Below are positions 1 through 64,000 of a stretch of DNA of 64,000 nt, piece after piece (position 1 is the stretch's first letter; every line of letters starts with the position of its first letter). A program made the position numbers and the translations under genes. The stretch lies in assembly GCF_900114035.1 (NCBI RefSeq), contig NZ_FORP01000001.1, positions 1 through 64,000 on the forward strand, given 5' to 3'. The notes beneath the pieces are model-generated. The model did not search any database. It was not told where the DNA came from and saw nothing but the letters and a program-made list of their open reading frames with translations. The stretch is from Amycolatopsis sacchari (lineage in GTDB: Bacteria; Actinomycetota; Actinomycetes; Mycobacteriales; Pseudonocardiaceae).

Positions 1-147
1 TTGCTGGTGGAGCAGAACGCGCAGCAGGCGCTGTCGCGGGCGCACCGGGCGTACGTGCTGGAGACCGGCCGCATCACCCGCGCCGGCACCGGCCGCGAAC
101 TGCTCGCCGACGCCAGCATCAAGGAGGCCTACCTCGGGGTCGCGTGA
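1..147 (+). CDS. livF: Branched-chain amino acid ABC transporter ATPase, C-terminal end (partial)
   Basis: Only the last 48 codons are present; the gene enters from the left edge. The visible stretch begins LLVEQNAQQAL, then has YVLETGRI and ends IKEAYLGVA. This is the usual end of LivF-type ATPases: the H-loop region is off the edge, followed by the 'ETG' strand and the terminal 'AYLG' helix. LivF would drive uptake of branched-chain amino acids or similar substrates at the cytoplasmic membrane. Substrate cannot be judged from this piece. It converges with the thioesterase gene that follows. Confidence 0.8.
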   Translation: MLVEQNAQQALSRAHRAYVLETGRITRAGTGRELLADASIKEAYLGVA

Positions 148-158
148 CCCCGAGGCGG

Positions 159-587
159 TCACTCCTTCGGGTAGTCCCTGACGATGCAGCTCAGCCGGGC
201 GGTGCAGGTGCGCCGCCCGGCTTCGTCGGTCAGGACGATCTCCGTGGTGATCGTGGTGCGCCCGACGTGCAGCGGCACGGCGGTGCCGGTGACGATCCCG
301 TCGGTCACGCCGCGGTGGTGCGTGCAGGACAGCTCGAAGCCCACCGTCATCTTGTCGGTGCCCGCGTTGAGCGCGGCGACCGTGCTGCCCAGCGCCTCCG
401 CGAGCGCCGCGTTCGCCCCGCCGTGCAGCAGCCCGTACGGCTGGCGGTTCCCGTCGACCGGCATCGTCGCGACCACGCGCTCAGGGCCCACCTCGACGAA
501 GCTGATCCCGAGCTTGTCGTTGAGCTGCTGGCTGGGGTCGAGGCCCGCGATCCGCTCGCGGTAGTCCTCCGACAGGTGTTCGGTCAC
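159..587 (-). CDS. PaaI-family hotdog-fold thioesterase
   Basis: The 142-residue protein has the single hotdog-domain length typical of PaaI/YbgC-like acyl-CoA thioesterases. The motif YGLLHGGANAALAEALGS at about residues 51-68 is the catalytic loop and helix (H-G-G...E/S) of the PaaI clade. VGRTTITTEIVL and a closing strand follow. The start is a GTG that gives MTEHLSEDY. It is divergent from polA with a gap of about 50 bp. It probably hydrolyses an aromatic or medium-chain acyl-CoA; the substrate is unknown. Confidence 0.85.
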   Translation of the reverse strand: MTEHLSEDYRERIAGLDPSQQLNDKLGISFVEVGPERVVATMPVDGNRQPYGLLHGGANAALAEALGSTVAALNAGTDKMTVGFELSCTHHRGVTDGIVTGTAVPLHVGRTTITTEIVLTDEAGRRTCTARLSCIVRDYPKE

Positions 588-637
588 GCACGGCTCCTCA
601 ATCGAGACTGTCAGACCCTCACCCTAGACTCGCTCCC

Positions 638-3373
638 GTGAGCCCCAGTCAGAACCAATCCGTAGCGAACGCCACAGCGACACTGGCACAGGCCGACCGG
701 CCGCGCCTGCTGCTGATCGACGGCCACTCGATGGCCTACCGGGCCTTCTTCGCCGTGCCCGCCGACCGGTTCCGCACGTCGACGGGGCAGGTCACGAACG
801 CGGTCTTCGGGTTCACCTCCATGCTCATCAACCTGCTGCGCGACGAGCAGCCGACCCACCTCGCGGTCGCGTTCGACGTGTCGCGGCAGACGTTCCGCTC
901 GGAGACCTACGCCGAGTACAAGGCGGGCCGCTCCGCGACGCCGGACGACTTCAAGGGGCAGGTCGACCTCGTCAAGGAGGTGCTCGGGGTGCTGGGCATC
1001 CCGGTGCTGGCGAAGGAGGGCTTCGAGGCGGACGACATCATCGCCACGCTCACCACGCAGGCCGTCGCCGAGAACTACGAGGTGCTCATCTGCACCGGTG
1101 ACCGGGACGCGCTGCAGCTGGTCAACGAGTACGTGACGGTGCTGTACCCGCGCAAGGGCGTGTCCGACCTGGTGCGGTACGACCCGGCCGGCGTCAGCGA
1201 CAAGTACGGCCTGACGCCGGAGCAGTACCCGGACTTCGCGGCGCTACGGGGCGACCCGTCGGACAACCTGCCCGGCATCCCCGGCGTCGGCGAGAAGACG
1301 GCGACGAAGTGGATCCAGCAGTTCGGCTCGCTCAACACCCTCATCGACCGCGTCGACGAGGTGAAGGGCAAGGTCGGGGACGCGCTGCGCGCCCACCTCG
1401 ACGCCGTGATGCTCAACCGGCAGCTCACCGAGCTGGTGCGGGACGTGCCGCTGGACACCACCCCGGAGCAGCTCGCGCTGCAGCCGTGGGACCGCGACGC
1501 GGTGCACCGGCTGTTCGACGAGCTGGAGTTCCGCGTGCTGCGGGACAGGCTGTTCGCGACGCTGCAGAGCGCGGAGCCGGAGGCCGACGAGGGTTTCCAG
1601 GTCACCGGGGCGGCGGTGCCGACCGGCGGGCTCGACGCGTGGCTCGCCGAGCACGTCGAGCCGGGCAAACCGGTGGGCGTGTCCTTCCGCACCACCGGCG
1701 CATCGGTGAACGCCGACGCGCGGTCCCTCGCGCTCGCCGCGCCGGACGGGCAGGGCGCGTACGTCGATCTGTCCACTTTGGACGAGTCGGACGAGAAGGC
1801 GCTCGCGGCGTGGCTCGCCGACCCGGCGATGCTCAAGGTGGGGCATTCGCTCAAGGTCCCGCTGCACGCCGTGCTCGCCCGCGGCTGGAGCTTCGCCGGC
1901 CTGCACCTGGACACCGAGCTGGCCGCGTACCTCGTGCGCCCCGGCCAGCGCTCGTTCGAGCTCGACGACCTCGTGCTGCGCTACCTCCAGCGCGAGCTGC
2001 GCTCGGAGGAGGGCGACGGTGACGGGCAGCTGTCGCTGCTGGACTCCGACGACGGCGAGGGCAAGGTCGTGCAGGCGGAGCTGGTCCGCGCCCGCGCGGT
2101 CGCGGAGCTGGCCGACGCGCTGCTGGCGGAGCTGGGCAAGATCGGCGGCTCGAAGCTGCTGGCCGAGATCGAGCTGCCGCTGCTGGAGGTCATCACCGAG
2201 CTGGAGGCCGCGGGCATCGCCGTCGACCTCGACCAGCTGACCGAGCTGGAGTCGCACTACGCGAGCCGCGTCCGCCAGGCCGAGGCCGACGCGTTCGCGG
2301 TGATCGGCAAGCAGATCAACCTCGGCTCGCCGAAGCAGCTGCAGGTCGTGCTGTTCGACGAGCTGCAGATGCCGAAGACCAAGCGCACCAAGACCGGCTA
2401 CACCACCGACGCCGACGCGCTGCAGACGTTGTTCGAAAAGACCGAGCACCCGTTCCTGCAGCACCTGCTCGAGCACCGCGACGCCACCCGCCTGCGGGTC
2501 ACGGTCGAGGGGCTGATCAAGTCGGTCGCCGACGACGGGCGCATCCACACCACGCTGCACCAGACGATCGCCGCCACCGGACGGCTGTCCTCTGTGGACC
2601 CGAACCTGCAGAACATCCCGATCCGCACGGAGGAGGGGCGCCGCATCCGTGACGCGTTCGTCGTCGGCTCGGGCTACGCCGAGCTGATGACCGCGGACTA
2701 CAGCCAGATCGAGATGCGGATCATGGCGCACCTGTCCGAGGACGCGGCGCTGATCGAGGCGTTCCAGTCGGGCTTCGACTTCCACGCCGCCACCGCGGCG
2801 CGGGTGTTCGCGTGCGAGCCGTCGGAGGTCACCGGCGCCCAGCGCGCCAAGATCAAGGCGATGAACTACGGCCTGGCGTACGGGCTGTCGGCGTACGGGC
2901 TGTCGAACCAGCTGCGCATCTCCACCGAGGAGGCGCGCGGGCTGATGGACGACTACTTCGAGCGCTTCGGCGGCGTGCGGGACTACCTGCGCAACATCGT
3001 CGTGGAGGCGGGCAAGGTCGGCTACACCGAGACGATCTTCGGCCGCCGCCGCTACCTGCCCGACCTCAACAGCGACAACCGGCAGCGCCGCGAGATGGCG
3101 GAGCGGATGGCGCTTAACGCGCCGATCCAGGGCAGCGCGGCGGACATTATCAAGGTCGCGATGCTCAACGTGCAGCGGGCGCTGAAGGAGTCGGACCTGC
3201 GCAGCCGGCTGCTGCTGCAGGTGCACGACGAGCTCGTGCTGGAGGTCGCCGACGGCGAGCACGCGGCGGTGGAGCAGCTGGTGCGCGAGCAGATGGGTGC
3301 CGCGTACGAGCTGGCGGTGCCGCTGGAGGTGTCGGTCGGCTTCGGCCGGTCCTGGAACGACGCGGCGCACTGA
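638..3373 (+). CDS. polA: DNA polymerase I
   Basis: The 911-residue protein fills gaps and removes primers during replication and repair. The N-terminal 5'-3' exonuclease domain (about 20-310) shows DGHSMAYRAFF, GFEADDIIATLT, GDRDALQLV and the helix-hairpin-helix GDPSDNLPGIPGVGEKTA. The middle 3'-5' exonuclease-like domain lacks clear catalytic acidic motifs, as is usual in actinobacteria. The polymerase domain has motif A (TADYSQIEMRIMAHLS, about 686-700), O-helix motif B (RAKIKAMNYGLAYG) and motif C (QVHDELVLE, about 860). The GTG start at 638 gives a leader MSPSQNQS before the conserved RLLLIDGHS; length is normal for the genus. Confidence 0.98.
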   Translation: MSPSQNQSVANATATLAQADRPRLLLIDGHSMAYRAFFAVPADRFRTSTGQVTNAVFGFTSMLINLLRDEQPTHLAVAFDVSRQTFRSETYAEYKAGRSATPDDFKGQVDLVKEVLGVLGIPVLAKEGFEADDIIATLTTQAVAENYEVLICTGDRDALQLVNEYVTVLYPRKGVSDLVRYDPAGVSDKYGLTPEQYPDFAALRGDPSDNLPGIPGVGEKTATKWIQQFGSLNTLIDRVDEVKGKVGDALRAHLDAVMLNRQLTELVRDVPLDTTPEQLALQPWDRDAVHRLFDELEFRVLRDRLFATLQSAEPEADEGFQVTGAAVPTGGLDAWLAEHVEPGKPVGVSFRTTGASVNADARSLALAAPDGQGAYVDLSTLDESDEKALAAWLADPAMLKVGHSLKVPLHAVLARGWSFAGLHLDTELAAYLVRPGQRSFELDDLVLRYLQRELRSEEGDGDGQLSLLDSDDGEGKVVQAELVRARAVAELADALLAELGKIGGSKLLAEIELPLLEVITELEAAGIAVDLDQLTELESHYASRVRQAEADAFAVIGKQINLGSPKQLQVVLFDELQMPKTKRTKTGYTTDADALQTLFEKTEHPFLQHLLEHRDATRLRVTVEGLIKSVADDGRIHTTLHQTIAATGRLSSVDPNLQNIPIRTEEGRRIRDAFVVGSGYAELMTADYSQIEMRIMAHLSEDAALIEAFQSGFDFHAATAARVFACEPSEVTGAQRAKIKAMNYGLAYGLSAYGLSNQLRISTEEARGLMDDYFERFGGVRDYLRNIVVEAGKVGYTETIFGRRRYLPDLNSDNRQRREMAERMALNAPIQGSAADIIKVAMLNVQRALKESDLRSRLLLQVHDELVLEVADGEHAAVEQLVREQMGAAYELAVPLEVSVGFGRSWNDAAH

Positions 3374-3431
3374 GACCAGCGGGGTGGCGGCGGTGCCGGC
3401 CGCCGCCCCGCGTCCTTCGAGGAGAGTGACC

Positions 3432-3821
3432 ATGGCCCCGCCCGCGGTGGCCCACCTGCGGCGGGCCAAGGACTGGATGGACGCCCACTACGCCGAGCCG
3501 CTGGACGTGGCGCGGCTGGCGGCCGTCGCGGGCTGGTCGCGCTCGCACTTCATCCGGTGCTTCGCCGCGGCCTACGGCGAGACGCCCAAGGCGTACCTGA
3601 CGCGCAGGCGGATCGAGCGCGCGCAGGACCTGCTGCGCTCGGCGAACCTCACGGTCACCGAGGTCTGCGTCGCCGTCGGGTTCACCAGCCTGGGCACGTT
3701 CAGCCGCCGGTTCACGGAGCTGACCGGCCGCACCCCCACGCAGTACCGCGCCGAACACGGCCCGCCGGCGATCCCGGGGTGCTACCTGATGATGTGGACC
3801 AAGCCCAGCACTTTCGGATAA
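3432..3821 (+). CDS. Short AraC-family transcriptional regulator
   Basis: At 129 residues the protein is essentially a stand-alone AraC DNA-binding domain. The first helix-turn-helix covers LDVARLAAVAGWSRSHFIR, followed by the linker helix ETPKAYLTRRRIERAQDLL. The second covers VTEVCVAVGFTSLGTFSRRF, and TGRTPTQYR completes the family signature. There is no sensing domain. The ATG at 3432 follows a GAGGAGAG ribosome-binding site; an upstream in-frame extension has no support. A glyoxalase-like gene follows 62 bp downstream, a common pairing that suggests this protein controls it. Confidence 0.9.
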   Translation: MAPPAVAHLRRAKDWMDAHYAEPLDVARLAAVAGWSRSHFIRCFAAAYGETPKAYLTRRRIERAQDLLRSANLTVTEVCVAVGFTSLGTFSRRFTELTGRTPTQYRAEHGPPAIPGCYLMMWTKPSTFG

Positions 3822-3883
3822 GCGTCCGTCCCCCGGTTCCGGTTAGCGTTGCCGCACCACCGGAAAGAACAGGGGAGCGAACC

Positions 3884-4315
3884 ATGATCCGAAGGTTGTC
3901 GCACGCGAACCTCTACGTGCTGGACCAGGATTCCGCGAAGGCGTTCTACACCGAGAAGCTCGGTTTCGAGGTGCGCCAGGACATGCGGGTCGGCGATTTC
4001 CGCTGGCTCACCGTCGGCCCGCCGGACCAGCCGGACGTCGAGGTCGTGCTGATGCGCCCCGGCCCGCCGCAGCACGACCCGGAGACGGAGAAGGTCGTGC
4101 GGGAACTGATCGCCAAGGGCGCGATGGGCTCGGGGGTGTGGGCCACGGACGACTGCCGCAAGACGTACGAGGAGCTCGTCGACCGGGGCGTGACCTTCCT
4201 GCAGGAACCGGCCGAACGCCCGTACGGGGTCGAGGCGGTTTTCCGCGATGACTCGGGCAACTGGTTCAGTCTCACGGAGCGTCACGAGTTCGACGGAAGC
4301 AAGGACTGGGGGTGA
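3884..4315 (+). CDS. VOC (glyoxalase/bleomycin resistance) family protein
   Basis: The 143-residue protein has two beta-alpha-beta-beta-beta modules: LSHANLYVLDQDSAKAFYTEKLGFEV at the N-terminus and the second half ending VFRDDSGNWFSLTER. The metal ligands would be H7 and the Glu of the last strand. It starts at an ATG after AGGGGAGCG. It sits behind the short AraC gene. Its substrate is unknown; thiol adducts, antibiotics and ring-cleavage substrates are all known for the superfamily. Confidence in the family is high, in any reaction low. Confidence 0.88.
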   Translation: MIRRLSHANLYVLDQDSAKAFYTEKLGFEVRQDMRVGDFRWLTVGPPDQPDVEVVLMRPGPPQHDPETEKVVRELIAKGAMGSGVWATDDCRKTYEELVDRGVTFLQEPAERPYGVEAVFRDDSGNWFSLTERHEFDGSKDWG

Positions 4316-4393
4316 CGTGAAAGGCGTGTTACCAGCATGAAAGGCCCCGATCGGAGTCCTGCGAATGGGCTAAGCACGGGTTAGCGTGGGGCC

Positions 4394-4987
4394 ATGACGG
4401 GCAGGCGAGCGCTCATCCTGGCGGGTACCGGCATGCTGTCGGAGGTGGCGGAGGCGCTGGTCCGGGACGGCTGGCAGGTGGTGCTGCCGAGCCGTCGCTA
4501 CCAGCCGCTGTCGGTGCCCGAGAACCGGATGGGCGTCGCCGCCCTCAAGGCACTGCGGCCGCGCGGCCACGTGCCGACCCAGCGGCGCGAGCCCGGGCGC
4601 GCGCGATGGGTGGAGGCGCACTGGGACCGCCCGCGCGAGCTGGCCGCGAAGGCCGAGTCGGCCCTCGGCGGTCCGGCGGACCTGCTGGTGGCGTGGGTGC
4701 ACGAGCAGTACCGGCGTGCGGTGCTGGGCGCGTGTGAACGGCTGCTCGCGCCCGCGGCGCCGGTCGTCGAGGTCCGCGCCGTGGGCGGCCCGGAGGCGCC
4801 GGAGCCGCTGCTCGCCGCGCATCCCACGCAGCTCGTGCTGGCCGGCTCGCTGTCGGGGCTGCCGGGCAACCGCCCGCTGTCGCACACGGAGCTGAGCGGC
4901 GCCGTCCTGGAGGCGGTGTCCCGTGCGGTGGAGGGGCGCCCCGCGTCGCTGCACCAGGTCGGCCAGTCCCGCCCGCTGGTGCACTGA
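4394..4987 (+). CDS. Rossmann-like (SDR-related) hypothetical protein
   Basis: The 197-residue protein opens with RRALILAGTGMLSEVAEALV, a nucleotide-binding beta-alpha-beta start like that of short-chain dehydrogenase relatives. No YxxxK catalytic pair is visible, so an ordinary SDR reaction is unlikely. The C-terminal part (AAHPTQLVLAGSLSGLPGNRPLSHTELSGAVLEAV) resembles small conserved NAD(P)-binding proteins of unknown role. The gene converges on the TetR gene at 5696, and the 700 bp between contain degenerate copies of its own 3' end. Function not recognised. Confidence 0.7.
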   Translation: MTGRRALILAGTGMLSEVAEALVRDGWQVVLPSRRYQPLSVPENRMGVAALKALRPRGHVPTQRREPGRARWVEAHWDRPRELAAKAESALGGPADLLVAWVHEQYRRAVLGACERLLAPAAPVVEVRAVGGPEAPEPLLAAHPTQLVLAGSLSGLPGNRPLSHTELSGAVLEAVSRAVEGRPASLHQVGQSRPLVH

Positions 4988-5695
4988 GCCCTCGGCGGGC
5001 CAGGTCGCGCAACCGGAGCAGTTGTCGTGGCGGCGGGCCGCTGGAAGTTGGGCGCGGTCCGGGCCGTAGCCGACCTCGGGGGCTCGTCCGTGCGGCAGCG
5101 CCCGCTTGATCTGCCACATCGAGACGGGCCAGGCCCGCCCGCTGGTGGGATGAGTGGTCAGCGGGCCAGGCCCCGCAGGAGGAGCAGCCGTAGTGCGGCG
5201 GTGCCCGCTGTAGGAACTTCAGCGCTTTTCGAGCCGTAGCCTGCCGCGCGGCCACGCCCGTGCGGCAGCGCCCGGCGTCGCTGCACGACGTGGGCCAGGG
5301 CGGCCCGCTGGTGGGATGAGTGGTCGGCGGGCCAGGGCCTCGCACGGAGCAGCCGTCACCGAGCCCGCCCGTGCGGCAGCGCCTACTGGTGCACTGAAAA
5401 CCCGGGCGGGGACGGCAACCGCCGAGCCGTCGGCGGGTGACGGCCCCGCAACCGGAGCAGCCGTAGTGCGGCGGCACGCGCCGCTGGAACTTCGGCGTGG
5501 TCCGGGCCGTAGCCGACCTCGCGGGCTCGTCCGTGCGGCGGCGCCCGCTCGATCTGCCACCTCGAGACGGGCCAGGTCCCGCAGCAGGAGCAGCCGTCAG
5601 CGAGCCCGCCCGTGCGGCAGCGCCCCCTGTGCACTGAAAACCACGCGGGGACGGCGGCCGCAGCCGCCCCACCGCGCGCCGCCCTTGCCGAGCCG
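4988..5695. repeat. Degenerate repeat block built from flanking gene 3' ends
   Basis: No gene is supported in these 700 bases. They contain repeated segments. 5037-5134 and 5481-5572 are near-identical direct copies. A segment like the last codons of the minus-strand TetR gene (consensus AGCGGGCCAGGCCCCGCAG then GAGCAG) recurs near 4994, 5156, 5330, 5440 and 5565, besides the real one at 5696. A segment like the end of the 4394-4987 gene (CCCGCTGGTG then CACTGA or GGATGA) recurs near 5136, 5310, 5385 and 5622. The block looks like repeated duplication of the two convergent gene ends followed by drift. Confidence 0.8.
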
Positions 5696-6262
5696 TCAGC
5701 GGGCCAGGCCCCGCAGCAGGAGCAGCACCGAATCCCGGACGTCGGCGCGGGTGCGGGTGGGCTGGAACACCTGCCAGTCCAGTGCGACGACCAGCAGCGT
5801 GCCGAACAGGCCCGCCGCGGCCGTGGACACCTGCACCCCCTCCGGCAGCCTGCCCACGTCCGCGACACGCTGCAGCTGGTCCTTCACGATCGAGACGACC
5901 TCTTCCCGCAACGGCCGCAACGTCTCGTGCCAGCGGCCCGGCGTCCGCCACATCTCGCTCACCAGGATCTGCGAGAACCCGCGGTACTCGGCGATGAACG
6001 CCAAACCCGTGTCCACGAGCGCTTCCAGCCCCGCGACCGGGTCGGGCTCGTCCGCGTGCTCGCGCAGCCGCTCGGCGAGCAGCCCCACGCCGTAACGCAG
6101 GAGTGCGTCGATGAGCCCGTCCTTGCTGCCGAAGTTGTAGTACACCGTGCCCTTGGCGACGCCGGCCTCGGCGGCGATGTCGTCGACCGTCAGCTCGGCC
6201 AGCCCGCGGTCGCTCGCGAGCTTCAGCGTCGCCTCGAACAGGCGTTGTTTCGTCGTCGTCAC
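5696..6262 (-). CDS. TetR-family repressor of the YhgE operon
   Basis: The 188-residue protein has an N-terminal TetR helix-turn-helix: LTVDDIAAEAGVAKGTVYYNFGSKDGLIDALL (about residues 24-55). An all-helical ligand domain follows and ends DSVLLLLRGLAR. The GTG start at 6262 overlaps the stop of the YhgE gene by 4 bp, so the three minus-strand genes are translationally coupled. It probably represses its own operon through the palindrome at 8773-8786. The ligand is unknown. Its 3' end is the apparent template for the repeats beyond its stop codon. Confidence 0.9.
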   Translation of the reverse strand: MTTTKQRLFEATLKLASDRGLAELTVDDIAAEAGVAKGTVYYNFGSKDGLIDALLRYGVGLLAERLREHADEPDPVAGLEALVDTGLAFIAEYRGFSQILVSEMWRTPGRWHETLRPLREEVVSIVKDQLQRVADVGRLPEGVQVSTAAAGLFGTLLVVALDWQVFQPTRTRADVRDSVLLLLRGLAR

Positions 6263-8139
6263 AGGCTCAGCTCCGGGTGCAGCTTCGACACCGTCCACAC
6301 GCGCTGCTTCCGCGCGGCCAGCGTGGACACCATCACCGCGGCCACCAGCCACCCGCACAGCACGCCGATGTCCAGCAGGCTCTCCAGCGACGCGCCGGTG
6401 TAGAGCAGGTGCCGCAGCCCGTCGACCACGTACCCCATCGGCAGCACGAGGTGCAGCGGGTACAGCGCGTCGGGCAGGGTCTGCCACGGGAACGTGCCCC
6501 CGGCGCTGACCAGCTGCAGCACCAGCAGCACCAGGCCGAGGAACTTGCCCACCGCCCCGAACATCGCGTTGAGCGCGTGCACGATGGCGGTGAACGTCAG
6601 CGACGCGAGTACCGCGAACCCGATGGCGCCCAGCGGGTGCGCGACGTGGATGCCGACCAGCCACGTAACCGCCCCGAACAACACCAGCACCTGCGCGATG
6701 CCCAGCACCGCGGAGGCGAGCCAGCCGCCGATCGCGACCCGCAGCGGCGACACCCCGGCGGCGAGTGCGCGGGCCGACAGCGGGCGCAGCAACAGGAACA
6801 ACACGAACGCGCCGATCCACGTCGCCAGCGAGATGAAGAACGGGGCGAGCCCGGCGCCGTAGGTGCCCGCGGACGCGACACCGGCCGAGTCCACCGTCAC
6901 CGGGTCGGCGATCGTGTCGGCCGTCGCGGTGCGCGTGGGGTCGTTGGGGTTGGGGATCTGCTTGAGCCCCTCGTTCAGGCCGTCCCGCAACTGGCCTGCG
7001 CCCGTCGCCAGCTGGTTCGTGCCGTCGAGCGCGGTCTTCTCGCCGTCGTTCAGCTTCGCCGCGCCGGAGGACAGCGCGTTCGCCCCGTCGGCGGCCTGCC
7101 CGATGCCGCTCGTGAGCTGGGGTGTCGCGTCGGCGAGTGCGGCGGCACCGGCGGCGACCTGGCGCGAGCCGTCCGCGAGCCGGTTCAGCTGGCTCGCCGC
7201 GTTCTGCACCTTGGCGTTCGCCTGGTCGACGGGGGAGCGCAGGTCGCGCAGCACCGACAGCACCTGCTGCACCTGCGCCTCCGGCACGCCGGTGGCTCGC
7301 AGCCGCTGCGCCACCTGGTTGTCGGCGTCGTTCAGCTGCTGCTGCAGGTCCGACGAACCGCTCGCCAGCGTCTGCCCGACCGCGGCGACCTGCGCGTTGC
7401 CGGCCGACACCTGGGCGGCGCCGTCCGCGAGCTGCCGCGTCTTGTCCGGCAGTGACGCCGTGCTGCTGCGGAGCGTGTTGAGCCCCGCGGACAGCTGCGT
7501 GCTGCCTGTGGCGAGCTGCGAGGCGCCGTCGGCGAGCTGCTGTTGCCCGTCGCGCAGCCGGTTCGCGCCGTCCGCCAGTTGTGTGGCGCCGTTAGCGGCC
7601 TCCTGGGTCTTGCCGTAGATCGTGGAGAAGCCGATGAGGAACCGGTTCGCCGCCTCCGCGCCGACCTTCTCCGCGATCGTCGTGCGGATCTGTTCGGCGA
7701 CCTGGTTGGCGATGGTGTGCGAGAGGTAGTTGTTGGCGTCGTTGGTGGTCAGCCTGATGGTCGCCTGCTCGGGCGTGAAGTTGCCCGACGACAGCAGCGC
7801 GCTGGAGAAGTCCTTGGGGATCGTGATGGCGAAGGAGTACTTGCCGTCGCGCACGCCCTGCTGGGCTTCGCCGGCCGACGCCTCGTGCCAGCCGAACGTG
7901 CCGGACTTGACCACCTCGCCGGTGACCTCGCGGCCCACGTTGCGGTCCTGCGCCCCGGTGTCCTCGTTGACGATCGCGGCGGGCAGTTTGCTCAGGCGGC
8001 CGTAGGGGTCGTAGTTCGCGTAGAGGTAGAACGACGCGTACAGCAGCGGCACGAGCACGAGGGCGGCCACGGCGAGCTTCGGCAGCTTGCCCGCGGTCAG
8101 CCGGCGCAGTTCGTTCGCCGCGATGCGGAAGCTGGTCAC
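6259..8139 (-). CDS. YhgE/Pip-type membrane protein (ABC-2 permease-like)
   Basis: The 626-residue protein has one N-terminal membrane segment (KLAVAALVLVPLLYASFYLY) and a long extracytoplasmic region. That region has many short coiled-coil repeats of the form LADGA.QL (about residues 170-400), typical of YhgE/Pip. A C-terminal cluster of about five to six membrane segments follows (from PFFISLATWIGAFVLFLLL). Members export or secrete substrates, including in the ESX field and as phage-infection proteins, but the substrate here is unknown. GTG start at 8139, 4-bp overlaps with both neighbours. Confidence 0.88.
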   Translation of the reverse strand: MTSFRIAANELRRLTAGKLPKLAVAALVLVPLLYASFYLYANYDPYGRLSKLPAAIVNEDTGAQDRNVGREVTGEVVKSGTFGWHEASAGEAQQGVRDGKYSFAITIPKDFSSALLSSGNFTPEQATIRLTTNDANNYLSHTIANQVAEQIRTTIAEKVGAEAANRFLIGFSTIYGKTQEAANGATQLADGANRLRDGQQQLADGASQLATGSTQLSAGLNTLRSSTASLPDKTRQLADGAAQVSAGNAQVAAVGQTLASGSSDLQQQLNDADNQVAQRLRATGVPEAQVQQVLSVLRDLRSPVDQANAKVQNAASQLNRLADGSRQVAAGAAALADATPQLTSGIGQAADGANALSSGAAKLNDGEKTALDGTNQLATGAGQLRDGLNEGLKQIPNPNDPTRTATADTIADPVTVDSAGVASAGTYGAGLAPFFISLATWIGAFVLFLLLRPLSARALAAGVSPLRVAIGGWLASAVLGIAQVLVLFGAVTWLVGIHVAHPLGAIGFAVLASLTFTAIVHALNAMFGAVGKFLGLVLLVLQLVSAGGTFPWQTLPDALYPLHLVLPMGYVVDGLRHLLYTGASLESLLDIGVLCGWLVAAVMVSTLAARKQRVWTVSKLHPELSL

Positions 8140-8753
8140 GAGGGTGCTCCGATCCGGATCGGGGTGGCGGGCAGTGCGGCCAGGGGAGTGGTGGCGGTCA
8201 GCACGACGACGGCGAGCCCGCGCTCGGCGTGCGCCCGCGCGGTGGCCGCCCAGCTGTCGACGTCGCTGGTGTGCCGGTCGGGGGTGTCGAGCACGAGCAG
8301 CCGGACGTCCTTCCGCGCGGCGGCCAGTTCGGTCAGCAGCCGGGTCCGGACGGCGGGCTCGAGGTTCTCGAACCGGGCGTCGGCGAGGCCCGCGGCGTCG
8401 TGCTCGGCGAGCCAGCGCGTGACGTCCTGCTTGCCGGCAGGCCGTCCGCCCAGCGCGAGCTCCTCGCCGACGACGACGCGCAGGGGCAGCGCGTCCTCCG
8501 GCTCGCTCACACCGGGTGCGTCCACGACGGCGGTGACCCGGCGCAGCCGCGCGGCGTCGGGCTTGCCGTCCACGGTCACGAGCCCGGTGGTCGGCTTCAG
8601 CCGCCCGGTCAGCGCCAGGCCGAAGGCGGTGACGCCCGTGCCCGGCTCGCCGTGCACGAACTCCAGCCCACCCTCCTCGACGGTCAGCGACGTCGGCGGC
8701 AGCACGGTCCCGTGCGGCCCGGCGACGGTGACCTGCTCGGCGCACACCTGCAC
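8136..8753 (-). CDS. Degenerate ABC ATPase-like protein paired with YhgE
   Basis: The 205-residue protein has an ABC-like outline with key residues lost. The N-terminal strands VTVAGPHGTVLPPTSLTVEEG resemble the start of an ABC nucleotide-binding domain. The Walker A position reads GEPGTGVTAF, with Val where the invariant Lys should be. No LSGGQ signature is seen. The Walker B-like VRLLVLDTPDRH lacks the catalytic Glu. It starts at GTG 8753 and overlaps the YhgE gene by 4 bp. It may be a non-hydrolysing partner of the membrane protein. That assignment rests on operon position and weak resemblance. Confidence 0.7.
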   Translation of the reverse strand: MQVCAEQVTVAGPHGTVLPPTSLTVEEGGLEFVHGEPGTGVTAFGLALTGRLKPTTGLVTVDGKPDAARLRRVTAVVDAPGVSEPEDALPLRVVVGEELALGGRPAGKQDVTRWLAEHDAAGLADARFENLEPAVRTRLLTELAAARKDVRLLVLDTPDRHTSDVDSWAATARAHAERGLAVVVLTATTPLAALPATPIRIGAPS

Positions 8754-8772
8754 GAGCGTCCCCCTTGTTTAG

Positions 8773-8786
8773 ACTGACTGGTCAGT
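8773..8786. promoter_or_regulatory. Palindromic TetR-type operator upstream of the ABC-like/YhgE/TetR operon
   Basis: ACTGAC-TG-GTCAGT is a perfect 6-bp inverted repeat with a 2-bp centre, 20 bp upstream of the GTG at 8753. Short TGAC/GTCA palindromes are common TetR sites. The TetR gene closes this operon, so autoregulation is the simplest reading. Confidence 0.7.
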
Positions 8787-8840
8787 TCAAACGCTACGGC
8801 GGACGACGGCGGCCCGCAACGCGGGGTACCCAGGATGTGG

Positions 8841-9761
8841 TCAGCGCAACGCCGACGCGGGCTGAACCTCCCAGAACGTCCACAGTGGACGGTAACCCTG
8901 CTGCGGCCAGAACACCGAGGACAGCGGGTTGGTGGGGTTGTAGTAGAGGTAGGTGCCGACGGCGCCGCGGCGCGCGAACTCCCGGTGCACCACCGACATC
9001 AGCGCGCGCCCGATGCCGTGGCCTCGAGCATCGGGCCGCGTCGCGACGTTGTTGACATAGCCCCAGCGCCCGTGGGGCAGCAGCTCCGCCGCCCACGTCC
9101 CGGGCGCGGAGTCGATCCACCCGCAGTCCGCGACCGCCGTCGCGATCCCCGCGACCTCGGCGAGCCAGACCGGCGCGCCCGCGGCGAGGTTGCGCCGCAG
9201 CTGGGGCGTCATCAGCTCACCGGCCTCGGGGCGGCTCCGGGCCGTCACCAGCGCGGTGTAGTCGAAGGTCACCGTCGTCAGGTCGAGGACCTCCTCGAAG
9301 TCCTCGGGCCCGGCCAGGCGCACCGTCACCTCGTCCGGCACCGGCGCGGGCTCCGGCGGACGGGTGCGGATCGCGAGCACGGACGCGGGCACCATGCCGT
9401 GCCGCAGGAAGGCGCTGATCGCCGGCGCGTCGCGGCTCGGCCACGTCACCGCGCACGCGGAATCCGGGCCGGGCGACTCGGCGTCCATCCGGTGCCGCCA
9501 CGCGCGCAGCAGCACGTCCACGCCCTCGCCGCCGGTCTCGCCGGGGTACGGGAACAGCTGCCACACCCGCTGCGCCGACCACAGCAGGTCCAGCGCCCCC
9601 GGCGGGTGCGACTTCGTCTGCAGTGCCGCGGCGACCTGCTCGCCGTCCGCGGTCGCCGCGGTCAGCAGCTCGCCCTCCGGCGGACCCGGTGGCGCGGGCA
9701 GCGCCGGGTCGACGGCGGCGAACCGCGCCCGCTGCGCGGTGATCAGGCGGCCGGCGATCAC
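8841..9761 (-). CDS. GNAT-family N-acetyltransferase
   Basis: The 306-residue protein has an N-terminal half of unclear fold and a C-terminal GNAT domain. The acetyl-CoA loop is NNVATRPDARGHGIGRALMSVV (R-x-x-G-x-G/A), at about residues 246-267. It is followed by the closing helix and strand TNPLSSVFWPQQGYRPLW. The GTG start at 9761 overlaps the preceding methyltransferase by 4 bp, forming a two-gene unit. The acceptor substrate is unknown. Confidence 0.85.
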   Translation of the reverse strand: MIAGRLITAQRARFAAVDPALPAPPGPPEGELLTAATADGEQVAAALQTKSHPPGALDLLWSAQRVWQLFPYPGETGGEGVDVLLRAWRHRMDAESPGPDSACAVTWPSRDAPAISAFLRHGMVPASVLAIRTRPPEPAPVPDEVTVRLAGPEDFEEVLDLTTVTFDYTALVTARSRPEAGELMTPQLRRNLAAGAPVWLAEVAGIATAVADCGWIDSAPGTWAAELLPHGRWGYVNNVATRPDARGHGIGRALMSVVHREFARRGAVGTYLYYNPTNPLSSVFWPQQGYRPLWTFWEVQPASALR

Positions 9762-10600
9762 CGGTCCGCCCGGCGCGTCACGAAGATCGCCGTGCCGGGG
9801 AAGAGCTTGCCGCGCAAGGGACTCCACTGCCCCCACACGCGGGAGTGGCCCTCCGGCCACTCCGGTTCGACGAGGTCCTCCAGCACGAAACCGGCGCTCG
9901 TCAGCGCACGCACCCAGTCGCCGAGCGTCCGGTGGTACTCGACGTAGGTGGCGCGGCCCTCGGCGTCGACCTCCACGTACGGCGTGCGGTCGAAGTAGGG
10001 CTGGGTCGCGGTGAGCCCGTTCGGGCCGGGGTCGTCGGGGAAGATCCAGCGCATCGGGTGGGTCACCGAGAAGACCCACGGGCTGCCGGGCCGCAGCACC
10101 CGGTGCAGCTCGGCGAACACCGTCCGGGGCGAGGCGACGAACGGCAGCGCCCCGAACGCCGAGCACGCCGCGTCCATGCTCCCGGTCGCCAGCGGCAGCT
10201 CCTCGGCGCTCGCCTGGAGGAGGGGAATATCGATCCCGGTGCGCGCGTTGGCCTGTTTTGCATGACGAAGCATCCCACCGGAGAGGTCCAGTGCCACCGG
10301 GTGCGCGCCGGAAGCGGCGAGCCACCGGGCGCACGCGGCCTGACCGCAGCCGATCTCCACGACGCGCCTGCCACGCACGTCGCCCAGCAGGGCGGCGTCG
10401 GCTTCGCGCAGACCTTCGGGGCACCACACGAAATCGGCGTCCCCGAGGAACGCGCCGTGTTCGGCCTGGTAGTCGTCGGCATCGGCGTCCCACCAGGCCA
10501 GATTGGCCGCGGTGGCCTCCCGCGCGCCCACCGGGCGTGCGGCGACGCCGACGGTGCCCAGCCGGTGTTCTGCGGAGTCGTGCCTGTCCTGTGCGGTCAC
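9758..10600 (-). CDS. Class I SAM-dependent methyltransferase
   Basis: The protein of about 280 residues has motif I RRVVEIGCGQAACARWLA, acidic motif II (PVALDLSGGML) and motif IV/V (ASAEELPLATGSMDAACSAF), the pattern of UbiE/type 11 methyltransferases. The GTG at 10600 (MTAQDRHDSAEHR) is preferred. An ATG at 10660 would add 20 residues that look unconserved. It is co-transcribed with the GNAT gene and divergent from rpsA. The acceptor is unknown. Confidence 0.88.
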   Translation of the reverse strand: MTAQDRHDSAEHRLGTVGVAARPVGAREATAANLAWWDADADDYQAEHGAFLGDADFVWCPEGLREADAALLGDVRGRRVVEIGCGQAACARWLAASGAHPVALDLSGGMLRHAKQANARTGIDIPLLQASAEELPLATGSMDAACSAFGALPFVASPRTVFAELHRVLRPGSPWVFSVTHPMRWIFPDDPGPNGLTATQPYFDRTPYVEVDAEGRATYVEYHRTLGDWVRALTSAGFVLEDLVEPEWPEGHSRVWGQWSPLRGKLFPGTAIFVTRRADR

Positions 10601-10878
10601 GGTCCGATTCTCGCCCAGCGGGTTCCCCGCGCGGGCAAGGCGACCCTGTTTGTGCCGCATACCGACGGCCGCGTACGATATCTCCAGCGCAGTGGGTTCG
10701 CGCTACCTTCCTCCCGGCACAGCTCGAGCCGGGGTCCGGGTCGCGCACCGTCGGCGGTGGAGCTTCGCGCCCGTTCGCAGGGACGAAAACCGTGGAGTTC
10801 GCCGTCGTCCGCTCACTGTGCGACAGCTAACTGCACACCTCCTACTAATTCCAAGCCGTTACCGGAGCAACCCACCTA
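10601..10878 (+). promoter_or_regulatory. Upstream region of rpsA
   Basis: This 278-bp gap separates the methyltransferase start from rpsA and must hold the rpsA promoter and leader. The part near the gene (10826-10878, ending ACCCACCTAATG) is less GC-rich than its surroundings. No strong Shine-Dalgarno lies next to the ATG at 10879, which is common for S1 mRNAs. No precise promoter element could be fixed by eye. Confidence 0.4.
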
Positions 10879-12378
10879 ATGACCACCGACACCACCACCG
10901 TCCCGACGACCGGCCCGCAGACCCAGCAGGTCGCGGTCAACGACATCGGGTCGGAGGAAGACTTCCTCGCGGCGATCGACAAGACGATCAAGTACTTCAA
11001 CGATGGCGACATCGTCGAGGGCACGATCGTCAAGGTCGATCGCGACGAGGTGCTGCTCGACATCGGGTACAAGACCGAGGGTGTGATCCCCTCGCGTGAG
11101 CTGTCGATCAAACACGATGTCGACCCCGGCGAGGTCGTCAGCGTCGGTGACGAGGTCGAGGCTCTGGTCCTGCAGAAGGAGGACAAGGAAGGCCGCCTGA
11201 TCCTGTCCAAGAAGCGCGCCCAGTACGAGCGCGCCTGGGGCACGATCGAGGAGCTCAAGGAGAAGGACGAGCCCGTCAAGGGCACCGTCATCGAGGTCGT
11301 CAAGGGTGGCCTCATCCTCGACATCGGTCTCCGCGGCTTCCTGCCCGCCTCGCTCGTCGAGATGCGCCGCGTGCGCGACCTGCAGCCCTACGTCGGCCGC
11401 GAACTCGAGGCCAAGATCATCGAGCTGGACAAGAACCGCAACAACGTGGTGCTGTCCCGCCGGGCCTACCTCGAGCAGACCCAGTCCGAGGTCCGCAGCG
11501 AGTTCCTCAACAACCTCGCCAAGGGCCAGGTCCGCAAGGGCGTCGTCTCCTCGATCGTCAACTTCGGTGCGTTCGTGGACCTCGGCGGCGTCGACGGCCT
11601 GGTGCACGTCTCGGAGCTGTCCTGGAAGCACATCGACCACCCGTCCGAGGTCGTCGAGGTCGGCCAGGAGGTCACCGTCGAGGTGCTGGACGTCGACATG
11701 GACCGCGAGCGCGTGTCCCTGTCGCTGAAGGCGACCCAGGAAGACCCGTGGCGCCAGTTCGCCCGCACCCACGCGATCGGCCAGATCGTGCCGGGCAAGG
11801 TCACCAAGCTCGTCCCGTTCGGCGCGTTCGTCCGCGTCGAGGAGGGCATCGAGGGCCTGGTGCACATCTCCGAGCTGGCCGAGCGCCACGTGGAGATCCC
11901 GGAGCAGGTCGTGCAGGTCGGCAGCGAGGTCATGGTCAAGGTCATCGACATCGACCTCGAGCGTCGCCGCATCTCGCTGTCGCTGAAGCAGGCGAACGAG
12001 GGTGTCACGCCGGACACCGAGTTCGACCCGACCCAGTACGGCATGGCCGCCGAGTACGACGAGCAGGGCAACTACATCTACCCCGAGGGCTTCGACCCCG
12101 ACACGCAGGAGTGGCAGGAAGGCTACGAGAAGCAGCGTGAGGAGTGGGAGCGCCAGTACGCCGAGGCGCAGGCCCGCTACGAGGCGCACATGCGCCAGGT
12201 CGCGAAGGCCGCCGAGGCCGACGCCGCCGCCGCTGCGGACGCCGCCACCGGTGTCGACGGGGGCGAGCAGAGCTACAGCTCGTCGGCTTCGGACTCCGGT
12301 TCGCGGTCGAGCGGTGGCACCCTCGCCTCGGACGAGCAGCTCGCCGCTCTGCGCGAGAAGCTCTCCGGCGGTGCGTGA
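10879..12378 (+). CDS. rpsA: 30S ribosomal protein S1
   Basis: The 499-residue protein has four S1 RNA-binding repeats, starting near residues 35 (GDIVEGTIVKVDRDEVLLDIGYKTEG), 120, 205 (GQVRKGVVSSIVNFGAFVDLGG) and 290 (GQIVPGKVTKLVPFGAFVRVE). An acidic and then Ala/Ser-rich C-terminal tail follows. This is the four-repeat actinobacterial form. S1 helps mRNA engage the small subunit. It ends just before a strong terminator hairpin. Confidence 0.98.
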   Translation: MTTDTTTVPTTGPQTQQVAVNDIGSEEDFLAAIDKTIKYFNDGDIVEGTIVKVDRDEVLLDIGYKTEGVIPSRELSIKHDVDPGEVVSVGDEVEALVLQKEDKEGRLILSKKRAQYERAWGTIEELKEKDEPVKGTVIEVVKGGLILDIGLRGFLPASLVEMRRVRDLQPYVGRELEAKIIELDKNRNNVVLSRRAYLEQTQSEVRSEFLNNLAKGQVRKGVVSSIVNFGAFVDLGGVDGLVHVSELSWKHIDHPSEVVEVGQEVTVEVLDVDMDRERVSLSLKATQEDPWRQFARTHAIGQIVPGKVTKLVPFGAFVRVEEGIEGLVHISELAERHVEIPEQVVQVGSEVMVKVIDIDLERRRISLSLKQANEGVTPDTEFDPTQYGMAAEYDEQGNYIYPEGFDPDTQEWQEGYEKQREEWERQYAEAQARYEAHMRQVAKAAEADAAAAADAATGVDGGEQSYSSSASDSGSRSSGGTLASDEQLAALREKLSGGA

Positions 12379-12400
12379 GCACTAGGCACCTAGCGGCAGC

Positions 12401-12430
12401 GGCCCCTGGCTCCTTCGGGAGCCGGGGGCC
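12401..12430 (+). terminator. rpsA terminator hairpin
   Basis: GGCCCCTGGCTCC-TTCG-GGAGCCGGGGGCC forms a 13-bp stem with one G-T pair and a TTCG tetraloop, 22 bp after the rpsA stop. The T-tract after it is poor (GTTGTCGTG), as often in actinomycetes. Confidence 0.85.
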
Positions 12431-12507
12431 GTTGTCGTGTGCGGGGTTTCGCGGGGAAGCGCTTTCCGGGGGCGGTGGCCGATGGCGGAGGGGTGGCGGC
12501 CGCTCGC

Positions 12508-12647
12508 GTTGAGCGGAGCGGAGGTGGGGGCCGTTGAGCGGCGCGGAGGTGGGGGCCGTTGAGCGGCGCGTCGAGGTGGGGGCGGTTGAGTGGTGCGCCG
12601 AGGTGGGAGCGGTTGCGTGGTGCGCGGAGGTGGGAGCCGTTGAGCGG
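12508..12647. repeat. Tandem repeat of 25-27 bp, five full units
   Basis: Units begin GTTGAGCGG and end GAGGTGGGGGCC, at 12508, 12533, 12558, 12585 and 12612, with a partial sixth at 12639. The first two are 25 bp and the next three 27 bp, with a few substitutions. It lies in the 313-bp gap between rpsA and the convergent TetR gene. No gene is supported there apart from the terminator. The mixed unit length argues against a coding repeat. Confidence 0.85.
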
Positions 12648-12691
12648 CCTGCTCGCCCAGCGGCGCCGCCCGGCGGGCTGAAAGCGCTGTC

Positions 12692-13351
12692 TCAGCGGCC
12701 GAAGAGGCCGTTGTCCGGCTTCTGGCGCGTGGCGACACCCGCGAGCACCGTCGTGATGCCGTCCTGGAAGATGCGCGCGTAGGAATCGTCCTCGGGGCTG
12801 AGGAACCAGCCCGGCGGCGGGGTGCGGGCGCGGTGCGTCAGCTCCAGGCTGACCAGCCCGTGCATCGCCGTCCACACGAGGTAGCCGGCGCTGTCCTCGT
12901 CCAGCCCGGGACCGGCCGCGGGGCGGACGCGCTCGGCGAGCAGGTCGTAGGTGTTGCGCTGCGCCAGCATCCGCAGGTCCGGGTCCGGGTCGTAGCCGGG
13001 CACGGCGCGCTCGAACATGAACGCGTACCGCGCCGGGCTCTCCAGCGCGAACTCCCGGTAGGTGCGGGCGAAGGCGAGGACGTCGGGCAGCGGATCACCG
13101 GAAACCGGGGGCAGTGCGGCGAGTTCCTCGTGCAGCAGTTCGAAAGTGCGCTCGTACAAGGCGTCGAGCACACCCGTGCGGCCACCGAACCGCGTGTAGA
13201 CCCCGATGGTCGAACTGCCCGCCGCGCCGGCGAGGCCACGGACGGTCAGCCCCGCGACCCCCTGCTCGACGAGCACGGTGAGCGCCGCCTGGAGCAGCCG
13301 TTCCCTGCTGGAGCTCTCGGCAGGTCCGGCCTGGCTGTGCCTCGTGGCCAT
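12692..13351 (-). CDS. TetR-family transcriptional regulator
   Basis: The protein of about 219 residues has the helix-turn-helix VRGLAGAAGSSTIGVYTRFGGRTGVLDALY (about residues 37-66). Its C-terminal domain resembles the TetR_C_33-type regulators, including ARYAFMFERAVPGY and WTAMHGLVSLEL. The ATG at 13351 is chosen because an AAGGGGG site lies about 9 bp upstream; the GTG at 13357 would be too close to it. It is divergent from folP with about 90 bp between. Ligand unknown. Confidence 0.85.
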   Translation of the reverse strand: MATRHSQAGPAESSSRERLLQAALTVLVEQGVAGLTVRGLAGAAGSSTIGVYTRFGGRTGVLDALYERTFELLHEELAALPPVSGDPLPDVLAFARTYREFALESPARYAFMFERAVPGYDPDPDLRMLAQRNTYDLLAERVRPAAGPGLDEDSAGYLVWTAMHGLVSLELTHRARTPPPGWFLSPEDDSYARIFQDGITTVLAGVATRQKPDNGLFGR

Positions 13352-13441
13352 CCGCACGCACCCCCTTCGGGTCTCCTGGGAAGCAACTTAGGGCATGACC
13401 ACCGTTCTCGCGGCACGGACCCGCCAGGGCATGATGGAGGC

Positions 13442-14314
13442 GTGCCCCTGGTCGAACTCGAGTTCCGCGGCAGGCCGCTGGTCCGCGACCGCGCCCTGGT
13501 CATGGCGATCGTCAACCGCACCCCCGATTCCTTCTACGACCGCGGCGCGAGCTTCGAGGACGAGCGCGCACTCGCCACAGTGGACCGGGTGGTCGCGGAA
13601 GGCGCCGACATCGTTGACATCGGTGGCGTGAAGGCGGGGCCCGGGCAGGAAGTGGACGTGGCCGAGGAGATCCGCCGCGTGGTGCCGTTCGTCGCCGAGG
13701 TGCGGCGGCGGCACCCGGACCTCGTGATCAGCGTGGACACGTGGCGGCACGAGGTGGGGCGCCCCGCGTGCGAGGCCGGCGCGGACCTGCTCAACGACAC
13801 GTGGGCCGGTGCCGACCCGGAACTCGCGGAGGTGGCCGCCGAGTTCGGCGCGGGCTACGTCTGCTCGCACACCGGCGGCGCCGCGCCGCGGACGCGCCCG
13901 TTCCGCGTGCACTACGACGATCTGGTGCGCGAGGTGGTGGAGGAGACGACCCGGCGGGCCGAGGAGGTCGTCGCGCTCGGGGTGCCGCGGCGGGGCGTCC
14001 TCATCGACCCCACGCACGACTTCGGCAAGAACACCTGGCACAGCCTCGCGTTGCTGCGGCACGCCGCCACGCTCGCCGAGACCGGCTGGCCCGTCCTGAT
14101 GGCACTGTCCAACAAGGACTTCGTCGGCGAGACGCTCGGGGTGGAGCTGACGGAGCGGCTCGACGGAACGCTCGCGGCCACCGCACTCGCCGCCCGCGAC
14201 GGGGCGGCCGTCTTCCGTGTGCACGAGGTGCGCCAGACCCGCCGCGTCCTGGAAATGGTCGCCGCGATCGACGGTCACCGCCCGCCTGCCCGCGCCATCC
14301 GCGGGCTGGCGTAG
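13442..14314 (+). CDS. folP: Dihydropteroate synthase (FolP2-type)
   Basis: The 290-residue TIM-barrel protein carries VMAIVNRTPDSFYDRGASF, the pterin-binding signature in the form seen in mycobacterial FolP2, where canonical FolP has N-x-T-P-D-S-F-S-D-G. Further motifs are IVDIGGVKAGPGQEV, LISVDTWRHEV-like and LLNDTWAG. The C-terminal LMALSNKDFVGETLGV and FRVHEV also match FolP2. FolP2 of mycobacteria has been described as lacking normal synthase activity, so folate function should not be assumed. GTG start at 13442; no operon partner on this strand. Confidence 0.85.
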   Translation: MPLVELEFRGRPLVRDRALVMAIVNRTPDSFYDRGASFEDERALATVDRVVAEGADIVDIGGVKAGPGQEVDVAEEIRRVVPFVAEVRRRHPDLVISVDTWRHEVGRPACEAGADLLNDTWAGADPELAEVAAEFGAGYVCSHTGGAAPRTRPFRVHYDDLVREVVEETTRRAEEVVALGVPRRGVLIDPTHDFGKNTWHSLALLRHAATLAETGWPVLMALSNKDFVGETLGVELTERLDGTLAATALAARDGAAVFRVHEVRQTRRVLEMVAAIDGHRPPARAIRGLA

Positions 14315-14362
14315 CGCGGCGGTCGTTACCGCGGCAGGGCCCGCGGGCGATGCCTGGTCCAC

Positions 14363-14711
14363 GCCGTCCACCACGGACACCGGACGGGAACGGATCATCG
14401 GCGCGGGCGGGGGCGACCGCGTGCACGCCATCGGATACCACTGGCTGGACGCCGTGCGGACGGTCAGGTAGTTCGCCTACCGGCTTCCCGCGGAACGATT
14501 CCGGCCGTTCGGCGATCCCACGCCGCACGCCCACGTCGCGACCGTGCCGGTCGAACCGCTCGGACCGGCCGAGCCGGTCGGCGACCTCCTCCGGCTGCAC
14601 GAGGAAGCGGGGCGCTAACTTCGCGTGCTCACGCACCTCTGGCCGTTCTGGGACGCGGTAAGCACCAGCACGGTGGGCTTCAGCGGGATACGGCTGGGCA
14701 ACGCCGCCCGC
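14363..14711 (+). pseudogene. DUF6886-like pseudogene with two in-frame stops
   Basis: One forward frame reads [18 protein letters not shown], stop (TAG 14469-14471), then [15 protein letters not shown] and [21 protein letters not shown], stop (TAA 14616-14618). It resumes [20 protein letters not shown] and FSGIRLGNA. From memory this matches the C-terminal two-thirds of the DUF6886 family. Both stops interrupt the same frame, and the N-terminal region is missing or unrecognisable. It fills the 408-bp gap between folP and the next gene. Confidence 0.65.
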
Positions 14712-14722
14712 CTCCCTGGCCT

Positions 14723-15235
14723 TCAGCCGCGGCCGTTGGTGCGGTTGAGACCGTACAGAACCCGTTGCAGGATCTGGGAATCCGCGTCCACCCTTGGCTG
14801 CTCCGGCGGGTACTCCACCGGGGCGGGCTGTGCGGCGCGGCTCGGCGCGCGCTGGGGGAGCGGGACGGCGGCCGCGGACATGCCCGTCGGCAGCGGCAGT
14901 TCCGACCACATGTTGCGCCGCGAGCCGGGCAGCGTCACCGCGTTGATCTGCGCGCCGGGCAGCTCGGGCGGTTCACCGTGCAGGTCGTCGTCGAGTTCGA
15001 GCACGAGCGCGTCGCCGTGCAGGCGCAGCCGCACGGTGATGAACTTCGGCGTGCCGGACCCGCTCTGCTGGACCGAGGCGGAGACGAGGTGCCGCATGAT
15101 CCGGGTGGCCTCCGGGATCAGCGACCGCAGCGACCACTCGGCGAGCGCGAAGCGCACGAACATCTCGGCGCAGTTGACGGCACTGGGCAGCGCGACGAGC
15201 CGCAGGTCGTCCACCTGAGTGGTCTGGCCGATCAC
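14723..15235 (-). CDS. Degenerate anti-sigma/HATPase-like regulatory protein
   Basis: The 170-residue protein ([20 protein letters not shown]...) has a layout like the RsbW/SpoIIAB-type HATPase domains of actinomycetes: [13 protein letters not shown], then [14 protein letters not shown] where the N-box would be, then [20 protein letters not shown]. The N-box Asn and the glycine-rich loop are not conserved, so ATP binding is doubtful. The C-terminal 60 residues are Pro/Ala-rich and end LNRTNGRG. The GTG at 15235 follows GGAGG by 6 bp. No sigma or anti-anti-sigma gene is adjacent. Confidence 0.65.
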
Positions 15236-15319
15236 GGGTGTCCTCCGTTTCGCCTGGCGCGGGCCTTGTCCAGCGTTCGGATCGTTCCGCATGGTGGCGG
15301 ACGACGCGTGCACTGGCTG

Positions 15320-16072
15320 TTAAGGGAGTGTGCGGGACAGCGTAAGGGCAGTGGTTCGCACGGCTGGAGCGACCCGTTCGGCGCGCACCCGGTTGCTCCA
15401 GCCCGAGATCGAGACGGCCGCGCGAGCGCGCCCCGAACCGTCCAGCACCGGGCTCGCGACGCAGACGACACCGGCCCCCGATTCCTCTCTGTCGTACGCG
15501 ACGCCCTCCTCACACACCCTGGTCAGCTGCCTGCGCAGCAGCCCGGGCGCGGTGAGGGTCCGCGGCCCGACCCGGGGCAGGCCCGCAGAGATTACCGCCT
15601 CCAGCTGCGAACCGGGAGAGTGCGCGAGGATCGCCTTTCCGACGGCGGTCGCGTGCGCGGGGAACCGGCCACCGATCCGCGATGGCAGTGCCGGCGCGTC
15701 GGGGCCGCGCACGATGTCGAGGTACACCACCTCGGTCCCCTCCAGCACGGCCAGGTGCACGGTGTTGCGCGTGGCTTCGCGGAGGTCGGCGAGGTAGGGG
15801 CGCGCCGCGTCGACCAGTCCGCGCCCCCGCACGGCCAGCTGCCCGATCTCGAACAACTTCAGGCCCAACCGGACAGCGCCGCCGTCCCGTTCGAGCAACC
15901 CGTGCGTGACGAGGTGCCCGAGCAGCCGGTGCACCGAGGACTTCGGCAACCCCGTGCGACGGGCGAGCTCGGAGGCGCCGAGGCACTCGTCGCCCGGGGC
16001 GAACGCGCAGAGCAGGGCGGTCAGGCGGGCGGCGGTGACCCCTCCCGGGTCGTCCCGCTCAGCGGCACACAT
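15320..16072 (-). CDS. IclR-family transcriptional regulator
   Basis: The 250-residue protein has an N-terminal winged helix ([35 protein letters not shown], residues about 30-64) and the IclR effector domain. That domain includes [32 protein letters not shown] and the late [19 protein letters not shown], where a Cys sits as in many IclR proteins. It is divergent from the acetaldehyde dehydrogenase gene with only 40 bp between. It is the likely controller of that two-gene operon. ATG at 16072. Confidence 0.9.
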
Positions 16073-16112
16073 GCGTTGAGTGTGCCCGGCCCGGCGGCGG
16101 AGGGTAAGGCCC

Positions 16113-17009
16113 ATGAGGAAAGCGATCGCGGCGATCGTCGGTCCTGGCAACATCGGCACCGACCTGCTCGCCAAGCTGCGGCGCAGCGAGTTCGTCGACG
16201 TGCGGTACATGGTCGGGGTCGATCCGGCGTCCGACGGGCTGGCGCGCGCTGCCGCCCTCGGCCTGGAGACCTCGGCCGAGGGCGTGGACTGGCTGCTGTC
16301 ACGGGCGGAACTGCCGGAGCTCGTGTTCGAGGCGACGTCGGCGAAGGCGCACCTGGCCAACGCGCCGCGCTACGCCGAGGCGGGCATCCAGGCGATCGAC
16401 CTGACGCCCGCGGCGGTCGGGCCGTACACGTGCCCGGCGGTGACCTCCCCGGAGCAGCTGGACACCCCGAACTTCAACCTGATCACCTGTGGTGGGCAGG
16501 CCACGATCCCGATCGTGCACGCGGTTTCCCGCGTGACGCCGGTGCCCTACGCCGAAATCGTCGCGTCGGTCTCGTCGCGCTCGGCGGGCCCCGGCACGCG
16601 TGCGAACATCGACGAGTTCACCGAGACCACCGCGCGCGGGATCGAGCAGGTCGGCGGTGCGGAACGCGGCAAGGCGATCATCATCATCAACCCCGTCGAG
16701 CCGCCGATGATCATGCGCGACACGGTGTTCTGCGCGATCGGCCCGGACGCCGACCGCGACGCGATCACCGCGTCCGTCGAGCGGATGGTCACCACCGTGC
16801 AGGAGTACGTCCCGGGTTACACGCTCAAGGCGCCGCCCCAGTTCGACGACCCGCGGCCGGGCTGGCAGGGCCGCGCACGCGTGGCGGTGTTCCTGGAGGT
16901 TGCGGGCAACGGCGACTACCTGCCGCCGTACGCCGGGAACCTGGACATCATGACGGCCGCCGCCGCGCGCGTCGGCGAGCTGCTGGCACAACGGAAGGTG
17001 GCGGCGTGA
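16113..17009 (+). CDS. Acetaldehyde dehydrogenase (acylating)
   Basis: The 298-residue protein converts acetaldehyde (or propanal) and CoA to the acyl-CoA with NAD+ at the end of meta-cleavage pathways. It has the Rossmann start [17 protein letters not shown] and the catalytic Cys in [18 protein letters not shown] (about residue 129). Family motifs [20 protein letters not shown] and a closing [17 protein letters not shown] are also present. It is equivalent to MhpF/DmpF/HsaG. The next gene's GTG overlaps its TGA by 4 bp, matching the known channelled complex with the aldolase. Confidence 0.95.
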
Positions 17010-18031
17010 ACTGGGCGGACGGCGGGCGGGAGGTGCGGATCGTCGACACGACGCTGCGCGACGGCAGCCACGCGATGGCGCACCAGTTCACCGAGGACAA
17101 CGTGCGCGACACCGTGCGGGCGCTCGACGGCGCCGGGGTCTCGCTGATCGAGGTCACCCACGGCGACGGGCTCGGCGGCTCCACGTTCAACTACGGGTTT
17201 TCGCTCGTGGACGAGCGGAAGCTGATCGCGACCGCCGTGGCGGAGGCCAAGCGCGCGAAGATCGCCGTCCTGCTGCTGCCCGGGCTGGGCACGGTCACCG
17301 ACCTCAAGGCGGCGGCGGACCTCGGCGCGGGCGCGGTGCGCATCGCCACGCACTGCACCGAGGCGGACGTGTCCATCCAGCACTTCACGGAGGCGCGGAA
17401 ACTCGGGCTGGAGACCGTCGGTTTCCTGATGCTGTCCCACATGTCCACTCCGGACGCCTTGGCGAAGCAGGGGCGGATCATGGTCGACGCCGGCTGCCAG
17501 TGCGTGTACATCGTGGACTCCGCTGGTGCGCTGATCCTCGAAGACGCCGCCGAGCGCGTCGCCGCGCTGGTGGCCGAGTTCGGCGACGACGCGCAGGTCG
17601 GCTACCACGGGCACCAGAACCTCAGCTTCGGCGTGGCCAACTCCGTGCTCGCCCACCGGGCGGGCGCGCGGCAGATCGACGGCTCGCTGGTGGCGCTCGG
17701 CGCCGGGGCGGGCAACTCGCCGACCGAGGTGCTCGCGGCGGTGTTCGAGCGGCTCGGGGTCCGGACCGGCGTGGACAAGGACGTGCTCATGGACACCGCG
17801 GAAAACGTGGTGAAGCCCTACATCACGCGGCTGCCGGTGATGGACCGCGCGTCGATCGTGCAGGGCTACGCGGGCGTGTATTCGAGTTTCCTGCTGCACG
17901 CGGAGCGCGCGGCGGAACGCTACGGCGTGCCTGCGCACGAAATCCTCTACCGGGTGGGGGAGAACAAGTACGTGGGCGGCCAGGAGGACATGATCATCGA
18001 CATCGCGCTCCAGCTGGCGGCGGAACGCTAG
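17006..18031 (+). CDS. 4-hydroxy-2-oxovalerate aldolase
   Basis: The 341-residue protein cleaves 4-hydroxy-2-oxoacids to pyruvate and an aldehyde that is passed to the preceding dehydrogenase. The N-terminal [18 protein letters not shown] carries the Arg and metal-ligand Asp of the DmpG/MhpE family. [17 protein letters not shown] supplies the two metal-binding His. The C-terminal communication domain is present, ending [15 protein letters not shown] start. Its TAG shares the CTAG at 18028-18031 with the stop of the convergent TetR gene. The usual hydratase partner is not adjacent. Confidence 0.95.
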
Positions 18032-18612
18032 GCGCGGGCGAGGAGGTGGACGCAGTGCGCGATCAGCCGCTCGCGGGAGACCGCCAGCGTGCCGGCGAGG
18101 TAGGCGGTGAACAGGTTCGCGAGCGCGCCGACGAGGCCGAGCGCGGTCATCTCCCGCTCGTCGGCGGGCAGGCGCGGGGGCAGCTGCTCGCGGACCAGCG
18201 CGGCGAACGCGGGCAGCAGCGCCACGCCACGGGCGGACAGCGCCGGTTCGGTGACGGGCGCGAGCAGCAGCACCCGGCCCTTGCGGGGGTCGTCGACGAC
18301 CAGCTCGACGAACGCGGTCACGGCGGCTTCCGCCCGCACCGCCGGGTCGGCGCCGCGGTCGGGCACGGCGTCCACCAGCGCCTGCCGCAGTTCGGCGGCG
18401 ACCTGTTCGTAGACGGCGGTCACCAGCTCCTCGCGGTCGGCGAAGCTCTCGTAGAAGTACCGCTCGGTGAGCTTCGCCCCGCGGCACACCGCCCGTACGC
18501 TGACCGCTGAGCTGCCGCCCGTGCCCAGGAGGTCGAGCGCGGCGGCCAGCAGCCGCTCCCGCCGCGCGGCCCGGCGGTCCGCCAGCGTCGTGCCCGCCCA
18601 GGTCCGGGTCAT
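18028..18612 (-). CDS. TetR-family transcriptional regulator
   Basis: The 194-residue protein has the N-terminal helix-turn-helix [31 protein letters not shown] (about residues 38-68) and a helical C-terminal domain. ATG at 18612. It is divergent from a decayed MpaB-like oxygenase gene. Regulator/MpaB pairs of this kind are frequent in actinomycetes. The inverted repeat at 18625-18646 lies just upstream. With its likely target broken, this repressor may have lost its partner. Confidence 0.88.
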
Positions 18613-18624
18613 CGCGTCCCCTCA

Positions 18625-18646
18625 ATTGACTACGGGTGTTGTCAAT
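18625..18646. promoter_or_regulatory. Inverted repeat, probable TetR operator
   Basis: ATTGAC, ten bases, then GTCAAT: a perfect 6-bp inverted repeat between the TetR start (18612) and the pseudogene start (18662). It is placed to control both directions. Confidence 0.65.
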
Positions 18647-18661
18647 CGTAGCGTGCTGGTC

Positions 18662-19050
18662 ATGGCACCGCAGCCACCCGGACCCGAAAGCCTGACCTGG
18701 CGCTGCTCCGGCGACTGGCGGCCCTGCTCATGGTGTTGTGGGCGGGGTCGATGCGGAACATGCACCCCGCGCTGGGCGCGGGCGTGGCCGAGCGCTCCCG
18801 GTTCTTCGAGGAGCGGTGGCAGCGGTTGTTGCGTTCGCTGTACCCGATCGGTGGAGCCGGGCGCGCCGGAGACCGCCCGCGGCTACCACGACTCGATCAA
18901 AGGGGTGGACGCGCGCGGAAAGCGCTGTCACGCGCTCTCGTGGGAGGCGTTTCGCGAGTACTGGACCCGCACGTGCGCCGAGGTGCCGGAGGAGAACCAG
19001 GCGACGCGGTGGCGCGATGATCCGAAGCACTACTCACCCCGGGAGGCTCT
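18662..19050 (+). pseudogene. Frameshifted, truncated MpaB-like oxygenase (DUF2236) gene
   Basis: Pieces of one family occur in different frames. MAPQPPGPESLTWR starts at 18662. MRNMHPALGAGVAERSRFFE then SLYPIG lies in a second frame from about 18730. YHDSIKGVDARGKRCHALS then WEAFREYWTRTCAEVPEENQ lies in a third frame up to about 19010. In intact MpaB/DUF2236 proteins these pieces are separated by a catalytic middle with the conserved His. Here that middle is missing, so there is an internal deletion as well as frameshifts. Confidence 0.8.
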
Positions 19051-20076
19051 GTGAAGCTCGGCTACCACATCGGCTACTGGCAGTCCGGCCCGCCGGAGGG
19101 CGCGCTCGAAGCGATCACGACCGCCGAGGAACTCGGCTTCGATTCGGTGTGGACGGCCGAGGCGTACGGCTCCGACGCCTTCACCCCGCTCGCGTGGTGG
19201 GGCGCCGCGACGAGCCGGATCAAGCTCGGCACCAACATCGTGCAGATGTCCGCGCGCACCCCGGCCGCCGTCGGGATGAGCGCGCTGACGCTGGACCACC
19301 TGTCGGGCGGGCGGTTCGTGCTGGGGCTCGGCGTGTCGGGGCCGCAGGTCGTCGAGGGCTGGTACGGGCAGCCCTATCCCAAACCGCTCGCCCGCACGCG
19401 CGAGTACCTCGACATCGTGCGGCAGGTGATCGCGCGCAAGGAGCCCGTCACCTCGGACGGACCGTTCTACCCGCTGCCGCTGCCCGGCGGCACCGGCCTG
19501 GGCAAACCGCTCAAGTCCACTGTGCACCCGCTGCGTGCGGAGATCCCGATCCACCTGGCCGCCGAAGGGCCGAAGAACGTGGCGCTCGCCGCCGAGATCG
19601 CCGACGGCTGGCTGCCGTTGTTCTTCTCGCCCAAGGCCGACGGGTTCTACCGGGCGGCGCTGGAGGAGGGCTTCGCCCGCCCCGGCGCGCGGCACACGAT
19701 GGCGGACTTCGAGGTCGCCGCGTCGGTCCCGGTGATCGTGCACGACGACGTCGAGACCGCGGCCGGGTTCATGAAACCGTCGCTCGCGCTCTACATCGGC
19801 GGCATGGGCGCGAAGGAGGTGAACTTCCACCACGACGTGTTCGCGCGCCTCGGGTACGCCGACGTCGCCGACGAGGTGCAGGACCTCTACCTCGCGGGCC
19901 GGAAGGCCGAAGCGGCGGCGGCGATCCCGACCAGCCTCGTGGAGGACACGTCGCTGATCGGCCCGCCGGAGAAGATCCGCGAGGAGCTGGCGCGCTGGGA
20001 GGACACGGTGGTCACGACCCTGCTGCTCCGCGGGAACGCCGAAACGCTGCGGCGGGTCGCGCCGATCTTGCGGTAG
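19051..20076 (+). CDS. LLM-class F420-dependent oxidoreductase
   Basis: The 341-residue luciferase-like TIM barrel has KLGYHIGYW at the N-terminus, then TTAEELGFDSVWTAEAYGSD. ALTLDHLSGGRFVLGLGVSG matches the F420-binding LLM oxidoreductases of mycobacteria. A later IPIHLAAEGPKNVALAAEIADG is also typical. Substrate unknown. The GTG at 19051 has GGGAGG upstream; the ribosome-binding site lies in the tail of the MpaB-like pseudogene. Confidence 0.92.
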   Translation: MKLGYHIGYWQSGPPEGALEAITTAEELGFDSVWTAEAYGSDAFTPLAWWGAATSRIKLGTNIVQMSARTPAAVGMSALTLDHLSGGRFVLGLGVSGPQVVEGWYGQPYPKPLARTREYLDIVRQVIARKEPVTSDGPFYPLPLPGGTGLGKPLKSTVHPLRAEIPIHLAAEGPKNVALAAEIADGWLPLFFSPKADGFYRAALEEGFARPGARHTMADFEVAASVPVIVHDDVETAAGFMKPSLALYIGGMGAKEVNFHHDVFARLGYADVADEVQDLYLAGRKAEAAAAIPTSLVEDTSLIGPPEKIREELARWEDTVVTTLLLRGNAETLRRVAPILR

Positions 20077-20150
20077 GGGTGGCCCCGGTCACGGCCCTGC
20101 CCGGCGACGATGACACGATTCGTCGCGGTTCCCGCGCGCGAAGGAGGGTC

Positions 20151-21455
20151 ATGGCCGCGCTCCCGGCATCGACGAGGTTCGGTTACTCCCTCGGCTCGTT
20201 CACCACGGGCGCCTTCGGCACCGTGCCCGGCCTGCTCCTGCTCCCGTACCTGACCGACACCATGGCGGTGCCCGGTGCGGTCGCGGGCGTCATCGTGCTG
20301 GTGCCCAAGGCGTGGGACGTCGTGTTCAACCCGTTCGCCGGGCGGCTGTCGGACGCCGACCTCGCCCGGCACGGCAGCAGGCGGCGGTTCCTGCTGTTCG
20401 GCGGCATCGGGGTGGCGATCCTGTTCGCGGTGATCTTCGCGCACCCCGGGCTGGGCGGCACCGCCGCGGACGCGGCCTACGTGGTGGTCGCGTTCCTGCT
20501 GTGCGCCACCGCGTTCGGCATCTTCCAGGTGCCCTACAACGCGCTGCCCGCCGAGCTCACCGGCTCCTACGACGAACGCACGCGGCTGACGAGCTGGCGC
20601 ATCGGGTTCCTCGCGGTCGCGATCCTGATCTCCGGCGGCGTCGCCCCCGCGATCACCGAGGGCATCGGCGGGGTGGCGGGCTACCGCGTGATGGGGCTGG
20701 CGATCGGGCTGGTCATCCTGGTCGGCACGATCGGCGTGTTCCTCGGGACGCGGGACGCCCCGGTGGGGCAGCGGCGGCCGCCGACCGCGGGGTGGCGCGA
20801 CCTGCTGACGACGATGCGCGAGTGGAGCGCTTTCCGCTGGCTGCTGGGCGTCTACTTCGTCCAGGCGCTGGGCGTGGCGACGCTGCTGGCGGGCGTGAAC
20901 TACGCGGCGCGGCACGTGTTCGGCGACGCCGGGCTGCAGCCGCTGCTGTTCGTCGGTTTCGTCGGGCCGGCGCTGCTCACGATGCCGCTGTGGCCGCGCA
21001 TCGGCGCGCGCTGGGGCAAGCTGTGGGGCTTCCGGTTCGCCTCGCTCGCGTTCGGCGTGGCGATGCTGGGCCTGTGCTTCTCGCTCGTGCTGCCGCTCGG
21101 CGTGGCGATGGTGTTCGTGGCGCTCGCGGGCGTCGGGTACGCGGGCATCCAGGTGTTCCCGCTGGCGATCCTGCCGGACCTGATCAGCGCCGAGGAGGAA
21201 CGCACCGGCGCCACGCGGGCCGGGGTCGCGGCGGGCGTGTGGACGGCGTCGGAGACCCTCGGGCTCGCGCTCGGGCCGGGGTTGTTCGGGTTGCTGCTCA
21301 CCGCGGGCGGGTATGTGTCCAGTGTGGACGCTTCCGCCGCGCAGCCGCACAGCGCCGTGATCGCGATCCTGCTCGGGTTCACGCTGCTGCCCGGCGTGCT
21401 CGTGGTGCTGGCGATCCCGCTGCTGCGGCGCCGGGTGCTGGAGCCCTCGGCATGA
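20151..21455 (+). CDS. MFS transporter of the GPH (glycoside-pentoside-hexuronide) type
   Basis: The 434-residue protein has about twelve membrane segments. It begins FGYSLGSFTTGAFGTVPGLL and has the GPH signature VPKAWDVVFNPFAGRLSD after helix 2. FQVPYNALPAEL follows in helix 4, as in MelB/GPH sugar:cation symporters. ATG at 20151 after AAGGAGGG. Its stop overlaps the start of the next gene (ATGA), so transporter and PLP enzyme are co-expressed. Its solute may be the PLP enzyme's substrate or product. Confidence 0.88.
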   Translation: MAALPASTRFGYSLGSFTTGAFGTVPGLLLLPYLTDTMAVPGAVAGVIVLVPKAWDVVFNPFAGRLSDADLARHGSRRRFLLFGGIGVAILFAVIFAHPGLGGTAADAAYVVVAFLLCATAFGIFQVPYNALPAELTGSYDERTRLTSWRIGFLAVAILISGGVAPAITEGIGGVAGYRVMGLAIGLVILVGTIGVFLGTRDAPVGQRRPPTAGWRDLLTTMREWSAFRWLLGVYFVQALGVATLLAGVNYAARHVFGDAGLQPLLFVGFVGPALLTMPLWPRIGARWGKLWGFRFASLAFGVAMLGLCFSLVLPLGVAMVFVALAGVGYAGIQVFPLAILPDLISAEEERTGATRAGVAAGVWTASETLGLALGPGLFGLLLTAGGYVSSVDASAAQPHSAVIAILLGFTLLPGVLVVLAIPLLRRRVLEPSA

Positions 21456-22858
21456 CGGACGTCCTCGCCGAGCTGCGGGCGCTGCGCGCCGGGGACCTGC
21501 CCACGCACGGCGGCCACACGCTCGCCTACGTCTACGACAGCGGGCTGGCCGGGCTCGACGAGCTGGCGGCGTCGGCGCACGCGCTCGCGTCGTCGGCCAA
21601 CGCGCTCGACCCGACGGCGTTCCCGAGCCTGCTGCGCCTGGAGAACGACCTCGTCGCGACGGCGGCGGACCTGCTGGGCGGTGGGGTCGGTTCGGTGACC
21701 TCGGGTGGCACGGAGTCGTGCCTGCTGGCCGTCCTCGCGGCCCGTGGCGACGCGCCGGAGCCGAACATGGTCCTGCCGTCGACGGCGCACGCGGCGTTCC
21801 ACAAGGCCGCGCACCTGTTCGGCGTGCGGCCGGTCGTCGTGCCGGTCGACCCGGTGACGTTCCGCGCCGACCCGGCCGCGATGGCCGCCGCCATCGACGA
21901 CTCGACGGTGCTGGTCGTGGCGAGCGCCCCGTCCTACGCCCACGGCGTGCTCGACCCCGTCGCGGAGATCGCGGCCGCGGCGGCCGCACGCGGGGTGCGG
22001 ATGCACGTGGACGCGTGCATCGGCGGCTGGGTGCTGCCGTACTTCCGGCGGCTGGGCGTGCCGGTGCCGGAGTTCGGGTTCGCCGTCGAAGGGGTCACCA
22101 GCGTTTCGGTGGACCTGCACAAGTACGCCTACTGCCCCAAGGGTGTTTCGGTGCTGCTGCACCGCGACGCGGACCTGCGGCGCGGGCACTACTTCGCGAG
22201 CGCGCGCTGGCCGGGCTACACGATGCTCAACACCACCTTGCAGTCCACGCGCTCGGGCGGTCCGCTCGCGGCGGCGTGGGCCGTGGTGCGGCAGATCGGC
22301 GACGAGGGTTACCTCCGGCTGGCCGAGCGGACGCTGGCCGCGGTGCGGCGGATCCGCGAGGGCGTCGCGGCGGTCGACGGGCTGCGCGTGCTGGGCGAAC
22401 CGGACTCGACGCTGCTCGCGCTCGCCGCGGACAGCGAGGAGTTCGACCTGTTCACCGTGGCCGACGAGATGCGGGAGCGCGGCTGGTACGTGCAGCCGCA
22501 GTTCGCGCACGAGTCGTCGCCCCTCAACCTGCACCTCACGGTCACGGCCGCCAACCACGGCACGGAGAACGAAATTCTCACCGCGCTCGCGGAATCCGTC
22601 GCCGCCGCCCGCGCGGCCGGGCCAGTGCGCGTCGATCCGGACGTGGCGGCGTTCATCGCGGCGCTGGACCCCGGCACGCTCACCGGTGAACAGTTCGCCG
22701 GGTTGCTTTCGGCGGCGGGGCTCGGCGGAAGCGGCGCGCTGCCCGCTCGGATGGCGGAGGTCAACGCCCTGCTCGCGGCAGCGCCGCCCGCGTTGCGGGA
22801 GCGCCTGCTGCTGGAATTCCTCGGCACGCTCTACCGTCCTGGGAAATCGTTTACTTGA
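21452..22858 (+). CDS. PLP-dependent group II decarboxylase/lyase (sphingosine-1-phosphate lyase-like)
   Basis: The 468-residue fold-type I PLP enzyme includes GSVTSGGTESCLLAVLAARG (cofactor phosphate loop), HVDACIGGWVLPYFRR, and VDLHKYAYCPKGVSVLL with the Schiff-base Lys. Sequence style is closest to sphingosine-1-phosphate lyase/glutamate decarboxylase relatives. The stretch STRSGGPLAAAWAV is also typical. A C-terminal extension of about 60 residues closes the protein. It overlaps the GPH transporter by 4 bp. A role in amino-acid or sphingoid-like phosphate cleavage is possible but not shown. Confidence 0.85.
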   Translation: MTDVLAELRALRAGDLPTHGGHTLAYVYDSGLAGLDELAASAHALASSANALDPTAFPSLLRLENDLVATAADLLGGGVGSVTSGGTESCLLAVLAARGDAPEPNMVLPSTAHAAFHKAAHLFGVRPVVVPVDPVTFRADPAAMAAAIDDSTVLVVASAPSYAHGVLDPVAEIAAAAAARGVRMHVDACIGGWVLPYFRRLGVPVPEFGFAVEGVTSVSVDLHKYAYCPKGVSVLLHRDADLRRGHYFASARWPGYTMLNTTLQSTRSGGPLAAAWAVVRQIGDEGYLRLAERTLAAVRRIREGVAAVDGLRVLGEPDSTLLALAADSEEFDLFTVADEMRERGWYVQPQFAHESSPLNLHLTVTAANHGTENEILTALAESVAAARAAGPVRVDPDVAAFIAALDPGTLTGEQFAGLLSAAGLGGSGALPARMAEVNALLAAAPPALRERLLLEFLGTLYRPGKSFT

Positions 22859-22940
22859 TCCTGCTCCTTCCCGGTGCTAGTTTCCGGCCACGGCCCGTTC
22901 GAGGCGACGACGCGCGACGAGGCGCTGGGAGGCGGAGGCG

Positions 22941-23978
22941 ATGGCCCGGAACCGGATCCTGTTCTCGACCCCGTTGCTGGCCGCCGGAGTCGTGCTGGCG
23001 CTGGTGATCGGCCTCGTCGTCGGCAAGGCGCTCGGCGGGGGCGGCGCGCAGGGCAACGCTGGGCCGGGTAAGGCGTCGGGGCTGCGGATCGACGTGATCG
23101 TCAAGGCGACCGACTCCTCCTTCTGGCAGAGCATGTTCGCCGGGGCCCAGCGCGCGGGGGAGGACCTCGGCGTCGACGTCGGCCGTTTCGGGCCCACGTC
23201 CGAGACCGACGTGAGCGACCAGGTGCGGCTGGTGGAGAACTCGATTTCCCGTGGTGTGGACGCGATCGTGCTCGCCGCGAACTCCGAAAGCGCGCTGAAC
23301 AAGGTGATCGACCGGGCCCGGCAGTCCGGCATCAAGGTCGTCACGGTCGACGGGACGGTGTCCACGCAGAACGAGGCGTTCATCGGGACGAACAACCTGC
23401 GTGCGGGGGAGCAGGCCGGGCAGCGGCTGTGCCAGCTCGTCACCGCGCAGGGCAAGACGAGCGGGCGGGTGCTGCTGGAGAACGCCGTCGCGGGCGTGCA
23501 GGCTCTCGGCGACCGCGCGAAGGGGTTCCGGCAAGGGCTCGCGGCGAGCTGCCCGCAGCTGACCGTGTGGCAGGAACGCTTCAACAACAACGACATCAAC
23601 ACCGCCGCCAACCAGACGAACGACGCGCTGGGCGCGGTGCCCGACCTCGTCGGGATCTTCGCGGCGAACAACATGTCCGGAAACGGCGTCGCGCGGGCCA
23701 TCAAGGACACCGGCCGCGCCGCCACGCTGCCGGTGGTGGCGTTCGACTCGGACCCGCAGGAGAACGCCGCGCTGGCCGACGGCTCGATCGACACGCTCGT
23801 CGTGCAGAACCCGTACTTCTTCGGCTACCAGGGCGTCGTCGAGGCGATCGCCGCGAGCACCGGCGCGAAGGTGCCGTTGAGCCTCGACCCCGGTGCGGTG
23901 CTGGCCGACCAGGGCAACATGAACGACCCCGCCGTCAAGGACCTGCTCAACCCGCCGACCGCGCAGGCGAGCCAATGA
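22941..23978 (+). CDS. Ribose-type ABC transporter substrate-binding protein
   Basis: The 345-residue protein has a N-terminal hydrophobic segment (LLAAGVVLALVIGLVVGKAL) without a lipobox Cys, so it may stay anchored by an uncleaved helix. A type I periplasmic-binding fold follows: LRIDVIVKATDSSFWQSMFAGA, then GVDAIVLAANSESALNKVI and LVGIFAANNMSGNGVARAI. It is the first gene of a three-gene RbsB-A-C-like operon with ATGA overlap to the ATPase. The sugar is not identifiable from sequence. Confidence 0.92.
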   Translation: MARNRILFSTPLLAAGVVLALVIGLVVGKALGGGGAQGNAGPGKASGLRIDVIVKATDSSFWQSMFAGAQRAGEDLGVDVGRFGPTSETDVSDQVRLVENSISRGVDAIVLAANSESALNKVIDRARQSGIKVVTVDGTVSTQNEAFIGTNNLRAGEQAGQRLCQLVTAQGKTSGRVLLENAVAGVQALGDRAKGFRQGLAASCPQLTVWQERFNNNDINTAANQTNDALGAVPDLVGIFAANNMSGNGVARAIKDTGRAATLPVVAFDSDPQENAALADGSIDTLVVQNPYFFGYQGVVEAIAASTGAKVPLSLDPGAVLADQGNMNDPAVKDLLNPPTAQASQ

Positions 23979-25486
23979 GCGAGCCCGTCATCCGGCTTTC
24001 GGGGCTGCGCAAGGCTTTCCGCGGCGTGGTCGCGCTCGACGGCGTGTCGCTGGAGCTGCGGGCCGGCGAGGTGCACTGCCTCGCCGGGGAGAACGGCGCC
24101 GGCAAGTCCACGCTCATCCGCGTCCTCACGGGCGCGCTGCGGCGGGACGCGGGGGAGTACCTCGTGGACGGCCGGCCGATGCCGGTGACGCTCACCCCCG
24201 CCGCCGCGCGGGCCGCCGGAATCGGGGCGGTGTACCAGGAACTGAGCCTGCTGCTGGATCTGTCCGTCGCCGAGAACCTCCTCATGGGCCGGTTTCCCGC
24301 CCGCGCCGGTGTCGTCGACCGGCGGGCGCTGCGTGAACAGGCGCGCCGCAAACTCGCCCGCGTCGACCTGGATCTCGACCCCGCCACTCCGGTCGCGGCC
24401 CTGCCCGCCGCCACTCGGCAGCTGGTCGAGATCGCGAAGGTCCTCGGCGACGACCCGCGGGTGATCATCTTCGACGAGCCGACCACGGCGTTGTCCGGCG
24501 CGGAAGCCGAAGCGCTGCTGGGGCGGATCGCCGCGTTGCGGGACGAAGGCGTGGCTGTGCTCTACGTCAGCCACCGGCTCGAGGAGATGTTTGAGATCGG
24601 CGACCGCGTGACCGTGCTGCGCGACGGCACGGTCACGCGCACGGGCGCGATGGCCGACTTCAGTGAGGACACGCTGATCTCGGCGATGGTGGGCCGGACG
24701 GTCGAGGAGCTGTACCCGTCCTCGACGGACCGCGGCGAGACCGACACCCCGTTGCTGCGGGTCCGCGGGCTGCGGCCGCCGGGCAGCCCCCACGCCGTGG
24801 ACCTCGATGTGTGGGCGGGGGAGATCGTCGGCATCGCGGGACTGCTCGGGGCCGGGCGCACCGAGCTGCTGCGGGCGATCTTCGGCGCGGACCAGCCCGA
24901 GGCGGGCACGGTCGAAGTCGACGGCGAACCGGTGCCGCCCGGGCGCCCGCGTGAAGCCGTCAAAGCGGGGATCGGGCTGCTGTCGGAGGACCGCAAGGAA
25001 CTGGGGCTGCTGCCGGAACTGAGCATCCGCGACAACGTCTCGATCGCGAGCCTGACCTCGATCGCGTCGCGTGGCCTGCTGTCGCGGCGGCGCGAGGCCC
25101 AGCGGGTCGACGAAGTGCTCGACGGCCTGCGCCTGCGTGCCGCCTCCTACGACGAACCCGTCTCCACCCTGTCCGGCGGCAACCAGCAGAAGGTGCTGCT
25201 GGCCCGCTGGCTCGTCACCGACGTGCGGGTGCTGCTGTTCGACGAGCCGACCAAGGGCGTGGACATCGGCGCGAAGGCCGAGCTGTACACGCTGATCGGG
25301 GACCTCGCGGCACGCGGGTTCGCGATCGTCGTCGTGTCGTCGTACCTGCCGGAGCTGCTCGGCCTCGTCGACCGGATCGTGGTGCTGCGCCGCGGCCGCG
25401 TCGTCGGCGACGTGCCGGCGGCGGAGGCGAGCGAAGAGGGACTGCTGACACTGGCGAGCACCGGGAGGGCGAATGGGGCTGCGTGA
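23975..25486 (+). CDS. Ribose-type sugar ABC transporter ATPase (two domains)
   Basis: The 503-residue protein carries two nucleotide-binding domains. Domain 1 has Walker A GENGAGKST, Walker B VIIFDEPTTAL and a divergent signature (LPAATRQLVEIAKVL). Domain 2 has the family's Lys-less Walker A GLLGAGRTELLRAIFG, a good signature LSGGNQQKVLLARWL and Walker B VLLFDEPTKGVDIGAK. This asymmetry is normal for RbsA/MglA. It overlaps the binding-protein gene by 4 bp and the permease gene by 14 bp. Confidence 0.95.
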   Translation: MSEPVIRLSGLRKAFRGVVALDGVSLELRAGEVHCLAGENGAGKSTLIRVLTGALRRDAGEYLVDGRPMPVTLTPAAARAAGIGAVYQELSLLLDLSVAENLLMGRFPARAGVVDRRALREQARRKLARVDLDLDPATPVAALPAATRQLVEIAKVLGDDPRVIIFDEPTTALSGAEAEALLGRIAALRDEGVAVLYVSHRLEEMFEIGDRVTVLRDGTVTRTGAMADFSEDTLISAMVGRTVEELYPSSTDRGETDTPLLRVRGLRPPGSPHAVDLDVWAGEIVGIAGLLGAGRTELLRAIFGADQPEAGTVEVDGEPVPPGRPREAVKAGIGLLSEDRKELGLLPELSIRDNVSIASLTSIASRGLLSRRREAQRVDEVLDGLRLRAASYDEPVSTLSGGNQQKVLLARWLVTDVRVLLFDEPTKGVDIGAKAELYTLIGDLAARGFAIVVVSSYLPELLGLVDRIVVLRRGRVVGDVPAAEASEEGLLTLASTGRANGAA

Positions 25487-26510
25487 CCTCGTCGTCCGGG
25501 AGTCCGAAGTGGACTCCGGCACCCGCGTGCTGGGCTGGCGCGAGGCGGTCGGCCGCGAGGGCGGCGGGCTCGTCGTGCTCGTGGTCCTGTTCGGCGCGCT
25601 CGCGCTGGCGAGCCCGAACTTCCTGACGCTGGGCAACATGGAGAACCTCGCCCGGCAGTGGGCGGTGTTCGCGGTCATCCCGATCGGCCAGCTGCTGGTG
25701 ATCCTGACCAAGGGCATCGACCTGTCGGTCGGCTCGGTCGTCGGGCTCACCGGCGCGGTGGCCGCGCAGCTGCTGGTGGCCGGGTTCGGAGTGCCGCTCG
25801 CGGTGCTGCTCGCCGTCGCCGCGGGCGCGCTCGTCGGTGTCGTCAACGGCGTGCTCGTGGCGTTCGCGAAGCTGCCGCCGTTCATCGTCACCCTCGGCAT
25901 GATGGGCGCGGCCCGCGGGCTGGTGCTGGTGATCACCGACGCGAACACGATCCAGCCGCTGCCGGACTCCTTCGCGGCGATCGCCAACGGCACCGTGTGG
26001 GGCGTGCCGAACCTGCTGATCATCGCGGTCGTGGCGGTGGCGCTCGCGGGGTTCCTGTTGCGCCGCACGGTGTTCGGCCGCTGCGTCTACGCCGTCGGCT
26101 CCAACGCGGAGTCCGCGCGGCTGGCGGGCGTCCCGGTCGCGCGGGTCCTGGTCACCGTGTACGCGCTGTCCGGGCTGCTCGCGGGGCTGGGCGGGGTGCT
26201 GCTCGCGTCCCGGCTCAACGCCGGGGTGCCGACGATGGGCGAGGGCAACGAGCTGGACGCGATCGCCGCGTGTGTCATCGGCGGTGCCAGCCTGTTCGGC
26301 GCGAAGGGCAGCGCGCTGGGTGCGGCGGCGGGCGCGCTGATCACCTCCACCCTGAACAACGGCGGCAACCTGCTCGGGATCAACTCCTTCTACCTGCGGA
26401 TCGCGATCGGCGTGCTGATCCTGCTCGCGGTCGCCTTCGACCAGCTCCAGGGCCGGCTCGGCGCCCGCGAGCAGTCCGGTGTCACCGCGCCGAGCGGTGG
26501 AAGTGGCTGA
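25473..26510 (+). CDS. Ribose-type sugar ABC transporter permease
   Basis: The 345-residue membrane protein has about eight to ten helices and the RbsC-family motifs [20 protein letters not shown] and [15 protein letters not shown], then [23 protein letters not shown]. The start ATG at 25473 lies inside the end of the ATPase gene. Its last 29 bp overlap the 3' end of the convergent L32 gene. Confidence 0.95.
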
Positions 26511-26640
26511 CCAGCCTGCGCGGCACGAGTTTGCGCTCGCCGTTCACCACGATCGGCACCAGGTCCGGTGCGGCGGCCTTCCACTGCGAGCGGCGGGTGC
26601 GGGTGTTGCTGCGCGACGTCTTGCGCTTGGGCACGGCCAT
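26482..26640 (-). CDS. rpmF: 50S ribosomal protein L32, cysteine-free form
   Basis: The 52-residue protein reads [20 protein letters not shown] and has the usual L32 start and basic centre. It lacks the CxxC...C cysteines of zinc-binding L32. It is the third gene in the minus-strand unit with the MRF-like protein and L31B; its ATG shares one base with the L31B stop. It is likely a zinc-independent replacement made under zinc limitation. Its 3' end overlaps that of the permease gene. Confidence 0.93.
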
Positions 26641-26897
26641 CAGGCACGCCCTCCTCGTCGTCCGTAGCGGCGGTGGAACTTCTCGACCTGCCCCGCGGTG
26701 TCCACGACCCGCCGCGAGCCGGTCCAGAACGGGTGCGAGGACGAGCTGATGTCCACCAGCACGAGCGGGTAGGTGCCGCCGTCGGACCACTCGATCGTCT
26801 TGTCGGACGTGACGGTGGACCGCGTGAGGAACGCGTCCCCGGTGGCGGTGTCCTTGAACACCACGGGGTGGTAGTCGGGGTGGATGCCGGGTTTCAC
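26640..26897 (-). CDS. rpmE2: 50S ribosomal protein L31 type B (zinc-independent)
   Basis: The 85-residue protein ([20 protein letters not shown], later [20 protein letters not shown]) is the longer type B L31, with no CxxC pair. The GTG start at 26897 overlaps the stop of the MRF-like gene by 4 bp. It replaces zinc-containing L31 when zinc is scarce, freeing zinc and keeping ribosomes working. Confidence 0.95.
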
Positions 26898-28063
26898 GAG
26901 ACTTCCTCTCCTGCGTTGACTTCGGCCCACGACCCGAACGGGTCGGGGTAGGCGTGCCAGGCGTCCGGCCCGGCCGCCAGTTCTTCGTCGGTGAGCAGCG
27001 CGCCGCGCAGTGCGCCCGACACCTCCTCGGGCGTGGCGCGGTCGGTGACGACGACGAGTTCCTGCGCGCGGTCGCCGAACTCGGGGTCCCAGCGCAGTGA
27101 GGCGAGCGCGCGGCGTTCCGGCGACACGTCCTCCCACGCGGGTCCTTCCGTGGCGGCGAGCCACGGCCCGGCGTCCCCGACCCCAAGCCCACCGCCCGCG
27201 GACTCGATCCACAGCGCCCGCTCGGGCTGGCTGGCCACCCACGCGCGTCCCCGCGTGCGCACCACGCCGTCGAGCAGGACGTCGATCGCCTCGTGCAGGC
27301 GGGCGGGGTGGAACGGGCGCCGCGCGGTGAACAGCAGGACCGCGATGCCGCAGTCGGGGTGCAGGGGAGGCTCGCCGCGCAGCAACGGGCCGTGCATGTC
27401 GGTGACCTCGCCGCGGCGCGCGTCCGGCGGCACGGCGGGCAGCGGTTCGCCCAGCTCGACGCGCAGCGCCGCCGGGGCGACGCGGTCGAGCACAGCGGCG
27501 GTGCGCATCGCCTGCCACGTGTCGGCCGGCGTGCCGGACAGCACGAGCACGTCGGCGAACTCGACCTGGGACAACGCGACCTGCGCGACCGTGCGCTCGT
27601 CCTCGGGGCTGGCCTGCCGGCCGCGCTCGGCGAGCGTGTCGTCGCCGGTGGCGTCGTCGAGCCAGCTCGCCCGGTCCACGGTGGCGCAGACGGCCTCGAT
27701 CTCGACGAACTCGCTCACCGTGCGGTCGCCGACCAGCACGTTCTCGATGGCCCAGCACACCGGCTCCGGCTCCATGGACTCGTCGAGCCGGACCACGATC
27801 CGGTCCACCTCCGGCATCCCGGCGAGGCGCCGCAGCAGCGGCAGCAGGTCCTCGCGCAGCGTGCAGGACACGCAGCCGTGCGCCAGTTCCAGCGTGACCG
27901 TCTCGTCGCGGTGGCCGAGGCGCAGGCGCCTGCGCACCACGCCCGAGGTGATCTCCCGCAGGTTGTGGTGCACCAGCGCGGTGCCGGGGCGGTGGAGCTG
28001 GTCGGCCAGCCGCGCGTTGGCGGCCGGGTCCAGTCCGGCGATCAAGGTCACGGGGGTGCGCAT
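26894..28063 (-). CDS. mrf: CobW-like protein resembling ribosome hibernation factor-recruiting GTPase MRF
   Basis: The 389-residue protein has the CobW/COG0523 outline: [20 protein letters not shown], then [19 protein letters not shown] (the C-x-x-C metal site), and a C-terminal CobW_C domain. The P-loop position reads [11 protein letters not shown] with no GKT, so nucleotide binding may be lost or altered. The same lesion and the Zur-type ribosomal neighbours recall mycobacterial MRF, which recruits the hibernation factor MPY to zinc-poor C- ribosomes. An alternative is a zinc chaperone. ATG at 28063 is preferred over a GTG upstream. Confidence 0.75.
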
Positions 28064-28094
28064 CGGGAAGGTTTCCACGCCCGTGTACGTTAGA

Positions 28095-28115
28095 TGAAAA
28101 TGAAAACCGATGCCA
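28095..28115. promoter_or_regulatory. Zur-like operator between the divergent zinc-starvation units
   Basis: TGAAAATGAAAACCG and the overlapping TGAAAACCGATGCCA resemble the actinobacterial Zur box (consensus TGAAAATGATTTTCA / TGAAAACGGTTTTCA). The left halves are strong and the right halves weak. It is the only AT-rich patch in the 66 bp between mrf and rpmB, so it could control both. Confidence 0.6.
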
Positions 28116-28129
28116 ACTAGGGGTGTGGG

Positions 28130-28366
28130 ATGAGCAAGGTCTGCCAGGTCACCGGCAGCAGGCCCGGTTACGGCAAGCAGGTGTCGCACTCGCACCGGCG
28201 CACCTCGCGCCGCTGGGAGCCGAACCTGCAGAACCGGCGGTACTGGCTGCCGGGCGAGAACCGCTGGGTGCGGCTGCGCGTGTCCGCGCAGGGCATCAAG
28301 ACGATCGACAAGCGCGGCATCGAAGCCGTTGTCGCGGAACTGAAGGCCAAGGGAGTGAAGCTGTAA
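28130..28366 (+). CDS. rpmB: 50S ribosomal protein L28 paralogue
   Basis: The 78-residue protein ([20 protein letters not shown]) has the L28 core and keeps a single Cys, not the pairs of a zinc ribbon. It is first in the plus-strand unit of the zinc-starvation cluster. Its TAA shares one base with the next ATG (TAATG). Confidence 0.95.
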
Positions 28367-28530
28367 TGGCGAAGAACGACGTCCGCCCCGTCATCAAGCT
28401 GCGGTCCACCGCGGGCACCGGCTACACCTACGTGACCCGCAAGAACCGGCGCAACGACCCCGACCGGATGGTCATCCGCAAGTACGACCCGGTCGCCCGG
28501 CAGCACGTCGAGTTCCGGGAAGAGCGCTGA
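28366..28530 (+). CDS. rpmG: 50S ribosomal protein L33, cysteine-free form
   Basis: The 54-residue protein ([20 protein letters not shown], then [19 protein letters not shown]) has the L33 fold but no cysteine at all, marking the zinc-independent form. It overlaps both neighbours by one base, TAATG upstream and TGATG downstream. Confidence 0.95.
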
Positions 28531-28835
28531 TGGCGAAGCAATCGAAGATCGCGAAGGACGCGCAGCGGCGCGTCGTGGTCGCGCGGTACGCGGAGCGGCG
28601 GGCGGAGCTGAAGGAGACGATCCGCTCGCCGCGGTCCACCCCGGAGGAGCGGGCCGCGGCGGTGTCGGCGCTGCAGGCGCTGCCGCGGGACGCCAGCCCG
28701 GTGCGGCTGCGCAACCGCGACGCCGCCGACGGCCGGCCGCGCGGCTACTTCCGCAAGTTCGGGCTGTCCCGGGTGCGGCTGCGGGAGATGGCGCACCGCG
28801 GTGAGCTGCCGGGCGTGTCGAAGGCGAGCTGGTGA
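28530..28835 (+). CDS. rpsN: 30S ribosomal protein S14, cysteine-free form
   Basis: The 101-residue protein ([20 protein letters not shown]) is the long S14, without the CxxC...CxxC zinc site of the short form. C-terminal [20 protein letters not shown] is the rRNA-binding signature. It lies third in the operon with a 4-bp overlap into rpsR. Confidence 0.95.
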
Positions 28836-29062
28836 GCATGCGCACGCCACGCCCGCTCAAGCGGAAGCGGAACCTGCTGCACGCCGCCGGCCTGTCCGAA
28901 GTGGACTGGAAGGACACCGAGCTGCTGCGGAAGTTCATCTCCGACCGGGGGAAGATCCGCTCCCGGCGCGTCACGGGACTGACGCCGCAGCAGCAGCGCC
29001 AGGTCGCGACGGCGATCAAGACCGCCAGGGAGATGGCACTGCTGCCCTACAGCACCCGGTGA
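28832..29062 (+). CDS. rpsR: 30S ribosomal protein S18, zinc-starvation paralogue
   Basis: The 76-residue protein ([20 protein letters not shown], then [19 protein letters not shown] and [20 protein letters not shown]) is S18 without the N-terminal cysteines. The GTG at 28832 overlaps the rpsN stop; an ATG two codons later is also possible. It closes the unit. Confidence 0.94.
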
Positions 29063-29156
29063 CAGCGGTCCCGAAGTGCCGGAGCCAGTACGGAGTTGCT
29101 CACACTCGCCCGGCCTGACCTCGTGGTCCGGCGGCGGTGCCGTCATGATGGTGGCC

Positions 29157-30371
29157 ATGTCCGAAGACCACTACCTCGTCGGCCTCGACCTCACCGGGCG
29201 GCGCGTCGTCCTGGTGGGCGGCGGCACCGTCGCCCAGCGCCGCCTGCCCCGGCTGATCGGGGCGGGAGCCGCCGTCGAGGTCGTCTCGCCCTCCACCACC
29301 GCGGCGGTGGGGGCGATGGCCGACGCGGGCGAGGTGGTCTGGCACCGCCGCCGCTACGCCGACGGCGACCTCGACGGCGCCTGGTACGCGCTGGCCTGCA
29401 CCGACGACCCCGAGGTCAACGCCGCCGTCTGCGCCGAGGCCGAGCGGCGCCGCATCTTCTGCGTGCGGGCCGACAACGGCGCCGAGGGCACCGCCGTCAC
29501 CGCCGCCTCGGGCCGCCACGAGGGCCTGGTCGTCGGCGTGCTCTCCGGCGGCCAGCCGCTGCGGTCGGCGGCCGTCCGCGACAACATCGTCGAGGCCCTG
29601 CACAGCGGCGTGATCGCCGACTCCGTGCCGCGCCAGGACGGCGAGCTGCCCGGGGTGGCGCTCGTCGGCGGCGGCCCCGGCGACCCCGAGCTGATCACCG
29701 TCAAGGGGCGGCGCCTGCTGGCGCGCGCCGACGTGGTGGTGACCGACCGGCTCGGCCCCCGCGAGCTGCTCGACGAGCTGCGCCCCGACGTGGAGATCGT
29801 CGACGCGGCCAAGATCCCGTACGGCCGCGCGGCCAGCCAGGACTTCATCAACCAGACGCTGGTCGAGCACGCCAAGGCGGGCAAGTTCGTGGTGCGCCTC
29901 AAGGGGGGCGACCCCTACCTGTTCGGCCGGGGCTTCGAGGAGCTGCTCGCGTGCGCCGAGGCGGGGGTCCCCGTCACCGTCGTCCCCGGGATCACCAGCG
30001 CCTTCTCCGTGCCCGCCGTCGCCGGGGTGCCCGTCACCCACCGCGGAGTCGCGCACGAGGTCGTCGTGGTGTCCGGGCACGTCCCGCCGGGCCACGAGAC
30101 GTCGCTGACCGACTGGGACGCGCTCGGCAGGCTGCGCGGCACGATCGTGCTCATGATGGGCGTGGACAAGCTCGACCGGTTCGCCGACGCGCTGCTCGCC
30201 GCGGGGCGGCCCGGCGACACGCCCGTCGCGATCATCCAGGACGGCACCATGCCCACCCAGCGCATCACGAGGTCCACTTTGGACTCCGTTGCGGCCGACG
30301 CGAAGGCCGCCGGGGTGCGCCCGCCCGCGGTGACCGTGATCGGACCCGTTGCGGGGCTTCAGGGTTCGTAG
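29157..30371 (+). CDS. cobA: Bifunctional siroheme synthase-type uroporphyrinogen-III C-methyltransferase
   Basis: The protein of about 404 residues joins two parts. The N-terminal NAD-dependent precorrin-2 dehydrogenase-like domain (LTGRRVVLVGGGTVAQRRLP, then YALACTDDPEVNAAVC) is followed by a SUMT domain. That domain has LVGGGPGDPELITVKGRRLL, VVRLKGGDPYLFGRG and VVPGITSAFSVPAVAGVPVT. It makes precorrin-2/siroheme from uroporphyrinogen III. The ATG at 29157 gives MSEDHYLVGLDLTGR; earlier ATGs at 29145 and 29148 would add three or four residues. Its 3' end overlaps the convergent hydrolase by 13 bp. Confidence 0.92.
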   Translation: MSEDHYLVGLDLTGRRVVLVGGGTVAQRRLPRLIGAGAAVEVVSPSTTAAVGAMADAGEVVWHRRRYADGDLDGAWYALACTDDPEVNAAVCAEAERRRIFCVRADNGAEGTAVTAASGRHEGLVVGVLSGGQPLRSAAVRDNIVEALHSGVIADSVPRQDGELPGVALVGGGPGDPELITVKGRRLLARADVVVTDRLGPRELLDELRPDVEIVDAAKIPYGRAASQDFINQTLVEHAKAGKFVVRLKGGDPYLFGRGFEELLACAEAGVPVTVVPGITSAFSVPAVAGVPVTHRGVAHEVVVVSGHVPPGHETSLTDWDALGRLRGTIVLMMGVDKLDRFADALLAAGRPGDTPVAIIQDGTMPTQRITRSTLDSVAADAKAAGVRPPAVTVIGPVAGLQGS

Positions 30372-31177
30372 CGGCGCCGCACGAAGTCCACGATCACCTC
30401 GGTCAGCCGGTCCGGGTCGAAGCGCAGCTCCACCGGGCTGCGGGCCTGTGCGAACTCCGCGTCCGGCAGGTCGGCGGCGAGCGTGTCCGCGTCACCGAAG
30501 GGGTGGATCGGATCGCGCTGGTGGCCGATCACGAGCGCGGGCGGGGAAATGGTGCGCCGCACCGCTTTCGGCGGCGCGATCCGTCCGAAGAGGACACCGT
30601 GCAGCAACGCGGCCATCGACGCCGGACGCTGCTCGAGCGTGTCGGTCACGACGTCGACCCACTGGCTGCCGTGCGGCACCAGTCCGGCCAGCCCGGCCAC
30701 CCCGGCGACGGTGAACGGCAGGAACCGCGCGGCGAACAGCAGCGGCGCGAACGTCAGCAGCCCCGCGACGATCGCGTTGTCCAGCACCGGCATCTCCACC
30801 ACCAGCCCGCGCGTCCGCTCCGGCGCCACCACGCCGACCTCCAGCGCGACGTTCGCCCCCAGCGACGTCCCGCCGACCACCGCGCGGTCGATCTCCAGGT
30901 GGTCCAGCAACGCGAGCACCTGCAACCCGAACGCGGGCATCGAGTACCGCCACGACTCGGTCGGCCGGTCGGACTCGCCGTGCCCCAGCAGGTCGAGCGT
31001 GATCGTGCGGAACCCTTCGGCGGCGAGCCTGCGGGCGAGCGGGGCGTGCATGCGGCGGGTGAACATGATCCCGTGCGTCAGCACGACCACGCGGTCGCCC
31101 TGGCCGTACTCGGTGTAGGCCAGCCGGTGCCCTTCGAAGGTGAAGGACCCGGCGAGCTCCAGCTGGTGCGGGGTCAT
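30359..31177 (-). CDS. Alpha/beta hydrolase
   Basis: The 272-residue protein has the oxyanion-hole motif VVVLTHGIMFTRRMHAPL, an Asp-containing LDLLGHGESDRP, and the nucleophile elbow VVGGTSLGANVALE (G-x-S-x-G with Ser at about residue 109). The late HQRDPIHPFGDADTL carries the acid. The C-terminal catalytic His is not evident, the tail ending FVRRRYEP. ATG at 31177 (MTPHQLELAG). The substrate is unknown. Confidence 0.88.
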   Translation of the reverse strand: MTPHQLELAGSFTFEGHRLAYTEYGQGDRVVVLTHGIMFTRRMHAPLARRLAAEGFRTITLDLLGHGESDRPTESWRYSMPAFGLQVLALLDHLEIDRAVVGGTSLGANVALEVGVVAPERTRGLVVEMPVLDNAIVAGLLTFAPLLFAARFLPFTVAGVAGLAGLVPHGSQWVDVVTDTLEQRPASMAALLHGVLFGRIAPPKAVRRTISPPALVIGHQRDPIHPFGDADTLAADLPDAEFAQARSPVELRFDPDRLTEVIVDFVRRRYEP

Positions 31178-31270
31178 GTCCCCAGGAAACCACGAGGATG
31201 CGCCAAGATGGCCAGCCCCTCTCCCGACCACCACCCCTCATCGACACGCTCCGCGTGGCACTCTCTACCT

Positions 31271-32101
31271 ATGAGTAACTTCGCCGACCTCGTGTCGCTC
31301 CGCGTCGACCGCTCCGGCGCCGTGGCCGAGGTGACCCTCCTGGGACCCTCCAAAGGCAACGCGATGGGCCCCGACTTCTGGCGCGAGCTGCCGCTGGTGT
31401 TCCGCGCGCTCGACGAGGACCCGCAGGTCCGGGCGATCGTGCTGACCGGCAGCGGGCGCAACTTCTCCTACGGGCTCGACCTGCCCGCGATGATGGGCAG
31501 CTGGGCGCCGCTGCTGTCCGGGGACAGCCTCGCCGGCCCGCGCACGGAGTTCCTGAAGGAGATCAGGAAGCTGCAGGACTCGGTCACCGCGGTCGCCGAA
31601 TGCCGCACCCCCATCGTCGCCGCGGTCGCGGGCTGGTGCATCGGCGGCGGCGTGGACGTCATCTCCGCCGCCGACGTGCGCCTGGCCAGCGCGGACGCGA
31701 AGTTCAGCGTGCGCGAGACCAAGGTCGCGATCGTCGCCGACCTGGGCAGCCTGCAGCGGCTCGCCGGGATTATCGGCGAGGGCCACCTGCGTGAGCTGGC
31801 GTTGACCGGCAAGGACATCGACGCCGCGCGTGCCGAGAAGATCGGCCTGGTCAACGACGTGTACGCCGATCAGGAGGCCGTGCTCGCCGCCGCGCGCGAG
31901 CTGGCCGGGGAGATCGCCGCCAACCCGCCGCTGGTCGTGCAGGGCGTCAAGGACGTGCTCGCGATCAACACGCGGCAACGGGTCGAAGACGGGTTACGGT
32001 ACGTCTCGGCGTGGAACGCCGCCTTCCTGCCCAGCAAGGACCTGGGTGAGGCGGTGCAGGCGTTCATGGAGCGGCGGAAGCCGGAGTTCAAGGGAGAATA
32101 G
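31271..32101 (+). CDS. Crotonase-family protein (dienoyl-CoA isomerase-like)
   Basis: The 276-residue crotonase has the oxyanion-hole segments GSGRNFSYGLDLPAMM and VAGWCIGGGVDVISAADVRL. FSVRETKVAIVADLGSLQRL resembles the Asp/Glu arrangement of delta-3,5-delta-2,4-dienoyl-CoA isomerase (ECH1), not enoyl-CoA hydratase. ATG at 31271. It is followed after 1 bp by an acyl-CoA synthetase, so the pair probably handles the same unsaturated acyl-CoA. Confidence 0.88.
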   Translation: MSNFADLVSLRVDRSGAVAEVTLLGPSKGNAMGPDFWRELPLVFRALDEDPQVRAIVLTGSGRNFSYGLDLPAMMGSWAPLLSGDSLAGPRTEFLKEIRKLQDSVTAVAECRTPIVAAVAGWCIGGGVDVISAADVRLASADAKFSVRETKVAIVADLGSLQRLAGIIGEGHLRELALTGKDIDAARAEKIGLVNDVYADQEAVLAAARELAGEIAANPPLVVQGVKDVLAINTRQRVEDGLRYVSAWNAAFLPSKDLGEAVQAFMERRKPEFKGE

Positions 32102-32102
32102 G

Positions 32103-33797
32103 GTGAGCAGCGACGCTTTCCGGCAGGCACGGGACTACCTCCTGGCGCACCGCGAGGACTACGACACCGCGTACCGCGAGTTCACCTGGCCCGAGCTGAG
32201 CGAGTTCAACTGGGCGCTCGACTGGTTCGACGTCATCGCCCGCGACGAGGCCAACGCCCAGCGGTACGCGCTGTGGATCGTCGAGGAGGACGGCTCGGAG
32301 GGCCGCTGGACGTTCCCCGAGCTGGCGGAGCGGTCCAACCGCGTGGCGAACTGGCTCCGCGGGCACGGCGTGCGCCGGGGGGACCGGCTGATCCTCATGC
32401 TGGGCAACCAGGTCGAGCTGTGGGAGACCATCCTCGCGGCGATCAAGCTGGGTGCGGTGATCATCCCGGCCTCCACCCTGCTCGGGCCGGACGACCTGCG
32501 TGACCGCGTGGACCGCGGCGCGGCGAAGCACGTCGTGGTGCGCTCGGCGGACGTGCCGAAGTTCGCCGACGTGAGCGGCGACTACACCCGCATCGCGGTG
32601 GGGGAGCCCGCGCAGGGCTGGCTGTCCTTCGCCGACGCGTACGCCGCGCCCGCCGAGTTCGAGGCCGACGGCGTCACGGCCGCCACCGACCCGCTGCTGC
32701 TGTACTTCACGTCGGGCACGACCGCGAAGCCCAAGCTCGTGCAGCACACGCACGTCTCGTACCCGGTGGGGCACCTGTCCACGATGTACTGGATCGGGCT
32801 CGAGCCGGGCGACGTGCACCTCAACATCTCGTCGCCGGGCTGGGCGAAGCACGCGTGGAGCAACGTCTTCGCGCCCTGGAACGCCGAGGCCACGGTGTTC
32901 ATCTACAACTACCAGCGGTTCGACGCGAGCGCGCTGATGGCGCAGATGGACCGCTGCGGCGTGACCAGCTTCTGCGCCCCGCCGACCGTGTGGCGCATGC
33001 TCATCCAGGCCGACCTCACCGCGCTGAAGACCCCGCCGCGCAAGGTGGTCGGCGCGGGGGAGCCGCTCAACCCCGAGGTCATCGAGCAGGTGTCGAAGGC
33101 GTGGGGCGTGACCATCCGGGACGGCTTCGGGCAGACCGAGAGCAGCGTCCAGGTCGCCAACACCCCCGGTCAGCCGGTCAAGGCGGGCTCGATGGGCCGC
33201 CCGCTGCCCGGGTTCGCGGTCGCGCTCGTCGACCCGGTGACGGGGGAGCGGGCGCGGGAGGGCGAGATCTGCCTCGACCTCGCGAAGCGTCCCGTGGGCC
33301 TGATGACCGGGTACGCCGACGACGAGGAGCGCACGCAGAAGGCGTTCGCGAACGGCTTCTACCACACCGGCGACGTGGGTTCGGTCGACGAGGACGGCTA
33401 CATCACCTACGTCGGCCGCACCGACGACGTGTTCAAGGCGTCGGACTACCGGATCTCGCCCTTCGAGCTGGAAAGCGTGCTGCTGGAGCACGAGGCGGTC
33501 GCCGAAGCCGCCGTCGTGCCGGCGCCGGACCCGATCCGGCTCGCCGTGCCGAAGGCGTACGTCGTGCTCGCCGCGGGCCACGCCCCGGACGCGGCGACGG
33601 CGGAGAGCATCCTCGCGTTCTGCCGCGAGCACCTCGCGCCGTACAAGCGGATCCGGCGGCTGGAGTTCACCGACCTGCCGAAGACGATCTCGGGCAAGAT
33701 CCGCCGCGTCGAGCTGCGCGGCCAGGAGGAGAAGCGGGGCGACGGCCGCCCGGACGGCGAGTTCCGCGAGGAGGACTTCCCCGGCCTGAAGGGCTGA
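32103..33797 (+). CDS. Acyl-CoA synthetase (AMP-forming)
   Basis: The 564-residue ANL-family enzyme has the P-loop LLYFTSGTTAKPKLVQHTHV, the motif RDGFGQTESSVQV, and NGFYHTGDVGSVDEDGYITY. GRTDDVFKASDYRISPFELE and the adenylation Lys in KTISGKIRRVELRG complete it. Its length and style match the medium-chain acyl-CoA synthetase group. The GTG start follows the crotonase stop by 1 bp. It activates a carboxylic acid to its CoA thioester, chain length unknown. Confidence 0.93.
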   Translation: MSSDAFRQARDYLLAHREDYDTAYREFTWPELSEFNWALDWFDVIARDEANAQRYALWIVEEDGSEGRWTFPELAERSNRVANWLRGHGVRRGDRLILMLGNQVELWETILAAIKLGAVIIPASTLLGPDDLRDRVDRGAAKHVVVRSADVPKFADVSGDYTRIAVGEPAQGWLSFADAYAAPAEFEADGVTAATDPLLLYFTSGTTAKPKLVQHTHVSYPVGHLSTMYWIGLEPGDVHLNISSPGWAKHAWSNVFAPWNAEATVFIYNYQRFDASALMAQMDRCGVTSFCAPPTVWRMLIQADLTALKTPPRKVVGAGEPLNPEVIEQVSKAWGVTIRDGFGQTESSVQVANTPGQPVKAGSMGRPLPGFAVALVDPVTGERAREGEICLDLAKRPVGLMTGYADDEERTQKAFANGFYHTGDVGSVDEDGYITYVGRTDDVFKASDYRISPFELESVLLEHEAVAEAAVVPAPDPIRLAVPKAYVVLAAGHAPDAATAESILAFCREHLAPYKRIRRLEFTDLPKTISGKIRRVELRGQEEKRGDGRPDGEFREEDFPGLKG

Positions 33798-33804
33798 GCG
33801 GCGG

Positions 33805-34215
33805 TCAGCGGGCGGGCTCGGCGGCCACCTCGCGACCGTCCTCGGTCGAGCAGGTGGCGGTGACGACCGAGCCCGGCTCGCTGCCGCAGGTCCACGGCTC
33901 GATCGCGATCGGCCCCGCGCCGTCGGGGCTGGCCGCGGCGGCCGGGGTCACGCGCGCGAAGTACTGCGTCAGGAGCGTGACGGCCTCGGCGCACTCGACG
34001 GCACCCTCGCGGATGATCACCTTCGCCTGCGTGCCGTCGGCCGACGGGACGGTGCCGCACTGGACGTCCTCGGCCGGCGGACTGGCGAGCACGGCCTGGG
34101 CCTCGCCGCCGCCGGAGGGCGGGGCAGGCGGGGCTTCCTGGCCGCCACACGCACTGAGCGTGAACAGGCACACCGCGACAGATCCGGTCGAGCGAAGCAC
34201 AAACTTTCCGGACAC
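33805..34215 (-). CDS. Small secreted lipoprotein, paralogue of the next gene
   Basis: The 136-residue protein has a signal peptide with lipobox LSAC (about residues 20-23). A linker (PPAPPSGGGEAQ) and a compact domain with two Cys pairs follow: VQCGTVPSADGTQ, VECAEAVTLLTQYF, EPWTCGSEPGSVV and TATCSTEDG. GTG at 34215 after AAGGAA. The domain pattern repeats in the 34247-34756 lipoprotein, so the two are probably an old tandem duplication. Function unknown. Confidence 0.75.
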   Translation of the reverse strand: MSGKFVLRSTGSVAVCLFTLSACGGQEAPPAPPSGGGEAQAVLASPPAEDVQCGTVPSADGTQAKVIIREGAVECAEAVTLLTQYFARVTPAAAASPDGAGPIAIEPWTCGSEPGSVVTATCSTEDGREVAAEPAR

Positions 34216-34246
34216 GGGGAGTTTCCTTGAAGGGGAGTGGGAAGGG

Positions 34247-34756
34247 CTACTCGCTCGCCACACCGGCGAACACGGTCTTGTCCTGCTTGCTGCAGGTGGT
34301 GCCACCCTGCGCGGCGGGCGGGCCGGAGACGCACAGCCAGCCGTCGACGGTGGCGCTCGCGGGCTGGTTCGAACCCGCGGGCTGCTTGCCCGCGAGCTGT
34401 TCCTGGAAGCGGCGGACCAGGTCGGTCGCCTCGGCGCAGGGCACGGTGGAGTCCGGCAGCACCTGCAGCCGCAGGCCGCTCGCGGCGGTGACGGCGCCAC
34501 ACGCCCCGTCGGCTTCGGCTTTCGGCTGCGCTTCGGCGCTCGGCTGGGCTTCGGCGTTCGGCTGGGCTTCGGGCGGGGCGCTGCCCGTGGTCTCGGGCGC
34601 GGCGCTTCCGGCGGTGGGCGGGGGAGTGCTGGTGGCGGGCGCGGGGATCGGCTTCGGCGTGGCGACCTGGCCCGCCGGCTCGTCGCCGCCCGCGGCGCAG
34701 CCCGCGGTGAGCAGCAGCAGGGCGGCCGCGGCGAACCAGCGGCTCGAAGCACCCAT
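34247..34756 (-). CDS. Secreted lipoprotein with Pro/Ala-rich linker
   Basis: The 169-residue protein has a lipobox (LLTAGC, Cys at about residue 20). A low-complexity linker includes repeats NAEAQPSAEAQPKAEA. The C-terminal domain has Cys at CGAVTAASGLRL, CAEATDLVRRFQEQL, WLCVSGP and TTCSKQDKTVF. It matches the order of Cys and helix in its downstream paralogue. It is expected on the outer face of the membrane. Function not recognised. Confidence 0.75.
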   Translation of the reverse strand: MGASSRWFAAAALLLLTAGCAAGGDEPAGQVATPKPIPAPATSTPPPTAGSAAPETTGSAPPEAQPNAEAQPSAEAQPKAEADGACGAVTAASGLRLQVLPDSTVPCAEATDLVRRFQEQLAGKQPAGSNQPASATVDGWLCVSGPPAAQGGTTCSKQDKTVFAGVASE

Positions 34757-34983
34757 CCCGGCCTCCTCCTGATCTTCGGCAGCGGAAGGCTACCCGGACC
34801 GGGAGCCGGACGCCCGCCGCCCGCACGACCCTCCACAGTAGACGGTCACGCAGCGTTCTTTTTGACCACCGGAGCGGGTGAATCCACCCCGGGTGGCTAA
34901 CATCACGGCGCTCGCGGGCGACGTTCTGGATGTGCCTGTCCCCGCAGGCGCCCTCCCCCCGAGAGATCCGAGCACTGAGAGCG

Positions 34984-35199
34984 ATGAGCACCGACACAGC
35001 TTCAGACAGCGAGACAGAGTCCACCGACGAACCGCCGACCACGCCTTGCACGGTGGTGTGGAGCCAGGGGCGCCCGTACGTGCTGGAGCCCGGCACCGGA
35101 AACCCCCGCTGGGTCGGCAGGGACAACCGGGGCCGCCCCCTCGCCCTCACCGGCGCGGACCTGCGCCGCCGAGGCTGGAGCTACCACCGCGCCAGCTGA
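34984..35199 (+). CDS. Small acidic-to-basic hypothetical protein
   Basis: The 71-residue protein begins with an acidic, disordered head (STDTASDSETESTDE) and ends in a compact stretch VVWSQGRPYVLEPGTGNPRW, then ADLRRRGWSYHRAS. The ATG at 34984 follows GAGAGCG; an ATG at 34930 is also in frame. Family not recognised; it looks like a small actinomycete-specific protein. It is divergent from the lipoprotein genes. Confidence 0.55.
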   Translation: MSTDTASDSETESTDEPPTTPCTVVWSQGRPYVLEPGTGNPRWVGRDNRGRPLALTGADLRRRGWSYHRAS

Positions 35200-35257
35200 C
35201 CCCGGCTGGGGTGGCGGTGCGGTCCGGCAGGTGCCGGTGGATGCCGGTGGAGCTGGC

Positions 35258-35560
35258 CCGGCAGGGCTCGGCCGGTCCCGGAGGGGCTGATTCGGCAGGG
35301 ACCGACGGCGGTCGGAGGACCCGCCCCGGCAGGCCTGCCGCGAGTACAGGACCTGCCCCCGGCAGGGCTCGGCCGGTCGCGGAGGAGCTGATTCGGTAGG
35401 GCCCAGCGCCGGTCGGATGACCTGCCCAGGCAGGCCTGCCGCGAGTACAGGACCTGCCCCCGGCAGGGCTTGGCCGGTGCTGGAGAAGCTGATTCGGCAG
35501 GCCCCGGCGGCGGTCGGAGGACCCGCCCCGGCAGGCCTGCCGCGGGTACCGGAGGTGCTT
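35258..35560. repeat. Three direct repeats of about 101 bp
   Basis: Units start CCGGCAGGGCT at 35258, 35359 and 35460. Each has CTGATTCGG about 30 bp in and GGCAGGCCTGCCGCG near position 70. Degenerate traces of the same words (CTGCCGCCAGGCAC, GGACCTGCCC) continue to about 35780. The surrounding 617-bp gap (35200-35816) holds no other feature that I can support. Confidence 0.8.
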
Positions 35561-35816
35561 ACTCGGCGCACCCCGCGAGGCATTGGAGGAGTTGCCGTGG
35601 GCTGGTCTGCCGCCAGGCACCGGAGTAACTGATCCGATCGACCCGGCGGCGCCGCCCGTTTTGGCACCGGCGGTTCCCAACGGAGTTGGCCCGGCGGGGC
35701 GTCCGCGGACCTGCCCCGGCACGCCTGCCGCCAGGCACGTGAGGACCTGCCCGGTAGGCCCGGCGGCGCGGCCCGCCGGGCATCGGATCGTCCTGTCTGC
35801 CGGATAGGGTGACCTG

Positions 35817-36893
35817 GTGAGCGACCCCAGCCCGGAAAGCCGTCCCGCGGAGCACCCTCTTGCGGACGGCCCGACCCCCGCCTCCACCGGCGAGGCCCCC
35901 ACGGCCGCCACGAACGGCGCCGCCCCGGAACGGTCCCGGACCGGCATCCCGGCCGCCTCTCGCATCGACGCGTCTCGCGGGGAGGCCTCCCGGGACGGCG
36001 CGACCCCAGGCGAGATGGCGCTTCCCGCGGCCGCCACCGCGCCGCCCACGCCCGGCGGCGGAACGGCCGCCGCCTCCGGCGGAACGGCTCCCGCCTCCGC
36101 CGAACCCCCGGCCGCTCCCGGTGGCAAGGCCCCCACGGCCTCCGGCGGAACGGCCCTCGCATCCGCCGAACCCCCAGCCGCTTCCGGCAGCCCAACCCGC
36201 GCCGCCTCTGCCGCCGAACCCCCGGCCGGATCGCCGCCCGCCTCGGGCACCGGAACCCCCGCCGCCCCCGCCGCCTCCGGCGCTGAAGCGCCCGCAACCC
36301 CGACCGCCACCCCCTCCCTGCTGCGCCAGGCGCTCAACATCCCCAACCTCCTCTCCCTCCTGCGCCTGGCCGGCGTCCCCGTCTTCCTGTGGCTGCTGCT
36401 CGGCCCCCGGGAGGACGGCTGGGCCCTGGCGCTGCTGGTGTTCAGCGCCCTCACCGACTGGCTCGACGGCAAGCTCGCCCGCTGGCTGAACCAGATGAGC
36501 CGCCTCGGGCAGTTGCTCGATCCCGCCGCCGACCGGCTCTACATCGCCGCCACGCTGGTCGCCTTCCTGGTCCGCGGCATCGTGCCCTGGTGGGTCGTCG
36601 CGCCGCTCGTGCTGCGGGAACTGGTCGTGGGCGTCTGCCTGGTCGTCCTGCGCCGCCACGGGTTCCTGCCGCCCGACGTCACCTACGCCGGCAAGGCCGC
36701 GACCTTCGTGCTGATGTACGCCTTCCCCCTCCTGCTGCTCACGCAGGGGGGCTCCGCCGTGGCCGCCGTCGCCCGCCCGTTCGCCTACGCGTTCACCGCC
36801 TGGGGCTGCGTGCTCTACCTGTGGTCGGGGGCGCTGTACGTGATCCAGACGATCTCGGCGGTCCGGGGTGCCGCCCGCACACCCGTGATGTAA
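35817..36893 (+). CDS. CDP-alcohol phosphatidyltransferase with long disordered N-terminus
   Basis: The 358-residue protein has about 165 residues of Ala/Pro/Gly/Thr-rich sequence. Next comes a membrane enzyme with NIPNLLSLLRLAGVPVFLW and the catalytic motif LTDWLDGKLARWLNQMSRLG then LLDPAADRLY (D-x-x-D-G-x-x-A-R...G...D...D). About four to five helices follow. The catalytic domain resembles PgsA/cardiolipin synthase-type CDP-OH-P transferases, which make phosphatidylglycerol phosphate or related lipids. The head region is unusual for the family. GTG start at 35817. Confidence 0.88.
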   Translation: MSDPSPESRPAEHPLADGPTPASTGEAPTAATNGAAPERSRTGIPAASRIDASRGEASRDGATPGEMALPAAATAPPTPGGGTAAASGGTAPASAEPPAAPGGKAPTASGGTALASAEPPAASGSPTRAASAAEPPAGSPPASGTGTPAAPAASGAEAPATPTATPSLLRQALNIPNLLSLLRLAGVPVFLWLLLGPREDGWALALLVFSALTDWLDGKLARWLNQMSRLGQLLDPAADRLYIAATLVAFLVRGIVPWWVVAPLVLRELVVGVCLVVLRRHGFLPPDVTYAGKAATFVLMYAFPLLLLTQGGSAVAAVARPFAYAFTAWGCVLYLWSGALYVIQTISAVRGAARTPVM

Positions 36894-36940
36894 GACTTCG
36901 CGCGAGATCCGCGCAGTGAAGGCACGAAAGGGGACCGCAG

Positions 36941-37324
36941 TTGTCCGCTCCAGAAGAGTTGCGCTACACCGAGGAGCACGAGTGGGTGGCCAGCGCCGCC
37001 GGTGACTCGGTCCGGGTGGGGATCACCGAGTTCGCGCAGGACCAGCTCGGCGACGTGGTGTTCGTCGAGCTGCCCGAGGTGGGCAAGCAGGTCAGCGCGG
37101 GCGACGTGTTCGGCGAGGTGGAGTCCACCAAGAGCGTCTCGGAGCTGTACGCGCCGCTCGACGGGGAGGTCGCGGCCGTCAACGACGCCGTTGTCGAGTC
37201 CCCCGAGCTGATCAACAGCGACCCCTACGGCGAGGGCTGGCTCATCGAGCTCAAGGTCGCCGATCCGGCCACCGTCGAAGGCCTGCTCGACGCCGACGCC
37301 TACCAGGCGCTGACCGCCGGATAA
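36941..37324 (+). CDS. gcvH: Glycine cleavage system H protein
   Basis: The 127-residue lipoyl carrier reads ELRYTEEHEWVASAAGDSVR and has the lipoyl-lysine site FGEVESTKSVSELYAP. It shuttles the aminomethyl group between the P and T proteins of glycine cleavage. The TTG start at 36941 follows AAAGGGGACC. It heads the gcvH-garA-merR-DUF151-merR order known from mycobacteria. No gcvP or gcvT is in the window. Confidence 0.96.
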   Translation: MSAPEELRYTEEHEWVASAAGDSVRVGITEFAQDQLGDVVFVELPEVGKQVSAGDVFGEVESTKSVSELYAPLDGEVAAVNDAVVESPELINSDPYGEGWLIELKVADPATVEGLLDADAYQALTAG

Positions 37325-37426
37325 CGCCCGGGACTTGGGGGAGCCCCAGCGCCTGCGACCGATCAGACACGGTACGTTGGCAGCACACGTTCTTCCGGTA
37401 ACACTTCAGTGGTGAGGAGAGCTCAG

Positions 37427-37891
37427 GTGAGCACGAACGACGGACCCGGCGTTCCCCCGGAGCAGTCTCCGGAGCGGACCTCGGTCTTCCGGGCCGATTT
37501 CCTGGCGGACGCGGAGGGCCACGAGCCGCCGGCGCCCGAGCCTTCGGTCGCCGGCGTCGACGCGCTGCCGGCGGGCTCGGCACTGCTGGTCGTCAAGCGG
37601 GGTCCCAACGCGGGCTCGCGGTTCCTGCTGGACCGCGACACCACCAGCGCGGGACGGCACCCCGACAGCGACATCTTCCTCGACGACGTCACGGTCTCCC
37701 GCCGGCACGCCGAGTTCCGGCGTGAGGGCGGCGAGTTCGTGGTGATCGACGTGGGCAGCCTCAACGGCACCTACGTCAACCGCGAACCGGTCGACCAGGC
37801 CGTCCTCGCCGGCGGGGACGAGGTGCAGATCGGCAAGTTCCGCCTGGTCTTCCTGACCGGCCCGGGGCACGGGGGCCAGGGGGCACGGTGA
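37427..37891 (+). CDS. garA: FHA-domain regulator GarA/OdhI
   Basis: The 154-residue protein has an N-terminal phosphoacceptor motif ERTSVFRADFLAD and a forkhead-associated domain (about residues 50-145). TTSAGRHPDSDIFLDDVTVS, RRHAEF and DVGSLNGTYVNREPV hold the phosphothreonine-binding residues. In relatives it inhibits 2-oxoglutarate dehydrogenase and glutamate metabolism until phosphorylated by Ser/Thr kinases. Here only one Thr (plus Ser) is present in the motif. GTG start after GAGGAGA. Next gene overlaps by 4 bp. Confidence 0.93.
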   Translation: MSTNDGPGVPPEQSPERTSVFRADFLADAEGHEPPAPEPSVAGVDALPAGSALLVVKRGPNAGSRFLLDRDTTSAGRHPDSDIFLDDVTVSRRHAEFRREGGEFVVIDVGSLNGTYVNREPVDQAVLAGGDEVQIGKFRLVFLTGPGHGGQGAR

Positions 37892-38634
37892 CGGCTGCCG
37901 GGCGGCCACAGCGCGAGGGGCTGAGCATCGGGGCCGTACTGGCGCAGCTGCGCTCGGACTTCCCCGACGTCACCATCTCCAAGATCCGGTTCCTCGAGTC
38001 GGAGGGGCTGGTGCGGCCCGGGCGCACGCCTTCGGGCTACCGGCAGTTCGCCCCGGCGGACGTCGAGCGCCTGCGGTTCGTGCTGTCCGCCCAGCGGGAC
38101 CACTACCTGCCGCTGAAGGTCATCAAGGAGCAGCTGGACGCCGCCGACAGCGGTGCGGCCGGGCCCGAGGTCACTCCGGTCCGGCTGCCCCGCAAGCTCG
38201 TCTCGCTGTCCTCGCCGGCCGGGGACGCGCTGCCCTCGGCCGAGGACTTCGCGCCGGGGCGCGAGGTCCGGCTGACCCGCGAGGAGCTGCTCGAGCAGGC
38301 GGGTGTCGACGCGGGCACGCTGGCCGAGCTGGAGCAGTACGGGCTCGTCCGGCCGGGGCCCGCCGGCTTCTACGACCCGGACTCGGTGCTCGTCGCGCGC
38401 ACCGTGCGGGCGATGACCGAGTTCGGCATCGAGCCGCGGCACCTGCGGGCGTTCCGCGCCTCGGCCGACCGGGAGGTCGGCCTGCTGGAGCAGATCGTCA
38501 CGCCCGTGTACCGGCACCGCGACGCCGACGCGAAGGCCCGCGCCGACGAGATGGTGCGCGAGCTGGCGGCGCTGTCCGTGACCCTGCACACGCTTCTGGT
38601 CAAAGCGGGCATCCGCGGTGTCACGGGCGGCTGA
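37888..38634 (+). CDS. ftsR: MerR-family regulator (FtsR type)
   Basis: The 248-residue protein has a MerR winged helix (LSIGAVLAQLRSDFPDVTIS, then KIRFLESEGLVRPGRTPSGY). A second DNA-binding-like domain (LTREELLEQAGVDAGTLAEL) follows, and a helical tail. It corresponds by position and sequence style to Rv1828/FtsR, described in corynebacteria as an activator of ftsZ. The GTG start overlaps garA by 4 bp. Confidence 0.85.
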   Translation: MTAAGRPQREGLSIGAVLAQLRSDFPDVTISKIRFLESEGLVRPGRTPSGYRQFAPADVERLRFVLSAQRDHYLPLKVIKEQLDAADSGAAGPEVTPVRLPRKLVSLSSPAGDALPSAEDFAPGREVRLTREELLEQAGVDAGTLAELEQYGLVRPGPAGFYDPDSVLVARTVRAMTEFGIEPRHLRAFRASADREVGLLEQIVTPVYRHRDADAKARADEMVRELAALSVTLHTLLVKAGIRGVTGG

Positions 38635-38860
38635 GTGCGGCCCCGTGCCCTGTCCCGGTCGGTAATGACACAGTTTCATGACTCTTCCTATCGCCCCGGA
38701 TGCCGTACCGTTGGTTGTGGGTTGCCGGACACCGAACGTGCTTGAGGCACATGCGAACTAGCGAGCACAGCGTCCACCGGGCGGGTAGCGTCGAGGATGT
38801 CGGCGCGGGCACGGCCGCAGGGCGCTGCAGCCCGCGCACAGGAGAGGGAGGCGAAGTCCG
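38635..38860 (+). promoter_or_regulatory. Upstream region of the DUF151 gene
   Basis: This 226-bp gap must hold the promoter of the nuclease-like gene. GGAGAGGGAGGCG before the ATG at 38861 is a strong ribosome-binding site. No further element could be fixed by eye. Confidence 0.35.
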
Positions 38861-39334
38861 ATGAGCGAGATGCGCGTCGTCGGCGTGCGGGTCGAGCTGC
38901 CCGCGAATCAGCCGATCTTGCTGCTGCGGGAGACGGAGGGCGAGCGCTACCTCCCGATCTGGATCGGATCCGTGGAGGCCACGGCCATCGCGCTCGAACA
39001 GCAGGGCGTGCGGCCGGCGAGGCCGCTGACGCACGATCTCCTCAAGGAGGTCATCGGCGCGCTCGGGCGGGAGCTGGAGCACGTCGTGATCACCGATCTG
39101 CGCGAGGGCACCTTCTTCGCGGAGCTGGTGTTCGACGGCAACGTGCGCGTTTCCGCGCGCCCCAGCGACTCGGTCGCGCTCGCGCTGCGGGTCGGGGTGC
39201 CGATCCACGCCGTGGACTCGGTGCTCGAAGAGGCCGGCCTGATCATCCCCGACGAGCAGGAGGACGAGGTCGAGAAGTTCCGCGAGTTCCTCGACTCCGT
39301 CTCACCCGAGGACTTCCGCGGGGCCGACACCTGA
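38861..39334 (+). CDS. Bifunctional nuclease family protein (DUF151)
   Basis: The 157-residue protein has MRVVGVRVELPANQPILLLR at the start, then YLPIWIGSVEATAIALEQQG and SARPSDSVALALRVGVPIHA, the hallmark of the BFN/DUF151 family. An acidic tail (DEQEDEVEKF) closes it. Plant members have RNase and DNase activity; bacterial roles are unsettled. It has its own upstream region within the conserved gcvH-garA block. Confidence 0.93.
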   Translation: MSEMRVVGVRVELPANQPILLLRETEGERYLPIWIGSVEATAIALEQQGVRPARPLTHDLLKEVIGALGRELEHVVITDLREGTFFAELVFDGNVRVSARPSDSVALALRVGVPIHAVDSVLEEAGLIIPDEQEDEVEKFREFLDSVSPEDFRGADT

Positions 39335-39568
39335 GCCCCCGTCCCGCCGCGGACAGCTGATCCGGATGACGGCTGAATAACTGGTCGGGGCCGCCGCGCG
39401 TCGCGTTGACCAGTGGGGCCACCACGCTTACCGTCTAAGGCGGTAAATCGCCAAGGTGCAATTCCCCCCGGACCGGGGTGCACGCCGCGGTTCGCCGGCA
39501 GGGGTTCCGCTCCCGGGACCCCGGTGCTTGTTTCGACCGGCCGCCCGGCCGGGCGAGGGGAGGCATGC

Positions 39569-40135
39569 GTGGTCGACGAGAGGCCGATCAAGGCGGTCGA
39601 CGGAGAGCAGGGTGAGCTGTTCCCTGATTCGTCCCTGCCGGATGAGCTGGTCGGTTACCGGGGGCCCGCGGCCTGCCAGATCGCCGGGATCACCTACCGG
39701 CAGCTCGACTACTGGGCCCGCACGAAGCTCGTCGCCCCGAGCATCCGCACCGCGCACGGCTCGGGTTCCCAGCGCCTGTACTCCTTCAAGGACATCCTGG
39801 CGCTCAAGATCGTGAAGCGTTTACTGGACACGGGCGTCTCGCTGCAGAACATCAGGGTCGCGGTGGACCACCTGCGGGCCCGCGGGGTCGCCGACCTGGC
39901 GAAGGTGACGCTGGTGTCGGACGGCACCACCGTGTACGAGTGCACCTCGCCGGAGGAGATCGTCGATCTGCTGCAGGGCGGGCAGGGCGTGTTCGGCATC
40001 GCCGTGAAGGTCCCGATGCAGGAGATCAGCGGCACGATCCACGAGTTCCCGGCCGAGCGCGCCGACGGCGGGCACGTCGAAGCCGTCGTGCCGGACGAGC
40101 TGAGCCAGCGGCGCAACGCCCGCCGTACGGGCTGA
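39569..40135 (+). CDS. MerR-family regulator of the Rv1830 (McdR/ResR) type
   Basis: The 188-residue protein has an N-terminal MerR helix-turn-helix (GYRGPAACQIAGITYRQLDY, then WARTKLVAPSIRTAHGSGSQ, RLYSFKDILALKIVKRLL). The C-terminal domain includes YECTSPEEIVDLLQGGQGVF. It corresponds to Rv1830, a growth- and drug-resilience-linked regulator in mycobacteria. The GTG at 39569 follows GAGGGGAGG. The glycine riboswitch begins about 15-30 bp after its stop. Confidence 0.88.
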   Translation: MVDERPIKAVDGEQGELFPDSSLPDELVGYRGPAACQIAGITYRQLDYWARTKLVAPSIRTAHGSGSQRLYSFKDILALKIVKRLLDTGVSLQNIRVAVDHLRARGVADLAKVTLVSDGTTVYECTSPEEIVDLLQGGQGVFGIAVKVPMQEISGTIHEFPAERADGGHVEAVVPDELSQRRNARRTG

Positions 40136-40149
40136 AATTACCTGCGGGT

Positions 40150-40380
40150 AGTGTGAAGCCCGCAGTCGCCGAAGCCGCGCGGGAGAGACCGAGCCCCCAC
40201 CCGGGCCCGGCGCCGAAGGAGCAACTCCTCCCCGGAACCTCTCAGGCCCCCGGACCGCGCGGACGAGACGCCTCTGGAAAGTGGGTCCCGGCCACAACCC
40301 GGAACTCCGCCGACGGTGCAAGCCCGGCCCAACGCAACGGGTGAACCTCTCAGGCGCCTTCACGGCATGGACAGAGTGGG
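40150..40380 (+). ncRNA. Tandem glycine riboswitch
   Basis: Aptamer I has GCGGGAGAGACC, GCGCCGAAGGAGCAA, ACCTCTCAGGC, GGACCGC and GACGCCTCTGGAAAG. Aptamer II has CTCCGCCGACGGTGCAAGC, GTGAACCTCTCAGGCG, CCTTCACGGC and GGACAGAGTGGGG. Two CTCTCAGGC cores with a short linker are diagnostic of the paired glycine aptamers. The paired form usually precedes gcv genes. Here it is followed by an intact terminator and then a convergent gene. Confidence 0.93.
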
Positions 40381-40381
40381 G

Positions 40382-40421
40382 AGGCCCGGACACCAGCTTG
40401 GTGTCCGGGCCTGTTTCTTTT
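40382..40421 (+). terminator. Intrinsic terminator after the glycine riboswitch
   Basis: AGGCCCGGACACC, loop AGCTT, GGTGTCCGGGCCT: a perfect 13-bp stem followed by GTTTCTTTT on the plus strand only. It starts directly after the 3' end of aptamer II, so it could be the expression platform. Confidence 0.92.
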
Positions 40422-40427
40422 CCAGGC

Positions 40428-42353
40428 TCAGCCGCTGGTGAGCCCGGCCGCCTTGAAGTCGGCCTGCTGGGCGGGTTCCCGCAGGTAGTCGCGGAAGACC
40501 TGGGCCGCGCGGGCCTGCACCTCGTCCACCGTGGCACCGGCCAGCCCGAGGAACGGGTAGTCGGCGGAGGGGGCGTTGGCGACCGACTCGGCGGGGGAGC
40601 CGACCATGCCGGGTTTGGTGGTCTGCAGCTGGTCGACCCAGTAGGAGTTCTCGGGCACCCAGGCGGCGGGCAGGCCGCCGATGGCCGCGAGGTCGGCCTT
40701 GCCGGTCAGCGCGTCGAGGACCTGCTGGGACGGGATCGCCCGCACCTCGATGTGGACGCAGTGGGCGTGCACGACGGTGTTGGCCTGGTTCCACCGGTTC
40801 GCGGCGGCCTCGACGGGTTTCTGCGCGGTCGGCGTGACCACGACGGACATCGTCGAGTCGCCCTCGGTGCAGGCGTTGGCCTGGGCCTCGGCGCGGCTGT
40901 TGACGGTGTTGTTGGCCCAGCTCCAGCCCAGCAGCCCGACGACGAGCAGCACGACGAACACCCCGGCGACGATCGGCCACTTCGCGACCTTGCGGCGCCC
41001 GGCGACCTTGCCCATGGCGCGGTGCGTGCCGGTAGCGCTGCTGCGGCCCTCGGAGACGACGCGGTGGCCGCCCGTGGCGGTTGACCGGCCCTCGGAGACG
41101 ACGCGGTGGCTGCCCGTGGTGGTGGAGCGGCCCTCGGACACGGCGCGGTGGCTGCCGGTCGTCGTGGTGCGGTTCTCGCCGGTGTCGGTGGCGCGGACGG
41201 GGCGGTGGCTGCCGGTCGAGGTGGCGCGACCCTCGCGGGTGCGGAAGCCGCCCGTGGAGGTGGAGCGGCCTTCGGAGACGGCGGGGTGGTTGCCGCTTCG
41301 CGTGGCGCGGCCTTCGGTGGGGGTGCCGCCGACGGCGGGGTAGTTGCCGCTGCGCGTGGCGCGGCCTTCGCCCGCGGCGCGGAAGCTGCCGCTGCGCGTC
41401 GAGCGACCCTCGGTGCGGGAGCCGCCGATGGCGGGGAAGTTCCCGCTGCGGGTGGCCTGGCCTTCGGTGGGGGTGCTGCCGACGGCGGGGAAGTTGCCAC
41501 TGCGGGTGGTCTGGCCTTCGGTGGGGGTGCTGCCGATGGCGGGGAAGTTGCCGCTGCGGGTGGCGCGGCCTTCGGCGGGGGCGTCGCCGATGGCGGGGAA
41601 GTTCCCACTGCGGGTGGCCTGGCCTTCGGTGCGGGAGCCGCCGATGGCGGGGAAGTTCCCACTGCGGGTGGCGTGGCCCTCGGCCGGGTAGCCACCGCTG
41701 CGCGTGGCGCGGCCTTCCGTGGGGTGACTGCCGCTCCGCGTGGCGCGGCCCTCCGCGGCGGAGCCGCCGACCGCGGGGTAGTTCCCGCCGCGCGTCCCGC
41801 GGCCTCCGGTGCCATCTACTGCCGGGAAGTTCCCGCTACGAGCGCCCCTGCCTTCGCCGGGGGCGCCGTCCACCGCCGGGAAACCGCCGCTGCGCGTGGC
41901 GCGACGGTCCGTGGGGGAACCGCCGACCGGCGGAAAGCTGCCGCTGCGGGTGGCCCTGCCTTCACTAGGAGTGCCGCCTACCGCAGGGAAGTTCCCGCTG
42001 CGCGTGGCGCGGCCGGGCTCACCGAAGGCATTGAAGCCATCGGGCTCGTCGGCAGGCTCGGGGGCGGGGCGGCGGAGGCCGACCGTCGTGCGGTTGGCCT
42101 CGGAACGCCCTCCAGGCAAGGGAAAATCACCTTCGTCGGTCACCGCGGGGATCGTGCGCGTGCGCTCGTCGACGGGAGGAAGGGGGCGCTGCGGGCGGTT
42201 CAGCGCCGGCTGTCCAGGCCGCATCGGTGCCCGGCCGTACTGCGGCTGCCTCGGATGCGCGGCGTTGCCCGGTCCGCCCGCCGGCCGCCGCGGCTCCTGC
42301 GGTCGCTCAGGGAGGCGAGGAGCGGGATCGTCGTCCCGGCTGTGACGCCCCAT
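40428..42353 (-). CDS. Repeat-rich single-pass membrane protein with partial substrate-binding-like domain
   Basis: The 641-residue protein has a Pro/Arg-rich head. A long disordered region (about 114-445) is built of two repeat types: first ATRSGNFPAIGG-TPTEGQ units of about 18-20 residues, then SEGRSTTTGSHRVV units of 14. One membrane segment (WPIVAGVFVVLLVVGLLGWS, about 458-480) follows, and then an outer domain of about 160 residues. That domain (MSVVVTPTAQKPVEAAANRW, DLAAIGGLPAAWVPENSYWV) resembles the start of solute-binding-like domains, but looks shortened. Its 3' end faces the riboswitch. Confidence 0.8.
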   Translation of the reverse strand: MGRHSRDDDPAPRLPERPQEPRRPAGGPGNAAHPRQPQYGRAPMRPGQPALNRPQRPLPPVDERTRTIPAVTDEGDFPLPGGRSEANRTTVGLRRPAPEPADEPDGFNAFGEPGRATRSGNFPAVGGTPSEGRATRSGSFPPVGGSPTDRRATRSGGFPAVDGAPGEGRGARSGNFPAVDGTGGRGTRGGNYPAVGGSAAEGRATRSGSHPTEGRATRSGGYPAEGHATRSGNFPAIGGSRTEGQATRSGNFPAIGDAPAEGRATRSGNFPAIGSTPTEGQTTRSGNFPAVGSTPTEGQATRSGNFPAIGGSRTEGRSTRSGSFRAAGEGRATRSGNYPAVGGTPTEGRATRSGNHPAVSEGRSTSTGGFRTREGRATSTGSHRPVRATDTGENRTTTTGSHRAVSEGRSTTTGSHRVVSEGRSTATGGHRVVSEGRSSATGTHRAMGKVAGRRKVAKWPIVAGVFVVLLVVGLLGWSWANNTVNSRAEAQANACTEGDSTMSVVVTPTAQKPVEAAANRWNQANTVVHAHCVHIEVRAIPSQQVLDALTGKADLAAIGGLPAAWVPENSYWVDQLQTTKPGMVGSPAESVANAPSADYPFLGLAGATVDEVQARAAQVFRDYLREPAQQADFKAAGLTSG

Positions 42354-42484
42354 CGGGTAGTCCCTTCAACTCTGCGTGCATAGTCGGCAAACGCGTTCAC
42401 CCTAACAGGGGTAGAGCGTTAGGAAAACGTGATGCGCCCGTGAGGGCGAAAAAACTTACCGTCACCACACAAAAGATCAAGGAA

Positions 42485-43357
42485 TCACTTGTGAAGCGAA
42501 AGTAAGTAGTGGCACTGCGCTATCAGCCTGTTGCGCAGCGGGGCCGCACGGCGGGCGAACCCGCCCTGCAGCCGGGCGTATTCGGCGCGCCCGGACGGGG
42601 TTTCGATGCGCACGGGCTCGTACCCGAGCGCGGAAAGATCATACGGACTCGCCCGCATGTCCAGTTCGCGGATCTCCACGGCGAGTTCGAAGCAGTCGGC
42701 GAGCAGTTCCGACGGGACAAACGGATCCAGCTTGTAACAAACCTTGTACAAATCCATGTTCGCGTGGAGGCAGCCCGGCTGTTCCAGCTCGGGTTGGGTC
42801 TCCCTCGTCGGCTGCAGCGCGTTCCGAGGCCGGGCGGGCGCGGTGAAGAAGCGGAACGCGTCGTAGTGCCCGCACCGGATGTCGAGCGAGTCCACGACGG
42901 CGTCCGTACCCGCGCCACCCAGCCGTAGCGGCAGCTGGTTGTGCCGCACCTGCTCGGGGCTCTGCCGGTACACCATGGCCCACTCGTGCAGCCCGAAACA
43001 GCTCAGCCGGGGCGCGCGGCTCGCCGTCTTTTCCAGCAGGGCAAGGAAATACCGCGTCGTCTGCGCCTTCTTCTCCGTGAAGGCGGCCAGGTCGAGCGCC
43101 ACGCCGCCCTCGACGCGGACGTAGCCGGGCCGCTCCAGGAACCGCTCGCCACCGGCCAGCACGACACCGGCACCGGGGTGCCAGCGCTCCAGGTGCCCCG
43201 GCCGGTACGAGTAGTACTCGAACAGGAAGTCCAGCACGGGGTGCTTCTCCCCGCGGGACCGCCGTTCCTGCCGGGGCCGCGTCCAGCGCCGCATGCGCTC
43301 GGCGTGTGCCCGCTCGCGCTCGCCCCACTCCTCCGGCGCCAGCACGCGCATGGTCAC
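42485..43357 (-). CDS. Conserved actinobacterial protein (often annotated 3-methyladenine DNA glycosylase)
   Basis: The 290-residue protein has strongly conserved-looking motifs HPVLDFLFEYYSYRPGHLER, FGLHEWAMVYR, EQPGCLHANMDLYK and LDMRASPYDLSALGYEP, as in a family often named 3-methyladenine DNA glycosylase. I see no helix-hairpin-helix or AAG glycosylase fold motif, so the enzyme name is weak. The GTG at 43357 overlaps the upstream CBS-protein gene by 4 bp; an ATG two codons later is also possible. Confidence 0.8.
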   Translation of the reverse strand: MTMRVLAPEEWGERERAHAERMRRWTRPRQERRSRGEKHPVLDFLFEYYSYRPGHLERWHPGAGVVLAGGERFLERPGYVRVEGGVALDLAAFTEKKAQTTRYFLALLEKTASRAPRLSCFGLHEWAMVYRQSPEQVRHNQLPLRLGGAGTDAVVDSLDIRCGHYDAFRFFTAPARPRNALQPTRETQPELEQPGCLHANMDLYKVCYKLDPFVPSELLADCFELAVEIRELDMRASPYDLSALGYEPVRIETPSGRAEYARLQGGFARRAAPLRNRLIAQCHYLLSLHK

Positions 43358-44397
43358 GCCGCCACGTGCGTGCCGTCGCGGACCGTGCCGACGTACTCCT
43401 CGACGAGGTCCTCCAGCGCGACGACGCCCACCGGCCGTCCGGCCGTGTCGAGCACGCGCGCCAGGTGCGAACCCTCCGCCCGCATGGCCGACAACGCCTC
43501 GTCGAGGCGGGTGCCCGAGGGCAGGTCGGTGAACGCGCGGATCCGGTCCGCGGCGATCGTGGTCGCGGGTGCGTCGCCGATCTGGTCCAGCACGTCCTTC
43601 ACGTGCAGGTACCCGATCAGCTCCCCGGCCGCCGAGCAGAGCGGGTACCGCGAGAAGCCGGTCTCCGACACCGCCCGCTCGACCTCCCCGACCGTCGGCG
43701 CGGGGGACAGCGTCTTCAGCTCGTTCAGCGGCACCAGGACGTCGGCCACGGTCTTGCGCACCGACGACAGCGTCTGGCTCAGCCGCTCGTGCTCCGACTG
43801 CTCCAGCAGCCCCTCCCGCCGCGACTCGCTGAGGAGCTCGGCCAGCTCCGCCGAGGTGTAAGCGGTTTCCAGCTCGTCCTTCGGCTCCACCTTGACCACG
43901 CGCAGCAGCGAGTTCGCGAGGAAGTTCAGCAGCCAGATGAACGGCCGCGCGAGCTTCACCCACCCCACGTGCACGGGCACCAGCCACAGCGCCAGGCGCT
44001 CGGGGTCGGCGATCGCCAGGTTCTTCGGCACCATCTCGCCGATCAGCACGTGCAGGATGGTGATGAACGCCAGCGCGATCGCGAACGAGATCGCGTGCAC
44101 CAGCACCTCGGGCATGTGCACCAGCTCGAAGAACGCGCCGAGCCGGTGCGCGACGGCGGGCTCGCCGAGGCGGCCCAGCAGCAGCGAGCAGATCGTGATG
44201 CCCAGCTGCGCGCCCGCGAGCATGAGCGAGACGTGCCTGCTGGCGTTGATCACGATCTTCGCGCGCGTCTTGCCCTGTTCCAGCAGCGCTTCCAGCCGGT
44301 CGCGGCGCGAGGAGATCAGGGTGAACTCCGCGCCGACGAAGAACGCGTTGGTCAGCAGCAGCACCACGACGAGGACGATGGCGAGCCAGTCGTTCAT
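43354..44397 (-). CDS. CNNM/CBS-domain membrane protein (HlyC/CorC family), short form
   Basis: The 347-residue protein has a DUF21/CNNM membrane domain (WLAIVLVVVLLLTNAFFVGA, SLMLAGAQLGITICSLLLGR, FITILHVLIGEMVPKNLAI) and two CBS domains (from about residue 215). It lacks the C-terminal CorC_HlyC domain of its neighbour. Relatives are linked to Mg2+/Co2+ transport, not haemolysis. It sits between two genes with 4-bp overlaps, so the three are one operon. Confidence 0.9.
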   Translation of the reverse strand: MNDWLAIVLVVVLLLTNAFFVGAEFTLISSRRDRLEALLEQGKTRAKIVINASRHVSLMLAGAQLGITICSLLLGRLGEPAVAHRLGAFFELVHMPEVLVHAISFAIALAFITILHVLIGEMVPKNLAIADPERLALWLVPVHVGWVKLARPFIWLLNFLANSLLRVVKVEPKDELETAYTSAELAELLSESRREGLLEQSEHERLSQTLSSVRKTVADVLVPLNELKTLSPAPTVGEVERAVSETGFSRYPLCSAAGELIGYLHVKDVLDQIGDAPATTIAADRIRAFTDLPSGTRLDEALSAMRAEGSHLARVLDTAGRPVGVVALEDLVEEYVGTVRDGTHVAA

Positions 44398-45734
44398 CGC
44401 GGCTGCTCCTCCTCCGCCGGGGCCGGCGCCTCCAGCCGGTGCACGCTCAGCTCCGCGATCCGGTGCCGGTCCATCGTCAGCACGGTGAGCCGCCAGCCGT
44501 CGACCTCGACGCCGTCGCCCGCCGCCGGGATGCGGCCCAGCCGCTCCAGCACCAGCCCGGCGATGGTCTCGTAGTCGCCCTCGGGCATGCGGAACCCGGT
44601 CAGCTCGCTGACCTCGTCGGCCCGCAGCTGCCCCGACACCAGCCAGGTGTCGGGGTCCAGCCGCTGCGACGCGGGCGCCTCACCCTGGTCGTGCTCGTCG
44701 CGGACGTCGCCGATGATCTCCTCGACGACGTCCTCCAGCGTCACCAGGCCCGCCGTGCCGCCGTACTCGTCGACGACCATCGCGATCTGGAAGCGCGAGT
44801 CCCGCAGCCTCGACAGCAGCGCGTCACCGGGCAGCGACTCCGGCACGGTCGGCACCGGCCGCATCACCGTGCCGATGCGGACGCTGCCGCGTTCCCTGGC
44901 CGGCACGGTGAAGGCCTGCTTGACGTGCACCGCGCCCTGGACGTCGTCGAGATCCTCGCGGTAGACGGGAAAACGGGAGTGCCCGGTCTCGCGGGAGAGC
45001 GCGACGAGGTCGTTGATCGTGTCGTCCACCGTCAGCGACTCGACCTGCACGCGCGGGGTCATCAGCTCGTCGGCGGTGCGGCCGCCGAAGCGCAGGGACT
45101 TGTCGAGCAGCTCCGCGGTCGAGGGCTCCAGCGTGCCGCTTTCCGCGCTGGTGCGCACGATCGAGCCCAGCTCCTGCGGCGAGCGCGCGGAGCGCAGCTC
45201 CTCCTGCGGCTCGACGCCGAACTTGCGCACCACCCAGTTCGCGCTGTTGTTCATCAGCGTGATGAGCCAGCGGAAGAGCGCGGAGAAGCGCGAGTGGTAG
45301 CCCATCACGGCCCGCGCGGTCTGCAACGGCCGCGCCACCGCGAGGTTCTTCGGCACCATCTCGCCGAGGATCATCGACAGCGACGTGGCCAGCAGCAGGG
45401 CTGCGACGAGCGACGCGCCCTCGGCGGCGCCCTCGGACAGGCCCAGCGCCGTCAGCGCGGGCCGCACGAGCCGCCCGATGAGCGGTTCGGCGAGGTAACC
45501 GGTGACCAGCGTGGTCAGCGTGATCGCGACCTGCGCGCCGGACAGCTGGTAGGACAGGTGGGCGTGGGCCTTGCGGACGATCTGGGACCGGCGGTCACCG
45601 GTCTGCCGGACGTCGGCCTCCACGGTGCTGCGCTCGAGCGCCGTCAGCGAGAACTCGGCCGCCACGGCCAGTCCGGTGCCGATGGTCAGCAGGACGAAGA
45701 ACAGCACGCCCAGCACGGAGAAGAGCACGTCCAT
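44394..45734 (-). CDS. CNNM/CBS/CorC_HlyC membrane protein, full-length form
   Basis: The 446-residue protein has the CNNM membrane domain (SYQLSGAQVAITLTTLVTGY, LSMILGEMVPKNLAVARPLQ), a CBS pair (TPRVQVESLTVDDTIND, then SRFPVYREDLDDVQGAVHVK) and a FAD-binding-like CorC_HlyC domain (MVVDEYGGTAGLVTLEDVVE). Together with the short form it gives the two-paralogue arrangement common in actinobacteria. Probable divalent-cation efflux or homeostasis. ATG at 45734. Confidence 0.93.
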   Translation of the reverse strand: MDVLFSVLGVLFFVLLTIGTGLAVAAEFSLTALERSTVEADVRQTGDRRSQIVRKAHAHLSYQLSGAQVAITLTTLVTGYLAEPLIGRLVRPALTALGLSEGAAEGASLVAALLLATSLSMILGEMVPKNLAVARPLQTARAVMGYHSRFSALFRWLITLMNNSANWVVRKFGVEPQEELRSARSPQELGSIVRTSAESGTLEPSTAELLDKSLRFGGRTADELMTPRVQVESLTVDDTINDLVALSRETGHSRFPVYREDLDDVQGAVHVKQAFTVPARERGSVRIGTVMRPVPTVPESLPGDALLSRLRDSRFQIAMVVDEYGGTAGLVTLEDVVEEIIGDVRDEHDQGEAPASQRLDPDTWLVSGQLRADEVSELTGFRMPEGDYETIAGLVLERLGRIPAAGDGVEVDGWRLTVLTMDRHRIAELSVHRLEAPAPAEEEQPR

Positions 45735-45805
45735 CAGCGCGCCCCTGCCGCTCGGCGGGCGGGATGGGAGTCGGGGGAGCCGGGTTCGTCACCCGGCTGG
45801 GTACT

Positions 45806-45818
45806 GTCACCAGGTGAC
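45806..45818. promoter_or_regulatory. Perfect 13-bp palindrome upstream of the CBS operon
   Basis: GTCACC-A-GGTGAC lies 72 bp upstream of the ATG at 45734 in a gap of 186 bp. It has the shape of an operator, but no regulator can be named. Confidence 0.35.
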
Positions 45819-45920
45819 TGCGCGTCGCGCACGGGTAGCGCTCACTCCTTGTCATGGCCGCTGAGGTGCCGTCCATGATACCGGGCGATCCGGTCAGCCG
45901 GGGCGTCCCTCGCGGGAAGG

Positions 45921-46490
45921 TCAGCCCCGCGGGTCGCGCCCGGTGAGCCCGAGCAGCCGTTCGGCGGCGGGCGCGCTGCCGGGCACGGGCACCGCTTCGG
46001 CGAAGATCCCGGTGCCCTGCCAGGACTCCAGCTGCGGGCCCATCGTGGTCAGCAGCGCCTCCGCCACGTCCTCCGGGATCGGTTGTGCCGCAGCGATCCC
46101 GCGCGCCAGGTCCCACGCGTGCACGGCCAGGTCGAGCGTCATCTGCCAGCCGTAGTCGGTCGCGTCCGCCTCGCCGTAGGACAGGTGCACGAGGCGGTCC
46201 GTCGCGCCGGGCTCGGTCCACGCCTCCCGCGCGGCGGCCGAGGACTTCTCCCACGCCCCGACCGGATCCGCGCCGAGCACGTCCCCGTCGTAGCGGTCGC
46301 CGACCTCGTCCAGCGTCTGTCCCGCCAGCAGGTGCGGCACCCAGAGCTGCTCGGAGACCAGGTGGTTGACCAGGTCCCGCACAGTCCACTCCGTGCACGG
46401 GGTGGGCGCGTCCCACTGGTCTTCGCGAACCTGGTGCACCGTCCGGTCGAACGTCCGCAGCGCTTCCCCATGAGCGTCGAGCAGGTTCAT
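45921..46490 (-). CDS. TIGR03086-type DinB/MDMPI-like protein
   Basis: The 189-residue protein shows TPCTEWTVRDLVNHLVSEQL and DLAVHAWDLARGI, the helices and metal-binding His of the mycothiol-dependent maleylpyruvate isomerase N-domain family. Its ATG at 46490 overlaps the upstream AcnR-like gene by 4 bp. Catalytic role unknown; members are thought to use mycothiol or bind a metal. Confidence 0.88.
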   Translation of the reverse strand: MNLLDAHGEALRTFDRTVHQVREDQWDAPTPCTEWTVRDLVNHLVSEQLWVPHLLAGQTLDEVGDRYDGDVLGADPVGAWEKSSAAAREAWTEPGATDRLVHLSYGEADATDYGWQMTLDLAVHAWDLARGIAAAQPIPEDVAEALLTTMGPQLESWQGTGIFAEAVPVPGSAPAAERLLGLTGRDPRG

Positions 46491-47077
46491 GGCTCCAGCG
46501 AAGCACGAACGCGGTGCCGGCGCACGCTTTCTTCGACGAGGTCGAGCACGGGGCCCAGGTCGTCGGCGGGCAGGCCCATCGCCAGGTGCGACACGAGCCC
46601 CTCCAGCACCAGCTCCAGGTACGACGTGAGCACGTCGACGTCCACGTCGTCGCGGAGGTTGCCCGCTTCGCGCTGGCGCAGCAGGCGCTGCCGCGTCGCG
46701 TCGGTGAGCTGCCGCGAGCGTTCCGCCCAGCGGGCGCGGAACTCCGGGTCGGTGCGCAGCCGGCGCGACACCTCCAGCCGCGTGCCGAGCCAGTCCGCCG
46801 GGTGCTCACCGCCGCCGAGCAGGTCCCGCATCACCTGCACCAGACCCTGGGCGGCGACGACGTCGGCCATCCGCGCGGCGTCCTCCTCCGCGAGGGCGAG
46901 GAACAAGGACTCTTTGTCGCGGAAGTGGTGGAAGATCGCGCCGCGGGACAGGCCGGTGGCTTCCTCCAGCCGCCGCACCGTGGCACCCTCGTAGCCGTAC
47001 CTGGCGAAGCACACGCGGGAACCGTCGAGGATCTGGCGCCGGCGCGCGTCGAGATGATCCTGGCTCACCCGTGGCAT
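46487..47077 (-). CDS. acnR: TetR-family regulator of the AcnR type
   Basis: The 196-residue protein has RRQILDGSRVCFARYGYEGA, then TVRRLEEATGLSRGAIFHHF and RDKESLFLALAEEDAARMAD. This tracks the corynebacterial aconitase repressor AcnR almost residue for residue across the helix-turn-helix, and LVQVMRDLL continues it. It should repress aconitase. In corynebacteria acnR follows acn; here acnA is 12 kb away. A matching box lies upstream (47115-47130). Confidence 0.85.
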   Translation of the reverse strand: MPRVSQDHLDARRRQILDGSRVCFARYGYEGATVRRLEEATGLSRGAIFHHFRDKESLFLALAEEDAARMADVVAAQGLVQVMRDLLGGGEHPADWLGTRLEVSRRLRTDPEFRARWAERSRQLTDATRQRLLRQREAGNLRDDVDVDVLTSYLELVLEGLVSHLAMGLPADDLGPVLDLVEESVRRHRVRASLEP

Positions 47078-47114
47078 TCGCTGATCGTGTCACGCGCGGT
47101 AGTTCTTACGCAAT

Positions 47115-47130
47115 CCGTACGTACGTACTG
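47115..47130. promoter_or_regulatory. AcnR-like box upstream of acnR
   Basis: CCGTACGTACGTACTG matches the corynebacterial AcnR motif as I recall it (CAGNACnnncGTACTG) at every fixed position except the second. It lies 38 bp before the acnR ATG, in the divergent gap with egtA, which suggests autoregulation. Confidence 0.65.
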
Positions 47131-47214
47131 TGTCCGTCTCGCGGCGCCTGAAATTGTCGTACCGCGCGTGTAGCGTCCGAACCCGAGTGATCCTCCTGAC
47201 GAAGCAGGTGTGAC

Positions 47215-48468
47215 ATGACCACGGTTCGCCACGTCCCGGGGCCCGCCGGAGGTGCGAACGGAGTGGCCGCGAAGGTCGTCTCCGATCGTGCCGCCGGCGA
47301 AGCCTACGTCGCGTCGGTGTGCTTCAAGCACGGCCCTCCGAGACTGCTGGGGGTCGAGCTGGAGTACACCGTCCACTACGCCGACGATCCCCGGAAACCA
47401 CTGCAGGCCCCCGATCTCGCCCGTGCGCTCGGCGCGCACGCGCCCAGCACGCTCGTCCCCGGCAGCCCCGCGCTGCCGCTGCCCGCCGGTTCGCCGCTCA
47501 CCCTCGAACCGGGCGGCCAGGTGGAGATCTCCGCGCTCCCGCAGGAATCGCTGCGGGACCTCGACCGCGTCGTCTCCGCCGATCTCACCTACCTGACCGA
47601 TCTGCTCGCCCGCGCCGGGTTCGCCCTCGGCGAAACGGGGATCGACCCGTTCCGCCCGCCGGCCCGGCTGCTCACCACTCCGCGCTACGCCACCATGGAG
47701 CGCCGGTTCGCCCCGCTGGGGCCGGGCGGCATCACCATGATGTGCAGCACCGCCGGGCTGCAGATCTGCGTCGACAGCGGGGAAAGCGACGAACTGCCCG
47801 CCCGCTGGGCGGCCGTGCACGCGCTCGGCCCGCCGCTGCTGGCCCTGTTCGCCAACTCGCCGCGGCACGCGGGCCGGGACACCGGCCTGGCGTCGGCGCG
47901 CTGGCAGGCGGTGCTCGACACCGAGCACGCCCGCACGTTCGCCACGCCGCCGTCGGACGATCCGCCCGCGACGTGGGCCCGGCGCATGATGGACACCCCG
48001 TTGTTGCTGGTGCGGCGGCAGGACGGGCCGTGGGACGCGCCGGACGGGCTCACCTTCGCCGACTGGGTGGCCGGGCGGGGCGCCGCGGGGCTGCTCGCCC
48101 CGCCGACGACGGACGACCTCGACTACCACCTCACGACGATGTTCACCCCGGTGCGCCCGCACGGCTACCTGGAGGTGCGCTACCTGGACGCGCAGCCGGG
48201 CGACCGCTGGCTGCACCCGGTGGCACTGCTGACCGCACTGCTCGCCCGTCCCTCCACTGTGGACGAGGTACTGGCGCTGTGCGAACCCGTCCCCGACGCG
48301 TGGGAGCGCGCCGCGCGCGACGGGCTGCGTGACCGCGAGATCGCCGCGGTGGCGCGGAAAGTGGCGGACCTGGGCTGTGCGCACCTGCCGGCCACGGGGC
48401 TGCCGCCCGGAAAGATCCACGAGATCAGCGACGGCGTGCAGCGGCTGGTGCACGCCGGAAGGGGATGA
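47215..48468 (+). CDS. egtA: Glutamate-cysteine ligase EgtA (ergothioneine pathway)
   Basis: The 417-residue protein makes gamma-glutamylcysteine, the sulfur donor of ergothioneine. It has the GCS2-like core LLGVELEYTVHYADD, LEPGGQVEISALPQESLRDL, ERRFAPLGPGGITMMCSTAG and HGYLEVRYLDAQPGDRW. It heads egtABCD, with a 4-bp overlap to egtB. ATG at 47215. Confidence 0.93.
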   Translation: MTTVRHVPGPAGGANGVAAKVVSDRAAGEAYVASVCFKHGPPRLLGVELEYTVHYADDPRKPLQAPDLARALGAHAPSTLVPGSPALPLPAGSPLTLEPGGQVEISALPQESLRDLDRVVSADLTYLTDLLARAGFALGETGIDPFRPPARLLTTPRYATMERRFAPLGPGGITMMCSTAGLQICVDSGESDELPARWAAVHALGPPLLALFANSPRHAGRDTGLASARWQAVLDTEHARTFATPPSDDPPATWARRMMDTPLLLVRRQDGPWDAPDGLTFADWVAGRGAAGLLAPPTTDDLDYHLTTMFTPVRPHGYLEVRYLDAQPGDRWLHPVALLTALLARPSTVDEVLALCEPVPDAWERAARDGLRDREIAAVARKVADLGCAHLPATGLPPGKIHEISDGVQRLVHAGRG

Positions 48469-49820
48469 CCGACGTGACCGAGATCCTGACCGAGGCCCCG
48501 AGCGGGTTCGAGGAACGCAGCGCCGAGCAGCTGCGTGACCACGCGGCGCTGGCGCTCACCCGCGCGCGGGAGCGGAGCACCGCGCTGACCGACGCGGTGG
48601 ACGACGAGGACCTGGTGCGCCAGCACTCGAAGCTGATGTCCCCGCTGGTGTGGGACCTCGCGCACATCGGCAGCCAGGAAGAGCTCTGGCTGGTGCGGGA
48701 CGTCGGCGGCCGCGAGCCGCTGCGGCCCGACATCGACGACCTGTACGACGCCTTCCAGCACCCCCGCGCGGACCGGCCCTCGCTGCCGCTGCTCGGGCCC
48801 GCCGAGGCGCGCCAGTACGTGGGCGAGGTGCGGGCGAAGGCGTTCGAGGTGCTGGAAAAGGCGCCGCTGAGCGGGCGCAGGCTCACCGAGGCGGCGTTCG
48901 CGTTCGGCATGATCACCCAGCACGAGCAGCAGCACGACGAGACGATGCTGGCCACCCACCAGCTCCGCCGGGGCGAGCCCGTGCTGCACGCGCCGGCCGC
49001 GCCGGGCCGCCGCACGGGCTCGCTGCCCGAAGAGGTGCTGGTGCCCGGCGGGCCGTTCCTGATGGGCACGAGCGTCGAACCGTGGGCGCTGGACAACGAG
49101 CGGCCCGCGCACGAGGTCGACGTGCCCGCGTTCTTCATCGACACCACGCCGGTCACCAACGGGCAGTACTTCGAGTTCCTCGACGCCGGTGGCTACGACC
49201 AGCGCCGGTGGTGGAGCGACGCGGGCTGGGAGTACCGCACCGCGCACGACATCACGGCGCCCCGGTTCTGGCGGCGGGAGCCCGGCGGGTGGTGGCGCAC
49301 GAGGTTCGGCGTCCACGAGCCCGTGCCCGCCGACCAGCCGGTGGTGCACGTGTCGTTCTACGAGGCCGAGGCGTACGCGAGGTGGGCGGGCAAGCGGCTG
49401 CCCACCGAAGCCGAGTGGGAGAAGGCCGCCCGCTGGGACCCGGCGACCGGGCAGTCGCGGCGGTACCCGTGGGGCAACGAGGACCCGAAGCCGGAGCACG
49501 CCAACCTCGGCCAGGTCCACCTGAGCCCGGCGGCGGCGGGTGCGTACCCGGCGGGAGCCTCGGCGCTCGGGGTGCACCAGCTGATCGGCGACGTCTGGGA
49601 GTGGACGAGCAGCGACTTCGCGGGGTACCCGGGGTTCGCCGCGTTCCCGTACCGCGAGTACTCGGAGGTCTTCTTCGGACCGGAGTACAAGGTGCTGCGG
49701 GGCGGCTCGTTCGGCACGGACGCGGCGGCGATCCGCGGCACGTTCCGCAACTGGGACTACCCGATCCGGCGGCAGATCTTCTCCGGGTTCCGCTGCGCGA
49801 GGGACGCCGAGGGTGTGTAG
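48465..49820 (+). CDS. egtB: Hercynine oxygenase EgtB
   Basis: The 451-residue iron enzyme joins hercynine and gamma-glutamylcysteine as a sulfoxide. The N-terminal DinB-like part has LMSPLVWDLAHIGSQEELWL and ITQHEQQHDETMLATHQL (metal-ligand His). The C-terminal FGE-sulfatase domain has VPGGPFLMGTS, RLPTEAEWEKAARWDPATG, DVWEWTSSDF and LRGGSFGTD. The egtC GTG begins 8 bp before its stop. Confidence 0.96.
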   Translation: MTDVTEILTEAPSGFEERSAEQLRDHAALALTRARERSTALTDAVDDEDLVRQHSKLMSPLVWDLAHIGSQEELWLVRDVGGREPLRPDIDDLYDAFQHPRADRPSLPLLGPAEARQYVGEVRAKAFEVLEKAPLSGRRLTEAAFAFGMITQHEQQHDETMLATHQLRRGEPVLHAPAAPGRRTGSLPEEVLVPGGPFLMGTSVEPWALDNERPAHEVDVPAFFIDTTPVTNGQYFEFLDAGGYDQRRWWSDAGWEYRTAHDITAPRFWRREPGGWWRTRFGVHEPVPADQPVVHVSFYEAEAYARWAGKRLPTEAEWEKAARWDPATGQSRRYPWGNEDPKPEHANLGQVHLSPAAAGAYPAGASALGVHQLIGDVWEWTSSDFAGYPGFAAFPYREYSEVFFGPEYKVLRGGSFGTDAAAIRGTFRNWDYPIRRQIFSGFRCARDAEGV

Positions 49821-50571
49821 GCACCTCGCGTACCTCGGACCGCCGGTCTCGCCTGCCGAGCTGGTGTTCGGCGCGCCGCATTCGCTGCTGCACCAGTCTT
49901 ACGCGCCCGCGGACATGCGGGGCGGCGGCACGGTGAACGCCGACGGCTTCGGCTTCGCGTGGTACAGCGGCGGCACGCCGGTGCGGTACCGGCGGGCGAG
50001 TCCGATTTGGACGGACGACGACGCGCCCGTGCTCGCCGGGTCGGTGCGCTCGGGCGCGTTCGTGGCGGCGGTGCGCAACGGCACGGTCGGGATGCCGCTG
50101 GCGGAGGGCGCGTGCGCGCCCTTCGTCGACGGGCCGTGGGCGTTCAGCCACAACGGGCGGGTCACCGGCTGGCCCGGCTCGCTCACCGCGCTGGCGGGCA
50201 AGCTGCCGGTCGCCGACCTGCTCACGCTGGAGGCGCCCACGGATTCCGCCGTGCTGTGGGCGCTGCTGCGGGAGCGGCTGCGGGCGGGGGAGCACCCGGT
50301 GCAGGCCGTCACCGACCTCGTCCTGCGCACCGAACGGGCCGCGCCCGGTTCGCGGCTCAACCTGCTGCTCACCGACGGCGAGACCCTGGTGGCCACCGCC
50401 TGGACCCACGCGCTGTCGTACCGGGTGCGCGACGGGGCGGTGGTGGTCGCCTCCGAACCGACCGATCCCGGCCCGGACTGGACACCGGTGCCCGAAGGCC
50501 ACGCCGTCGTCGCGCGCGCCGGCGCGGCCGACCTCATCCCCCTCGACGCTGATCGGAGTGCCCTGTCATGA
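49813..50571 (+). CDS. egtC: Gamma-glutamyl hercynylcysteine sulfoxide hydrolase EgtC
   Basis: The 252-residue class II glutamine amidotransferase-type protein has the catalytic Cys at residue 2 (M-C-R-H-L-A-Y-L-G) and a GPWAFSHNGRVTGWPG motif. It removes the glutamate from the EgtB product. The GTG start at 49813 overlaps egtB and is fixed by the need for an N-terminal Cys. Confidence 0.95.
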   Translation: MCRHLAYLGPPVSPAELVFGAPHSLLHQSYAPADMRGGGTVNADGFGFAWYSGGTPVRYRRASPIWTDDDAPVLAGSVRSGAFVAAVRNGTVGMPLAEGACAPFVDGPWAFSHNGRVTGWPGSLTALAGKLPVADLLTLEAPTDSAVLWALLRERLRAGEHPVQAVTDLVLRTERAAPGSRLNLLLTDGETLVATAWTHALSYRVRDGAVVVASEPTDPGPDWTPVPEGHAVVARAGAADLIPLDADRSALS

Positions 50572-51515
50572 GCGACCGCGCGGAAGCCCTGCGCACCGAC
50601 GTCCGGTCCGGATTCTCGGCGGCGCAGAAGTGGTTGCCCGCCAAGTGGTTCTACGACGCCCGCGGCAGCGCGTTGTTCGAGGACATCACCAGGCTGCCGG
50701 AGTACTACCCGACGCGGGCCGAACGCGAGACGCTGGCCCGCGAGGCGGGTGAGATCGCCCGCGTCACCGGCGCCAGCACGCTCGTCGAGCTGGGGTCCGG
50801 GTCGAGCGAGAAGACCCGCCTGCTGCTCGACGGCCTGCGTGCCCACGGCACGCTGCGCACGTTCGTGCCGCTGGACGTGTCGGCCTCGGCGCTCGACGAG
50901 GCGGTGGCCGCGATCCGGGCCGACTACCCCGGTCTGGAGGTGCACGGCGTCGTCGGCGACTTCACCGAGGACCTCGGCCTGCTGCCCGGTGAGCCGCCGC
51001 GGCTCGTCGCGTTCCTCGGCGGCACGATCGGCAACTTCCTGCCCGCCGAGCGGATCAAGTTCCTCCGCTCGGTCCGGGCCGTGCTGGCCGAGGGGGAGTG
51101 GCTGCTGCTGGGCACCGACCTCGTCAAGGACCCGGAGACGCTGGTGCGCGCCTACGACGACGCGGCCGGGGTGACCGCCGAGTTCAACCGGAACATGCTG
51201 CGCGTGGTGAACGACCTGCTCGGCGCCGACTTCGACCCGGGCGGGTTCGCGCACGAGGCGTACTGGGACGCCGAGCGCGAGTGGATCGAGATGCGGCTGC
51301 GGGCCACGGAGGAGACGACCGTGCACATCCCCGGCGCGGGGATGACGGTGCACTTCGCCGAGGGCGAGTACATCCGCACGGAGATCTCGGCGAAGTTCCG
51401 GGCCGGTGGTGTCGCGGCCGAGCTGGCGGAGAGCGGCTTCGCGGTGGAACGCTGGTGGACCGACGCGGAACGCCGCTTCGGGGTGTCCCTGTCCAGGGCG
51501 GTTCGTGAGGGGTGA
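50568..51515 (+). CDS. egtD: L-histidine N(alpha)-methyltransferase EgtD
   Basis: The 315-residue SAM-dependent enzyme trimethylates histidine to hercynine. It has LPAKWFYDARGSALFEDITR (DUF2260-type start), motif I TLVELGSGSSEKTRLLLDGL, VPLDVSASALDEAVAAI and LVAFLGGTIGNFLPAER. ATG overlaps egtC by 4 bp. No egtE C-S lyase follows. Confidence 0.96.
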   Translation: MSDRAEALRTDVRSGFSAAQKWLPAKWFYDARGSALFEDITRLPEYYPTRAERETLAREAGEIARVTGASTLVELGSGSSEKTRLLLDGLRAHGTLRTFVPLDVSASALDEAVAAIRADYPGLEVHGVVGDFTEDLGLLPGEPPRLVAFLGGTIGNFLPAERIKFLRSVRAVLAEGEWLLLGTDLVKDPETLVRAYDDAAGVTAEFNRNMLRVVNDLLGADFDPGGFAHEAYWDAEREWIEMRLRATEETTVHIPGAGMTVHFAEGEYIRTEISAKFRAGGVAAELAESGFAVERWWTDAERRFGVSLSRAVREG

Positions 51516-51527
51516 TCGAATAGCCCG

Positions 51528-51995
51528 GTGAACCCGTTACCTCGTATCGCACTCTGGCTCGCGTCCCAGCCGTGGTTCATGCGCGCGGCGAAGGTCGTGC
51601 CTCCGCTCGACAAGCGGCTGTACCGGCTGACCGGCGGGCGCGTGTCGCTGCTCGGGCTGGCGAGCCTGCCGTCGATGCGGCTGACCACCATCGGCCGCAA
51701 GAGCGGGCTGGAGCGCAGCGTGAACCTGCTCTACTTCCCGTACGGGGACCGGTACGTGCTGATCGCCTCGAACTGGGGCAAACCGGACGACCCGCAGTGG
51801 GCGCGGAACCTGCGTGCCGAACCGAAGGCGACGGTCGAGGTCCGCAGGCAGCGCGTGCCGGTGCTGGCGACCGAGGTGACGGGCGAGCGGTACGAGTCCC
51901 TCTGGCGGGAGGTGCTGGAGTTCTGGCCCGGGTACGCGATGGAGCGGTCCGTCGCGGGGCGCGAGCTGCCGCTGTTCATCCTCGAACGGCGCTGA
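51528..51995 (+). CDS. Ddn-type (deazaflavin F420-dependent) nitroreductase family protein
   Basis: The 155-residue split-barrel protein has LPSMRLTTIGRKSGLERSVN and ASNWGKPDDPQWARNLRAEP, the Ddn/FDOR-B signatures for F420 binding. It follows egtD by 12 bp and likely shares its transcript, though a part in ergothioneine synthesis is not known. GTG start at 51528. Confidence 0.9.
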   Translation: MNPLPRIALWLASQPWFMRAAKVVPPLDKRLYRLTGGRVSLLGLASLPSMRLTTIGRKSGLERSVNLLYFPYGDRYVLIASNWGKPDDPQWARNLRAEPKATVEVRRQRVPVLATEVTGERYESLWREVLEFWPGYAMERSVAGRELPLFILERR

Positions 51996-52005
51996 GGTTG
52001 TTGTT

Positions 52006-52043
52006 CCGGTGCCCCGGCCCGTGTGGCCGGGGCACCGGTGTTT
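52006..52043 (+). terminator. Terminator after the egt operon
   Basis: CCGGTGCCCCGGCC, loop CGTGT, GGCCGGGGCACCGG: a perfect 14-bp stem followed by TGTTTTC, 10 bp after the stop of the Ddn-like gene. Confidence 0.92.
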
Positions 52044-52370
52044 TCGGGGGTGGCGTGTGGGCGAGTCGGGGGGTTGCTGGGGTCGCTTCCCGCCGGTGCC
52101 CGCCACTGGTTCCGATGGTGGCGCGTGTGGCCGAGCTGCGTCGTACCCTTCGGCGCCCGACCCCGCCGGGCGGGCACGGTTGCTCCCCGCAGCGCGGCCA
52201 TTCCCCGCCACCCCGGGACGTCGCGTATATCCGATTTGGACGGTAATGCGAGAAACCCCGGGTGAACATCCGCTGAACCTCTCGCGGGACCCCCTCGCGG
52301 ACGGCTGAAATTCACTTCCGGCGCTTACGCTCCGCTCGCAGTTGTCAGCCGTTCGAGCGATAGGAGCACG
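52044..52370 (+). promoter_or_regulatory. Upstream region of efeO
   Basis: This gap of about 330 bp to efeO holds no gene I can support. It should carry the promoter and any iron-responsive site for efeO. No Fur/DtxR/IdeR-type 19-bp palindrome was evident by eye. Confidence 0.35.
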
Positions 52371-53537
52371 GTGTCGCGCTGGCTTGTGGGCGTGGTGCTC
52401 GCGGGGGTAGTGGTCGTCGTCGGGGGAGTGGTCTTCCTGGCCTGGCAGGGCACGCCCGCCGCGGCCCCGGGCGACCCGGTGATCACCGTTTCCCGCTCCT
52501 CCTGCGGACAGGGCTGGACCGATCCGCGCCCCGGGGTGCAGTCCTTCCAGGTGCACAACACCGGCTCCGTCACCGCCGAGGCCGACCTCGTCGACCCGAC
52601 CACCGGTACCGTCTACGGCGAGGTCGAAGGCCTCGGCCCCGGCACCACCAGGACGCTGCAGGTCACGCTCGGCAACGGCGTCTACGCCTTCCGGTGCACG
52701 CCCGAGGAGACCGACCCGATCACCGGCCCCAGCGTCACCATCACGGGCGGTGACGACCGCTCCGGACCGGCCGTCGTGCCGGTCAGCCGCAACGACCTGC
52801 TCGGCCCCCTGCGCGACTACCAGGCCTACGTCGCGACGGGCCTCGACACGCTGGCCGGGCAGGCCGACGCCCTCCGCGACGCCGTGCACCGCGGCGACCG
52901 CGCGGGCAGCGAGGCCGCCTGGCTCACCGCGCACCTCACCTACGAACGCCTGGGCGCCGCGTACGACGCCTTCGGCGACTCCGACGGCGCCATCAACGGC
53001 ACGGCCGACGGCCTGCCCGGCGGCACCGCCGACGAGGGCTTCACCGGCTTCCACCGCCTCGAAAACGGCCTGTGGCACAACGAGGACCTCGCCGCGCTGG
53101 CCCCCGTCGCCGACCAGCTCGACGCCGACGTGCACCAGCTGCGCACCGACCTGCCCACCCTGCAGGTCGACCCGAACGACCTGGGCCTGCGCGCCCACGA
53201 GATCCTGGAGAACACCCTGCAGTTCGAACTCACCGGCCGCACCGACTACGGCAGCGGGACCACGCTCGCCACGGCGCTGGCCAACCTCGACGGCACCCGC
53301 GAGGTGCTGACGGTCCTGCGCCCGGTGCTGGCCCCGCGCATGCCGATGTCCGATGTGGACACCTGGCTCGACCGCACCGACCGTGCGCTCCACACCGCGC
53401 AGCGGCCCGACGGCACCTGGACGCCCGTCACGCAGCTGTCCCGCGAGCAGCGCGAGAAGATCGACGGCGCGGTGAGCGGGCTCGTCGAGCGGCTCGCCCC
53501 GATCGCCGCCATCACCGAACCGAGGCGGGTCCCGTGA
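52371..53537 (+). CDS. efeO: Iron uptake protein EfeO
   Basis: The 388-residue protein has a N-terminal membrane segment ([20 protein letters not shown]), a cupredoxin-like domain ([22 protein letters not shown]) and a C-terminal imelysin/M75 domain. That domain includes [20 protein letters not shown], where the H-R-L-E motif is the iron site, and [16 protein letters not shown]. It binds and hands iron to the EfeU permease, which is not present here. GTG start after AGGAGC; efeB overlaps by 4 bp. Confidence 0.93.
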
Positions 53538-54715
53538 CCCCGAACCGCCGCACCTTCCTGCGGGGCGCCGTGCTCGGCGCCGGAGCCACCGCCGCCGCGG
53601 TGGGCACGGGCACCGCGACGGCCTCCCCGACGACGTGGTCGTTCCACGGCACGCACCAGGCCGGGATCCTGCGCCCACCGGCGCCGCAGTCGATCGTGGC
53701 CGCGTTCGACGTCATCGCCGAGAACCGCGCCGAGCTCACCGACCTGTTCCGCGCGATCACCGACCGCGCCAGGTTCCTGACGAGCGGCGGCTCGCCGACC
53801 GCCGTCGGCATCACCGCCCCGCCCGCCGACTCCGGCGTGCTCGGCCCGACCGTGCCGGCGGGGGACCTCACCGTGACCCTCGGCGTCGGCGCTTCGCTGT
53901 TCGACGAGCGCTACGGCTTAGGCGACCGCAAACCCGCGAAGCTCACGCCGATGAAGATGTTCCCCAACGACGCGCTCGACGAGACCCAGTGCCACGGCGA
54001 CCTCAGCCTGGCACTCGCGGCGAGCGACGCCGACACCGTGGTGCACGCGCTGCGTGACCTCGCCCGCGCGACCAGGGGAGTGATGCAACTCCGCTGGCGC
54101 ATCAACGGGTTCAGCTCCCCGCCGCGCCCCGAGGGCACGCCCCGCAACCTGATGGGCTTCAAGGACGGCATCGCCAACCCCACTGACGGGGAGCTGGACC
54201 GGCTGGTCTGGGCGGGCGCCGGCGAGCCCGCGTGGACGGCGGGCGGCAGCTACCAGGTGATCCGCCTGATCCGCATGCTCGTCGAGTTCTGGGACCGGGT
54301 TTCGCTGTCCGAGCAGGAGAACATGTTCGGCCGCCGCCGCGACAGCGGTGCCCCGCTCGACGGTGCCCGCGAAACCGACGAACCGCGGTACGCCGAGGAC
54401 CCCACCGGGACCGTCATCCCGCTGACCAGCCACATCCGGCTCGCCAACCCGCGCACCGCGGACACCGACGCCAGCCGGATCCTGCGCCGGTCGTGCAACT
54501 ACGACCGGGGTATCGACACCAACGGCAACCTCGACATGGGCCTGATCTTCACCTGCTACCAGCAGGACATCGCGCGCCAGTTCGAGGCCGTCCAAACGCG
54601 ACTGATCGACGAACCGCTGACCGACTACATCTCCCCGTTCGGCGGCGGCTACTTCTTCGCGCTCCCCGGCGTCGCCGGGCCAGAAGACTTCTTCGGCCGG
54701 GCCTTGCTGGCCTGA
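53534..54715 (+). CDS. efeB: Deferrochelatase/Dyp-type peroxidase EfeB
   Basis: The 393-residue haem protein has a twin-arginine signal ([16 protein letters not shown]). The Dyp GxxDG motif is in [14 protein letters not shown]. The proximal haem His is in [13 protein letters not shown]. Strands [20 protein letters not shown] and [16 protein letters not shown] complete the fold. It is exported folded with haem and works with EfeO. GTG start at 53534. Confidence 0.93.
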
Positions 54716-54753
54716 CCGGGGAAAACCCGCTCCCACCACTCCAGGAGGACACT

Positions 54754-56379
54754 GTGGACAGAGCTTTCGGCCGGTGGCGCCGCAAGCGGACGCTGCTCGG
54801 CGCCGGAGCCGTGCTGACGGCGGCCGGTGTGGCCGTCGCCGTCACGACCGCGGTCGGCGGCGCCGACGCGCAGCCGCTGCAGGCGCAGCACGCCGACTGG
54901 CTGCCCACCGCGACGCCCATCAAGCACGTCGTGGTGATCTTCGGTGAGAACATCTCGTTCGACCACTACTTCGGCACCTACCCGAACGCGGCCAACACCG
55001 ACGGCACGCCGTTCACCGCAGCGAAGAACACGCCGAAGGTCGACGGGCTCGACAAGAAGCTGCTCACCGACAACCCGAACGCCTACAACCCCAAGCGGCT
55101 GTCCCCGAGCCAGGCGCTCACCTGCGACCAGAACCACAACTACGGTGCGGAGCAGAAGGCGTTCGACGGCGGCAAGATGGACAAGTTCGTCGAGAACACC
55201 GAGACGGACAAGTGCACCGGGCAGCCGATCCTGTTCGGCGAGCCGGGCCTGGTGATGGACTACTACGACGGCAACACCGTCACCGGCATGTGGAACTACG
55301 CCCAGCACTACGCGATGAGCGACAACTCGTTCAACACGGTGTTCGGCCCCTCCACGCCCGGCGCGATCAACCTGATTTCGGGGCAGACGCACGGGATCCA
55401 GGCCGTCGACCCGGTGACGCACAAGCCGGTCAGCGACTCCTACGTGGTGGCCTCGCCCGACCGCAACGGCGTCGGCACGGTCATCAACGACCCGGACCCG
55501 GCCTACGACGACTGCTCCGACAAGAACCACACCGCGAGCGACAACCTGGGCGTCATGCAGGGCCGCAACATCGGTGACCTGCTCAACGACCGGCACGTCA
55601 CGTGGGGCTGGTTCCAGGGCGGCTTCCGGCCGACCGGGACCCAGAACGGCTACGCGGTCTGCGGCGCGTCGCACCAGAACGTCGGCGGCATCTCGGCGGT
55701 GGACTACAGCCCGCACCACGAGCCGTTCCAGTACTACAAGTCGACGGCGAACGAGAAGCACCTGCCGCCGAGCTCGGTGGCCGCGATCGGCCAGACCGAC
55801 CAGGCCAACCACCAGTACGACCTGACCGACTTCGACGCCGCGCTGGCCGCCGGGAACACGCCCGCGGTGAGCTTCCTCAAGGCGCCGGAGTACCAGGACG
55901 GGCACGCCGGCTACTCCGACCCGCTCGACGAGCAGCAGTTCGTGGTCAGCGAGATCAACAAGATCCAGCACTCGAAGGACTGGGCGTCGACGGCGATCGT
56001 GCTCGCCTACGACGACTCGGACGGCTGGTACGACCACGTGGACGGCAAGGTCGTGAACGGCTCGCACGACGCGTCGAACGATTCGGCGGTGTGCACGGGC
56101 AAGAAGACGGAGCTGGGCGGCTACGCCGACCGCTGCGGCTACGGCCCGCGCCTGCCGCTGCTGGTGGTCTCGCCGTTCGCGAAGACGAACTTCGTCGACC
56201 ACACGCGGACCGACCAGACGTCGGTGCTGCAGTTCATCGAGGACAACTGGTTCACCGGCCGCGTCGGCGGCACGTCGTTCGACACCCGCGCCGGCGGGCT
56301 GTGGAACATGCTCGACTTCTTCGGCCACCGCGCTCCCGCGGTGCAGCTCGACCCGAAGACGGGCGCCGTGGTGCGCTGA
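54754..56379 (+). CDS. Secreted phosphoesterase (phospholipase C/acid phosphatase family)
   Basis: The 541-residue protein has a signal-like start (RRKRTLLGAGAVLTAAGVAV), the PF04185 motif HVVVIFGENISFDHYFGTYP and a later ASTAIVLAYDDSDGWYDHV. It should hydrolyse a phosphate ester outside the membrane; lipid versus phosphomonoester is unclear. The twin-arginine motif is not perfect, so Sec export or a membrane anchor is also possible. It follows efeB by 38 bp, with its own AGGAGG. A terminator follows. Confidence 0.9.
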   Translation: MDRAFGRWRRKRTLLGAGAVLTAAGVAVAVTTAVGGADAQPLQAQHADWLPTATPIKHVVVIFGENISFDHYFGTYPNAANTDGTPFTAAKNTPKVDGLDKKLLTDNPNAYNPKRLSPSQALTCDQNHNYGAEQKAFDGGKMDKFVENTETDKCTGQPILFGEPGLVMDYYDGNTVTGMWNYAQHYAMSDNSFNTVFGPSTPGAINLISGQTHGIQAVDPVTHKPVSDSYVVASPDRNGVGTVINDPDPAYDDCSDKNHTASDNLGVMQGRNIGDLLNDRHVTWGWFQGGFRPTGTQNGYAVCGASHQNVGGISAVDYSPHHEPFQYYKSTANEKHLPPSSVAAIGQTDQANHQYDLTDFDAALAAGNTPAVSFLKAPEYQDGHAGYSDPLDEQQFVVSEINKIQHSKDWASTAIVLAYDDSDGWYDHVDGKVVNGSHDASNDSAVCTGKKTELGGYADRCGYGPRLPLLVVSPFAKTNFVDHTRTDQTSVLQFIEDNWFTGRVGGTSFDTRAGGLWNMLDFFGHRAPAVQLDPKTGAVVR

Positions 56380-56393
56380 AGTCCAATCCCCCA

Positions 56394-56430
56394 GAAGCGC
56401 CCTTCCACCTTCCCGGTGGGAGGGCGCTTC
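56394..56430 (+). terminator. Terminator after the phosphoesterase gene
   Basis: GAAGCGCCCTTCCACC, loop TTCCC, GGTGGGAGGGCGCTTC: a 16-bp stem with one mismatch just after the stop at 56379. Confidence 0.88.
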
Positions 56431-56435
56431 GCCGT

Positions 56436-56455
56436 CTCACCAGCGCAGTCGCTGG
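56436..56455. repeat. 20-bp copy of the ECF42 gene 3' end
   Basis: CTCACCAGCGCAGTCGCTGG is identical to 57619-57638, the last codons and stop of the sigma-factor gene, 1.2 kb away. Only these 20 bases match. It lies in the gap before the MarR gene (56431-56555), which otherwise holds nothing that I can support. Confidence 0.7.
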
Positions 56456-56555
56456 TCCCTGCCGAAGTTCCGCGCGGTGGTGCCGGCCGGCGAGGAGCCG
56501 TGGTGGAGTGGCTGCGGCAGCGCCGGCGACTGCGGGCGCGGCCCGGCGCTTCCCG

Positions 56556-57062
56556 TCAGCCGTGGTCCGCCGCGTCGCGGTGGTCCGGCATCAGGCGCGC
56601 GTGCAGCTTGCTGAGAATCCCGGCCAGCGCCGACAGCTCCTCCGGCTGGAGCGCGTCGATGACGAGCTCCCGCACGCGGGCGACATGGCCGGGAGCCGCG
56701 CCGGCCAGCTGGGCGAAACCGGCGTCGGTGAGGATGGCGAGCGTGAACCGCCCGTCGCGCGGATCCGGTTCCCGGTCCACGAAACCACGTGCCTGCAGCC
56801 GGGCCATGAGGTGGGACAGGCGGGACAGCTCGGAGTGCGTGCGCACCGCGAGCCTGCTCATCCGCATCCGGCGTTCCGGCTGCTCGGCCAGCACCGCCAG
56901 GACGTAGTACTCCAGGAAGCGCAGCTGCGAGTCCTGCTGCAGCTGGCACTCCAGGGCGGTCGGCAGGCGGGCGACGAAGCTCATCAGCATCCGCCACGTG
57001 GCGAGCTGCTCGTCGTCGAGCCAGCGCGGGACCGTCGCCCCGGTGCTTCGGTCGCCGGTCAT
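56556..57062 (-). CDS. MarR-family transcriptional regulator
   Basis: The protein of about 168 residues has a winged helix (RMRMSRLAVRTHSELSRLSH, then LMARLQARGFVDREPDPRDG, RFTLAILTDAGFAQL). The ATG at 57062 (MTGDRST) is used; one at 57074 would add four residues. It is divergent from an F420 oxidoreductase gene, and two near-palindromic sites lie between them. Ligand unknown. Confidence 0.9.
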   Translation of the reverse strand: MTGDRSTGATVPRWLDDEQLATWRMLMSFVARLPTALECQLQQDSQLRFLEYYVLAVLAEQPERRMRMSRLAVRTHSELSRLSHLMARLQARGFVDREPDPRDGRFTLAILTDAGFAQLAGAAPGHVARVRELVIDALQPEELSALAGILSKLHARLMPDHRDAADHG

Positions 57063-57093
57063 GCGGTCAAGCATAGGGGCGGGGGAGCGTGAC

Positions 57094-57136
57094 TTGAAGA
57101 TTCACGTGACAGGGCTATAGTCGCGTGAAGATTCAA
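57094..57136. promoter_or_regulatory. Pair of MarR-like operator sites
   Basis: TTGAAGATTCAC at 57094-57105 and GTGAAGATTCAA at 57125-57136 share TGAA-GA-TTCA, and each is close to the reverse complement of the other. They sit in the 107-bp divergent gap and probably control both genes. Confidence 0.6.
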
Positions 57137-57169
57137 ATGATCATCGGCGTTGCGCGGAGGAGAGGACAC

Positions 57170-57592
57170 ATGGCGGACACCGGTCGTGGAATTCTGGACA
57201 TCGTCCCTGCCAGCCATCACGACCTGCTGACGGCTCCGGGCACCGCGGTGCTGACCACGATCGACCGGCACGGCCGCCCGCAGTCGACCGCGGCCTGGTA
57301 CCTCGTCGACCGCGACGGGCTGCTCAAGCTCTCCTCCACCGCCGACCGGCAGAAGATCAAGAACCTGCGGGCGAACCCGTCGTGCACCTTCTTCCTGATG
57401 GACCCGGCCAACCCCTTCCGCACACTGGAAGTCCGCGCCGAGGCCGAGCTGGTCGCCGACACCGACTTCGCGGATCTCAAGCGCTTCACGGAGGCGTACG
57501 GCAGGGAACCGAGGGTCCTCGGCGACGAGCGGTTCACGATCGTGCTCCGGCCCCGCAGGATCGTCGCCAACCCGCCGGCGCGGCAGAGCTGA
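57170..57592 (+). CDS. PPOX-class F420-dependent oxidoreductase
   Basis: The 140-residue split-barrel protein has PGTAVLTTIDRHGRPQSTAA, LKLSSTADRQKIKNLRANPS and EVRAEAELVADTD, typical of the Rv1155/FDOR group. ATG at 57170 follows GGAGGAGAGG; an upstream ATG at 57125 overlaps the operator and is rejected. Likely controlled by the divergent MarR protein. Substrate unknown. Confidence 0.92.
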   Translation: MADTGRGILDIVPASHHDLLTAPGTAVLTTIDRHGRPQSTAAWYLVDRDGLLKLSSTADRQKIKNLRANPSCTFFLMDPANPFRTLEVRAEAELVADTDFADLKRFTEAYGREPRVLGDERFTIVLRPRRIVANPPARQS

Positions 57593-57619
57593 CGGCCCCC
57601 TCGCCGGGCTCCTCCCCGC

Positions 57620-58801
57620 TCACCAGCGCAGTCGCTGGGTGAGCACGTCCTGCTCCGCCGGGTTGGCCGTCAGCGCGAGGGCGCGAAGATTGGCGTCACG
57701 GGCCTCCTCGTGGCGGCCGAGTTCCCGCAGCAGCTCGGCGCGCGTGGCGTGGAAGAGGTGGTAGCGGTCCAGATCCGGGATCGCGTCCACTTCGGACAGT
57801 GCGGCAGCCACACCCTTCGTGTACCGCAAGGCGATCGCGCGGTGCAGCCGGGTCACGGGGGAGGGCGCGTAGCGCAGCAGCAGCTCGTACAACAGCACGA
57901 TCTGGGGCCAGTCCGTGTCCTCCCAGCGGGCGGCCTCCGCGTGGCACGCCACGATCGCCGCCTGGAGCTGGTACTGGCCGGGCCGCCGTAGCCGTCCGGC
58001 GCGCGTGAGCAGCCGGATCGCCGAGTCGATCGCCTCGCGGTCCCAGCGGCTGCGGTCCTGGTCCCGCAGCAGCAACAGACCGCCGTCCGCGTCGAACCGC
58101 CCGGCCACTCGCGCCCGGTGCAGCCGGATGAGGGCGAGCAGGCCCAGCACCTCCGCCTCACGGGGCATCAGGTCCGCCAGCGAAGCCGCCAGCCACTCGG
58201 CGTCGGCGGTAAGGTCGCGGGAGTGCGGTTGCGTGGTGCCGAGGTACCCCTCGTTGCACAGCAGGTAGATCACCCGCAGCACCCCGTCGAGCCGCTCGCC
58301 CAGCTCGTCGTCCGCCGGCAGGCGGTAGGGGATCCCGGCCGCGGTGATCTTGCGTTTCGCCCGCGTGATCCGCTGCGCCATCGTCGGCTCCGGCACCAGG
58401 AACGCCCGCGCGAGCTGGGCCGTGGTCAGCCCGCAGACGGTCTTGAGCGTCAGCGCGACCCGGGCCTGCGGCGCGAGCGCCGGGTGGCAGCACGTGAACA
58501 GCAGCCGCAGCTTCTCCGCCGGGTCCGGCGGCCCGGGATCGGCCAGCAGCGCGAGCTTGTCGCGCAGCCGGGCCTGGCGGCGCAGCACGTCCAGGCCCCG
58601 GCGCCGGGCGACGGTGAACAGCCAGGCGTCCGGCCGGTCCGGGATGCCCTCCGCGGGCCAGCGTTCGAGCGCGGTGAGCACCGCGTCGGCCACGACGTCC
58701 TCGGCGGCGGCGAAGTCGCCCAGCAGCTCGACGAGCGCGGCCGCGAGCCGGCCCGCGTGGTCGCGCACCACGCGGGCCAGCGTGTCCTCCGCGTCCGGCA
58801 C
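57620..58801 (-). CDS. ECF42-type RNA polymerase sigma factor
   Basis: The 393-residue protein has sigma region 2 (EDVVADAVLTALERW, DAWLFTVARRRGLDVLRRQA) and region 4 (LTLKTVCGLTTAQLARAFLV, then PEPTMAQRITRAKRKI). The extra C-terminal domain has the ECF42 signature GGLLLLRDQDRSRWDREAI and TPR-like helices. Its partner YCII gene is directly upstream. Signal unknown; no anti-sigma factor is adjacent, as is usual for this group. Confidence 0.92.
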   Translation of the reverse strand: MPDAEDTLARVVRDHAGRLAAALVELLGDFAAAEDVVADAVLTALERWPAEGIPDRPDAWLFTVARRRGLDVLRRQARLRDKLALLADPGPPDPAEKLRLLFTCCHPALAPQARVALTLKTVCGLTTAQLARAFLVPEPTMAQRITRAKRKITAAGIPYRLPADDELGERLDGVLRVIYLLCNEGYLGTTQPHSRDLTADAEWLAASLADLMPREAEVLGLLALIRLHRARVAGRFDADGGLLLLRDQDRSRWDREAIDSAIRLLTRAGRLRRPGQYQLQAAIVACHAEAARWEDTDWPQIVLLYELLLRYAPSPVTRLHRAIALRYTKGVAAALSEVDAIPDLDRYHLFHATRAELLRELGRHEEARDANLRALALTANPAEQDVLTQRLRW

Positions 58802-58806
58802 CGGTC

Positions 58807-59148
58807 TCAGAAGGCGATCGGCCGGATCTCGACGAGCGGGCAGCCCGGCCAGCCGCGGGCCATCCGCAGCGCCTCGTCGAGGTCGGGCACGTCGACCTCG
58901 ACGTACCCGCTGACGACCTCCTTGCCCTCGACGAACGGGCCGTCCGTGACCACGGGCTCACCCCCGCCGAGGCGGATCGAGGTCGCGGTGTCCGGTTCGG
59001 CGAGCTTGGCCCGGTGCGTGATCCGGTCCGAGTGCTCCGCCAGCCACGCCATCACCCGCGCCCCGGCGGCCTCGCGCTCGGCCTCGTCCATCGCCTCCCA
59101 GTCCTTCTCCCACTGTTCGGTCTCGCAGAACAACATCAGGTACTTCAT
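58807..59148 (-). CDS. YCII-related (DGPF-type) protein
   Basis: The 113-residue protein starts MKYLMLFCETEQWEKDWEA and has VTDGPFVEGKEVVSGYVEVD, the DGPF core, and EIRPIAF at the end. It is 5 bp upstream of the ECF42 sigma gene, the usual linkage. It may help sense the sigma factor's signal; catalytic role unknown. Confidence 0.92.
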   Translation of the reverse strand: MKYLMLFCETEQWEKDWEAMDEAEREAAGARVMAWLAEHSDRITHRAKLAEPDTATSIRLGGGEPVVTDGPFVEGKEVVSGYVEVDVPDLDEALRMARGWPGCPLVEIRPIAF

Positions 59149-59210
59149 GCGGTACCACCTCCTGCCCTCCTAGACGAACGGGGCGCGCCCCGATTCGACA
59201 CCGGCGGGTG

Positions 59211-59252
59211 GCAAAAGAAAAGCGCCGCGGGCCACCAGGGCCCGCGGCGCTT
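59211..59252 (-). terminator. Aconitase terminator
   Basis: On the minus strand AAGCGCCGCGGGCC, loop CTGGT, GGCCCGCGGCGCTT is followed by TTCTTTTGCC. The 14-bp stem and T-tract run in the acnA direction, 14 bp after its stop. Confidence 0.93.
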
Positions 59253-59265
59253 CCGCCCGAGGAGA

Positions 59266-62139
<2,874 letters not shown>

Positions 62140-62278
62140 GTCTGTCTCCAGTGGCTGGGGCGCCGCCTGGGTGGTGCCGTGGCGACGTCCCGGTCGTCAG
62201 TCGGGTCTTTTGAGCGAGTCTCGCGCACGCGTGCGGCGTCCGCATACGCGGGGACGTGCAGGCTTGCTACGAGCCAAA

Positions 62279-62294
62279 CAGTACGCTTGTCCTT
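62279..62294. promoter_or_regulatory. AcnR-like box upstream of acnA
   Basis: On the acnA strand the site reads AAGGACAAGCGTACTG. It matches the recalled motif CAGNACnnncGTACTG at all fixed positions but the first. It lies in the 197-bp gap between acnA and the MerR gene, where the acnA promoter should be. Confidence 0.65.
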
Positions 62295-62335
62295 TTTTGC
62301 TGGCAAGGCCGACACGCCCCCGCCACGCTGTGACT

Positions 62336-62698
62336 TCAGCCGTGCTCCGCGAGGTACTTCCGGTTGGCGTCCATCAGCTCGTCCAGCGCGTCGCGGGCGG
62401 CGGTGAGGCTGGCGATCGCGTGCGAGAGCCGTTCCCGTTCACGTTCCATGGCCGCCAGCGCGAACTCGGCCCTGGGCCTGCTGGGTTCCGCCATGCAAGG
62501 GGCCATCTCGGCGATGGTCTGGCTGGGCAGCCCGGCGGACAGGAACGCCTGGATGAGCTCGACGCGCCGGACGTGCTCCTCGTCGTAGTGCCGCTGCCCG
62601 CTGGGCGCCCGCACGCTGGCCAGCAGGCCCTGCTGCTCGTAGTAGCGCAGCGACCGCTGGCTCACGCCGGTCCGCCTCGACAACTCACCGATCCGCAT
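62336..62698 (-). CDS. MerR-family transcriptional regulator
   Basis: The 120-residue protein has the MerR domain MRIGELSRRTGVSQRSLRYY then EQQGLLASVRAPSGQRHYDE and a dimer coiled coil (MERERERLSHAIASL). ATG at 62698 follows AGGGGAC. A perfect palindrome at 62735-62750 sits between it and the EthD gene. A single Cys (APCMAEP) is present, too few for a metal sensor by itself. Confidence 0.92.
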   Translation of the reverse strand: MRIGELSRRTGVSQRSLRYYEQQGLLASVRAPSGQRHYDEEHVRRVELIQAFLSAGLPSQTIAEMAPCMAEPSRPRAEFALAAMERERERLSHAIASLTAARDALDELMDANRKYLAEHG

Positions 62699-62734
62699 CG
62701 CGTCCCCTGTGCCCTCCGTCACCCGGGCTTGCCT

Positions 62735-62750
62735 TTGACATGGATGTCAA
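62735..62750. promoter_or_regulatory. MerR-type operator/promoter
   Basis: TTGACAT-GG-ATGTCAA is a perfect 7-bp palindrome. It contains a TTGACA that could be the -35 of the rightward gene, with a weak TAGCCA 19 bp further as -10. Long spacers are typical of MerR-controlled promoters. Confidence 0.65.
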
Positions 62751-62798
62751 CTTTTAGCGTAGCCAGGTCAGCACAGGCACCACGAGAAGGGGAAGCCG

Positions 62799-63134
62799 AT
62801 GATCAAGTTCGTGTACCTGGTCAACCGCGTCCCGGGGATGACCCCCGAGGAGTTCGTCGCGTACCACCGGGAGCACCACGCCCCGCTGTTCACCTCCATC
62901 CCCGAGACGCGGCAGTACGTCCGGCGCTACACCGTTTCCCATCCGGTGCCCGCGCCGGGCTACCCCAGCCCGGCGTACGACGGCGTCACCGAGATCTGGT
63001 TCGACAGCTGGGCCGACCACGACGCGTTCTTCTCGTCGGCGAACTACCGCGAGCGGGTGCACCCGGACGAGGGCAAGTTCATCGACCTCGACTCCGTGCG
63101 CACGGTCGTCACCGACGAGAAGGTGGTGCTGTGA
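62799..63134 (+). CDS. EthD domain-containing protein
   Basis: The 111-residue ferredoxin-like protein starts MIKFVYLVNRVPGMTPEEFV and has YHREHHAPLFTSIPETRQYV, then VTEIWFDSWADHDAFFSSAN. EthD-like proteins bind small ligands or help degrade ethers. It lies right of the MerR gene with the palindrome between, so it is the likely MerR target. Confidence 0.9.
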   Translation: MIKFVYLVNRVPGMTPEEFVAYHREHHAPLFTSIPETRQYVRRYTVSHPVPAPGYPSPAYDGVTEIWFDSWADHDAFFSSANYRERVHPDEGKFIDLDSVRTVVTDEKVVL

Positions 63135-63137
63135 GCG

Positions 63138-64000
63138 TTACTGGGCCAGCTTCAGCAGCTTCGTGAAGTCGCCGGGCTCCAGGCTGCGCAGCACGGTCAT
63201 GCCCTGCTCGGTGAGCGTGCGCAGCGGGCTGACGTAGTGCTTCCCGTTCACCTCGGTGGTCACGACGCCGATGCCCTGCTTGAGGATGCCGCCGCTGAGG
63301 TGGCGCAGGACCTCCCGCACGTCGGAGGGCAGCGAACCGGCCTCGCTCTCGATCTGCTCGGCGAGGTCGTCGGCGCACATCTTCTGCGTGCGGCCCTCAC
63401 CGCTGACCTCGTAGCAGTCGCCGTCCTTCGTGACGCTGTACTCCTCGCCGGACGGGTCCCGCAGCTTCAGCGACGTCACGGTCGCGCGGGTGCCGCCGGT
63501 GACGGGGGAGGTCTGCGTCCGCAGGTCGAGCAGCTGGGCGCCGGTGGGCTCGGTCTCGCCCTCGGCGGCCGCGAGGATCGCGGGGCCGGCGTCGTGCAGC
63601 ACGCCCATCTCGTCCGGCGGCAGCAGCTCGATGACGCGCTGGACATCGGCGTCCAGCGCGGCCTGCACCAGCTCCTTCACCGCGTCGTTCGCGGAGGCGG
63701 CGCCCTTCGCCGGGATGGACGTCGCAGGCCACTGCTGGCCGGCTTCCCGCAACGCGTAGTCGGCGATCGTGTACAGCAGGCTCGGGTACCACTCGCCGTC
63801 CACCTGGACCGTCGCGATCCGCACCGGCTCGCCGCTTTCGCGGACCTCCTTGGCGATGTCGATGGTCTCGGTGTGCGGCCCGGCGTCCGGCGTGCCGGGC
63901 AGGGCGTCGAGGAACTGCTTCGCCAGCGGCAGCTTGCCGAAGTCGCTGGTGATCGTGAGCGTGCCACCGGTCAGCTTGGTGATCGTGACGTGGTCGTTGA
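63138..64000 (-). CDS. Hypothetical secreted or membrane protein (partial)
   Basis: The gene runs off the right edge; the last 287 codons are present. Visible motifs are VTITKLTGGTLTITSDFGKL, IATVQVDGEWYPSLLYTIAD, and two Cys (DGDCYEVSG, QKMCADDLAEQIES) that may pair. The sequence resembles the extracytoplasmic domains of some actinomycete hypothetical proteins. Family not recognised. It converges on the EthD gene with 3 bp between the stops. Confidence 0.65.
   Translation of the reverse strand, partial: NDHVTITKLTGGTLTITSDFGKLPLAKQFLDALPGTPDAGPHTETIDIAKEVRESGEPVRIATVQVDGEWYPSLLYTIADYALREAGQQWPATSIPAKGAASANDAVKELVQAALDADVQRVIELLPPDEMGVLHDAGPAILAAAEGETEPTGAQLLDLRTQTSPVTGGTRATVTSLKLRDPSGEEYSVTKDGDCYEVSGEGRTQKMCADDLAEQIESEAGSLPSDVREVLRHLSGGILKQGIGVVTTEVNGKHYVSPLRTLTEQGMTVLRSLEPGDFTKLLKLAQ

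Follow-up and report, generated by a model that had tools for sequence, protein, structure and literature searches.

Results

The window, the whole stretch of 64,000 nucleotides from Amycolatopsis sacchari that was analysed, contains a tandem glycine riboswitch that has lost its cognate gene, gcvP1, and has been retained throughout its genus under no measurably weaker constraint than switches that still precede a gene. We see about an even chance that this orphan is kept as a stand-alone glycine-binding noncoding RNA, perhaps one that acts in trans.

The orphan switch in the window

The switch is located on the plus strand, downstream of a gene for a merR-type regulator (39413..40135; PF13411, 50.5 bits, start codon uncertain) that is its fixed upstream neighbour in the family. 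Glycine aptamer 1 (40170..40267) scores 52.2 bits against RF00504 and aptamer 2 (40264..40384) 47.1 bits, both above the gathering cut-off of 32 bits, and the two aptamers of the preliminary description are thereby confirmed as a tandem RF00504 architecture. The second was missed by cmscan and recovered by an RF00504 search of the whole genome. According to the consensus fold, the leader (40165..40174) pairs with the inter-aptamer linker near 40269-40274, and the columns of this helix (helix 1) are conserved. The P1 stem of aptamer 2, CTCTG (40272-40276) with CAGAG (40372-40376), is invariant in all 19 genomes of the genus, and GTGGGGAGG (40376-40384) in the same aptamer is also invariant. Upstream, TAGTGT at 40149..40154 is the presumed -10 box of the switch's own promoter, recognised by the spacing of TANNNT to CGGGAGAG.

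Behind aptamer 2, on the same strand, a G+C-rich hairpin of 14 pairs (40382..40412) is followed by GTTTCTTTT (6 T in 8), with a T-rich tail to 40421. In the window this is a full intrinsic terminator, as first described, but the T-tract is not a general trait: it is found in the window and two or three relatives, and most of the 19 genomes have the hairpin without it. Between 40421 and egtA at 47215 no recognisable sense gene was found over 6.8 kb, and egtA (EgtA model, 364 bits) is indeed the next plus-strand gene, as had been noted. It opens an ergothioneine cluster, egtA-egtB-egtC-egtD (47215-51515, plus strand), and its score is just below the model cut-off.

The convergent open reading frame at 40428..42353 on the minus strand exists and is repeat-rich, as reported, and would encode a membrane protein; it is a neighbour, probably outside the system. 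Its product has no match in Pfam or NCBIfam. Degenerate tandem repeats occupy 41044-41850 (minus strand), with a 54-bp unit in about eight copies plus others, and encode ATRSGNFPAVGG...EGR-like units.

Loss of gcvP1 from the merR locus

The window genome (7.59 Mb) belongs to a genus of 19 genomes, g1. Eleven of these agree letter for letter with named Amycolatopsis records across 200 nt of the orphan switch (A. deserti, A. thermalba, A. taiwanensis, A. rhizosphaerae, A. acidicola, A. alkalitolerans, A. acididurans, A. tucumanensis, A. pithecellobii, A. bartoniae and strain GM8), and the species names used here rest on this identity.

Upstream of the switch is a cluster of gcvH, a gene for an FHA protein, merR, a bifunctional nuclease gene and a second merR. 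The merR of this locus is present in all 151 genomes of the family. We sampled 60 regions downstream of it from 46 other genera; in 50 of them gcvP follows in sense, preceded by tandem switch motifs in 47. The order merR - switch - gcvP1 is therefore ancestral, and the expectation that a gcv gene belongs at this position was well founded. The opposite case, gcvP after merR with the aptamer motif missing, occurs in regions L109 and L110 (genus g3) and L064 (genome G059), and an RF00504 search of the six g3 genomes gave no match at all.

In the sister genus g16 the locus reads merR - switch - gcvP1, followed by a convergent SnoaL-like gene and an aldo/keto reductase gene in sense. In g1 it reads merR - switch - hairpin, followed by the same two genes and then by the convergent repeat-rich gene. 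The sole difference between the two orders is gcvP1, which is absent from the merR locus in all 19 g1 genomes; the comparison places its removal between the hairpin and the stop codon of SnoaL.

The only gcvP of the window genome lies on a different contig (C58), immediately downstream of a tandem switch of its own. The same holds across the genus: every g1 genome has gcvP away from the merR locus, with a tandem-switch leader. Two types of gcvP can be told apart by their identity to that of the window genome, gcvP1 at merR with 63-72% in most genera and gcvP2 with 78-85% outside g1. Both are carried by g16 and g21, as would be expected of an intermediate state. Genome G086, for example, has two complete gcvP genes (C1:2680925 and C1:5568922), where the copy at merR is about 69% and the second type about 84% identical.

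Only gcvP2 is found in g1, g10, g15, g25, g34, g42 and g45. Of these, g15, g25, g34, g42 and g45 lost the switch at the merR locus along with gcvP1, and it was therefore dispensable there. Besides g1, it stayed after the loss of gcvP1 in g10 (one genome) and in Amycolatopsis suaedae (L177), where SnoaL is next. A second genus, represented by one genome (L065 of G009, 4798-4897 and following, minus strand), has a merR-linked switch without gcvP within 5 kb.

A tree of the 2-kb upstream region unites g1 and g16 at 1.0, and it resolves one subclade of 9 genomes (1.0) and another of 10 (0.98). The monophyly of g1 itself is weak (0.16), therefore gcvP1 may have been lost twice and the orphan then kept twice.

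Retention and constraint of the orphan

The orphan is present in all 19 genomes of g1. Aptamer 1 is reported by cmscan in every one of them, while aptamer 2 exceeds the cut-off of the whole-genome search in 14 and can be aligned in all 19. The mean pairwise distance between the orphans is 0.100, compared with 0.36 at the fourfold-degenerate sites of merR in the same genomes, and 149 of the 204 ungapped columns are invariant, spanning both aptamer cores, the P1 of aptamer 2 and most of the leader. Relative to merR fourfold sites the divergence is 0.28 for the orphan, 0.26 for the gcvP1-linked switches of g16 and 0.23 for the gcvP2-linked switches of g1, and loss of the gene has therefore not measurably relaxed the constraint.

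The consensus fold restores the tandem architecture; 97.8% of its cells are paired, and 12 pairs show compensatory double changes. No shuffled alignment out of 500 reached these values, a somewhat favourable comparison as the structure was derived from the same alignment. The 3' hairpin is found in all 19 genomes, with five compensating pairs.

In all 19 orphans a TANNNT box precedes CGGGAGAG by 30-31 nt, whereas none of them has one at any of six shifted positions. Its spacing stays fixed while the distance from the merR stop codon to the switch varies from 47 to 217 nt. Comparable boxes precede 46 of the 55 leaders in the family, and the orphan therefore appears to have kept the old gcvP1 promoter.

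This box bears on whether the switch is instead a 3' UTR element, co-transcribed with gcvH-FHA-merR-nuclease-merR and setting a glycine-dependent 3' end or mRNA stability. Such an element would fit a switch that begins so soon after the merR stop codon and a cluster that includes gcvH. However, the switch retains a promoter box of its own, and the same upstream cluster persists without any switch in g15, g25, g34, g42 and g45. We consider this explanation unlikely.

We find it equally improbable that the element is a relic, or a mere terminator between merR and the convergent gene, that survived the loss of gcvP1 by chance. Its cognate gene is gone, several related genera lost the switch together with gcvP1, and single lesions occur in the window copy, where P2 of aptamer 2 is weakened, and in the copy of genome G159, which has a change in the core of aptamer 1. 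The survival in 19 of 19 genomes, the ratio of 0.28, the compensatory changes and the fixed TANNNT box nevertheless argue against a decaying relic. A role as terminator would constrain the hairpin alone, but the invariant columns also lie on both ligand-binding cores and P1. The preliminary description had offered a relic left by loss or movement of gcvP: gcvP1 was indeed lost here, and gcvP2 lies elsewhere with its own switch, but the relic itself does not agree with a constraint equal to that of gene-linked switches. The pattern of conservation suggests that the orphan RNA is retained by selection and probably has a new role.

The hairpin and the aptamers

In the glycine switch of Bacillus subtilis, an ON switch, the terminator competes with the aptamer (PMC5666159). 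In the orphan the hairpin has no sequence or base in common with the P1 of aptamer 2. Its pairing probability in the window, according to thermodynamic prediction, is 0.97 when P1 is forced and 0.97 when the 3' strand of P1 is kept unpaired. With the same type of prediction it is at least 0.84 in all 19 orphans with P1 forced, and at least 0.85 in 18 of 19 unconstrained. Genomes G162 and G093 have alternative folds, but there the hairpin gains when P1 forms, contrary to what an ON switch would do. Mutual exclusion of hairpin and P1, as expected for attenuation in cis, was thus not predicted in the 19 orphans. At a mean of -27.6 kcal/mol the orphan hairpin is also stronger than the equivalent hairpin of the g16 leaders, at about -20 to -24 kcal/mol. 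Given its strength and its predicted formation regardless of P1, the 3' end is probably constitutive, and the models lend no support to read-through under the control of glycine.

Could the hairpin be the inherited terminator of gcvP1? This was ruled out: in g16 the stop codons of gcvP1 and SnoaL are only a few bases apart. The hairpin derives from the leader. Two candidates for a hidden short reading frame were rejected by eye on the aligned sequences, an ATG in GGCATGGACAG that only some genomes have, and a GTG in AGAGTGGGG that is without a suitable ribosome site and whose frame enters the indel-rich hairpin. A switch serving the aldo/keto reductase was rejected as well; this gene is next in two species only, and in G158 a hairpin with a T run lies between.

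Downstream neighbours

In 16 of the 19 genomes the switch is followed by a convergent SnoaL-like gene, and in two by the aldo/keto reductase gene in sense; the window genome alone has the repeat-rich gene there. G158 and G159, which are not sisters on the 2-kb tree, each lack SnoaL and have the aldo/keto reductase next. The window genome lacks both, and the gene at 40428-42353 is therefore a newcomer at this position. Read from the gene orders, three later deletions reached as far as the hairpin and spared the switch.

In the mechanism proposed earlier, glycine would let transcription pass the terminator, and the resulting RNA would be antisense to the gene at 40428-42353. The convergent gene does end about 20-45 nt from the hairpin in 17 of 19 genomes; however, its identity is inconstant, SnoaL is convergent to merR without any switch in g15, g42 and g45, and pairing of the terminator and of the aptamer is not mutually exclusive, which makes this explanation very improbable.

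Discussion

The proposed mechanism starts with the loss of gcvP1 in an ancestor of this Amycolatopsis clade, in which its switch stayed. From its own putative promoter, transcription would run through the leader, aptamer 1, the linker and aptamer 2, and the RNA would end about 250 nt on, at the predicted constitutive hairpin. As both cores are conserved, the orphan RNA should still bind glycine, and binding may alter its shape, stability or accessibility. With neither a reading frame nor a terminator under the control of the switch, the RNA cannot exert its effect by read-through into any one gene. We would guess that the altered RNA works in trans, with a different RNA or a protein as its target, which we rank as the most likely output, with an effect on the 3' end of the merR transcript second. 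The alignment of the 19 orphans showed no conserved seed, specific to the orphan, with which it could base-pair in trans. The full scenario, in which a gcvP1 leader whose gene was made redundant by a second gcvP became a free-standing sRNA gene with its own promoter and terminator, sensing glycine and regulating in trans, is one we put forward tentatively and hold to be somewhat doubtful.

The orphan shares the two aptamers, the leader-linker pairing and the cores with the tandem RF00504 switches before gcvP or gcvT operons, as in Streptomyces griseus and Bacillus subtilis (PMC5666159). A promoter-like box of its own and a hairpin behind aptamer 2 are likewise common to both, and the homology to the gcvP1 leader of g16 is clear. 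Unlike these switches it has no gene behind it, its hairpin lies off P1, and the terminator competition of B. subtilis is absent.

The SAM riboswitches SreA and SreB of Listeria act in trans on the prfA mRNA (PMC8079631). The orphan would resemble them if it is a terminated riboswitch RNA of 200-250 nt that may act elsewhere, and the promoter-like box and end hairpin kept in all 19 genomes would fit a separate short transcript of the SreA type, as far as sequence can tell. However, SreA has an operon of its own that it still regulates, and it becomes free through ligand-dependent termination (PMC8079631), whereas the orphan has no operon and a constitutive-looking end. That the orphan may work like SreA is an analogy and a lead only.

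In Listeria, the AspocR cobalamin switch controls an RNA antisense to pocR, and the ligand stops this RNA (PMC8079631). The preliminary description likened the window to this arrangement, and a riboswitch followed by a convergent gene is indeed common to both. The likeness does not extend to a constant convergent target, as three different genes come next among the 19 genomes, and by prediction the switch does not control the terminator.

Barrick and Breaker (2007) described aptamers that stand alone, with no cognate gene; they suggested either action in trans or recent orphaning, with the aptamer dying out, and did not decide between the two (PMC2258182). The orphan resembles them in looking functional while not being upstream of genes for the cognate metabolite. 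It goes beyond these cases in that its loss of the gene can be placed on a tree and the constraint is genus-wide, and this speaks against a pseudo-regulatory sequence that was orphaned only recently. The known isolated aptamers thus gain a case in which the orphaning has a phylogenetic position and the constraint has continued. In the literature we found no paper that combines Amycolatopsis and the glycine riboswitch.

Living relatives still show all three stages, the ancestral switch linked to its gene, the coexistence of two gcvP genes and the orphan, and they reveal the order of events: gcvP2 joins gcvP1, gcvP1 is lost, and the switch stays. Riboswitch matches without a sensible gene are usually dismissed as relics or annotation noise. 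Here the surviving orphan is as constrained as working switches, and the question can therefore be put to the test in named species such as A. tucumanensis, A. thermalba and A. bartoniae, against the gcvP1-linked sister genus as a control. Should the RNA prove to act in trans, glycine would have its equivalent of SreA, and the locus would document how a riboswitch can give rise to an sRNA gene.

Other glycine switches of these genomes were noted in passing. In the gcvP2 leaders L005 and L144-L161, GGGAGUUCCC faces GAGGAGCUCCCGAUG and could sequester the ribosome site, which by eye gives them the look of a translational switch. G065, G093 and G162 have a third tandem glycine switch in addition to the orphan and the one before gcvP2, for example at G093:C1:394665-394849 (L135).
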